NCBI GenBank assembly: GCA_003281125.1
Contig: QCCW01000007.1
Coordinates: 1 to 41,148, forward strand
DNA: 41,148 nucleotides
Reading direction: 5' to 3'
From: Prochlorococcus sp. AG-347-N23
GTDB taxonomy: Bacteria > Cyanobacteriota > Cyanobacteriia > PCC-6307 > Cyanobiaceae
This document shows, piece after piece, positions 1-41,148 of this stretch; within the stretch, counting starts at the first letter, position 1; each line of letters begins with the position of its first letter. Below the pieces are notes generated by a model. It searched no databases. It had not been told where the DNA came from and was given only the letters and a program-made list of their open reading frames with translations. A program made the position numbers and the translations under genes.

Positions 1-125
1 ATTGAGGCCAAAAGAAAACCAATACCTCCTATCGTTAACATTCCTCCAATAATATAATTTGAAATTTTTCTTGATCCACCAATTTTTTGTTCGATTTTAT
101 CGAATGACTTAAGGTCTGAGTTCAT
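1..125 (-). CDS. ycf4: Photosystem I assembly protein Ycf4 (N-terminal part, cut by window edge)
   Basis: Only the first 41 or so codons lie in the window; the rest runs off the left edge. The reading begins MNSDLKSFDKIEQKIGGSRK, followed by a glycine-rich hydrophobic stretch (residues about 24-41) that would be the first membrane helix. This N-terminus matches my memory of cyanobacterial Ycf4, a thylakoid protein that helps assemble photosystem I. It diverges from psbD across a 182-base spacer, a ycf4/psbD neighbourhood known in cyanobacteria. The call rests on a short segment plus context. Confidence 0.8.
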   Translation of the reverse strand, partial: MNSDLKSFDKIEQKIGGSRKISNYIIGGMLTIGGIGFLLAS

Positions 126-307
126 TTTTATTTTTTTTAAAGCCTAATTTAGATAATTTAACAAACTAAGGGAGTATTTTTACCTAATTTTTAACATAAA
201 AGTCAGGAAAGCTTTACAAGGCATTTCAGATATACAAATATTTCCCCACATTACTAGTAATCTTTGTTAAAGTCACTGCGTATCCCGAAGCTTAAAAACG
301 ATTTCTC

Positions 308-1384
308 ATGACGATCGCAGTTGGAAGCGCCCCACAAAGAGGATGGTTTGATGTCCTTGATGATTGGTTGAAGCGCGACCGCTTTGTATTTATTGGTTGG
401 TCCGGACTACTACTACTTCCTTGTGCATATCTTGCTATAGGCGGTTGGTTTGTTGGAACAACATTTGTTACCTCTTGGTACACACACGGAGTTGCAAGTT
501 CATACCTTGAAGGTTGTAACTTTTTAACAGCAGCTGTAAGCACCCCTGGTGATGCCATGGGACACAGTCTTCTATTTTTATGGGGTCCTGAAGCCCAAGG
601 TAGTTTCGTAAGATGGCTACAACTTGGTGGTCTTTGGAACTTCGTTGCATTACATGGAGTATTTGGCCTAATTGGTTTTATGCTTCGTCAGTTTGAAATT
701 GCAGGCCTTGTTGGAATTAGACCATACAACGCACTAGCATTCTCAGCAGTAATTGCAGTATTTACTAGTATTTTCCTTATTTATCCTTTAGGACAGCATA
801 GTTGGTTCTTCGCACCTTCATTCGGTGTTGCAGCAATCTTCCGTTACATTCTGTTCATTCAAGGTTTTCACAATATCACTTTAAATCCATTCCACATGAT
901 GGGAGTTGCTGGAATTCTTGGTGGTGCTCTACTTTGCGCTATCCATGGAGCTACAGTACAAAACACTTTGTATGAAGATACAAGTATTTATACAGATGGT
1001 AAGGTTCAAAGTTCAACATTTAGAGCTTTTGATCCAACCCAAGAAGAAGAAACTTATTCAATGATTACAGCGAATAGATTCTGGAGTCAAATCTTCGGTA
1101 TTGCTTTCTCAAACAAGCGTTTCTTACATTTCTTGATGCTATTTGTACCTGTTATGGGTATGTGGACATCTTCAATTGGTATTGTCGGCTTAGCACTGAA
1201 TTTAAGAGCTTATGATTTCGTAAGCCAAGAAATCCGTGCAGCAGAAGATCCAGAATTTGAAACTTTCTATACAAAAAATATACTTTTGAACGAAGGTATG
1301 CGAGCATGGATGTCTTCTGTGGATCAACCACACGAAAACTTTGTATTCCCTGAGGAGGTTCTACCACGTGGAAACGCCCTTTAA
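308..1384 (+). CDS. psbD: Photosystem II reaction centre protein D2
   Basis: D2 pairs with D1 to form the photosystem II core in the thylakoid, holding P680, pheophytin, the non-haem iron and plastoquinone QA. The 358-residue protein is unmistakable. Visible landmarks are Tyr159 (the redox tyrosine YD) in [10 protein letters not shown], His196 (P680 chlorophyll ligand), His213 and His274 (non-haem iron ligands) and the DE loop in between. It is slightly longer than the usual 352 residues; the extra residues lie in the stromal DE loop around residues 225-238. The ATG at 308 has no clear Shine-Dalgarno sequence. The stop overlaps the start of psbC, so the two are expected to be co-transcribed and translationally coupled. 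The 182-base spacer from ycf4 must hold its promoter; I cannot place it confidently. Confidence 0.99.
1352..1358 (+). promoter_or_regulatory. Shine-Dalgarno sequence for psbC inside psbD
   Basis: GAGGAGG lies inside the last codons of psbD, nine bases before the GTG at 1368. It is one of few strong ribosome-binding sites in the window and decides the psbC start: GTG 1368 rather than the upstream TTG at 1341, which lies before this site. A GTG start overlapping psbD is the established arrangement in cyanobacteria and chloroplasts. Confidence 0.85.
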
Positions 1385-2750
1385 TAGTTTACTTAGAGCA
1401 CCTAACCAGAGTATTGAAGAAACTGGTTACGCTTGGTATGTAGGTAACGCCAGACTAATTAATCTGTCTGGCCGTTTACTTGGTGCTCACATTGCACATA
1501 CTGGACTTATAGTTTTCTGGGCTGGTGCAATGATGTTATTCGAAGTAAGTCATTTCACATTCGATAAACCAATGTGGGAACAAGGCTTAATTTGTATGCC
1601 ACACGTTGCAATGTTTGGATTTGGAATAGGTCCTGGTGGTGAAGTTACTGATGTATACCCATTCTTTGTTGCTGGTGTTATGCACTTAATTTCGTCTGCA
1701 GTTTTAGGGTTTGGTGGTATCTACCATTCCTTAGCCGGTCCTGAAAAACTTGAGCAAGATTTTCCTTTCTTTTCAACAGATTGGAGAGATAAGAATCAAA
1801 TGACTAACATTTTGGGTTATCACCTAATTGTTTTAGGAGTTGGTGCATTATTTTTCGTTTTTGATTGGATGTTCATTGGAGGTGCTTATGACACATGGGC
1901 TCCTGGTGGTGGAGAAGTTAGGTTAGTTAGTCCTACGTTAGATCCTAGAGTAATACTTGGTTACTTATTCAGATCTCCATGGGGTGGCGCTGGTTCAATA
2001 ATTGGTGTTAATTCCATAGAGGATATTGTTGGTGGTCACGTATATGTTGGAATTACTGCAATAATTGGTGGTCTTTTCCATATTTTCACCAAACCTTTTG
2101 GATGGGCTAGAAGAGCATTCATCTGGAACGGTGAAGGATTATTAAGTTATGCTTTAGGTGGTATTTGTGTAGCAAGTTTTATTGCTTCAACATTCATCTG
2201 GTTTAACAATACTGCTTACCCTTCTGAGTTTTATGGTCCAACAAATGCTGAAGCTTCACAGGCTCAAAGCTTTACTTTCCTTGTGAGAGATCAAAGAATT
2301 GGAGCTAACGTAGGTTCAACAATGGGACCAACAGGTCTAGGTAAGTATCTCATGAGATCTCCTACTGGTGAAATTATATTTGGTGGTGAAACTATGAGAT
2401 TTTGGGATTTCAGAGGCCCATGGTTAGAGCCTTTAAGAGGACCTAACGGATTGAGCCTTGAGAAAATCCAAAATGATATTCAGCCTTGGCAAGTAAGAAG
2501 AGCTGCTGAATATATGACTCATGCTCCTAACGCTTCTATCAACTCTGTTGGTGGAATCATTACAGAGCCTAATGCTGTTAACTTTGTTAATTTAAGACAA
2601 TGGTTAGCTGCAGCTCAATTTTTCCTAGGATGGTTTACATTCATCGGTCACCTTTGGCATGCTGGACGTGCTAGAGCAGCCGCTGCTGGTTTCGAAAAAG
2701 GAATCGACAGAAAGAGTGAACCAGCTCTAGAAATGCCTGATCTAGATTAA
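1368..2750 (+). CDS. psbC: Photosystem II core antenna protein CP43
   Basis: CP43 is the six-helix chlorophyll-a inner antenna of photosystem II and supplies ligands to the oxygen-evolving manganese cluster. From the GTG at 1368 the product is 460 residues. The motif [14 protein letters not shown] places the manganese-cluster residues Glu341 and Arg344 (Glu354 and Arg357 in standard numbering) in the large lumenal loop between helices 5 and 6, and the regularly spaced histidines expected of chlorophyll ligands are present. It overlaps psbD by 17 bases and follows a strong internal ribosome-binding site. A strong hairpin terminator follows the stop. Confidence 0.98.
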
Positions 2751-2764
2751 TTTCTATCTCAACT

Positions 2765-2799
2765 AAAAAGGCCCTATCTTTAGATAGGGTTTTTTTTTG
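2765..2799 (+). terminator. Rho-independent terminator after psbDC, probably bidirectional
   Basis: CCCTATCT and AGATAGGG (2772-2779 and 2782-2789) form an 8-base inverted repeat, or a 7-bp stem with a 4-base loop. An A-run precedes it and a run of nine T follows. It lies between the converging psbC and maf-like genes, so it can stop transcription from both sides. Confidence 0.9.
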
Positions 2800-2809
2800 C
2801 TCAATTTTA

Positions 2810-3448
2810 TTATCTATATAAATTTTTTCTGAGCCATGGCAAACTTAAACCCATTACATTACTGAAACAACCCTCTATTTTTTCTATATATTTACCTCCT
2901 ATACCTTCCAAGGCAAATCCTCCAGCACAATATAAAGGTTCATTTGTATCTACATAACTCTTGATTTCCCAATCTTCCAAATTAGAAAAATAAACTCTTG
3001 AACTTATTGTTTTTTTTATTATTTCAGTGATTTTAAAAATTTTGGAAGTTGAATCAAAATTCCCAATTATTAGAGTATGACCAGTATGTAAAAATCCAAA
3101 TTCTCCAGACATTTTTTTCCATCTAATAAATGCTTCCTCTTTATTAGATGGTTTTCCATAAGCTTCTCCTTTAAATTCAAAAATTGAATCGCACCCAAGT
3201 ATTTCCAAAGGACGATAATTCAATTCTTCGGGCAATGATATGTTCTGAATATTTTCAGATAAACTATTAGCCTTTTGAAAAGATAATTCCAAAGCTAAAT
3301 TAAAGATATTCTTCTCTTTAGTTTGAGTTTCATCAAAGTTACTTGCAATTTGAATAAATTCAATTTGACAATTTTCAAGTAATTTCTTTCTAGATTGAGA
3401 GGCAGAGGCTAGAATTAACAAAATTTTTTTTATCAAATTATAATTCAA
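2810..3448 (-). CDS. maf: Maf-like nucleotide pyrophosphatase
   Basis: Maf proteins hydrolyse non-canonical or modified nucleoside triphosphates to monophosphates in the cytoplasm and have been linked to septum formation. The 212-residue product opens with the family signature [15 protein letters not shown] (residues about 11-25), the substrate-binding loop. It continues with [10 protein letters not shown] (catalytic aspartate), GKPSNKEEA and a late G-rich FALEGIGG segment. The start used gives a ten-residue lead before the signature; a later start is possible. It converges on psbC over a shared terminator and diverges from cobQ with about 40 bases between starts. Exact nucleotide preference cannot be read from the sequence. 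Confidence 0.9.
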
Positions 3449-3488
3449 TTTACTAATTAATAAATTTCAAAATTAATATAAATTACGA

Positions 3489-5018
3489 ATGGATTTAGAA
3501 GCGAAACTAAATGAAAGAAAGAAACCAATAATGGTCCTAGGTACTTCCAGTGGAGCAGGAAAATCATTAACAGTTACAGCTATTTGCAGGATTCTTAAAA
3601 ATTCAGAGGAAGAACCAATACCTTTTAAAGGACAAAATATGAGTAACAACGCTTGGGTTGATTGGGAAGGTGGAGAGATGGCATATTCACAAGCCCTGCA
3701 AGCTTTTGCATGCGGTATAAATCCTTCTTCAGAGATGAACCCCATTTTATTAAAACCACAAGGCAATTCAGTAAGCGAAGTTATTCACCTTGGCAAAAGT
3801 ATTGGGACAACAACCGCAAAAAATTACTATAAAGATTGGTTTATTCCAGGATGGAAAGTAATTAAAAAAAGCTTAGAGTATATCTATAAACAAAATCCAA
3901 ATTGTCGTTTAATTATCGAAGGAGCTGGTAGTCCAGTAGAAATGAATTTAATACATAGAGATCTTACTAATTTAAGAATTGCAAAGTATTTAAAGGCAAA
4001 TTGCATTTTAGTTACTGATATAGAAAGGGGAGGCGTATTTGCTCAGATAATTGGAACACTTGAATTGATGCAACCTGAAGAAAAAAAACTTATAAAGGGA
4101 ATTATCATAAATAGATTCAGAGGAGACCTTTCATTATTTGAAGATGGGAAAAAATGGATAGAAGAAAAAACTCAAATACCTGTTATTGGAATTATTCCAT
4201 GGCTAAATGATTCATTCCCCCCAGAAGATTCTTTAGATTTATTAGAAAAGAAATCTCGTTTCAAGGACGCTGAAATCAAAGTGGGAATTATAAAATTGCC
4301 ATCAATAAGTAACTTCTCAGATTTTGATCCATTAGAAAATGAAGAAACAATATTAGTTGAATGGATTAGGGAATCGCACAACTTGAAGAATTATGACTTT
4401 ATTATTCTTCCTGGCAGTAAACAGACTATTAAAGATCAAATCTTTCTTGAAAAGACTGGTTTATCGCTTGCTTTGAGGGATTATTCAAATAATAAGGGGA
4501 ATATCGTTGGGATCTGTGGAGGGTTACAAATGTTAGGCACATTTCTTGAAGATCCCTTTCTAAAAGAGGGCTCGAAAAATTTCTCAGAACAAAAAATTAG
4601 AGGTATTGGATTACTGCCATTAAAAACTACTTTCTTTGAGAAAAAATTAACCCGCCAAATTAGTTCCGAATCTTTATGGCCATGCCAATCCAAAATAAAT
4701 GGTTTTGAAATACATAATGGCCATACGGAATTAGATAATACTCAAAGCTCGTTAAAGATTAAACCCATCTTCAAAGACTTAAATTTAGGTTGGTACAAAG
4801 AAAATAAAGAAGGTGGAACTATTGCAGGTACATACATCCATGGAATCTTTGAAAATGATATTTGGAGAGATCAATATATAAATTTAATAAGAAAGAGAAA
4901 AAAATTGCCAGCATTAAAGAAAAGAACAAGCTCTTATAAAGTTAAGAGAGAATCAATAATTGAAAATCTTGCTAATGAATTTAATAAGCATTTAAATCTC
5001 TCATCATTATTAAAATGA
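3489..5018 (+). CDS. cobQ: Cobyric acid synthase CobQ
   Basis: CobQ amidates four carboxyl side chains of adenosylcobyrinic a,c-diamide, using glutamine and ATP, in cobalamin (pseudocobalamin) synthesis. The 509-residue protein has an N-terminal ATP-binding domain with the P-loop-like GTSSGAGKS (about 18-26) and the FKGQNMSNNAWV segment. A C-terminal class I glutamine amidotransferase domain has its nucleophile Cys343 in GICGGLQMLG and catalytic His451 in YIHGIF. Length and motifs are complete, so it should be active. Its stop overlaps the next gene by four bases (ATGA). Confidence 0.97.
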   Translation: MDLEAKLNERKKPIMVLGTSSGAGKSLTVTAICRILKNSEEEPIPFKGQNMSNNAWVDWEGGEMAYSQALQAFACGINPSSEMNPILLKPQGNSVSEVIHLGKSIGTTTAKNYYKDWFIPGWKVIKKSLEYIYKQNPNCRLIIEGAGSPVEMNLIHRDLTNLRIAKYLKANCILVTDIERGGVFAQIIGTLELMQPEEKKLIKGIIINRFRGDLSLFEDGKKWIEEKTQIPVIGIIPWLNDSFPPEDSLDLLEKKSRFKDAEIKVGIIKLPSISNFSDFDPLENEETILVEWIRESHNLKNYDFIILPGSKQTIKDQIFLEKTGLSLALRDYSNNKGNIVGICGGLQMLGTFLEDPFLKEGSKNFSEQKIRGIGLLPLKTTFFEKKLTRQISSESLWPCQSKINGFEIHNGHTELDNTQSSLKIKPIFKDLNLGWYKENKEGGTIAGTYIHGIFENDIWRDQYINLIRKRKKLPALKKRTSSYKVKRESIIENLANEFNKHLNLSSLLK

Positions 5019-5266
5019 AACACTCAAGAATTAAAATTATTTGGCCTAATAATATTGAAACATATGTTTCTGAAGGACAAGATTGGTTCTCTAATGCAGA
5101 AAAAGCAGGTTTAGAAATTCCCACTGGCTGTCTAACAGGAAGTTGTGGAGCTTGCGAAATAGATGTTAATGGAGAAACTATAAGAGCTTGCATAAGCAAT
5201 ATTAAAAGTAAAAAAAAATCTCCATTAAAAGTTTCTTTTACCACAGACCCGTTTTGGGAAGACTAA
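5015..5266 (+). CDS. Small 2Fe-2S ferredoxin-like protein
   Basis: An 83-residue soluble protein with four cysteines, Cys39, Cys44, Cys47 and Cys59, in GCLTGSCGACEIDVNGETIRAC. The C-x4-C-x2-C core is that of beta-grasp [2Fe-2S] domains. The fourth cysteine comes after only 11 residues, where plant-type photosynthetic ferredoxins have nearly 30; a short spacing like this is typical of the [2Fe-2S] domain in xanthine dehydrogenase-type enzymes. It probably carries electrons, but its partner is unknown. Its ATG overlaps the cobQ stop (ATGA), implying translational coupling. It is not the main photosynthetic ferredoxin. Confidence 0.85.
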   Translation: MKHSRIKIIWPNNIETYVSEGQDWFSNAEKAGLEIPTGCLTGSCGACEIDVNGETIRACISNIKSKKKSPLKVSFTTDPFWED

Positions 5267-5315
5267 ATTAACTCTCTTTTTAAGATAAAAATTTTAATAA
5301 ATTCTAATAAACTTT

Positions 5316-5408
5316 TGCTATTTGTAGGAAACATTTGGAACGATGTAGGAATATCATCAAAATAGTATTATGCAAAAAAAAGACCTCTATTAAAAGAGGT
5401 CTTAATTT
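5316..5408 (+). ncRNA. Candidate small RNA, Yfr2-like (plus strand)
   Basis: Between the ferredoxin-like gene and tRNA-Ser, a -10-like TAATAA (5305-5310) precedes a segment of about 92 bases ending at the hairpin 5380-5403. TTTTGC (5313-5318) can pair with GCAAAA (5372-5377), and TATTT (5319-5323) with AAATA (5360-5364). These close a large loop holding AGGAAACA (5326-5333). GGAAACA in a loop ahead of a terminator hairpin is the mark of the cyanobacterial Yfr2 RNA family as I know it. The hairpin is followed by AATTTG rather than a pure T-run, so termination on this strand may be leaky. Ends are estimates. Confidence 0.4.
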
Positions 5409-5461
5409 GTTTTATTAATAGAGTGTTTCCTTGTTACCACCCTTTTAGTAAAACATCTCCT
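5374..5461 (-). ncRNA. Candidate small RNA of the Yfr2 family (minus strand)
   Basis: Read on the minus strand, a TATTAT -10-like box (5473-5468) is followed about seven bases later by a likely 5' end near 5461. The RNA begins with a GUGUGAAGGAG-like stretch. Next come TGTTTTA (5455-5449) and TAAAACA (5414-5408), a perfect 7-bp pairing closing a loop that contains ACAAGGAAACA (GGAAACA at 5430-5424). Last is a 9-bp hairpin AAGACCTCT/AGAGGTCTT (5403-5380) with a T-run. Size near 88 bases, stem-loop plus terminator, and the unpaired GGAAACA all fit the Yfr2 family, known as abundant regulatory RNAs in marine cyanobacteria. An 11-codon frame inside has no obvious coding character. Confidence 0.55.
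5380..5403. terminator. Two-way hairpin terminator shared by convergent small RNAs
   Basis: AAGACCTCT (5380-5388) and AGAGGTCTT (5395-5403) form a perfect 9-bp stem with a 6-base loop. An A-run on the left (5374-5379) gives the minus-strand RNA a T-tail; the right side is AATTTG, weaker for the plus strand. It is the only clear terminator between the ferredoxin-like gene and tRNA-Ser. Confidence 0.8.
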
Positions 5462-5636
5462 TCACACATAATAAAGGTATCCCATAGATTTCTTTTTTGT
5501 GGAATGGGTTAATGGAATGTTACTAAACCATCACGTGTACCACTTGGCTATTGCAGGATCTTTGCAATTAAGAAACAATCTAACTCAGAGAAAGAAAGTT
5601 GACTTATCAGAAAACTTTTGAACTTAACAAAAAACC

Positions 5637-5722
5637 GGAGAGGGTGGGATTCGAACCCACGAATAGTTTTACCTATTAAACGATTTCGAGTCGTTCGCTT
5701 TCAACCACTCAGCCACCTCTCC
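5637..5722 (-). tRNA. trnS: tRNA-Ser, anticodon CGA
   Basis: An 86-base type II tRNA read on the minus strand. The acceptor arms GGAGAGG and CCTCTCC pair. The D arm contains GCTGAGTGGTTGAAAGC, the anticodon stem AACGA/TCGTT encloses CTCGAAA (anticodon CGA), a long variable arm is present as expected for serine, and the T arm is GTGGGTTCGAATCCCAC. The 3' CCA is not encoded. It decodes UCG, a rare codon in such an AT-rich genome. Confidence 0.97.
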
Positions 5723-5783
5723 ACCTTCTTATATTTATGCACATAAATAAATTTAAATGTAATTTATCAAATTATCTTAATTT

Positions 5784-6815
5784 TTAATCCCAACCTGCAT
5801 CTTTCATCAATTTTATTGCCAAAGAATTATTTATCCCAAGGTCTTCTACAGCTACTTTATCAGGAGTAAATTCTCCAAAGTCTTTAACAATTGGATTTTG
5901 ATTAACTTCTTTTAATGGATGTTCAAAAGTTGGGGCAGCAAGACCTTTACTTCCCTTTGGAGATGCTAAATATTCAAGGAGTTTAATAGCTTCACTTTTG
6001 TTTGTAGCATATTTAGCTACACCTCCAGCACTAATATTTACATGAGCAGGATTAGGAGTGAGGACTGTTGTTTTTTTTGCATATAAAGTATCTCTTCTTC
6101 CATTAACACCAGCTAACATTCTCGCCACATAATAATGATTTACAATACCGACACCACATTTTCTTTTGGAAACCGCTCTTATGATAGAAATATCTCCTGG
6201 GAAAAAAGGTTGGGATACATTTGAAATCATGCCATTAAGCCAATTTTTTGTGGCTTCTTCCCCCTTATTAATTATTTGATTTGCTACTAAAGATTGATTA
6301 TAAGGACTTTTTCTATTCCTCAAACATACTTTCCCTTTTAAAAAAGGATTAGATAAGTCAGTGTAATCATTAATCTTGCTTACATCTACCACCTTAGGAT
6401 TTGCGACCATAACTCTAACTCTTCTTGTTAATGCGTACCATTCTTTATTAGGATCTTTTAATCCAATAGGAACATCATTTTCTAAGGGGGTAGAGTCAAT
6501 TTTTTGAAGCAATCCTAATTTTGCAGCATTTGTAATTCTTGCTGCATCAACAAGCAAAATAAGATCAGCTTGGGAATTTTTTCCTTCTCTTTTTAACCTT
6601 TCAATTAATGATATACCTGCAGCCTCTATTAGCCGGACTTTTATACCAGTTTCTTCTGCAAATTTTTTAAAAACACTTCTATCTGTATTGTAATGTCTCC
6701 CTGAATAAACTTTGACTTCTTTTTCGGTAGAATTAGCAGATATATTTAAATTAAATAAGAGACTAAGAGTCAAAGCTGAATACAGTATTTTTTTTAGTTT
6801 TTGCAATTTATTCAA
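5784..6815 (-). CDS. futA: Iron(III) ABC transporter substrate-binding protein (FutA/IdiA type)
   Basis: This protein binds ferric iron for import, or protects photosystem II during iron shortage; both roles are known for FutA/IdiA relatives. The 343-residue product has a basic N-terminus and a hydrophobic signal segment to about residue 28. The family motif VYSGRHYNTDRSVF (about 37-50) follows, then candidate iron-ligand tyrosines at Tyr42, Tyr172 and the pair Tyr228-Tyr229 in GIVNHYYVARM. No permease or ATPase gene is nearby. It diverges from a PiuC hydroxylase over about 90 bases, an arrangement suggesting shared iron control; I could not pick out a convincing Fur box by eye. Confidence 0.92.
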   Translation of the reverse strand: MNKLQKLKKILYSALTLSLLFNLNISANSTEKEVKVYSGRHYNTDRSVFKKFAEETGIKVRLIEAAGISLIERLKREGKNSQADLILLVDAARITNAAKLGLLQKIDSTPLENDVPIGLKDPNKEWYALTRRVRVMVANPKVVDVSKINDYTDLSNPFLKGKVCLRNRKSPYNQSLVANQIINKGEEATKNWLNGMISNVSQPFFPGDISIIRAVSKRKCGVGIVNHYYVARMLAGVNGRRDTLYAKKTTVLTPNPAHVNISAGGVAKYATNKSEAIKLLEYLASPKGSKGLAAPTFEHPLKEVNQNPIVKDFGEFTPDKVAVEDLGINNSLAIKLMKDAGWD

Positions 6816-6908
6816 ATAGTATCTATGGTTACTCTATATAGATTAAAAGCACAAGAATCCTAAAAGATATTTTCTATACTCCCCCTTGTATCATTTTTTA
6901 TACTTAGA

Positions 6909-7574
6909 ATGAATTATTTAACCAACCAGATACTCATTAAAGAAGAAATTGAAGCATTAATTAAAAATTTAAATAAAGAAAATACTCTCTGGGAAGATGG
7001 GAAAAAAACTGCCGGTAGCCACGCCTCATTAGTAAAAAATAATTTGCAATTAAATAGAGAATCTGAAATATCTAAAAAACTCTCCCATTTAATCGAAAGG
7101 AAAATTCTTTCCAGTCCTCTAATAAAAAGCTTCGCTTTACCAAAAATAATTCATGGAATGATGTTTACGAAATCATTAAATAATATGCAATATGGCAGAC
7201 ATATTGATAATCCATTTATGTCATCTGGACGAGCTGATTTATCTTTTACCATTTTTTTAACTGATAAAAGTAAATACGATGGTGGAGAGCTCTTGATTGA
7301 AGAGATGAATTCAGAAAAAGAATTCAAACTAAATGCAGGTGAGATTATTATTTATCCAAGTACTTATCTACATTCAGTTAAAAAGATTAAAAATGGAGAA
7401 AGATTAGTATGTGTAGGTTGGATTGAAAGTTATGTAAAATCAATTGAGGGAAGAGAATATTTATTTGATCTTGATGCAGGTGCAAAAGGCTTGCTAGCTA
7501 AAAATGGGAGGTCAGATGAGTTGGATCTTATTTTTAAGTCTTATTCGAATCTTCTTAGGCTAATGGGTAGTTAA
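6909..7574 (+). CDS. piuC: PKHD-type Fe(II)/2-oxoglutarate hydroxylase (PiuC family)
   Basis: A cytoplasmic dioxygenase-fold protein of 221 residues, the usual PiuC length. The iron-binding facial triad is visible as His98 and Asp100 in YGRHIDNPF and His155 in YLHSVKKI, with Arg165 ten residues on as the likely 2-oxoglutarate anchor. GGELLIEE and AGEIIIYPS are also typical of the family. PiuC proteins are associated with iron-uptake loci; their natural substrate is not established. It diverges from futA, and a TATACT at 6875-6880 is a possible -10 element. Confidence 0.93.
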   Translation: MNYLTNQILIKEEIEALIKNLNKENTLWEDGKKTAGSHASLVKNNLQLNRESEISKKLSHLIERKILSSPLIKSFALPKIIHGMMFTKSLNNMQYGRHIDNPFMSSGRADLSFTIFLTDKSKYDGGELLIEEMNSEKEFKLNAGEIIIYPSTYLHSVKKIKNGERLVCVGWIESYVKSIEGREYLFDLDAGAKGLLAKNGRSDELDLIFKSYSNLLRLMGS

Positions 7575-7646
7575 TGAATCATTTTATACACTAAATAGAA
7601 AATTATTCAAAAAAAATTTAGAATAAACTTGATTTAAAAATTTGAA

Positions 7647-7874
7647 ATGCAGAAAAAAAGTTCGATAGCATTATTTATTGCTGCTACAAGCGCATTATCC
7701 ATATCATCATCGGTTAATAGTGGGGAGAATGATATGGGTGGTCTAAAAGAATGGAATACAGACATGGATGTTAATGCAGATTTCGTATTAGATGATAAAG
7801 CAAAAGAGATTGCAGATAAGGCAAAAAAATCCGATGTTTGCATACCTATTGGCGAAGGAGAAAATTGTTGGTAA
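7647..7874 (+). CDS. Small secreted acidic protein of unknown function
   Basis: A 75-residue protein with a basic start (MQKKSS), a hydrophobic signal segment (about 6-22, with alanine-rich SALSISSSVNS near a possible cleavage site) and a short acidic, lysine-containing mature part. That part has two cysteines near the end (in DVCIPIGEGENCW) that could form a disulfide or bind a metal. I do not recognise a family. It lies between piuC and the porin gene, converging on the latter over a shared terminator, so an envelope or iron-related role is only a guess from context. Confidence 0.75.
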   Translation: MQKKSSIALFIAATSALSISSSVNSGENDMGGLKEWNTDMDVNADFVLDDKAKEIADKAKKSDVCIPIGEGENCW

Positions 7875-7900
7875 GTTAACCAATAAAAAATAGTAATCAA

Positions 7901-7927
7901 AAAAAAACACCCTTAAAGGGTGTTTTT
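7901..7927. terminator. Two-way terminator between the small secreted protein and the porin
   Basis: The palindrome around AAAACACCCTTAAAGGGTGTTTT gives a stem of about ten pairs with a very short loop. It is flanked by an A-run on the left and a T-run on the right, so it can end transcripts of both converging genes. Confidence 0.88.
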
Positions 7928-7959
7928 GGTTTAACTTCTGAAATCACCTAAAGTTGTTT

Positions 7960-9264
7960 TTAGAACTTAAAGGTCGTTGTTACAACTGATCCAAAAATGT
8001 TATCTTCTTGTTGGAAAACATCATCCCCACCAAAGATTGCAGGAGTTATTGACATAGAATCGTTAACTTTCCATGAATAATATAATTCATACATTAGTGG
8101 AGTAACTTCGAAAGTATTGCCTCCCCCAGCAAGATTAGTAGCCCTTAATGGTTGAGTAAGTGCAAATCCAATTCTGTCATCTGGTTGGAACAAATCTTTC
8201 CAAGTTAAACCAATCATCCAGCTATCTGCATGATCAACTTCTCCAACAGCAGCATCACTCCAAGACTTCGTATCGTAACCAAGAGAAATTTCAGGAACTG
8301 CTGTACCTGTTTCTTCTGGCATCCAATATGCTCTGTAGGCATATCCCATTGAATCTGAAGCGGTATCTTCTCCCAAAGCTGTTGCATTATAAATCTGAGA
8401 AGTCCAGTTTTGAGCATCAGAAATAGTTAAAGATAGGTGATACCTATCCTTGGTATATGCGAATTGAGTATCCCATTTGCTAACTGAATCATCTTGGAAG
8501 AAACCACCGTTGTTAGAATCAGCGTTTTTATCAACAACGTTTGTAGCTATAGCGAAACCATTGTCAATTTCATATTTGAAACCAAAACCAACGTCAGTAC
8601 TAGCTCCAAAGTTACTATTTCCTCCTAATTTAAAGGCCTTTAAAGCTCCTGGTTTATATATAGATGGAGTCACATACATATAGTAGTTCTCAATCCTTGG
8701 GCCAAAGAAACCAGTAAAGTTATCCCCTACAGGGAATGAATACCAAATCTTATCAACCCTAAAAGCATCATCTGTATCTTTAGTTTCAATATGATAACCA
8801 GCTGGCTTAGATGACCAAGCACCTCCATTGTCTCCAGCTTTTAAACGTACATAAAGGTTATCATCACCAGAAAAACTTGTATTTAAGTTCATTGTGTATG
8901 TATAACCTGTCTGTAATGCATCAGAAGGTTCATCGGCAAGAGATTGATCTTCATCATCGTCGACATCAGAAATGCCGTCTATCCCACCAATCCAAAAGAC
9001 TGCTTTACCATCCATGGATGTTGTAGAAGAGAAAGCACCTGCTTCAAATGCCTCAAAATTCCTTTCTTTAGTTTCAAGGATTGCAATATCTTCACTAGCC
9101 TTGTTAGTGAATGTATTACTGTCAATTCTTGAAGAATTTTTTTTTGTGCTACGAGCGTAGCTATTCATTTCTTCTAGATTGACAACATCGGAAGCTTGAG
9201 CAGCAATTGGAGCTAATAAGCTCAATGATGCTCCTGCCACCAACATTTGTTGGAAGAGTTTCAT
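7960..9264 (-). CDS. som: Outer-membrane porin (Som/OprB-like)
   Basis: A 434-residue beta-barrel porin. A clear signal peptide ends near residue 24 (PIAAQAS), and the C-terminus finishes in phenylalanine after alternating polar and aromatic residues (VVTTTFKF), the outer-membrane sorting signal. The segment FEAGAFSSTTSMDGKAVFWIG (about 75-95) matches the start of the barrel in cyanobacterial porins; the rest shows repeated amphipathic strands rich in Tyr, Trp, Gly and Asp. Unlike most cyanobacterial porins, no SLH domain is recognisable between signal and barrel. The ATG is preceded by GTGTGAGG, complementary to the small RNA Yfr1. It probably passes small solutes; nearby iron genes suggest but do not prove a link to iron. 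Confidence 0.93.
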   Translation of the reverse strand: MKLFQQMLVAGASLSLLAPIAAQASDVVNLEEMNSYARSTKKNSSRIDSNTFTNKASEDIAILETKERNFEAFEAGAFSSTTSMDGKAVFWIGGIDGISDVDDDEDQSLADEPSDALQTGYTYTMNLNTSFSGDDNLYVRLKAGDNGGAWSSKPAGYHIETKDTDDAFRVDKIWYSFPVGDNFTGFFGPRIENYYMYVTPSIYKPGALKAFKLGGNSNFGASTDVGFGFKYEIDNGFAIATNVVDKNADSNNGGFFQDDSVSKWDTQFAYTKDRYHLSLTISDAQNWTSQIYNATALGEDTASDSMGYAYRAYWMPEETGTAVPEISLGYDTKSWSDAAVGEVDHADSWMIGLTWKDLFQPDDRIGFALTQPLRATNLAGGGNTFEVTPLMYELYYSWKVNDSMSITPAIFGGDDVFQQEDNIFGSVVTTTFKF

Positions 9265-9268
9265 TTTA

Positions 9269-9276
9269 CCTCACAC
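9269..9276 (-). promoter_or_regulatory. Probable Yfr1-pairing site and ribosome-binding site of the porin gene
   Basis: On the minus strand the sequence GTGTGAGG lies four bases before the porin ATG. It is a perfect 8-base complement of CCUCACAC, the end of the conserved ACUCCUCACAC core of Yfr1, a cyanobacterial RNA known to control Prochlorococcus porin mRNAs by pairing near their starts. The GAGG part also serves as Shine-Dalgarno sequence, so pairing would block translation. Yfr1 itself is not in the window. Confidence 0.65.
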
Positions 9277-9396
9277 GAAAAAAACCCATAAAAAGGGTAT
9301 TTATACTTTATCTTGAGCCAAAAAAAAAGGAAGGAATAAAAGCTCCTAAGTAATGTAACTTTTTATACAATAAAATTTTTTAAAAAATGAAATTAC

Positions 9397-10272
9397 CTAA
9401 ATTAATTTCTCAATTAATGGGTATTTAAGGGATTCTCTTTCCTCTAACCAAGATGATGCAACTTCCCTAGCTAGTGATCTAATCTTTTCGATATATTGAG
9501 CACGATCCGTAACTGAAATTACTCCCCTTGCATCAAGCAAGTTAAAAGTATGGCTACATTTTAGAACAAAATCAAGAGCAGGGTACGTTAATTTCTTTTC
9601 TATTAAAGAACTTGCCTCATTTTGGTAAATTTCAAATAATTTCCTCAGATTGTCAGGGCTAGATCCAGTAAAATTGTATTCACATTGACTTCTTTCAAAT
9701 TGAAGCCAAATATCACTATATTTCAAATTTTTATTCCAATTTAAGTCCCAGATACTTTCCTTATCCTGCAAAAACATAGCAATTCTCTCTAAACCATATG
9801 TGATTTCAATTGGGATTGAATTACAATCAAATCCCCCACATTGCTGGAAATAAGTAAATTGAGTAACTTCCATACCATCCAACCAAACTTCCCAACCTAC
9901 TCCCCAAGCTCCAAGTGTTGGAGACTCCCAATTATCCTCTACAAATCTTATGTCATGGTTCCTAGGATTAATTCCAAGAGATTGTAAAGATGTTAAATAT
10001 TTTTCTTGTATTCCTTCTGGTGAAGGTTTAATTATTACTTGATATTGAAAGTAATGTTGAGCCCTATTTGGATTATCGCCAAACCGCCCATCAGTAGGTC
10101 TTCTACATGGCTCAGGGTATGCGACACTCCATGGTTCTGGTCCAATAGCCCTTAAAAAAGTATGTGGATTCATAGTTCCAGCCCCTTTTTCGGTATCGTA
10201 TGGTTGCATTATTAAGCATCCTTCATCAGACCAAAATTTATTCAAACTTTGAATTATGTCCTGAAAAAACAT
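9397..10272 (-). CDS. glyQ: Glycyl-tRNA synthetase, alpha subunit
   Basis: GlyQ is the catalytic subunit of the bacterial alpha2beta2 glycyl-tRNA synthetase, charging tRNA-Gly in the cytoplasm. The 291-residue protein shows class II landmarks: [15 protein letters not shown] (about 22-36), a motif-2-like segment from [19 protein letters not shown] to QYQVIIKPS, and the C-terminal motif-3 region [21 protein letters not shown]. Length is normal. The partner gene glyS is not adjacent, as is common in cyanobacteria. Confidence 0.98.
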
Positions 10273-10416
10273 CTATATTTATAATTTAAGAAATTAGGAT
10301 CTATTCCATAGATTATGATAACAAAGCTTTAAAGTAAAAAATATTTTAAATTCCAAATTCTCAAAAATATCATCCGATAAAAAGCTTTCATAAAATAGAA
10401 CCTTGATAAAAATGGA

Positions 10417-10845
10417 TTATGTAAAAAAATCTAATGGCAATGGTCCAAAAGTATTAGATTCTTTAGCACTTTCGTCATACTGACACGTTATTAAAATTCC
10501 TTCTCCAAGACCATTTTCAGATCTAACAAAAACATTACTAGTTTTTTGATTGGCTTTTAAAAAAACGCCTCCATTAGCATGAAGGGAACCTAGATTTCCA
10601 AATTGAATTGAGGAAAATTTCTTAGAAATTGATTTCAAGGCTTCAATAGCTCTATTATCACTAGGTGCCATTATGCCTATTGTTATCCAATCTGCATTAA
10701 GAATATTTAATTCTAGTTCCTCTAAAAGTATTTTTTTCTGACTACTACTCAATTGAGGAGCAGTTCTAAGGTTATTTAAATCTACTAATTTATCTATTTC
10801 CATTAGTTTTATATCTAAAAAATTCTTAACCAAATGTTCTTCCAT
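10417..10845 (-). CDS. DUF1824 family protein
   Basis: A cyanobacterial protein of unknown function that I assign to DUF1824. Features include a leucine-rich N-terminal helix (LNNLRTAPQLSSSQKKILLEE), the segment ADWITIGIMAPSDNRAIEAL and GLGEGILITCQYDESAKESNTFGP near the end. The frame is open to 10878, but I prefer the ATG at 10845 (142 residues), which overlaps the end of the MIF-like gene by 20 bases; an ATG at 10803 is the alternative. It appears to be the last gene of a three-gene operon with the MIF homologue and a 56-residue protein. Confidence 0.8.
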   Translation of the reverse strand: MEEHLVKNFLDIKLMEIDKLVDLNNLRTAPQLSSSQKKILLEELELNILNADWITIGIMAPSDNRAIEALKSISKKFSSIQFGNLGSLHANGGVFLKANQKTSNVFVRSENGLGEGILITCQYDESAKESNTFGPLPLDFFT

Positions 10846-11158
10846 TCCAAGCCCACAATGATGCTGGCACATCCTCAAAAGAAATATAAATCCTATCTAT
10901 TGGGATCCCCATTTTCTCATATACAAAATCTGATATAGGCTTTGCCATTTCTGAAGGTTTTAGAGAACCTATTGATTTGATTTCTAAAAAGCATGAAGGT
11001 GTCTTATCGGCAAAATACATTTGGCAATTATCATCTATTTTCGCCATAACAAAACTTCTTGATTTGTTAGTTAAAGATGAAATAAGAATTGAAATTTCTT
11101 CGAGTAATTTGTCTTTATCATTTACTTTTGCTGAAGTCGAAACATTGATATAAGGCAT
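10826..11158 (-). CDS. Tautomerase, macrophage migration inhibitory factor (MIF) homologue
   Basis: A 110-residue protein of the MIF/tautomerase superfamily. Proline follows the initiator methionine (MPYINVST), giving the N-terminal Pro catalytic base after methionine removal. The C-terminal ASLWAWNGRTFG resembles the MIF trimer-contact segment, and SRSFVMAKIDDNC corresponds to the active-site lysine region. A Prochlorococcus MIF homologue has been shown to be a multifunctional tautomerase, but its physiological substrate is unknown. The cysteine pair of mammalian MIF's redox motif is absent. It starts two bases after the upstream 56-residue gene ends and overlaps the DUF1824 gene. Confidence 0.92.
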   Translation of the reverse strand: MPYINVSTSAKVNDKDKLLEEISILISSLTNKSRSFVMAKIDDNCQMYFADKTPSCFLEIKSIGSLKPSEMAKPISDFVYEKMGIPIDRIYISFEDVPASLWAWNGRTFG

Positions 11159-11160
11159 CT

Positions 11161-11331
11161 CTATGCAGCAAGATAATCTTTCTTAGAATCATTTCCTAGA
11201 TAAACAGTTTTATTTTTTAAATTTCTTTTTGATGAAAGATATGCCATATCGTATGAACTTATTCCGTTTTTATAAGGATTGAAAAGAGCATTTTTAGACC
11301 TGTTTTTTTTGCTCTTCTTGAACTCAATCAT
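11161..11331 (-). CDS. Small basic protein of unknown function
   Basis: A 56-residue open frame from ATG at 11331 to TAG at 11161, beginning MIEFKKSKKNRSKNALFNPY and ending KKDYLAA. It is lysine/asparagine rich with no signal, membrane segment or cysteine. I know no family. Support comes from its position: it ends two bases before the MIF homologue's ATG on the same strand, and it fills a gap that would otherwise be empty. A nucleic-acid-binding role would fit the charge but is speculation. Confidence 0.65.
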   Translation of the reverse strand: MIEFKKSKKNRSKNALFNPYKNGISSYDMAYLSSKRNLKNKTVYLGNDSKKDYLAA

Positions 11332-11462
11332 CGTTATTAAATCATTAATTAATAATTTAACTTTTTTTTAATAGATGTCTAGTATTTTTGAGAATTTTTA
11401 ATTTATTAAATGAAAAAAATTCCTAATACACAATTAGAATTTCTTTTTACTAGATTTGAAAT

Positions 11463-12122
11463 GTGGATTCTAAATTAGTTGCTTTGGAAGTGTTAAATAA
11501 TTATCAAAGGAAAAAACTCGATGAGAGTAATGATGAAGAATTTTATTCTGATCCAAAATTTGTTTATCATCTAGATGCAAACTTCCGGCAAAATCTATCA
11601 GATTTATATGAAAGAGAAATTGATAATTATTCAACCGTTCTTGATTTAATGTCCAGTTGGGATAGTTATTTACCTAAAGGGAAAAAATATAAACGAGTTA
11701 TTGGACATGGTTTAAATAAACAAGAACTTGAAAAAAACAAAATTTTTGATTCTTTTTGGATACAAAATTTTAATTTAAGTCAACAAATTCCTCTAGATAA
11801 AGAAAGCGTTGATTATTGCTTGATGGTTGCAGCATGGCAATATTTACAATATCCAGAGAATTTAACCAAAGAAATTGCAAGAATATTGAGTAGAAATGGA
11901 AAGATTATTATTGCTTTTTCAAACAGAGCATTTTGGCATAAAGCTCCTAATATATGGACTTCATCTACTGAAGAAGAAAGGGTTAAATATGTAAGAAAAG
12001 TATTAATCTCGAACGGATTTAATGAGCCGAAAATTATTAAAAAGTTTACTGAACCAGCACTTAATATCTTTAATTTTTTAAATAAAGACCCATTTTATTG
12101 TTTAATAGCCACCAAAGAGTAA
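11463..12122 (+). CDS. SAM-dependent methyltransferase-like protein
   Basis: A 219-residue protein resembling class I methyltransferases of the Methyltransf_11 type. STVLDLMSSWDSYLP (about 57-71) stands at motif I, where the usual glycine-rich loop is replaced by LMSSWDS; VDYCLMVAAWQYLQYPENLTKEIARIL corresponds to motifs IV-V, and NGKIIIAFSNR to motif VI. The degenerate motif I is seen in a cyanobacterial subgroup, so SAM binding is likely but unproven. Substrate unknown. The start is a GTG at 11463; a 22-codon frame (ATG 11410) overlaps it and might couple translation. Confidence 0.75.
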   Translation: MDSKLVALEVLNNYQRKKLDESNDEEFYSDPKFVYHLDANFRQNLSDLYEREIDNYSTVLDLMSSWDSYLPKGKKYKRVIGHGLNKQELEKNKIFDSFWIQNFNLSQQIPLDKESVDYCLMVAAWQYLQYPENLTKEIARILSRNGKIIIAFSNRAFWHKAPNIWTSSTEEERVKYVRKVLISNGFNEPKIIKKFTEPALNIFNFLNKDPFYCLIATKE

Positions 12123-12153
12123 ATTTTTAGTCGCATTGCATTAAACAATAACT

Positions 12154-12184
12154 CTATGAAAAAGTTATAAACTATTTTTCATAG
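12154..12184. repeat. 10-bp inverted repeat between two plus-strand genes
   Basis: CTATGAAAAA (12154-12163) and TTTTTCATAG (12175-12184) are perfect inverted copies; part of the loop (AGTT/AACT) can extend the stem around one bulged base. It lies 32 bases after the methyltransferase-like gene. There is no T-run after the stem, so it is not a standard terminator, though RNA folding could still end or protect a transcript. Confidence 0.6.
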
Positions 12185-12231
12185 CCATACCTTTAAATTT
12201 TTACTAATATTGGGTAGATAAAATTAATCAT

Positions 12232-12477
12232 ATGGGTTCTAAAAGAGAAAAATATCCTGAAAAATGTCCTTGGGATCTTGGCCCTAATCAACATTTAGCA
12301 AAAGAAGAAAACTGGACTTTAAGATTAGGAGAAGCAAATGTATGCTTTAGCAAAAATAAATTAGACAATAATTATTTTCATGTAATTAGTAATGAGAATG
12401 AAGAGCAAATACTAGCTTTTAGAGCAAGACTCTTATATCAAAAACTACTTGATAAAGGATTTAGATTGGTTGAATAA
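12232..12477 (+). CDS. Conserved-type small protein of unknown function
   Basis: An 81-residue cytoplasmic protein starting MGSKREKYPEKCPWDLGPNQ, with two cysteines (Cys12 and one in ANVCFSKN) and a helical C-terminus (AFRARLLYQKLLDKGF). No signal peptide or membrane segment. I do not recognise a family; the look is of a short protein shared among marine picocyanobacteria. It converges on the DUF3386 gene with five bases between stops. Confidence 0.7.
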   Translation: MGSKREKYPEKCPWDLGPNQHLAKEENWTLRLGEANVCFSKNKLDNNYFHVISNENEEQILAFRARLLYQKLLDKGFRLVE

Positions 12478-12482
12478 AAAAC

Positions 12483-13136
12483 CTAATTTAATAAGCATAG
12501 ATCCTCGAAGACAAACTTTTGTGTTTCTTCTTCTTGATTTTGATTTAAGTATTTTATTGTCCTCGAATTTAATATCCAATAATCGTCTTTACCCATATTT
12601 AGAAACTCATCCTCATATTCCAATTTTTGAGAACTTGTCTCAAGTGTATCTGGATCAATTTGTTGACTACTATATTTTTTACTAAGGGAACCTATTCCTG
12701 TATCAAAAAATTCTTCAACAAAAATTTCTATTATTGTTCCATGAATTTTTCTGTAGACCATATTAATACAGTTATTTTTAACCCTATATTTATCACCTTG
12801 ATTCTTACCTGAAACACTCATCTCAATCCCACTTTCAGAATTTTTAAGTAAATTAAAATTATTTTCTGAGTGCACTGATTCAAATTTTCTGTTTACCCTA
12901 TGTATACACACTTCAAATAACTGAGAGGCAATACTTTTAACAACTTTCTCATCTTCTATTTTTTGAATATTTGGTTTAAAGTCTTTCCCTAATATGAAGT
13001 CCCCTTTATGAATATTATTATTAGTCAAGAAAATACATTTACCTTGGTAACCATGAAAATCATTTTTCCAGGTGTAACGATTTTGATAAGCATTTTTAAA
13101 AATCTCCTTACAATTAATCGTTTTTTGACTATCCAT
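12483..13136 (-). CDS. DUF3386 family protein
   Basis: A 217-residue protein that I assign to the cyanobacterial family DUF3386 from its N-terminus: EIFKNAYQNRYTWKNDFHGY (about 11-30), followed by a beta-rich body. A short ATG-initiated frame with no signal peptide suggests a cytoplasmic or peripheral protein; function is unknown. It is followed on its strand by the converging small protein gene, and the terminator of pcb lies just upstream of its start. Confidence 0.75.
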   Translation of the reverse strand: MDSQKTINCKEIFKNAYQNRYTWKNDFHGYQGKCIFLTNNNIHKGDFILGKDFKPNIQKIEDEKVVKSIASQLFEVCIHRVNRKFESVHSENNFNLLKNSESGIEMSVSGKNQGDKYRVKNNCINMVYRKIHGTIIEIFVEEFFDTGIGSLSKKYSSQQIDPDTLETSSQKLEYEDEFLNMGKDDYWILNSRTIKYLNQNQEEETQKFVFEDLCLLN

Positions 13137-13163
13137 TAATTTTTTAAAAACGTGAAATAATTC

Positions 13164-13199
13164 TACAAAAAAAACCCCCCCTGTTAGAGGAGAGGTTTT
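13164..13199 (-). terminator. Terminator after pcb
   Basis: On the minus strand, AAAAACCTCTCC and GGGGGGGTTTTT pair over about 12 positions (two G-U pairs) around a 7-base loop and run into a T-tract. It lies right after the pcb stop, and the A/T flanks make it potentially active in both directions. Confidence 0.8.
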
Positions 13200-13211
13200 T
13201 ATTAAATTAAA

Positions 13212-14270
13212 TTAGTTTTGAGTAATTTTTGTATTTTCAATATTGTCAAAAGCTTGACCAATTTTCTTAAAGTCAAATCCCATTGCTCTTAGTGCGTGCC
13301 AAAGATGACCTTGTAAGAAAAAGAAACCCAAATAAAAATGAGTATTAGCAAGCCAAGCTCTTGAGCTATATGCTCCTGAACCTAAATCTACTGTATCAGT
13401 AAAATAAGGTGCAAATTCAAATTGAAGCTTTAAGGGTTCTCCATATAGATCAACTGGATATATGGTTGTATTTGAAGCACACCAAAAAGCAGCAACAAAA
13501 GCCATATAAGAAACACCAACCACTGAGTATGACAAAATTGCCTCAGCACCAAGTAACCCTTTTCCTTTAAATTCTGTATATTCTCCAAATTGTTTAGTAC
13601 AAATATGGAAAACTCCACCAATGATGGTTAAGAATGCCACAAAAGCATGACCTCCCATAATGTCTTCAAGACTATCTATTTTTAAAAAGTCAAATTGATG
13701 ATTCCAGATAGCGGCAATATCTAAATTGTAAATAACTTGTCTTGTAGATCCTATTGCTGGATCGTAAATTCCATGAATCCGAGCCCATTCCACGAACATT
13801 ATTGCTCCTAGGCCAAGAAAAATTAGATGGTGTCCAAGAATAAAAGTTAATTTATCAGGATCATCCCATTCAAAATCAAAACTTTTTGGTTTACTACCCT
13901 CTGGATAATCACCAAGATCACCAGCAAATTTGTTGGAATGTAATAATCCTCCAGCACCCAATACTGCTGAGAAAATTAAATGTAATGTGCAAATTACAAC
14001 AATTCCATATGGCTCTGTAATAACTCCATTTTCAATTCCACCTATTCCAATACCCGCTAGGTGAGGAAGAACAATTGCTTTTTGGGCACCCATTGGAATG
14101 CTGGCGTCGTAACGAGCTAGTTCAAACAATCCAAAAGCTCCAGCCCAAAACATCATTAATCCTGCATGAGCAGCATGGGCAGCAATGAATTTACCTGAAC
14201 GACCTACAACACCAGAATTTCCTGCGTACCAGTCATAGCTGACATCAGATTTTCCGTAAGTTTGTAACAC
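13212..14270 (-). CDS. pcb: Chlorophyll-binding antenna protein, Pcb/IsiA family
   Basis: A 352-residue six-helix thylakoid protein related to CP43 but lacking its large lumenal loop, as in Pcb and IsiA. Recognisable chlorophyll-binding motifs include RSGKFIAAHAAHAGLMMFWAGA (about 24-45), ILGHHLIFLGLGA, MGGHAFVAFLTIIGGVFHI and the C-terminal HLWHALRAMGFDF. Pcb proteins bind divinyl chlorophylls a and b and ring photosystem I or II. This copy lies 143 bases downstream of the flavodoxin gene on the same strand, as in an iron-stress unit, so it is probably an iron-stress antenna rather than the constitutive PcbA; the copy number in the genome cannot be seen here. Confidence 0.93.
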   Translation of the reverse strand: MLQTYGKSDVSYDWYAGNSGVVGRSGKFIAAHAAHAGLMMFWAGAFGLFELARYDASIPMGAQKAIVLPHLAGIGIGGIENGVITEPYGIVVICTLHLIFSAVLGAGGLLHSNKFAGDLGDYPEGSKPKSFDFEWDDPDKLTFILGHHLIFLGLGAIMFVEWARIHGIYDPAIGSTRQVIYNLDIAAIWNHQFDFLKIDSLEDIMGGHAFVAFLTIIGGVFHICTKQFGEYTEFKGKGLLGAEAILSYSVVGVSYMAFVAAFWCASNTTIYPVDLYGEPLKLQFEFAPYFTDTVDLGSGAYSSRAWLANTHFYLGFFFLQGHLWHALRAMGFDFKKIGQAFDNIENTKITQN

Positions 14271-14413
14271 TTGATTTAAATAAACAGCAAATTGAGCATA
14301 TTGCTATTCAGTATTGTTTTTACATGTTCTTTACAGATTTAATTACTTATGTAAAAAAAACATATAACGAAAGAACAAATGTTACAAATTGGGGTAGTAA
14401 TATCTTTGAAAGC

Positions 14414-14938
14414 TTATGCCAATGTGGGAATTTCACCCTTTAGCTGAGAAGCCCACGTTTCAAGACGAGAATCAGTTAAGTCAGACTCACTATCCTCATC
14501 AAGAGGTAGTCCACAAAAGCTTTCTCCTATGACACTTTTAGACTCATCAAATGTATAAGAGGATTTATCTACATAACCGACCATTTCGGCACCAGCTTTA
14601 GTGAAGTAGCTATGAAGTTCCTCCATGGCATCACAATAGTTTTCTGTGTAGGTAGAAGAATCTCCTAAACCAAAAATTGCTACCTTTTTACCTGATAAAC
14701 TTAGTTCACCAATATCCTCCAAGATTGAGTCCCATGCAGTTCCCGATCTTTCTTCATCGGCACCAGTATTCCAAGTAGGAATTCCACAGATAATTCCATC
14801 AAGGCCTTCAAATTCTGAAAGATCATCCACATCAGAAACATCTTTAGGTGCTTCTGCTGAAGAGATAAAGTTGTGAAGACGATCAGCTACGTCTTCAGTT
14901 TTTCCAGTTGTAGTTGCGTAATAAATTCCTACAGTCAT
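14414..14938 (-). CDS. isiB: Flavodoxin
   Basis: A 174-residue long-chain flavodoxin that replaces ferredoxin as electron carrier from photosystem I when iron is scarce. The FMN phosphate loop is ATTTGKTED (about 8-16); the ring-stacking residues are expected to be Trp57 in GIPTWNTGADEE and Tyr98 in GLGDSSTYTENY. The inserted loop of long-chain flavodoxins is present. The ATG at 14938 is the only early start. It lies upstream of pcb, the reverse of the classical isiA-isiB order. The AT-rich 140-base spacer ahead of it should carry its promoter. Confidence 0.97.
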   Translation of the reverse strand: MTVGIYYATTTGKTEDVADRLHNFISSAEAPKDVSDVDDLSEFEGLDGIICGIPTWNTGADEERSGTAWDSILEDIGELSLSGKKVAIFGLGDSSTYTENYCDAMEELHSYFTKAGAEMVGYVDKSSYTFDESKSVIGESFCGLPLDEDSESDLTDSRLETWASQLKGEIPTLA

Positions 14939-15077
14939 AACTTCAAAATGTTTACCTTAAAATAATAAAATCTAAAAACATTAAATTAATTTCTTAAAAA
15001 ACCTTTTCAAGTAAAATTTTATACTAATTAAAGTAAGAAATTTTTTTGAGAGTAATATATTAAAAATTCAAAACATC

Positions 15078-15812
15078 GTGACCGACAAATTTCAAAATGA
15101 TATCAATCATCTCGTTGAAGAATTTAACTTTATTGGTCAGAAAAAGTTCAAATTAATAGTATTATTTGGTTTATTGGGAGATTTTGATAGCTTTGAATAT
15201 GCAATAAATTTAAAAAATTTTATAGATAATCACAAAGATAAAAATTTAGATATATTTGCCATTGCTATTGGCAACCAAAATGGAAAACATAAATTCTGTA
15301 AATTTACTGGCTTTCAAAAAGAAAATTTAATAGTCGTTTCTGATAATCAAATCCATAATAATCTAAAAGTCTCAAGAGGATTAGACATTGGTTTAGGAGG
15401 TTGGATCAATATGCTTTTGATGCTATCAGGGATAAATTCTTTTAAAACAATTAAAGAAGTTATTAGAGGTTACATTGGCGACAAAAAAGCAAAACAAATC
15501 TATTCAGAATTTGACAAAATTGATATTTTAAAATTTCTAAAATTTTCAGGTAATTCTTTTAAAGAGGTTTTCGGGGACGGTTATTTGAGACCATTTGAAT
15601 TGGCAACCTTTAGATTAAACAATATGAATGAAATTATCCAAAATTGGAGTGATTATATTCTTGATGAAGAATACCTTCCTCAAAGAGGGGCTTCCTTTTT
15701 ATTAAATGATCAAAATCAAGTTGTTTATAAATTTTTTTCAAGTGATGTTCTTGGATATTCATCGAATATGAGAGATCCCTTGGGATTTTTGAATGATTTA
15801 ATTAAAGAATAG
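15078..15812 (+). CDS. Thioredoxin-fold AhpC/TSA-like protein
   Basis: A 244-residue protein with a thioredoxin-like core. KFKLIVLFGLLGDFDSFEYAINL (about 23-45) sits where peroxiredoxin-like proteins have their first strand and active site; FCKFTGF and the late GASFLLNDQNQVVYKFFSSD resemble the peroxiredoxin-like AhpC/TSA family. Here the usual CxxC or peroxidatic cysteine position appears to be replaced (GLLGD), so peroxidase activity is doubtful. The start is GTG at 15078. It diverges from isiB and is followed after a short gap by a SemiSWEET gene. Confidence 0.65.
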   Translation: MTDKFQNDINHLVEEFNFIGQKKFKLIVLFGLLGDFDSFEYAINLKNFIDNHKDKNLDIFAIAIGNQNGKHKFCKFTGFQKENLIVVSDNQIHNNLKVSRGLDIGLGGWINMLLMLSGINSFKTIKEVIRGYIGDKKAKQIYSEFDKIDILKFLKFSGNSFKEVFGDGYLRPFELATFRLNNMNEIIQNWSDYILDEEYLPQRGASFLLNDQNQVVYKFFSSDVLGYSSNMRDPLGFLNDLIKE

Positions 15813-15828
15813 TTTTTAAAATATCTTT

Positions 15829-16086
15829 ATGAATATAGATATATTTGGATACTTTGCAGCGATTTTAACAACCGCAGCATTTCTACCTCAATTAATAAAA
15901 ACCTTAAAAACAAAAAAGGCAGACGATGTTTCTTTGACAACATTAATAATGTTTATTATCGGAGTTTTATCTTGGATTATTTACGGTTATAAAATTTCTT
16001 CTACACCAATATTGATAGCAAATTTAATTACCCTGATCTTAAATTTATTGATATTAATCTCTAAACTATATTTTTCAAAAAACTAA
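15829..16086 (+). CDS. SemiSWEET-type sugar transporter
   Basis: An 85-residue inner-membrane protein with three helices and the PQ-loop signature (Pro20-Gln21 in FLPQLIKTLKTK), followed by ADDVSLTTLIMFIIGVLSWI. This is the pattern and length of bacterial SemiSWEETs, which work as homodimers to move sugars across the membrane. The transported sugar is unknown. It begins 16 bases after the preceding gene ends and is likely co-transcribed with it. Confidence 0.88.
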   Translation: MNIDIFGYFAAILTTAAFLPQLIKTLKTKKADDVSLTTLIMFIIGVLSWIIYGYKISSTPILIANLITLILNLLILISKLYFSKN

Positions 16087-16169
16087 AATGAGTAAATTTT
16101 TTTTAAAAGTAATAAACATTAGATTTATTACATAAATCTTAATTAGAATAGAACAAATAATTTCTGATC

Positions 16170-16394
16170 TTGAAAACTTCAAAATGCTGGGTTTGGTTTA
16201 AAGGTAGCTTTAACAAAGGTGGTTTTTGGAAAGAGGGATTTACTTGTACATTTGATGAGAAACAAGGAGTTTTAATAGAAAGTCCTGCTTATGTAACTTG
16301 TAGAGTTCCAAATTGGAGAGTTTTAACTAAAGAACCAGAAGATCTATATAAATCTCCTATAATTCCCGATAACGCAATATGGAAAATAATTTAA
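16170..16394 (+). CDS. Short protein of unknown function
   Basis: A 74-residue frame starting at TTG 16170 (MKTSKCWVWFKGSFNKGGFW) with high tryptophan content: W7, W9, W20 and others. There are three cysteines and a WRV/PNWRVL segment. No signal, membrane segment or family known to me. Amino-acid pattern and even composition look protein-like rather than random. It lies between the SemiSWEET and the AEC transporter on the same strand. Confidence 0.6.
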   Translation: MKTSKCWVWFKGSFNKGGFWKEGFTCTFDEKQGVLIESPAYVTCRVPNWRVLTKEPEDLYKSPIIPDNAIWKII

Positions 16395-16464
16395 TTTATC
16401 CATGGGTTAAAAAAAACTTTTTGACGGTGCGACGGCAAGTTAATATTGCTTTATTAAATATTTA

Positions 16465-17385
16465 ATTAATACCATCTACTCTCTATTTATAAATATTATC
16501 CCTTTATTAATTATTGGTTTTTTTCTCGGAAAAAAAAATCCAAAGATTTCTAAATATATTGCAAGACCTCTTATAAAATTTGGAATCCCTTTGAGTGTAA
16601 TGGGTCTTTTATTGAAAGAGGGTATAGATATAAACCTTATTAAAAGCGCATTTTTAGCATTCTCACTAATTGGATTTTTAATAATTCTGATAAATATATT
16701 CCAAATATTTAAAAATAAGCTTTCAAATTACACTTTGCAGCTGGCAGGCCTAATAGGTAATACATCTTTTCTTGGGATACCAATTGCAATTGCTCTTTTA
16801 CCTTCAACGACTATTAACTTCACCATAGGATTTGACTTAGGGACAACACTATTCGCTTGGATATTTGGACCTATTTTTCTTCAAGAAAAACTCCAAAAAA
16901 AGATCACCCTAAATCTCAAAGGATTGTTAAACGCATTGATAAATAGCCCTGCATCAAGAGGGATAATTGGTGTACTCTTAGTATATCTTTTAAATCTAGA
17001 TGAAATATTAGGCAATTTCCTTTGGATACCAGCAAGAATAGTTATCGCTTTAGCAATAATAATTGTCGGAACAAGACTGGGAATAATAACAAATCAAAAG
17101 GGCAAAATTTTTGATCTTAATAAAGAAATTAAATTCTCAATTTTATTAAAGTTATTTATTCTTCCTTTAATTGTTTTTTTAATATGCAAAATTTTAAATT
17201 TTGACTTCTATCAATCATCGGCTGTAATACTTCAGGCAGGAACCCCAACGGCAATATCAACAATATTAATGGCAGAAGCGTATGACGTTAAACAAAAAAT
17301 CGCTTCAAAAATTCTTTTTACCACAACTTTAATTTCAATATTTACTATTCCTCTCTTAAAAATTCTATTAAATGCAGTTAACTAA
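16465..17385 (+). CDS. AEC-family (auxin efflux carrier-like) transporter, start codon unclear
   Basis: An inner-membrane carrier with about ten helices, similar to AEC proteins such as malate or amino-acid efflux carriers. Landmarks include LIGNTSFLGIPIAIAL and ILQAGTPTAISTILMAEAYD. The first ATG/GTG/TTG in frame is TTG 16591, giving 264 residues and cutting off the first helix. The same frame stays open upstream to a stop at 16441 and reads NTIYSLFINIIPLLIIGF, then GKKNPKISKYIARPLIKFG, which looks like the real first helix and loop. I therefore place the start near the ATT at 16465 (306 residues, normal length); an ATT/ATC/ATA start or a sequencing error are the options. Confidence 0.75.
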   Translation: MNTIYSLFINIIPLLIIGFFLGKKNPKISKYIARPLIKFGIPLSVMGLLLKEGIDINLIKSAFLAFSLIGFLIILINIFQIFKNKLSNYTLQLAGLIGNTSFLGIPIAIALLPSTTINFTIGFDLGTTLFAWIFGPIFLQEKLQKKITLNLKGLLNALINSPASRGIIGVLLVYLLNLDEILGNFLWIPARIVIALAIIIVGTRLGIITNQKGKIFDLNKEIKFSILLKLFILPLIVFLICKILNFDFYQSSAVILQAGTPTAISTILMAEAYDVKQKIASKILFTTTLISIFTIPLLKILLNAVN

Positions 17386-17463
17386 AAAGCAAAAAAATGC
17401 ATGATTAATGAATATTGTAAAGAAAAAATCCCGAAACCTACATAATGTCTTAAGATTTAGGTT

Positions 17464-17715
17464 ATGAAGTCAGCAAACCCTGAAAATGAATATATCCCTT
17501 TAGACCTGAGGATTTCCGTGAGGAGGGATACTCTAAGGCTTATCTCAGAGATGGCTCAAGATATGGGAATAAGCATTAACGAAGTATTTAGTTTTTTGGC
17601 CGAAGATTCTGTAATAGATCTTGAATTACTGGAAGATCTGAATGAGATTGAAATACCCAGTCAGTGCAGCCTTGATGATCTTAAAAACGTTCTTCTTAAA
17701 AAGAAGCTTTGTTAA
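17464..17715 (+). CDS. Ribbon-helix-helix-like small protein
   Basis: An 83-residue protein with a segment DLRISVRRDTLRLISEMAQDMG followed by ISINEVFSFLAEDSV (about 14-51). This has the pattern of a ribbon-helix-helix DNA-binding fold: a short basic strand, a helix, a Gly turn and a second helix. Fold assignment is by pattern only. The acidic tail (LELLEDLNEIEIP) is unusual. If real it may be a dimeric repressor or an antitoxin-like protein, but no toxin gene lies next to it. It converges on, and overlaps by four bases, the glycosyltransferase gene. Confidence 0.6.
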   Translation: MKSANPENEYIPLDLRISVRRDTLRLISEMAQDMGISINEVFSFLAEDSVIDLELLEDLNEIEIPSQCSLDDLKNVLLKKKLC

Positions 17716-19529
17716 AATTTTTCAACTTTTCTATTTTTCCAATCGGATTTATAACCGCTATCAACTAAAAATTCCGAATACTTATTCAAATCACTTTTCT
17801 GAATTCGCCATAAATTATAAATCCCATATTCTCCAAGTTTTTGATGATTAATATTTGACCAGTGCTGCGCGCGCGAAGAATATTCATCTATCACGACCAA
17901 TAAAGTCTTGTATTCATAATCAGGTTGATCCTCATAATTTTCTCTCCTATCATTATTTAATCTGTCTGAAAGATTAATTAATCCTTCTTTAGTATTTGGT
18001 TCATAAAAAACTATTTGTCTCGAATAATAATGTAGAGAAGGTTTTCTTATCCCTATCATTGCTAAAGTTTCTTTTCCTTCACGAATATCTGAAATTAATT
18101 TTGAGATATTTCTCAAGGGTAATTGCCTAGAAGTATCTGCTAATTTTCTTATTGGCGACATCAAAAAAGATTGTCCAAATAATAGAAAAATTTGAAGATA
18201 AAGAAAAATATTTTTAAATTTTAAAGAAAATAAAATTATTGCAAGAAATGCAAATGAAGAGAAGAACAATTTGGCTTTAAAAATTATGCCAGAGTTTATT
18301 AGTTCAGATACCAGATTAGGCATTTCAGGATCATCAATTGAACTGAGCCAAAAATTTGAGAAAAAGAATGATATTGAGAGACCGAACAAAATTAAAATAT
18401 TAAAAATCCATAAATATAAATAACTTTTACTCGAACTTTTATTCAAATTTTTTAAATTCACAAAGCTATTACTAATTAAAATTGCCGCTGCTGGAATTGC
18501 AGGCAACCAATAGCTTGGTAATTTTGTAGCAGAAATGCTAAAGAAGATTAAAACTGATGCTAACCAACATAGTGAATATGTATAAAGAGTTTCAGTAACT
18601 TCACAACTTTCTTTTAAACTTTTCAAAAAATCCTTAAAGGCTTTAAATATCCCGTAATACAAAAAAGGGGTGAATGGTAATGAAGCCAATATCATTATGT
18701 AAAGAAAAAACCAGAATGGTTCTGCATGATTATTTACAACTGAGGTATATCTTTGAAAATTATGATAACCAAAAAAATTATCCCAAAAAGGCTTACCCTC
18801 TTTTATGAGTTCTAAGATATACCATGGCACACTTATTAGTATTGTTATTAAAAAACCTTTCTGTGGGTTTATCTTACAGAGCAACGTTTTCCAATCCTTC
18901 TGACTAATTAAGAAAGTTGTAATAGTCAATGTTGCCAGAACGAATGCTACAGGTCCTTTAGTTAAGATTGCGAGACCTAAAAAAAACCACGCTGAAATGC
19001 AATGATCATTATTATTACTTGCCATCCTTCTCCAAAATAAAAGAAGGCTAATCCCTAAGGTTCCAGTTAAAAGAGCGTCACTTACGGCAGTTCTACTCCA
19101 GATAATTATTAATGGAGACAGCGCGAAACTTAATGATGCAACTATTGGAGTAAGGAATTGCCTATCACCCTTTTGTGGCCAACAAAACAAAGTATCTCCA
19201 ATCATCAACATTAAAAATAATGATCCCAAAGCTGAAGGTAGTCTTGCTGAGACAGTTCCTAAACTATCCCAAATTTCGTTTTTCGGTAATGAGTAGAAAA
19301 AACCCATTAGCCAATATATTAGTGGAGGCTTATCAAAACGGAACATTCCGTTGACTTTTGGAGTTAACCAATCACCTGATTCACTCATTGCCCGTGAAGT
19401 AGCGGCGAATAAAGGGGGAGTTTCATCCACCAATCCTGTACTACCTAAACCTAAGATAAATATTAAGATCCCACTAACTAAAACTATCAGTAAGGTTATG
19501 AGCCTTTTTCTTGATCGAGGTTGAATCAT
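17712..19529 (-). CDS. GT39-type membrane glycosyltransferase (ArnT-like)
   Basis: A 605-residue integral membrane protein with a dozen or so helices. The first periplasmic loop carries Asp35-Glu36 in GLVDETPPLFAATSRAM, ESGDWLTPKVNGMFRF and DKPPLIYWL, the signature of GT39/ArnT enzymes. These move a sugar from a polyprenyl-phosphate carrier to lipid A, protein or another lipid at the outer face of the inner membrane. Its donor and acceptor are unknown. It lies six bases downstream of a GT4 glycosyltransferase gene on the same strand, probably one operon. Confidence 0.9.
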   Translation of the reverse strand: MIQPRSRKRLITLLIVLVSGILIFILGLGSTGLVDETPPLFAATSRAMSESGDWLTPKVNGMFRFDKPPLIYWLMGFFYSLPKNEIWDSLGTVSARLPSALGSLFLMLMIGDTLFCWPQKGDRQFLTPIVASLSFALSPLIIIWSRTAVSDALLTGTLGISLLLFWRRMASNNNDHCISAWFFLGLAILTKGPVAFVLATLTITTFLISQKDWKTLLCKINPQKGFLITILISVPWYILELIKEGKPFWDNFFGYHNFQRYTSVVNNHAEPFWFFLYIMILASLPFTPFLYYGIFKAFKDFLKSLKESCEVTETLYTYSLCWLASVLIFFSISATKLPSYWLPAIPAAAILISNSFVNLKNLNKSSSKSYLYLWIFNILILFGLSISFFFSNFWLSSIDDPEMPNLVSELINSGIIFKAKLFFSSFAFLAIILFSLKFKNIFLYLQIFLLFGQSFLMSPIRKLADTSRQLPLRNISKLISDIREGKETLAMIGIRKPSLHYYSRQIVFYEPNTKEGLINLSDRLNNDRRENYEDQPDYEYKTLLVVIDEYSSRAQHWSNINHQKLGEYGIYNLWRIQKSDLNKYSEFLVDSGYKSDWKNRKVEKF

Positions 19530-19535
19530 TTATTA

Positions 19536-20612
19536 TTATTTAGATTCGTCAATTGCTTTATTAAGCCAGTTCACAACTTTGTTGGCAAATATATCTGTAG
19601 AGGCATTTTTTTCTACCCATTCTCTACATTTCTTACGCTCAATTTTTTCAATAATCTCTACATAGGAAAGCATATTATTTTTATCATCAGGGTCAACAAG
19701 ATAACCTGTTTCCCCATGCTGAATAATTTCACTAGGCCCTCCCCTTTTATAGGCTATGACTGGTACGCCGCAAGCTAAAGCTTCAACAACTACGTTCCCA
19801 AATGCCTCATTCCATTTAGGAGTATTTAGCAATGCCCTACATTTACCAAGCTCTTCTTGTAATTCATTGGTTGATAAAAAACCCATCCAATCTATAGTTC
19901 CTTTTGGGAAAGATTGTTCAATCTTTGAGGCATAGATCTCATCTTCTTTAACTCCCCAAACTTTTAGTTTTTCTCCAAGTTTATTAGCAACATAAACAGC
20001 ATCCTCTAAACCTTTCTCAGGTGCCACTCTTCCAACCCATGCCAAAGGGCCGTTTAATGAATTTTGAAAAGTATAGTTGTCCAATTTAAAACCATTACCA
20101 ATAATTATTGGTTTTTTTATAAATGGATAATCATCGGCTTGTATTTTTGAATGAAAAGCAAAATTATATGGATGTTTTGCATAAACCTTTGAGATTAAAT
20201 TACTTATTACTGAACTCTCAGAACCCATACTAATAATATGAGCAATAGGTATATCTACATTTAAAGTCATCCAAATAGGCAACCAATCATAAGACATGTT
20301 TAATAATACATCTGCCTTTTTAGCTAAATCTAATCCCTTTTCAAGCATTCCTACTAAAAGTGAATTTTCTGGAATGCTTACAGGAGAATTGTAATTTTGA
20401 TGCTGCCAACTAATTTGATCTTCACCATCGACCAAATATAATGTAGCTTTTTCATTACCCGAATATAATTTTGAATTTTTAGGAGCTATGACCTCCACCG
20501 AGTGTCCTAAAGAAAGCAAGCCTGAAACTAAGGAGTTTAAAGTTAATTCAACTCCTCCACCTTTGCCGCTCCCAAGGAAACCTATAGGAGTACTAATTAA
20601 AACTACGCGCAT
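19536..20612 (-). CDS. GT4-family glycosyltransferase
   Basis: A 358-residue cytoplasmic GT-B enzyme. The N-terminal domain carries GFLGSGKGGGVELTLNSL (about 11-28), the acceptor-side glycine loop. The C-terminal nucleotide-sugar domain carries GRVAPEKGLEDAV and the E-x7-E motif Glu269/Glu277 in NEAFGNVVVEALACGVPVI, typical of retaining GT4 enzymes. Sugar and acceptor cannot be read off. It sits between a DMT exporter (17 bases upstream) and the GT39 gene, suggesting a shared role in making or exporting a surface or compatible-solute glycan. Confidence 0.9.
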   Translation of the reverse strand: MRVVLISTPIGFLGSGKGGGVELTLNSLVSGLLSLGHSVEVIAPKNSKLYSGNEKATLYLVDGEDQISWQHQNYNSPVSIPENSLLVGMLEKGLDLAKKADVLLNMSYDWLPIWMTLNVDIPIAHIISMGSESSVISNLISKVYAKHPYNFAFHSKIQADDYPFIKKPIIIGNGFKLDNYTFQNSLNGPLAWVGRVAPEKGLEDAVYVANKLGEKLKVWGVKEDEIYASKIEQSFPKGTIDWMGFLSTNELQEELGKCRALLNTPKWNEAFGNVVVEALACGVPVIAYKRGGPSEIIQHGETGYLVDPDDKNNMLSYVEIIEKIERKKCREWVEKNASTDIFANKVVNWLNKAIDESK

Positions 20613-20628
20613 TCTTTGGATTTTTACA

Positions 20629-21582
20629 TCAAGACTCTTTAAAAGTATTATTCTCTGTTAATTTATTTTCCCATAAAGACCTTCTTTGACTAACAAAAAA
20701 TACCGAAATAAGAACAAAAACTACCCCTATCCATTGGACGATAGTGAGTCTTTCATTTAGCCAAACACCTCCACTGAGAAGAGCGAATACAGGAGTTAGA
20801 AACGCAAGAGTACTAAATCCAGTTATCTCTTTATTATTAGCAAAGTAGAAAAACAATCCATAAGCTATCGCCCCTCCGAAAATACTTGCAAATGACATTA
20901 GTCCCCAATCAAATATTGACCAATCTGGAATTATTTGAAAATTTGATTGTATGGAGTGCTTAATAATTAGGGGTATGCTCCCTAAAACCATATGCCATCC
21001 TGTAACAGCAACTGGATCACTTTTTGTACAGGTGAATCTAATTAAGATTGTTCCTAGTGCCATGGCTAGCGAAGCTGCAAGCATCCAAAGCTCTCCAAAA
21101 TTGAAATCTACATCAGTCATCGCCTTATCAGACATTAACCACCAATTTCCAAGAAATTCTTGAGGAACTCCTAAGAAAACTATTCCTCCCAAGCCAAAAA
21201 TTAATCCTAACCACCCTATTGGATTAATTAAATTTCCAAAAATTGCCCTTGCTAAAATAGCTACGATTAGAGGTTGAGAATCAATCAATACAGAACCAAG
21301 ACCTGCTCCAGTTTTTTCAATGCCATAAGTCAAAAACAACTGAAAAAAAGTAGCATCGACGATTGTAAAAATGAAAAACCACTTTAGATCGCACCTATAA
21401 ATTTTCAGATCTCTTTTAAACAAATATGTTGTAATTAGAACAAGAATCCCTGCAGGAAGTAATCTTAAGGAAGCCACAAACTCCGGACCAGCACTAGATA
21501 CTAAGGGTGTCATAGCTGCCATTGAAGTTCCCCAAAGTGCAAAAGGGAGTATCATTAAAAACCAATTTAAGATTGAATTCAT
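20629..21582 (-). CDS. EamA/DMT-family membrane transporter
   Basis: A 317-residue protein with ten predicted helices arranged as two EamA repeats, e.g. PFALWGTSMAAMTPLVSSAGP (first helices) and the second-repeat segment GGAIAYGLFFYFANN...FLTPVFALLSGGVWLNE. DMT exporters move metabolites, amino acids or sugars out of the cell; the substrate is unknown. It is the first gene of the unit with the two glycosyltransferases and diverges from sppA, with about 50 bases between starts. Confidence 0.9.
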   Translation of the reverse strand: MNSILNWFLMILPFALWGTSMAAMTPLVSSAGPEFVASLRLLPAGILVLITTYLFKRDLKIYRCDLKWFFIFTIVDATFFQLFLTYGIEKTGAGLGSVLIDSQPLIVAILARAIFGNLINPIGWLGLIFGLGGIVFLGVPQEFLGNWWLMSDKAMTDVDFNFGELWMLAASLAMALGTILIRFTCTKSDPVAVTGWHMVLGSIPLIIKHSIQSNFQIIPDWSIFDWGLMSFASIFGGAIAYGLFFYFANNKEITGFSTLAFLTPVFALLSGGVWLNERLTIVQWIGVVFVLISVFFVSQRRSLWENKLTENNTFKES

Positions 21583-21634
21583 TAGGTCTGCTGATAATCT
21601 TTTTAAAGTAGTTTTATGTATTTACCTTAAAAGA

Positions 21635-22444
21635 ATGATTTGGCCTTTTAGACGAAAGTCAAAAAAAAGAATGGCTCGTATTGTAATTGATGAGCCTATT
21701 ACGAGTTCAACAAGAGTTTCTGTCCTTAAAGCTCTTAAACAAATTGAGGATAGAGAATTTCCTGCTCTAATCGTGAGAATTGATTCGCCAGGGGGTACGG
21801 TTGGAGATAGTCAAGAAATATACTCAGCTATTAAAAGATTAAAAGATAAAGGTTGTAAAGTCATCGCTAGTTTCGGAAATATATCAGCATCTGGAGGAGT
21901 TTACATTGGTGTTGCATCTAACAAAATAGTTGCGAATCCAGGAACAATTACAGGATCTATTGGTGTGATTATAAGAGGAAATAATTTATCTGAATTGTTA
22001 GATAAAGTTGGTATAAAATTTGAGACTGTTAAAAGCGGTGTATTTAAAGATATACTTTCTCCAGATAAACCTCTCAGCGAGGAAGGGAGAAGTATACTTC
22101 AAGGTTTAATAGATGAAAGCTATAAACAATTTACTGAAGCTGTTGCTGAAGGTAGAAATTTGACTGTTGATGAAGTAAGAAAATTTGCCGATGGAAGAAT
22201 TTTTACAGGAACCCAAGCAAAAGAATTAGGGCTTGTTGATGAAGTTGGAGATGAATTTGTTGCGAGAGAACTTGCCGCAAAAATGGTCAATATTGATCCT
22301 AAGATTCAGCCTTTAACATTTGGTAAGAAAAAAAAGAAAATACTTGGATTAATTCCTGGAAGTAAAGTTATTGAAAAAGTTATCAATAATATTTTCTTTG
22401 AGATTGACTCATCTAATAAAATACTTTGGTTATATAAGCCCTAA
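21635..22444 (+). CDS. sppA: SppA-type signal peptide peptidase (S49 family)
   Basis: A 269-residue serine protease of the S49 family that digests cleaved signal peptides. The SPGGTVGDSQEIY segment (about 51-63), nucleophile Ser86 in ISASGGVYIG, and TGSIGVI followed by the TVKSGVFKD motif with the general-base lysine near 133 are all present. It is the short form with a single catalytic domain. Unusually, no membrane anchor is seen at the N-terminus (MIWPFRRKSKKRM is short and basic), so it may be a peripheral or soluble enzyme. It is followed after 19 bases by aroH. Confidence 0.92.
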   Translation: MIWPFRRKSKKRMARIVIDEPITSSTRVSVLKALKQIEDREFPALIVRIDSPGGTVGDSQEIYSAIKRLKDKGCKVIASFGNISASGGVYIGVASNKIVANPGTITGSIGVIIRGNNLSELLDKVGIKFETVKSGVFKDILSPDKPLSEEGRSILQGLIDESYKQFTEAVAEGRNLTVDEVRKFADGRIFTGTQAKELGLVDEVGDEFVARELAAKMVNIDPKIQPLTFGKKKKKILGLIPGSKVIEKVINNIFFEIDSSNKILWLYKP

Positions 22445-22463
22445 ATACATAGATATAAAAAAA

Positions 22464-22835
22464 ATGAAAGATGATTATAAAATTACCTTTATTCGAGGCG
22501 CTACTACTGCATCAGGTAATTCTGTTGAGGAGATAAAAAATGCAGTGGTGGAACTAATAGATGAATTAATTTCACGAAATAGTCTAATTAAGTCAAACTT
22601 ATTATCCATCACATTTACAACAACTAAAGATTTGGATGCATGTTTTCCTGCTTCAATTGCGAGAAAATATAATGGTCTCGATGCAGTAGCCTTTTTAGAC
22701 TGTCAACAAATGTTTGTACCCAATGATACAAACTTTTGTATAAGAATAATGGCTCAAGTTTTATTGCCACCTAACAAAGCGGTAAAGCATCCCTATTTAA
22801 GGGGTGCTGCAAAATTAAGGACAGATAGATGTTAA
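22464..22835 (+). CDS. aroH: Chorismate mutase, AroH type
   Basis: Converts chorismate to prephenate on the route to phenylalanine and tyrosine. The 123-residue product has the AroH signatures ITFIRGATTASGNSVEEI (about 7-24) and the C-terminal HPYLRGAAKLRTDR. The frame is open from 22371, inside sppA, but the ATG at 22464 gives the normal AroH length and begins just ahead of the conserved core. Probably co-transcribed with sppA. Confidence 0.95.
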   Translation: MKDDYKITFIRGATTASGNSVEEIKNAVVELIDELISRNSLIKSNLLSITFTTTKDLDACFPASIARKYNGLDAVAFLDCQQMFVPNDTNFCIRIMAQVLLPPNKAVKHPYLRGAAKLRTDRC

Positions 22836-22903
22836 CCTTAGTAAACAATTTTCCTTCTTGAATTTGGATAACCCAAATTAAGCCTAAAAAATTTTTTTCC
22901 TCT

Positions 22904-23482
22904 ATGTTTAAAAACACAATGAAGATAGGTTTAAATTTTAAAATTTTAAGATTTTTTCTTATACCTACAATTTTAGTTTCAACTCCATTCCTTAAAAATA
23001 CGCAAGACGCTAAAGCAGGTTTAGAATTTCAGTGGGATCAAGTCTCTGGATACAAAAGATTAAAATGGTTTCAAAAAGAAAATCAAAGAAATTTTAGAAA
23101 TAAAATTTATTTATTTTTGAGGCCATCTGACAGGAAAACTGATCTTTTAAAAATCAATATAGCTAACCCTAAACCATTTAAAACAAAAATAAGTGAAGAA
23201 AAAATTAGTCTTTGCAAGGTAAGAATAGGTGGTTTTGAAAAACGAACTAAATGCTTAGAGTATATCCCAGTCGATATTAAAATTAATTCCGAAAAATCAT
23301 CCATATATTCAATAGACATTTACCCTTACAGCCCAATTCCATTTAATAAAGATAGCTATGCAATCGTTTTAAAAGTCAAAAATCCAAGAAGAACAGGACT
23401 ATATCAATTCCACTCATATGGGCAGTTTAAGGGGCAATCAGTTTCAAGTTATTTAGGAAGCTGGACTATAGTGATCGATTAA
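22904..23482 (+). CDS. DUF2808 family secreted protein
   Basis: A 192-residue protein with a hydrophobic signal segment (about 14-29), an alanine-rich cleavage region (KNTQDAKAG) and a beta-rich mature part. I place it in DUF2808 from the pattern SYAIVLKVKNPRRTGLYQFH...YLGSWTIVID at the end. Exported proteins of this group are common in cyanobacteria and have no known function. Two candidate starts, ATG 22904 and ATG 22919, differ by five residues. It leads into rpmH after 30 bases. Confidence 0.75.
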   Translation: MFKNTMKIGLNFKILRFFLIPTILVSTPFLKNTQDAKAGLEFQWDQVSGYKRLKWFQKENQRNFRNKIYLFLRPSDRKTDLLKINIANPKPFKTKISEEKISLCKVRIGGFEKRTKCLEYIPVDIKINSEKSSIYSIDIYPYSPIPFNKDSYAIVLKVKNPRRTGLYQFHSYGQFKGQSVSSYLGSWTIVID

Positions 23483-23512
23483 ATGATAAATTAATTAAGG
23501 ATAATAAAAAAA

Positions 23513-23650
23513 ATGACTAAAAGAACTTTTGGAGGAACTTCAAGGAAAAGAAAACGTGTATCCGGCTTTAGGGTAAGAATGCGTTCTCATACTGGTAGAA
23601 GGGTCATTAAAAGCAGAAGACAAAAAGGAAGAGAAAGGATAGCTGTTTAA
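23513..23650 (+). CDS. rpmH: 50S ribosomal protein L34
   Basis: A 45-residue, strongly basic protein beginning [19 protein letters not shown] and ending [11 protein letters not shown], with the L34 core [14 protein letters not shown]34 is a small protein of the large ribosomal subunit. The ATG at 23513 follows an A-rich leader. It is directly upstream of rnpA, the usual bacterial order. It is short enough to be missed by length-filtered gene finding. Confidence 0.98.
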
Positions 23651-23663
23651 AAAAAAAATTAAA

Positions 23664-24050
23664 ATGGCTTTGCCCCAAGATATGCGATTAAAAGGTCATA
23701 GGACTTTTAATTATATTCATAGAAATTCCATAAAATATCATGGAAAATTAATGACTTTTAAAGTGGCAAAATCAAATCCGGAGATCCTCTTAACCCATAA
23801 TCTTACAAATACCTCAAACAATTTCAGGGCTGCAATAGCTATTAGTAAAAAAGTCTCAAAAAAAGCCGTAGATAGAAATAGAATAAAGAGATTGCTGCAA
23901 GAGTGGTTACTAACAAATTTTCAGGAAATTAACAGCCACAAACCTTATTGGTTACTTGTTAACCTAAAATGTGGAGATTTCTGTAATGATGAAAATAAAC
24001 TCCTAGATGAATTTCAAAACTTAATGTTCAAATCTCGACTAATCAAATGA
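23664..24050 (+). CDS. rnpA: Ribonuclease P protein component
   Basis: The protein partner of the RNase P ribozyme, which matures tRNA 5' ends. The 128-residue basic protein contains the RNR signature RNRIKRLLQEW (about 72-82) preceded by AIAISKKVSKKAVD, as in the family. It follows rpmH by 13 bases and overlaps the next gene by four (ATGA), so the block rpmH-rnpA-PH protein-yidC is probably transcribed together. Confidence 0.96.
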   Translation: MALPQDMRLKGHRTFNYIHRNSIKYHGKLMTFKVAKSNPEILLTHNLTNTSNNFRAAIAISKKVSKKAVDRNRIKRLLQEWLLTNFQEINSHKPYWLLVNLKCGDFCNDENKLLDEFQNLMFKSRLIK

Positions 24051-24460
24051 TTAACATAAACGAAGAAATCTTTTACGAAGGTGGACCTGCAAAAAGTGAT
24101 TTAATAATTAATCTACTTGCAGGGATAACTCTTCTTGGTTTGCCATTTACCTTTGCCGCAATAGTAAGAGCATTGTGGCTCAGATATAAAATTACAAGCA
24201 AAAGAATTACAATTGATGGTGGGTGGTTTGGGAGAAACAAAACACAAGTTTCATTAAGTAATATTGAAGAAATAAGATCTATTCCAAGAGGATTCGGTTC
24301 TTATGGAGATATGGTTCTTATTCTTAATGACGGATCAAAGGTTGAAATGAAATCTTTACCTTTATTTAGGGAAAAGCAAAAATTTATTGAGGAAAATATA
24401 AATAAAAGAACACAAATCCCAAACCTTAATGAGGTAGAGGGATTTGCTACTAAATCCTAA
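24047..24460 (+). CDS. Membrane protein with bacterial PH domain
   Basis: A 137-residue protein with a hydrophobic segment around residues 20-48 (LLAGITLLGLPFTFAAIVRAL) followed by a PH-like beta domain: YKITSKRITIDGGWFGRNKTQVSLSNIEEI and MVLILNDGSKVEMKSLP. Such YdbS-type/PH domain proteins occur between rnpA and yidC in many cyanobacteria; a role near membrane-protein insertion is suggested only by that context. Its start overlaps the rnpA stop. Confidence 0.85.
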   Translation: MININEEIFYEGGPAKSDLIINLLAGITLLGLPFTFAAIVRALWLRYKITSKRITIDGGWFGRNKTQVSLSNIEEIRSIPRGFGSYGDMVLILNDGSKVEMKSLPLFREKQKFIEENINKRTQIPNLNEVEGFATKS

Positions 24461-24531
24461 ATAAATTAATTACAAAAACCTTTTTTTCCTGTAAAATAAA
24501 TGTCTATTAAAATTACACTCTCTTTAATATC

Positions 24532-25674
24532 GTGATAGGGTTCATTTCTGAAAAATTACTTATCCCGATTCTAGATTTTTTCTACGGCTTAGTTCCTAGT
24601 TACGGCTTGGCTATTGTTGCATTAACAGTAGTGATTAGGATTGCACTTTTCCCTTTAAGTGCTGGGTCCATTAGAAGCGCAAGAAGGATGAAAATTGCGC
24701 AGCCAGTAATGCAAAAAAGGCAGGCAGAAATCAAATCTAAGTTCTCAGGTGATCCAAAGAAACAGCAAGAAGAGCTGGGGAAACTAATGAATGAGTTTGG
24801 CAGTCCTCTTGCGGGTTGCCTTCCACTAATTGTACAAATGCCTGTCTTATTTGCATTGTTTGCAACCCTTAGGGGCTCACCATTTGCTGATGTTCCTTAC
24901 AATATAAATCTTAAAGTTGTCCCTCAAGATCAAATTGCTGCCATTGATCCAAAACCTTATAAATCCCCAAGACACTCAATTTTTATTACAGAAAAATCAC
25001 ATTTCCCTGTAATAGCTTCCATTCCTAATGGAACAAAATTAGGAACAGAAGAATCCATAAAAATAAATTTGCAAACAACCAATGGTAATAGCTACTCAGA
25101 TGTTTTATCCAAATATGATAATGGATCAAATTTCCTCCCTACTTGGAAGGTATCAAAAGGTTCTGAAAATATAAAAGTCTCACAAGATGGCACAGTAACT
25201 GCGATTAAACCTGGCGATGCAACAATTGAAGCTAAAATACCAGGTCTAGCAGCAAAAAGTGGTTTTCTTTTTATAAAAGCTCTCGGTCAAGTTGGTTTTT
25301 ATGTCGATGGTGCAATTAATTGGGATATTGCTACGCTAGTTGCTGCTTTTGGATTAACCTTACTTCTCTCTCAAGTTTTATCCAGTCAGGGTATGCCTGC
25401 GAATCCACAGCAATCAACAGCCAACAAAATCACACCAGTCATGATTACTGGAATGTTTCTGTTTTTCCCACTACCAGCAGGGGTTTTACTATATATGGTT
25501 GTTGCAAATATATTTCAGGCATTTCAGACCTTCCTTCTTAATAAAGAAGCTCTTCCTGAAAATCTACAGAAAATTCTGGATCAACAATTATTGGCAAAGG
25601 ATCAAGTAATAACAACCTCCTCTTCAACAATTTCAGAGAAAAGACTGCCTTTTGAACCCAACAGTAAAAAATAG
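24532..25674 (+). CDS. yidC: Membrane protein insertase YidC/Oxa1
   Basis: Inserts membrane proteins, including photosynthetic ones, into the inner and thylakoid membranes. The start is GTG at 24532. The 380-residue protein has a first helix (about 20-40), the basic cytoplasmic hairpin ([19 protein letters not shown] onward), a helix at about 92-112 and later helices near 265-285 and 300-335. Between helices, residues about 125-255 form an exported insert. Part of it (about 200-240: TWKVSKG...[19 protein letters not shown]) looks like a BIG2 immunoglobulin-like repeat. Downstream of the rpmH-rnpA block, the classical place. Confidence 0.96.
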
Positions 25675-25686
25675 TTTTAATCTTAA

Positions 25687-27156
25687 ATGATAAATTCTTG
25701 GTGTAGAAATTTAGAATTACTTATAAAATCAAGAACTTCATTAATTTGGATAAGGACTAAAGAAGAGGAAAGATTAGAAAAGCTAATAAATTTTTCTTGT
25801 AAAAAAATAAATATAAAAAGATTTGTTCGCTGGGATTGTGTTAATGGTATTAAAGGATTAATAAATGAAAATGGGAAATTTTCTAACAATCCTTTAGGAG
25901 TGCTTAATTGGCTTAAGGAACAAAATTCTGAGGTTCCAACAGTTTTATTAGTTAAAGATTTTCATAAATTTTATGATGATCCATCTATTAACAGAACTAT
26001 TAAAGAACTTTCTTCAGGGCTTAAGGAAACCAGTCATAATTTGATTATTTGTTCTCATATATTTCCATCATCAGAAGAGCTAGATGACTTAATGACAATA
26101 ATAGACTTACCTCTACCTGATCAAAAAGAATTGAAAAATCTAATAAAAAAAATTGCTTTCAACACCAATTCAAATCTTGAGGAACAAGACTTAAATGAAC
26201 TTTGTTTAGCTTCAAGTGGGTTAACTGAAATAAAAGTAAAGCAAGTCACGGCGAAGGCCCTTGCTCAAAGAGGAAAAATAAGTAAAGAGGATATTAAAGA
26301 TATTCTTGAAGAGAAAAAACAAGTTATCGCCAGAAGTGAAATTTTAGAATTTTTTGAAGCCAAATCAAGTCAAGATGATATTGGTGGTTTAAATGTTTTA
26401 AAAGTTTGGCTTAATCAGAGATATAGGGCCTTTTCAAAAGAAGCAAGAGATTATGGACTACCTATTCCCAAGGGAGTCTTACTTGTTGGAGCACAAGGAA
26501 CAGGGAAATCACTTACCGCAAAATCAATTTCTAAAAGTTGGTCAATGCCACTTCTTAGGTTAGATGTGGGAAGACTTTTTTCTAGCCTTGTTGGCTCAAG
26601 CGAAGCAAGAACAAGAGAAACGATATCAAGAGCTGAGGCCATGTCACCTTGTATTCTTTGGATAGATGAAATTGATAAAGGCTTTGGAGGTGATGCTAGA
26701 AGTGATGGAGGGACGAGTCAGAGGGTTTTAGCAAGTTTGTTAACTTGGATGGCTGAAAAAGAATCCACCGTATTTGTTATTGCCACAGCTAATGCAATAG
26801 ATAAACTTCCTGCTGAATTATTAAGGAAAGGTAGATTTGATGAGATTTTTTTTCTTGATTTACCAAATTCTGAAGAAAGATTAAGTATTCTGGATTTGCA
26901 CTTAAAAAAAAGAAGACCAAGTTATAGTTTCCCTCTCACTACTATCATCGACAGAACAGATGGATTTTCAGGGGCAGAACTTGAACAAGCAGTAATTGAG
27001 GGAATGCACATTTCATTCTCAGAAAATAGAGAACTTATGGAGAAAGATTTAATAAAAGCAGTTTCTGAATTAGTTCCTCTATCCAGAACAGCTAAAGAGC
27101 AAATGGATTTACTAAAAGAATGGTCATCTACAGGGAGGGCTAGGTGTGCATCATAA
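25687..27156 (+). CDS. ycf46: Ycf46-type AAA ATPase
   Basis: A 489-residue AAA protein. Residues 1-200 form a degenerate N-terminal domain; the AAA module has Walker A GAQGTGKS (268-275), Walker B ILWIDEIDKG (Asp327-Glu328), sensor-1 FVIATANA and an arginine-finger-like RKGRFDEIFF. Ycf46 is conserved from cyanobacteria to plastids and has been linked to carbon or inorganic-carbon response in cyanobacteria; its exact substrate is not settled. It starts 12 bases after yidC ends. Confidence 0.92.
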   Translation: MINSWCRNLELLIKSRTSLIWIRTKEEERLEKLINFSCKKINIKRFVRWDCVNGIKGLINENGKFSNNPLGVLNWLKEQNSEVPTVLLVKDFHKFYDDPSINRTIKELSSGLKETSHNLIICSHIFPSSEELDDLMTIIDLPLPDQKELKNLIKKIAFNTNSNLEEQDLNELCLASSGLTEIKVKQVTAKALAQRGKISKEDIKDILEEKKQVIARSEILEFFEAKSSQDDIGGLNVLKVWLNQRYRAFSKEARDYGLPIPKGVLLVGAQGTGKSLTAKSISKSWSMPLLRLDVGRLFSSLVGSSEARTRETISRAEAMSPCILWIDEIDKGFGGDARSDGGTSQRVLASLLTWMAEKESTVFVIATANAIDKLPAELLRKGRFDEIFFLDLPNSEERLSILDLHLKKRRPSYSFPLTTIIDRTDGFSGAELEQAVIEGMHISFSENRELMEKDLIKAVSELVPLSRTAKEQMDLLKEWSSTGRARCAS

Positions 27157-27279
27157 ATAAAATTTAATTCGCTAAAAATATTACATAAGTTAGAAATCAT
27201 TAATTAAGTTAATTTTTCATCAAAAATCCAAAATAATGTATAGATATTAACTATCTTAATTAAGGTATAAAAAAAAAGA

Positions 27280-28557
27280 GTGTTAGATCAAAAATTAATA
27301 AGAGAAAATCCAACGACTGTTGAAGAGAATTTATCCTTAAGAGGAAAAGTTTATAAAATATCTCACATTCACGAATCATTAATTAAAAAAAAAGAAATTG
27401 ATATGGAAATATCAAGCCTTCAATCCGAAAGTAAAAAATTAAGTAAATTAATAGGTCAAGTAATTGCAAAATCACAAAAGTCCAATTCACAAGAAATAAA
27501 TGATTTGAAGAAAAGGGGAAACGAATACAGAATTAAAATTTCTGAACTTGAAGAGAAACAAAGAATACTAGATAAACAAGTAAATGAAGAGATATCTAAC
27601 TTACCAAATTTTCCTAGCAAATATGCACCTTTTGGGAAAGATGAGAGTGATAATGTACAAATAAAAACTTGGGGAGACCCTCTCATTCAGGAAAATATTA
27701 AATCACACTGGGAAATAGGAGAATGTCTTAATATTTTTGACTCCGTAAAATCAACAAAAATATCAAAAAGTCGTTTTATCACTCTTATTGGTAATGGTGC
27801 GAGATTAGAGAGGGCATTGATTAATTTCATGCTCGATATGCATATTAAAAATGGTTATTTAGAGTTAATGCCTCCAGCTTTAGTAAATTCAGAAAGTCTA
27901 AAGGGATCTGGACAATTACCAAAATTTTCAAATGAAAGTTTTAATTGTTCTAATGACGATTTATGGCTTTCACCTACAGCCGAAGTTCCACTCACTGCTT
28001 TTCATAGAAATGAGATTATTGATCCTAAGAAATTACCTATAAAGTATGTTGCATATAGTCCATGTTTCAGAAGAGAAGCTGGAAGTTATGGAAGGGATAC
28101 AAAGGGCTTAATACGACTTCATCAATTTAATAAGGTTGAGCTTTATTGGTTTTGTGATCCAAGTAAATCATTAGAGGCTCATGAAAAGATTACTTCTGAT
28201 GCAGAAAGCATTTTAAAAAAGCTCAACTTGCCCTACAGATTAGTGGATATTTGCACTGGAGACCTAGGTTTTTCTTCTAGTAGAACTTTTGATCTCGAAG
28301 TCTGGCTCCCCAGTAGCAAATGTTATAGAGAAATTTCAAGTTGCAGTAATTGCTTAGACTTTCAAGCACGTAGATCATCAATAAGATCAAAAATTGATAA
28401 AAAAAATATATATTTACACACCTTAAACGGTAGTGGTCTTGCTATTGGAAGAACAATGGCCGCGATTCTTGAGAATGGCCAACAGACTGATGGTAGCGTT
28501 AGGATTCCAGATGCTCTGGTTCCATATTTTGGATCAAATTTCCTAAAAACTGCTTAA
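27280..28557 (+). CDS. serS: Seryl-tRNA synthetase
   Basis: Charges tRNA-Ser (and Sec) with serine. The 425-residue protein starts at GTG 27280. It has the long N-terminal coiled coil (about 30-100) that grips the tRNA variable arm. Class II motif 2 is [21 protein letters not shown], and motif 3 is [17 protein letters not shown]. The TAEVPLT segment recognises the serine. Length is normal. It likely begins a run that continues into rseP ten bases later. Confidence 0.98.
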
Positions 28558-28566
28558 TATAAAAAG

Positions 28567-29646
28567 ATGAATGTTTTAACCTCAATAACAGTACTTGGAT
28601 TTCTCATTTTTTTTCATGAGATGGGGCATTTTCTTGCAGCAATTTTACAAGGAATTTATGTTGATGGATTCTCAATTGGCTTTGGACCCTCAATAATTAA
28701 AAAAAAATATAAGGATATCACATATTCATTTAGAGCCTTTCCTCTAGGGGGCTTTGTTTCCTTCCCCGATGAAGAGTTAAATAATATTGACCCTAAAGAT
28801 CCAAATCTTTTAAAAAATAGGCCAATAATTCAAAGAGTTATTGTCATCTCCGCTGGAGTATTAGCCAACTTAATTCTCGCTTATTTTATTTTAATTATAA
28901 ACGTTACTACCATAGGGATTCCTTATGATCCAGAACCAGGAATTTTAGTTTTAGCTACACAGCCTGAGAATGCTGCTTTTAAAGCTGGCTTAGAGCCAGG
29001 AGATAAAATATTAAAAATAAAAGAAAGTTCCTTAGGAATTGGCGATCAAGCTGTTTCAACTTTAGTTAAAGAAATACAAAATTCATCAGACAACCCAGTT
29101 GCAATAACAATTGAGAGAAATGGAACTTTTAAAAATTTAACTTTGATACCCAAAAATGTTAAAGGGAAAGGGACAATAGGTGCTCAATTGCAGCCAAATG
29201 TTAGAAAAGAAACAAAAAAAATTAAAAACGTTTTTGTAATTTTTAAATACGTTAATAATGAATTTTCATCACTTTTGGTAAAAACAATTCAAGGTTATAA
29301 AGGATTAATAACAAATTTCTCTTCAACAGCTCAACAATTAAGTGGACCAGTCAAAATTGTTGAAATCGGAGCCCAACTATCTCAACAAGGTGGAACAGGA
29401 ATATTATTATTTGCGGCTTTAATTTCTATTAATTTAGCGGTACTGAATTCATTGCCTCTACCACTATTAGATGGAGGACAACTTGTTTTTACATTAATTG
29501 AAGGGTTAAGGGGAAAACCTGTCCCAGTCAAAGTACAAATGGTTGTTACACAGTCTAGTTTTTTTCTTCTGGTTGGTTTAAGTGTGCTACTTATTATTAG
29601 AGATACTAGTCAGCTTTTGGTAGTGCAAAAATTCCTGAACCAATGA
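28567..29646 (+). CDS. rseP: Site-2 protease RseP (M50 family)
   Basis: An intramembrane zinc metalloprotease that releases regulators by cutting membrane proteins. The zinc motif HEMGH is His17-Glu18-His21 in the first helix (FFHEMGHFLAA). A PDZ-like domain follows (about 115-180: PENAAFKAGLEPGDKILKI), and the C-terminal LPLPLLDGGQLVF provides the third zinc ligand. The 359-residue length is normal. It starts ten bases after serS. Confidence 0.95.
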   Translation: MNVLTSITVLGFLIFFHEMGHFLAAILQGIYVDGFSIGFGPSIIKKKYKDITYSFRAFPLGGFVSFPDEELNNIDPKDPNLLKNRPIIQRVIVISAGVLANLILAYFILIINVTTIGIPYDPEPGILVLATQPENAAFKAGLEPGDKILKIKESSLGIGDQAVSTLVKEIQNSSDNPVAITIERNGTFKNLTLIPKNVKGKGTIGAQLQPNVRKETKKIKNVFVIFKYVNNEFSSLLVKTIQGYKGLITNFSSTAQQLSGPVKIVEIGAQLSQQGGTGILLFAALISINLAVLNSLPLPLLDGGQLVFTLIEGLRGKPVPVKVQMVVTQSSFFLLVGLSVLLIIRDTSQLLVVQKFLNQ

Positions 29647-29709
29647 AAAAGTTTTAAAAATCGATAGATAAGCTGTTAATATATTAGATAGTTTTAAAAA
29701 TTCTGATAA

Positions 29710-30012
29710 ATGGCAAAAAAGTCCATGATTGCGAGAGAGGTCAAACGCAAAAAGCTTGTAAAGAAATACGCTGCAAAAAGAAAATCATTATTAGATAAAT
29801 TCAATGCTGCAAAAGATCCAATGGAAAGACTAGAAATTCATAGAAAGATTCAAGCTTTGCCAAGAAACTCTGCTCCAAATAGGGTTAGAAATAGATGTTG
29901 GGCAACAGGTAAACCTAGGGGGGTTTACAGAGACTTTGGTCTTTGCAGAAATCAGTTAAGGCAAAGAGCTCATAATGGGGAACTTCCCGGGGTAGTTAAA
30001 TCAAGTTGGTAG
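29710..30012 (+). CDS. rpsN: 30S ribosomal protein S14
   Basis: A 100-residue basic ribosomal protein with [20 protein letters not shown] at the start and the core [21 protein letters not shown] followed by [18 protein letters not shown]. The paired CxxC zinc motifs of the short S14 are absent, so this is the longer zinc-free type found in cyanobacteria. The 171-base spacer after it contains nothing I can assign apart from an AT-rich leader to pnp. Confidence 0.98.
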
Positions 30013-30183
30013 CATATTTTTTTATTTAAATATTATATTTTCACAAGTAAAAATGATATTTAAATGAATTAGTAATCATTTTAAGGACATTTTTAAGAAA
30101 TTTTATAGCTTATCTAAATAATTTACTCAATATGTCCCTATAAAATGTAAGAATAAATTATGTATAGATTTATAATTTAAAAA

Positions 30184-32349
30184 GTGGAAGGACAAAATAA
30201 GTCGATCACGTTTGACGGACGAGAGATACGACTAACTACAGGACTATATGCTCCTCAAGCAAATGGATCAGTAATGATTGAGTGTGGTGACACTTCTTTA
30301 TTAGTTACAGCAACAAAAACAATTAAGAAAGAAGTTGCAGATTTTTTACCTCTCATATGCGACTACGAGGAAAAACTTTATGCTGCAGGGAGAATTCCAG
30401 GTGGTTTTATGAGGAGAGAAGGTCGCCCTCCAGAAAGAGCGACTTTAATTTCAAGATTGATTGATAGGCCAATGAGGCCCCTTTTCCCTTCATGGATGCG
30501 AGACGAGATACAAATAGTTGCCTCTTGCCTTTCTTTAGATGAAAGGGTTCCAGCAGATGTTTTAGCTGTTACTGGAGCTTCAATAGCAACTTTACTTGGC
30601 GAGATCCCATTTTATGGACCAATGGCAGCAGTTAGAGTTGGGCTCATAGGAGATGATTTTATCTTAAACCCAAGCTATAGAGAAATGGAGAAAGGAGATT
30701 TAGACATTGTTGTTGCAGGATCACCTGATGGTATTGTCATGATTGAAGCAGGTGCCAACCAACTATCAGAGCAAGATACTATTGAAGCTATAGATTTTGG
30801 TTATGAGGCAGTAACTGAACTAATTAAATCTCAAGAAGATTTACTAAAAGATTTAGGTATAAAACAGATTAAGCCATCTGCGCCGGAAGAAGATAAAACA
30901 TTGCCCTCTTATTTAGAGAAGAATTGTAAAAAAGATATTGAGTTGGTTTTAAAGAAATTTGATCAATCCAAAGATGAGAGAGATTTAGAACTCGAAAAAA
31001 TAAAAGTTGAAACTCAAGGTAAAATTGAATCTTTGAAAGATGATAATGAGATAAAAGTTCTTCTTTCGGAGAATGACAAGTTGTTAAGTGCCGATTTCAA
31101 AAAACTTACTAAGAAATTAATGAGATCCCAAATCATTAATGATGGCAAAAGAGTTGATGGCCGTGAATTAGATGAAGTGAGAAAAATTTCAGCATCTGCT
31201 GGGGTACTTCCAAAAAGGGTTCATGGCTCAGCTTTATTTCAAAGAGGTTTGACTCAAGTCTTATCAACGACAACTTTGGGAACTCCTAGTGACGCCCAGG
31301 AAATGGACGACCTCAATCCAAGTACTGAAAAAACTTATCTGCATCACTATAATTTTCCACCTTATTCAGTTGGGGAAACCAGGCCAATGAGAACCCCTGG
31401 TAGAAGAGAAATTGGACATGGAGCTTTAGCAGAGAGAGCAATAATTCCTGTGCTACCTGGTAAAGAAAAATTTCCATATGTTTTAAGAGTTGTTAGCGAA
31501 GTTTTAAGTTCAAACGGATCAACTTCCATGGGTTCTGTATGTGGGAGTACACTTTCGTTATTAGATGCAGGAGTTCCTCTAAAAGCCCTTGTAAGTGGAA
31601 CAGCTATGGGATTAATTAAAGAAGGTAAGGAAGTACGTATCCTCACGGATATACAGGGCATAGAGGACTTTCTTGGGGACATGGACTTTAAAGTCGCTGG
31701 TACTGAAAAGGGAATAACAGCATTACAAATGGATATGAAAATTACAGGTTTGTCGGTTTCTGTTATTTCTGATGCAATCAAAAAAGCTCGTCCTGCAAGA
31801 TTACATATCTTAGAAAGAATGCAAGAAGCAATAGATAAACCACAAGAAACTTTATCTCCCCACGCACCAAGACTTTTAAGCTTTAGGATTGATCCAGAGC
31901 TTATAGGGACAGTTATTGGACCTGGAGGAAGAACCATTAAAGGAATTACCGAAAGAACAAATACAAAAATCGATATTGAAGATGGAGGAATTGTTACCAT
32001 CGCATCGCATGATGGCGCTGCGGCTGAAGAAGCTCAGAAGATAATAGAAGGATTAACTAGAAAAGTGCACGAAGGTGAAATTTTCACTGGAGTTGTCACA
32101 CGAATAATTCCTATTGGGGCATTTGTTGAAATTCTCCCAGGTAAAGAGGGAATGGTTCACATATCACAACTATCTGAAGCGAGAGTAGAGAGGGTTGAAG
32201 ATGTTGTTAGGCAAGGTGATGAAGTAACTGTAAGGGTTCGAGAAATTGACAGTAGAGGAAGGATAAATCTTACTTTGAGAGGAGTCTCACAAAATGGTGG
32301 ATTGTCCTATCCTGAACCAACACCTACACCAGTTGCACCTTTAAACTAG
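30184..32349 (+). CDS. pnp: Polyribonucleotide nucleotidyltransferase (PNPase)
   Basis: A phosphorolytic 3'-5' exoribonuclease that degrades mRNA and edits RNA tails. The start is GTG 30184. The 721-residue protein shows two RNase PH domains (about 8-230 and 315-545) with [22 protein letters not shown] and [18 protein letters not shown] domain contains the GPGG loop at 579-582, and an S1 domain (about 618-690, [20 protein letters not shown]) is followed by a short Pro-rich tail. All parts are intact. It converges on cysQ with four bases between stops. Confidence 0.98.
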
Positions 32350-32353
32350 TAGT

Positions 32354-33250
32354 CTAAGGATAAATATTGTATTCTTGAATAATTTCTTTTACTTGCGAAC
32401 AGATGCTTTTATGATTCTTCTTATTATTAGAGGCAATTATTATTCCTGAATGTTTTAGATCATTTCTGCCATATATCAAATCTTCATTATCAATATTTGT
32501 TATTGATCCTCCAGCCGCTTTTAAAATAGCTTCTGGTGCAGCAAAATCCCAATCTTTTGGAGCACTTTTGCCGGGCAAACTCAATGAAATATAAATATCA
32601 CTTTCTCCTCTAACAATTGAAGCAACCTTACAACCTATACTACCCATTACAATAGTTTTGTTAAAATTAATCTTTTCAATTAAATTCTTTAATTTTTCAT
32701 TTCTATTGTTTTTACTTGTAACTATAGTCATTTCTCTAAGACTATTTGTTTTAGATAAATTTTGTTTTCGAATACTTCCATCTCTTTTCTCACACCAAAG
32801 TTTTTCTCCATAAGAAATCCATAATTCATCTTTTTCTGGGATAAGTACAACCCCGATACATGGCCTTCCTTTATAGTTCAAGGCTAAATGCATTGCATAA
32901 TTTTGTGTTCCTTGAATAAAATCTTTAGTTCCGTCTAGAGGATCTAGAACCCAAAGCCAGTCAAAATTATTAGGATAATTAGATTCTATTTTGAAATTTT
33001 CTTCGCTCAAGATCTCCCAATTAGTATCTTGATATTTTTGATTTATTCTGTTAATAATTAATTCGTTTACTTCTAAATCAGCTAATGTTACGGGGTCATC
33101 ATTATTTTTATTTTTAAGAATTTTATTTTTTTGTTCTATTTTTTTAATACTATTGGCATAGAACATAATGATATCTGAAGCTTCCCAACTAAAACTTCTC
33201 AGATTATCTATTAGATTATTAATTTCTACACCGAAAGGTAATTTAATCAC
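32354..33250 (-). CDS. cysQ: 3'(2'),5'-bisphosphate nucleotidase CysQ
   Basis: Hydrolyses 3'-phosphoadenosine 5'-phosphate to AMP, clearing a by-product of sulfate assimilation. The 298-residue IMPase-superfamily protein has the metal-site residues Glu83/Glu84 in LSEENF, Asp103 and Asp106 in DPLDGTKDF (103-111), and the WDFAAPEAILKAAGG segment near 238-252. The start is a GTG at 33250; only three bases separate it from the divergent rsmI ATG, so the two 5' regions lie inside each other's coding sequences. Confidence 0.9.
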   Translation of the reverse strand: MIKLPFGVEINNLIDNLRSFSWEASDIIMFYANSIKKIEQKNKILKNKNNDDPVTLADLEVNELIINRINQKYQDTNWEILSEENFKIESNYPNNFDWLWVLDPLDGTKDFIQGTQNYAMHLALNYKGRPCIGVVLIPEKDELWISYGEKLWCEKRDGSIRKQNLSKTNSLREMTIVTSKNNRNEKLKNLIEKINFNKTIVMGSIGCKVASIVRGESDIYISLSLPGKSAPKDWDFAAPEAILKAAGGSITNIDNEDLIYGRNDLKHSGIIIASNNKKNHKSICSQVKEIIQEYNIYP

Positions 33251-33253
33251 TTA

Positions 33254-34117
33254 ATGAAAAATATATCCTTATTATCCCATAGAAAAGAAGAACCTGAGCA
33301 AGGGATTTTATATTTAGTGGGAACACCGATTGGAAATTTAAATGATATCTCCCCTAGAGCGATCAATATTCTTGCTAATGTTTCTTTAATTGCTTGCGAA
33401 GACACAAGACAAACAAGAAAAATAATGAACAAATTTAATATTTCTAATCATCTAGTTAGCTTTAATAAAGAAAATTCTTTAAAAAAAATTCCGAAGTTAA
33501 TTAATGATCTAAAAGCAGGAAAGTCAATTGCGCTTGTGAGTGATGCAGGAATGCCAGGAATTTGTGATCCAGGGGAAAAGATAGTTTTTCATGCCAAATC
33601 TAAAGGATATGATGTTGTTTGTATTCCAGGTGCTTGTGCAGCAATAACAGCTCTCGTCTCAAGTGGAATGCCATCTTCTAAATTTATATTCGAAGGTTTC
33701 CTTCCTAAAAAAAAAGTTGATAGAGAGAAAATTCTTTTTGAAATTAGTAAGAATCAGAAAACAACCATAGTTTATGAATCCCCCCATCGTCTTAAGAAAT
33801 TATTGAGAGAATTATTGGATTTTTGCGGCGGTGAAAGGGAAATTTTTATAGCAAGAGAATTAACTAAGAAATTTGAAGAACATGTCTCTTATAAGATTGA
33901 TAGTGCAATAGAATTTTTCAAAGAAAAAGAAGTAATTGGAGAGATAACAATAGTTATAAAAGGAATTCACAAAAAGGATAATGAAGAAATTAGTGAGTCA
34001 GATTTAAAAAAGGATCTTAATGAATTAACTAATGCAGGTTTAAGTTCATCAGCAGCTTCAAAGTATTTAGCAAAAAAATATGGCATTAAAAAAGGTATAA
34101 TTTATAATTTAAATTGA
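33254..34117 (+). CDS. rsmI: 16S rRNA 2'-O-methyltransferase RsmI
   Basis: Methylates the 2'-OH of C1402 in 16S rRNA, using SAM. The 287-residue protein has the family motifs ILYLVGTPIGNLNDIS (about 18-33), LVSDAGMPGICDPGE and VIGEITIVIKG, typical of RsmI/YraL. The ATG at 33254 lies three bases beyond the start of the divergent cysQ gene. A small membrane protein follows on the same strand. Confidence 0.95.
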   Translation: MKNISLLSHRKEEPEQGILYLVGTPIGNLNDISPRAINILANVSLIACEDTRQTRKIMNKFNISNHLVSFNKENSLKKIPKLINDLKAGKSIALVSDAGMPGICDPGEKIVFHAKSKGYDVVCIPGACAAITALVSSGMPSSKFIFEGFLPKKKVDREKILFEISKNQKTTIVYESPHRLKKLLRELLDFCGGEREIFIARELTKKFEEHVSYKIDSAIEFFKEKEVIGEITIVIKGIHKKDNEEISESDLKKDLNELTNAGLSSSAASKYLAKKYGIKKGIIYNLN

Positions 34118-34138
34118 GTTAAAAATTTAGTTAAATAA

Positions 34139-34378
34139 ATGTCAGTTATTTTAAAAAAGATAATTTTTGCATTTACTTTTAATTCTTGTTTATTCCTTTT
34201 ATTAATAATTGGAATACAAAATAGCTCAAATAAAAGTAAGGTAAACTTTTTAATAAATGAGACGGTTAAATTACCAATAAGTTTTATTATTGGTTCAAGT
34301 TTTATTGGCGGTTCTTTAATAGGAAGTTTTTTTAATATTAATATAAGCAAGAATAGGCAATATATTAAAGAGCAATAA
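34139..34378 (+). CDS. Small two-helix membrane protein, LapA-like
   Basis: A 79-residue protein with two hydrophobic helices (about 6-25 and 47-68) and short polar ends, resembling the LapA/DUF1049 family of small inner-membrane proteins. The NSSNKSKVNFLINETVKLP linker between helices fits that family. Function unknown here. It follows rsmI by 21 bases and overlaps the end of the converging HTH gene by 14 bases. Confidence 0.7.
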   Translation: MSVILKKIIFAFTFNSCLFLLLIIGIQNSSNKSKVNFLINETVKLPISFIIGSSFIGGSLIGSFFNINISKNRQYIKEQ

Positions 34379-35048
34379 GTTTCTCAGCACTAACAATCCT
34401 CGATATTCCTCTTGAAATTAGTATTGGAGAGACAATTCTAAATACATCTGTATTAGGGACCTTAATCACTTTTTGTTCCTTTCGACAAGCTCTTTTTGCT
34501 AACTTTAAATCGAAATGTATTTCTATTGTTTTTCTTTGTAAGTCTTCATTTGGGAGGAATTCCCATTCCGGATAATCCTTCAATAACTTTATTTCTAATT
34601 CAATATTTTTATCAACAACCATATAAACAGTTTTAGGAAAATCAATTTCTTGAATAGGGATAGAGGAAAACTCTTTGCGAGAAACATTTTCTATTTCGAA
34701 ATGCAAGGGAGAAATCTCTATAAATTCTGAACTCGAGAAATTATTATTCTCTAATTGATTAGCAGGCAAATTTAGATCATCACTTAATTCATTTTTAGAA
34801 ATCTTGTCTTCAGAATCAAAATCTTTTTTTTTCTTTTTATCCTTTTCTAAAAAAGTATTAAATTCATCAACATTTTTATTCTTTTCAAGTAGGTCCTTAT
34901 ATATTATTTCACCAAGATTCTTCTTCAAGTTTCTTGATATGGTAAGTGTTGTACAATTAAAAACTTTAGATAATTCATCAATAGTTTTACCATTTTTAAA
35001 ATATTCAGTTATTTCACCTTTTTGTTTTTCTGAAAGTCTTTTAGCCAA
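34365..35048 (-). CDS. HTH-containing protein of unknown function
   Basis: A 227-residue protein. Residues about 5-45 (LSEKQKGEITEYFKNGKTIDELSKVFNC) form a resolvase/transposase-like helix-turn-helix. A charged low-complexity linker follows (KDKKKKKDFDSEDK, about 68-95), then a C-terminal domain of its own (about 130-227, ending SRGISRIVSAEKLIAL). I know similar proteins only as conserved cyanobacterial hypotheticals. It may regulate genes; there is no adjacent target to suggest which. Confidence 0.75.
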   Translation of the reverse strand: MAKRLSEKQKGEITEYFKNGKTIDELSKVFNCTTLTISRNLKKNLGEIIYKDLLEKNKNVDEFNTFLEKDKKKKKDFDSEDKISKNELSDDLNLPANQLENNNFSSSEFIEISPLHFEIENVSRKEFSSIPIQEIDFPKTVYMVVDKNIELEIKLLKDYPEWEFLPNEDLQRKTIEIHFDLKLAKRACRKEQKVIKVPNTDVFRIVSPILISRGISRIVSAEKLIAL

Positions 35049-35159
35049 ATCTTAATTATGTCCTTTTCAAATTTTACAATAATTTAGAAAAAAGAAATAT
35101 ACAACCATAAATAAAAATTTAAAACTAATAAATATTATAATGAATTTAATTTAAAAAAT

Positions 35160-35813
35160 TTGTTGTTATCTAATCGTTTTGTCAAAGGATTGACACCTCC
35201 TTATTTAATTGAGCTTATCAATAGATTAATAAGAACTTTGAAAAGAAACGAACTTTTTGAAGGAGATGATTATTTATTTAAAAAATTGACCAAGATAACT
35301 AAGGTCTATGGAGAGTATGGTTGTGGACAATCTACATTATGGATTGCTCGTAATACTAATAATACGATCCTTTGTGTAGAGTCATCCAAAAAATGGGCAG
35401 AGAAAATTGAAAGATTTGTTCCAGATGTTAATAAATTAAAAATTGATTTGATAAATTTAGGTCCAACTGTTTCTTATGGATACCCAAAGACTTATGAAAA
35501 AAGAGAAAAATTTACACTTTATTGCAACTCTATTTGGAATCATCAAGGATTAATTCCTGAGATTGTTTTAATTGATGGAAGATTTAGAGTTGCCTGTTTT
35601 TTAACATGCCTATTAAAAGCCAAGTCTGGAACAAAATTAATTTTTGATGACTATCTAAACAACCCACATTATCATGTAGTTGAAGAGTTTCTTAAACCTA
35701 AAGAATTCTGCGGAAGACAAGCATTATTTATAGTTCCAAAAATAAAGATAAATTCATTGAATGAGAAAAGATTATTAAAAGAAATTGCAAATTTTCAATA
35801 TGTTTTGGATTAA
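35160..35813 (+). CDS. SAM-methyltransferase-like protein of unknown function
   Basis: A 217-residue protein starting at TTG 35160 (the ATG at 35142 meets a stop after four codons). The central part has the class I fold cues VYGEYGCGQSTLWIA (motif I, about 56-70), a VESS acidic end of strand 2, EIVLIDGRFRVACFLTCLLKA (motif IV/V) and KLIFDDYLNNPHYHV. Substrate unknown. It lies on the plus strand just before the gene-poor stretch leading to tRNA-Arg, at the edge of the polysaccharide locus. Confidence 0.65.
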   Translation: MLLSNRFVKGLTPPYLIELINRLIRTLKRNELFEGDDYLFKKLTKITKVYGEYGCGQSTLWIARNTNNTILCVESSKKWAEKIERFVPDVNKLKIDLINLGPTVSYGYPKTYEKREKFTLYCNSIWNHQGLIPEIVLIDGRFRVACFLTCLLKAKSGTKLIFDDYLNNPHYHVVEEFLKPKEFCGRQALFIVPKIKINSLNEKRLLKEIANFQYVLD

Positions 35814-36153
35814 ATAAGGATTAAAAATATTTAACATGTTTTAGTTAAATTATCCTTAAAAACCAATAAAAAAACTAAAGAAAATGCTCTTTGAGAAATA
35901 ATTATAGTTGAGTTGTATAGATCTTAATATTTAGAATAAGTCTTTTAAATTATTAATAAGATTTTTCGAGTGAACTAATTTCTAAAGAAAAATAATTTTC
36001 TAAATTATATATAGTATTTCTTTTTGGTAATTTACTTGTTGTGTGTGCTGGACTGTTTTAAGATAAGAAGGTTATTTGGGTTGTTTCTTAGAGAGTAGAA
36101 AAAGATGATGGTTCATAGCTGGCACCATCAGTGAACTACTAGCCCAAAAATTA
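35814..36153. other. 340-base spacer with no gene found, before tRNA-Arg
   Basis: I find no credible protein gene here. The left two thirds are simple AT-rich sequence. The right end, 36106-36136, carries a perfect 7-bp inverted repeat TGATGGT/ACCATCA (36106-36112 and 36124-36130) with an 11-base loop. An overlapping alternative pairing GTTCA/TGAAC (36111-36115 and 36132-36136) is also possible, so switching folds could form in RNA. It could be a small RNA, the promoter region of tRNA-Arg or an integration scar; none can be shown from sequence. Confidence 0.4.
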
Positions 36154-36227
<74 letters not shown>

Positions 36228-36261
36228 TCAAGAGTTAAAAGATTTTGACTATAAAAATAAA

Positions 36262-37572
36262 ATGTTAACTAATAATTTTTTTAAATATTCAAAAAAAAAT
36301 TATCTGAATATTGGGAAATACTCTTTTCTTATTGGGGTTTTCCTTTTACCTACTGCTTTTGCAATATCAGGTTTATTTTTACTTTTTTCTTTAGTTTTAT
36401 CTTTTTCCAAAATTAAATTTTCTTTTTTAAAAGAGAAAATAAACTTATCCTTATTCGTAGTTATCGGTTTAATAATATTTACTTCATTTATTAATAATAT
36501 ATATTTAATTCCAACAATACTTAAAGACTTAGAAAGTTCCTACATATGGCTTAATTTATTTAATTGGATTCCTGCTTTGATTGGTTTTATTGGATTTCAA
36601 AGTTATGTAAAATCACAAGAGGACAGATTAATATTATCTAAATTCTTGCTTTCAGGAACAGTACCAGTTATTGCTAGTTGTCTAATTCAACTATTTTTTG
36701 ACTTACAGGGACCCTTTGAAATACTTAACGGATTAATAATTTGGTTCCATAAGCCCTTAGAAATTACGGGAGGTGTTTCAGGGCTATTTAGTAATAGAAA
36801 TTATGCAGGTTTTTGGCTATCAGTTAATCTGCCTTTCGCTTTCTACTTCCTTAAAAAAAATTTAAAGTGCAAAATTCGGATTTTGCCGATATTACTTATA
36901 AGTTTTTTAATGATGTATTTAATCATCTACACAAATTCTAAGAATGCTTTACTAGGAATGATTTCTACATTAATAATTTTTGTTGGAATCAAATTTATAA
37001 TATTATTTTTTGCGATCTTGATTGTATTAATTCTTGCCCTTACATTTCTCCCAATAATAAATATAAACATAGTTGAATATTTACCTGAAGTTTTTTTGAG
37101 AATAAGAGGCTTAAATTTCTTCATAAATACTCCAAGAATTGTTGTTTTCAGATCAGCTATTAATTATATTTTACAGAGACCATTTCTAGGATGGGGATCA
37201 GGAACATTTGCTTTGATTTTTTTAGTAAAAGAAAATATGTGGAATCCACCTTTTGTATTTCATAAATTTCAGCATACTCACAATTTATTTTTAGAAATGG
37301 CTTTTAATTTTGGTATCCCGATTGCAGTAACATTAACCACGATTGCTTTTTTTATTCTTTTTAAAGCTTTAAAAGTATTATTATCAAATCAATCTAAAGA
37401 TGACTTTTATATTCTAGACAAAGCATGGATAGCATCGGGAATAGTTGTTTTTTTAATCCATTTGAGTGATTTACCTTTTTATGATGGTAGGATAAATATG
37501 TTTATTTGCATCTTGTTTTCTGGAATAAGATCTATTTCACTATCAAGAAACAGTTTGAAAATTTGTAATTAA
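36262..37572 (+). CDS. O-antigen ligase/polymerase family membrane protein
   Basis: A 436-residue inner-membrane protein with about ten helices. The ligase/polymerase signature appears near the end: RPFLGWGSGTFALIF followed by KFQHTHNLFLEMAFNFGIPIAV, with the His-rich loop characteristic of WaaL/Wzy proteins. It either attaches O-antigen to lipid A core or joins repeat units; sequence does not settle which. The open frame reaches back to 36196 through the tRNA-Arg gene, which cannot be right; the ATG at 36262 is used. Confidence 0.88.
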   Translation: MLTNNFFKYSKKNYLNIGKYSFLIGVFLLPTAFAISGLFLLFSLVLSFSKIKFSFLKEKINLSLFVVIGLIIFTSFINNIYLIPTILKDLESSYIWLNLFNWIPALIGFIGFQSYVKSQEDRLILSKFLLSGTVPVIASCLIQLFFDLQGPFEILNGLIIWFHKPLEITGGVSGLFSNRNYAGFWLSVNLPFAFYFLKKNLKCKIRILPILLISFLMMYLIIYTNSKNALLGMISTLIIFVGIKFIILFFAILIVLILALTFLPIININIVEYLPEVFLRIRGLNFFINTPRIVVFRSAINYILQRPFLGWGSGTFALIFLVKENMWNPPFVFHKFQHTHNLFLEMAFNFGIPIAVTLTTIAFFILFKALKVLLSNQSKDDFYILDKAWIASGIVVFLIHLSDLPFYDGRINMFICILFSGIRSISLSRNSLKICN

Positions 37573-37588
37573 AAGTTTTTGATTTTAA

Positions 37589-38203
37589 ATGACAAATGAT
37601 TTATGTAAAAATCACATTCATCCAAGTGTAGTAGTACAACCTTCAGCAATAATAGACAAGGGAGCCATGATTGGAGCAAATACAAAAATATGGCATTGGG
37701 TTCATATCTGTTCAGAGGCTAAAATTGGTAAAAACTGTTCCTTTGGGCAAAATGTATTTGTCGCTAATAAAGTAAAAATAGGAAATAATGTAAAAGTCCA
37801 AAATAACGTATCTATTTACGATAATGTGACTCTTCAAGATAATGTTTTTTGTGGTCCAAGTGTAGTATTTACTAATGTTAAAAACCCAAGATCGAAAATA
37901 CAAAGAAAGCATGAATATAAAAATACATTAGTTATGAAAGGTGCTTCTTTAGGCGCAAATTGTACAATTATTTGCGGAATCTCAATTGGAGATAATGCCT
38001 TTGTGGCAGCGGGAGCAGTTGTTACAAAAGATGTTAAGCCATATGCTTTAGTAAAAGGAGTTCCAGCTAGACAAATTGGATGGCTTAGTGAATTTGGTGA
38101 TAATATACCTCTTCCACTTGAGGGTAATGGATCATGGACATGTCAAAAAATGAATATTAAATATTCTTTGAAACAATCAGAAATGTTTGCCGAAAAACTA
38201 TAG
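37589..38203 (+). CDS. wbpD: UDP-amino-sugar N-acetyltransferase, WbpD/WlbB-like (left-handed beta helix)
   Basis: A 204-residue hexapeptide-repeat acyltransferase. The repeats are visible throughout, e.g. [20 protein letters not shown] and [20 protein letters not shown], forming the trimeric beta helix; the C-terminal [13 protein letters not shown] is family-typical. WbpD/WlbB acetylates the 3-amino group of UDP-GlcNAc3NA. It sits 16 bases after the O-antigen gene and before wbpA- and wbpB-like genes, the same pathway set. Confidence 0.9.
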
Positions 38204-38246
38204 TAGATTAATTTATTGGAATAGCCAAAAATCTTTATTGGATATT

Positions 38247-39572
38247 ATGACTTTGGATAAGAACGAATTAATAAATAATTTTAAGGCGAATTTCAGCAAA
38301 AAAGATAAAAGTATTGCGATAGTGGGTCTAGGATATGTAGGTTTGCCTTTAGCTCTTGCTTTTGCAGAAAAAAACTTTTCTGTTATAGGGATAGATATTG
38401 ACCAGGGAAAAGTAACTAAGTTAAAAAATAAAGAGAGCTATCTTAAACATATCAACAATTCAAGGATCTCCAAAGTAATTGAAAACAAAAAATTCCTACC
38501 AACATCAGATTTCTCAGAAGCAGAGAAATGCCTAGCTATTATTTTATGTGTACCTACACCTTTAAACAAAAATAGGGAGCCAGATTTACAATACATAACG
38601 ACGACTTTAAATTCTTTAAAAAGATACTTTCAAGAAGGTCAGCTATTAAGTTTAGAAAGTACCACTTATCCTGGGACAACTGAAGAGGTACTAAAACCAT
38701 TAATTGAATCTTCCGGTTTTGACATTGGTAATAACTTCTTTCTTGTCTATTCACCAGAGAGAGAAGATCCTGGCAATAAAGAATTTTCAACAGGATCTAT
38801 TCCTAAAATAATTGGCGGGATTTCTCCTACTTGTAGAGCAATAGGCATTGAATTGTACTCCAAGATAATTGAGAAACTTGTGCCAGTTTCCTCAACACGA
38901 GCTGCTGAGATAACAAAGTTATTAGAAAATATTCATAGAGCTGTAAATATTGGACTTATGAATGAGTTAAAAATTCTATCCGATAAGATGAACATAGATT
39001 TGTACGAAATAATAGATGCAGCGGCAACAAAACCCTTTGGGTTTACCCCATATTATCCAGGCCCTGGGTTAGGTGGGCACTGTATACCAATTGATCCATT
39101 TTATTTAACTTGGAAGGCCAGAGAATATGGGATGAACACAAAATTTATTGAATTAGCTGGAGAAATTAATGCTTCAATGCCTCAATACGTCATAGAGAAG
39201 ATTTTTAATTTACTCAACGATAGAAGTAAATCAGTAAAAGATAGTAAGATTCTTGTCCTTGGATTATCTTATAAAAAAAATATAGATGACATTAGAGAAT
39301 CTCCATCATTAGATATTATTTATGAACTTTTAAAAAGAGGCGCTATTGTTAAATATAATGATCCTTACATACCAAAATTACCAAAAGTAAGAAAATATAA
39401 TTTAGAAATTGAGCATTGCAAAATAACCTCAGGTATTTTAAGGTCTTTTGATTGTGTTTTACTACTAACTGATCATGATGATTTTCCTTATGAATTAATT
39501 AGAAAAAATAGCAATCTAATTATTGATACTAGAGGAAGATTTACTCTTTCAGAAAATATTTTTAGAGCTTAA
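38247..39572 (+). CDS. wbpA: UDP-N-acetylglucosamine 6-dehydrogenase, WbpA-like
   Basis: Oxidises UDP-GlcNAc to UDP-GlcNAc uronic acid, the first step toward diacetamido uronic acids. From ATG 38247 the protein has 441 residues. A Rossmann start IAIVGLGYVGLPLALAF is followed by the helix-rich middle with ENIHRAVNIGLMNELKIL. The catalytic Cys279 is in GPGLGGHCIPIDPFYL, and a second nucleotide domain contains VLGLSYKKNIDDIRESPSL. The frame is open from 38187 (TTG), but ATG 38247 gives the typical length. Confidence 0.93.
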   Translation: MTLDKNELINNFKANFSKKDKSIAIVGLGYVGLPLALAFAEKNFSVIGIDIDQGKVTKLKNKESYLKHINNSRISKVIENKKFLPTSDFSEAEKCLAIILCVPTPLNKNREPDLQYITTTLNSLKRYFQEGQLLSLESTTYPGTTEEVLKPLIESSGFDIGNNFFLVYSPEREDPGNKEFSTGSIPKIIGGISPTCRAIGIELYSKIIEKLVPVSSTRAAEITKLLENIHRAVNIGLMNELKILSDKMNIDLYEIIDAAATKPFGFTPYYPGPGLGGHCIPIDPFYLTWKAREYGMNTKFIELAGEINASMPQYVIEKIFNLLNDRSKSVKDSKILVLGLSYKKNIDDIRESPSLDIIYELLKRGAIVKYNDPYIPKLPKVRKYNLEIEHCKITSGILRSFDCVLLLTDHDDFPYELIRKNSNLIIDTRGRFTLSENIFRA

Positions 39573-39584
39573 GTTTTTTTGATT

Positions 39585-40676
39585 ATGAAAAATATAATCT
39601 CCAGAAAAATTAAAGTCGCTATTGTTGGATGTGGGAGAATTTGTAAAAAACATATTCTGGCAATTATTACTGAAAATAAAAGATGTGAACTTGTGGCAAT
39701 TTGCGATAATAATCCAAAAAAGATTGAAAACATATCTGATTTCTACAACAGCAAATTAAAAGAAAAGAATTTTCCTTTAAAACATTTATTTAAATTTAAT
39801 GATTATGAGGAGCTCATAAACTCAAAAATAAATAACAAAATCGATATTGATTTAATTGTTTTAGCAACCCCAAGTGGTTTACATCCTATACAAACAAAGA
39901 TTGCAGCTAAATCAGGAATAAATATTTGTACAGAGAAGCCAATGGCTATAAATCTTACCGATGCAAAAGAAATGATTAAAGTTTGCAAAGAGGCAGAGGT
40001 GAAACTATTTGTAATAAAACAAAATAGACTTAATCCAACATTACAAATTTTAAAAAAGAAAGTAGAAGAAAAAAAATTTGGGAATATTGGAATCGTTGAT
40101 ATCAACGTTTTTTGGCAGCGGCCGCAATCCTACTACGACCAAGACGAATGGAGAGGCACCAAAGATCTTGATGGAGGCGCACTACTTAATCAGGCTAGTC
40201 ACTATGTTGATTTATTAGAGTGGATTATTGGACCTTTAGATGGCTTATACGCAAATATATCAACTATAAGTAGGAATATAGAAGTAGAAGATACTGCAGT
40301 TATTCAATTGAAGTGGGAAAGTGGAGCACTTGGATCTATGTCAGTAACCATGATAACTTATCCAAAAAATATAGAGGGATCAATTACTATAATTGGTGAT
40401 AAAGGCAGTGCGAAAGTTGGAGGGATAGCAGTTAATGAATTTGAATATTCTTTTTTCGAAGACGATATTAACGCTAACTTAAAAAACTACAACTATCAAA
40501 CCGAATCAGTTTACGGATTTGGTCACAAATTTTATTATCAAAATATGTTTGATAATCTAATTAATAATACTAAGGCTATATGCGACGGAGAAAGCGGCTT
40601 ATCAAGCATAAAAATAATTAATGCAGCTTACAAATCTGCCGAAGAACAAAGATTTATAAAATTATCAACTATATAA
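39585..40676 (+). CDS. wbpB: Gfo/Idh/MocA oxidoreductase, WbpB-like
   Basis: A 363-residue NAD(H)-dependent oxidoreductase. The nucleotide loop is VAIVGCGRICKKH (about 11-23); the catalytic lysine is Lys118 in TEKPMAINL. QASHYVDLLEWIIGPLDG is the usual C-terminal-domain motif. WbpB oxidises the C3 hydroxyl of UDP-GlcNAcA ahead of amination. Start ATG 39585 is preferred over TTG 39579, two codons earlier. It follows the wbpA-like gene by 12 bases; no wbpE-type aminotransferase is in the window. Confidence 0.9.
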   Translation: MKNIISRKIKVAIVGCGRICKKHILAIITENKRCELVAICDNNPKKIENISDFYNSKLKEKNFPLKHLFKFNDYEELINSKINNKIDIDLIVLATPSGLHPIQTKIAAKSGINICTEKPMAINLTDAKEMIKVCKEAEVKLFVIKQNRLNPTLQILKKKVEEKKFGNIGIVDINVFWQRPQSYYDQDEWRGTKDLDGGALLNQASHYVDLLEWIIGPLDGLYANISTISRNIEVEDTAVIQLKWESGALGSMSVTMITYPKNIEGSITIIGDKGSAKVGGIAVNEFEYSFFEDDINANLKNYNYQTESVYGFGHKFYYQNMFDNLINNTKAICDGESGLSSIKIINAAYKSAEEQRFIKLSTI

Positions 40677-40679
40677 ATA

Positions 40680-41148
40680 ATGAAGATTTGGATTTTGCAG
40701 ACTGGAGAATTCCTACAAATTGATGGACAAAATGTTAGGCCAATGCGGGCTATTAATCTTTCTGAATATTTTCTTAAAAGAGGACATTCAGTAAATCTTT
40801 TAAGCTCTGACTTTAGCCACCAAACGAAATTACATAGATATAAAAATTTGACGGTAAAAGACATAAGAGATAATTTTCAAATAACTCTTATTCCCTCACC
40901 TGGATATAAATCAAATATAAGTATTAAAAGACTTTTTGATCATTTTATTCTTGGCATAAATACGTTTAAATATCTTTTTAAAATAAAACCTGAAAACCAT
41001 CCTGACTTTGTTTTTATAGGCTACCCTCCAATCGAAACAACTTTTTTTCTCTCAATTTGGTTAAAGCTAAAAAAAATACCCTTTTGCATTGACATAAAAG
41101 ATCAATGGCCACATATATTTCTCCAAAAATCAAAAGGGTTAAAGAGAA
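40680..41148 (+). CDS. GT4-type glycosyltransferase, N-terminal part (cut by window edge)
   Basis: An open frame from ATG 40680 (MKIWILQTGEFLQIDGQNVR) to the window end, 156 codons so far with no stop. The opening PMRAINLSEYFLKRGHSVNLL followed by FVFIGYPPIETTFFLSIWLK and IPFCIDIKDQWPHIF matches the N-terminal domain of GT4 enzymes such as WbuB/WcaI-like O-antigen glycosyltransferases. The donor-binding C-terminal half lies outside. It begins three bases after the wbpB-like stop and belongs to the polysaccharide locus. Confidence 0.85.
   Translation, partial: MKIWILQTGEFLQIDGQNVRPMRAINLSEYFLKRGHSVNLLSSDFSHQTKLHRYKNLTVKDIRDNFQITLIPSPGYKSNISIKRLFDHFILGINTFKYLFKIKPENHPDFVFIGYPPIETTFFLSIWLKLKKIPFCIDIKDQWPHIFLQKSKGLKR

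Follow-up and report, generated by a model that had tools for sequence, protein, structure and literature searches.

Does the gene-free gap between a ferredoxin gene and a serine tRNA gene of Prochlorococcus sp. AG-347-N23 encode one small RNA or two? The gap lies within a stretch of 41,148 nucleotides (contig QCCW01000007.1, positions 1 to 41,148; called the window below) from a Prochlorococcus draft genome of 60 contigs that is 63% complete. The original prediction, placed at 5316-5461, proposed two convergent Yfr2-like RNAs that end at a common terminator and could regulate one another through base pairing between their 3' ends. The letters on which it was built are all in place: GGAAACA occurs on the minus strand (5430-5424), enclosed by TGTTTTA/TAAAACA, and on the plus strand (5327-5333), between TTTTGC (5313-5318) and GCAAAA (5372-5377), and a single 9-bp hairpin is predicted as a terminator on either strand, with a weaker tail on the plus strand. 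Taken as a whole, however, the data very strongly favour a single Yfr2 RNA, on the minus strand and with its own promoter, the hairpin probably also ending the ferredoxin message and the plus-strand GGAAACA being a chance match. The features of the locus are collected in Table 1.

Table 1. Features in and around the gene-free gap (positions counted from the first nucleotide of the window)
Feature	Position	Strand	Basis or remark
cobQ-ferredoxin	3489-5266	+	Left neighbour of the gap
2Fe-2S ferredoxin-like protein, 83 aa	5015-5266	+	3' of cobQ; Pfam Fer2, E 4.4e-7; gene order in relatives
Gene-free gap	5267-5634		Bounded by cobQ-ferredoxin (+) and serine tRNA (-)
Spacer without genes; likely 3' UTR of the ferredoxin mRNA	5267-5379	+	Place of the claimed second RNA, unsupported
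Yfr2 small RNA, ~95-97 nt with terminator	5373-5469	-	5' end set by homology to mapped MED4 yfr2
9-bp hairpin	5380-5403	both	Strong Yfr2 terminator (T8 tail, -); weaker T-rich tail (+)
Conserved Yfr2 promoter block	5471-5544	-	Palindrome-like GTGGTACACGTGATGG, TTTAGTAACATTCCAT, CCAC-AAAAAAGAAAT; alignment of 29 Yfr2 upstream regions
Probable -10 box TACCTT	5479-5474	-	Within the conserved promoter block
Remnant, 3' half of Yfr10 small RNA	5549-5613	-	Conserved CTCCTCACACAC part and intact terminator stem lost
Serine tRNA	5635-5723	-	Right neighbour of the gap

The minus strand carries a genuine and ordinary Yfr2 copy. The full RF01701 model (Cyano-1, the Yfr2 family; curated gathering cut-off 41 bits) matches 5403-5471(-) with 51.8 bits, an E value of 2.7e-6 in a search of the whole window, and the lengths of Yfr2-5 from MED4 are given as 89-95 nt (PMC1242208). 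Both single-stranded hallmarks of the family, which were tested as a 5' GUGUG(U/A)AGGAG and a tandem GGAAACA loop, are present, as UGUGUGAAGGAG at the 5' end and as GUGGUAACAAGGAAACAC, with one substitution, in the loop. The fold of the 95-nt RNA is clearly more stable than those of shuffled sequences (z = -4.2). Among 20 aligned sequences, 92.6% of the cells of the stem are paired and 8 of the 16 pairs show changes on both sides, as high a result being obtained with none of 500 shuffles, and the loop is 98-99% identical among relatives. The position of the gene is also shared: in 81 loci of relatives (some places being counted twice), Yfr2 and the same ferredoxin gene are convergent, Yfr2 lying on the 3' side of that gene. 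The copy of the window is among the weaker ones (53-72 bits in relatives and 74.6 for the second copy of the genome), its first loop repeat being GGTAACA instead of GGAAACA and its stem containing a C-A mismatch. Its score, loop substitution and mismatch suggest that this Yfr2 could be decaying.

The original prediction drew the limits of the locus too narrowly, as the RNA gene with its conserved promoter reaches ~5544. The 75 bases upstream of Yfr2 in the window hold a block common to the other aligned Yfr2 copies. According to PMC6778093, yfr2 promoters contain a motif named CGRE1 that is bound by PMM1637, a regulator of the GntR type; the block of the window may correspond to this motif.

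The second half of the proposed pair fares differently. A convergent Yfr2-like RNA on the plus strand would be consistent with the GGAAACA and its 6-bp closing stem, with a hairpin that works on paper in both directions and with the retention of GGAAACA in one related locus (L006). However, the stem closes a loop of 53 nt, a similar one can be formed at 37% of random positions and it is not part of the predicted fold, while GGAAACA itself occurs once on the plus strand of the window, where ~2.7 occurrences are expected. Trimmed of the terminator, the plus-strand stretch is no more stably folded than shuffled sequences (z = -0.48). It has neither the single-stranded 5' GUGUGNAGGAG end nor the tandem GGAAACAAGGAAACA loop, in contrast to Yfr2, which has a long stem and a 12-nt loop with GGAAACA in tandem. 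When both strands were scanned with the Yfr2 model, as had been proposed as a check, only the minus strand responded; the plus-strand stretch gives no RF01701 match even at E values up to 5, and searches of it with other families, up to the same value, return only chance matches far below their cut-offs. Likewise, in an Rfam scan of 20 loci, Cyano-1 is found opposite to the ferredoxin strand and never on it. Comparison with relatives points the same way: where the stretch can be aligned, GGAAACA is present in 5 of 54 loci and the stem in only 1 of 55, which is the window itself. RNAalifold finds zero consensus pairs on the plus-strand stretch of relatives. As the original prediction had itself named the lack of a Yfr2 match on a strand and the loss of the GGAAACA loops in close relatives as findings against it, and both are observed on the plus strand, the second RNA therefore falls. 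Mutual control loses its footing as well: the 3' ends are complementary because any palindromic terminator must make them so, and this complementarity is therefore no evidence for regulation. No description of a convergent Yfr2 pair was found in the portions consulted of the open-licence literature on Yfr2 and terminators. Two Yfr2-like RNAs that control each other through a common terminator are therefore an extremely unlikely account of this locus.

Another reading is that the plus strand yields a small RNA unrelated to Yfr2, for example one released from the ferredoxin message at its 3' end, that touches Yfr2 solely through the hairpin. It draws on the position of the ferredoxin stop codon, 113 nt before the hairpin with no other terminator-like site found between the two, and on the last ~45 nt before the hairpin, which can be aligned in several lineages. 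This alignability reflects common descent and leaves some scope for a weak constraint. Against it, the stretch has no structure and shows no detectable constraint, and visual inspection of the alignment of relatives reveals no consistent -10 box. Among 28 relatives with the same layout, whose spacers are longer than that of the window, the plus-strand stretch has a mean pairwise identity of 0.73, compared with 0.83 at the third codon positions of ferredoxin and 0.98 in the Yfr2 loop; selection therefore holds the stretch no more than it holds mostly silent sites. A profile of the stretch preceding the hairpin finds its matches beside Yfr2 at all matched loci except one, and a profile built from one lineage group alone reaches the window weakly (E 3.2). 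At the exceptional locus (L152 of genome G006, 957-1030), the spacer stretch by the position of the hairpin is kept and Yfr2 is absent. A conserved plus-strand RNA of another kind was rejected on the basis of this weak profile reach, of a divergence faster than that of ferredoxin third positions and of the missing fold. An unrelated plus-strand RNA is thus very improbable, and it is just as improbable that ferredoxin expression and Yfr2 affect one another through an RNA that the ferredoxin message releases at its 3' end and that meets Yfr2 at the terminator. The stretch might also be viewed as the degraded terminal part of a gene for a small protein, as one related locus (L069) has an open frame of 60 codons that ends just before the hairpin and partial matches exist at this locus in other genomes. 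However, the frames of nearly all relatives are interrupted by stops or shifts, the third position of the ATG frame is not enriched in substitutions (115, 160 and 120 at the three positions), no Pfam match is obtained and no coding signal by codon position is seen on the plus-strand stretch across the group, which leaves a decayed gene hardly credible. A phage origin was rejected as well, no match being found in phage records. From these comparisons, the plus-strand GGAAACA appears to be a chance match in an unconstrained, fast-changing spacer.

With a single Yfr2 RNA as the preferred reading, the following model can be drawn. Yfr2 would be transcribed from the minus strand, from ~5469 to 5373, under the control of its own conserved promoter. 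By analogy with other Yfr2 RNAs, its single-stranded 5' end (GUGUGAAGGAG) most likely pairs with RNAs of the Yfr1/Yfr10 type, and its 12-nt loop (GUAACAAGGAAA in the window) most likely contacts target RNAs. In published work (PMC2518516, PMC6778093), Yfr2 is described as interacting with Yfr1 and Yfr10, which carry a CTCCTCACACAC motif that could pair almost completely with the Yfr2 5' end. Transcription of Yfr2 would end at the hairpin, the other strand of which probably terminates, less strongly, the convergent cobQ-ferredoxin message; this is the simplest account of a hairpin facing two genes. A flank made of the terminator T-run followed by (A)TGCAAA or GTGCAAA is found at Yfr2 copies located in several unrelated sites (such as L088, L098, L097 and 5371-5380 of the window), as if the gene had moved with a few flanking bases.

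At related loci, the real RNA partner is Yfr10, whose gene lies intact upstream on the same strand as Yfr2; of this gene, the window keeps a 3' remnant only. Yfr10 lies just upstream of Yfr2, in the same orientation, in 11 of the 18 related Yfr2 loci scanned. In the window, the corresponding segment reaches 18.7 bits with RF02362 (Yfr10) vs a cut-off of 43, and allowing up to 2 mismatches does not recover the CTCCTCACACAC motif anywhere in the window. Local alignments of the segment to the Yfr10 of relatives nevertheless beat all 500 shuffles for 5 of 6 relatives, and it is a remnant of Yfr10 rather than a member of the family. Compared with L006, ~240 nt adjoining the serine tRNA are missing in the window. 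An intact Yfr10-Yfr2 pair is present elsewhere in the same genome, on another contig (C35; 60.7 and 74.6 bits). Two other weak Yfr10-like matches in the window, at 13158-13229(-) (26.1 bits) and 2728-2808(+) (24.7 bits), are below the cut-off of 43 and probably due to chance.

Further away, an IsrR match of 156.8 bits is found at 1782-1965(-), antisense to a psbC-like gene (1341-2750). IsrR is the antisense RNA of isiA, a relative of psbC. Because of this relationship between the sense gene of IsrR and psbC, homology of the coding sequences, and not an RNA, probably accounts for the match.

Had the convergent pair been true, its two members would have been paralogous small RNAs with mutual regulation through their terminators, but the comparative evidence is against it. 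The locus instead adds one more copy to a known and widespread family of small RNAs, and a false second RNA is struck off. A small new point is local: the Yfr10 half of the usual Yfr10-Yfr2 pair is lost here and Yfr2 kept, the complete pair persisting elsewhere in the genome.

Among known systems, the closest is the set of Yfr2-Yfr5 RNAs of MED4 (RF01701). Like these, Yfr2 of the window has a single-stranded 5' GUGUGNAGGAG, a long stem, a 12-nt loop with a GGAAACA repeat, a terminator hairpin, a length of ~95 nt and a conserved upstream block. Unlike these, it lies 3' of and convergent to a ferredoxin gene, where none of the four MED4 coordinates falls, its first loop repeat is GGTAACA and its Yfr10 neighbour is truncated. 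The Yfr10-Yfr2 tandem (RF02362 and RF01701), described in MED4 (PMC2518516), is echoed by the Yfr10 3' remnant that the window keeps at the same place, but the Yfr10 motif was removed from the window by the ~240-nt loss next to the serine tRNA. The overlapping ncRNA pairs Yfr8/Yfr9 and Yfr6/Yfr14 of MED4 embody the same idea as the original prediction, i.e. small RNAs from opposite strands; according to PMC2518516, they were found by arrays and verified, whereas the second RNA of the window is without support.
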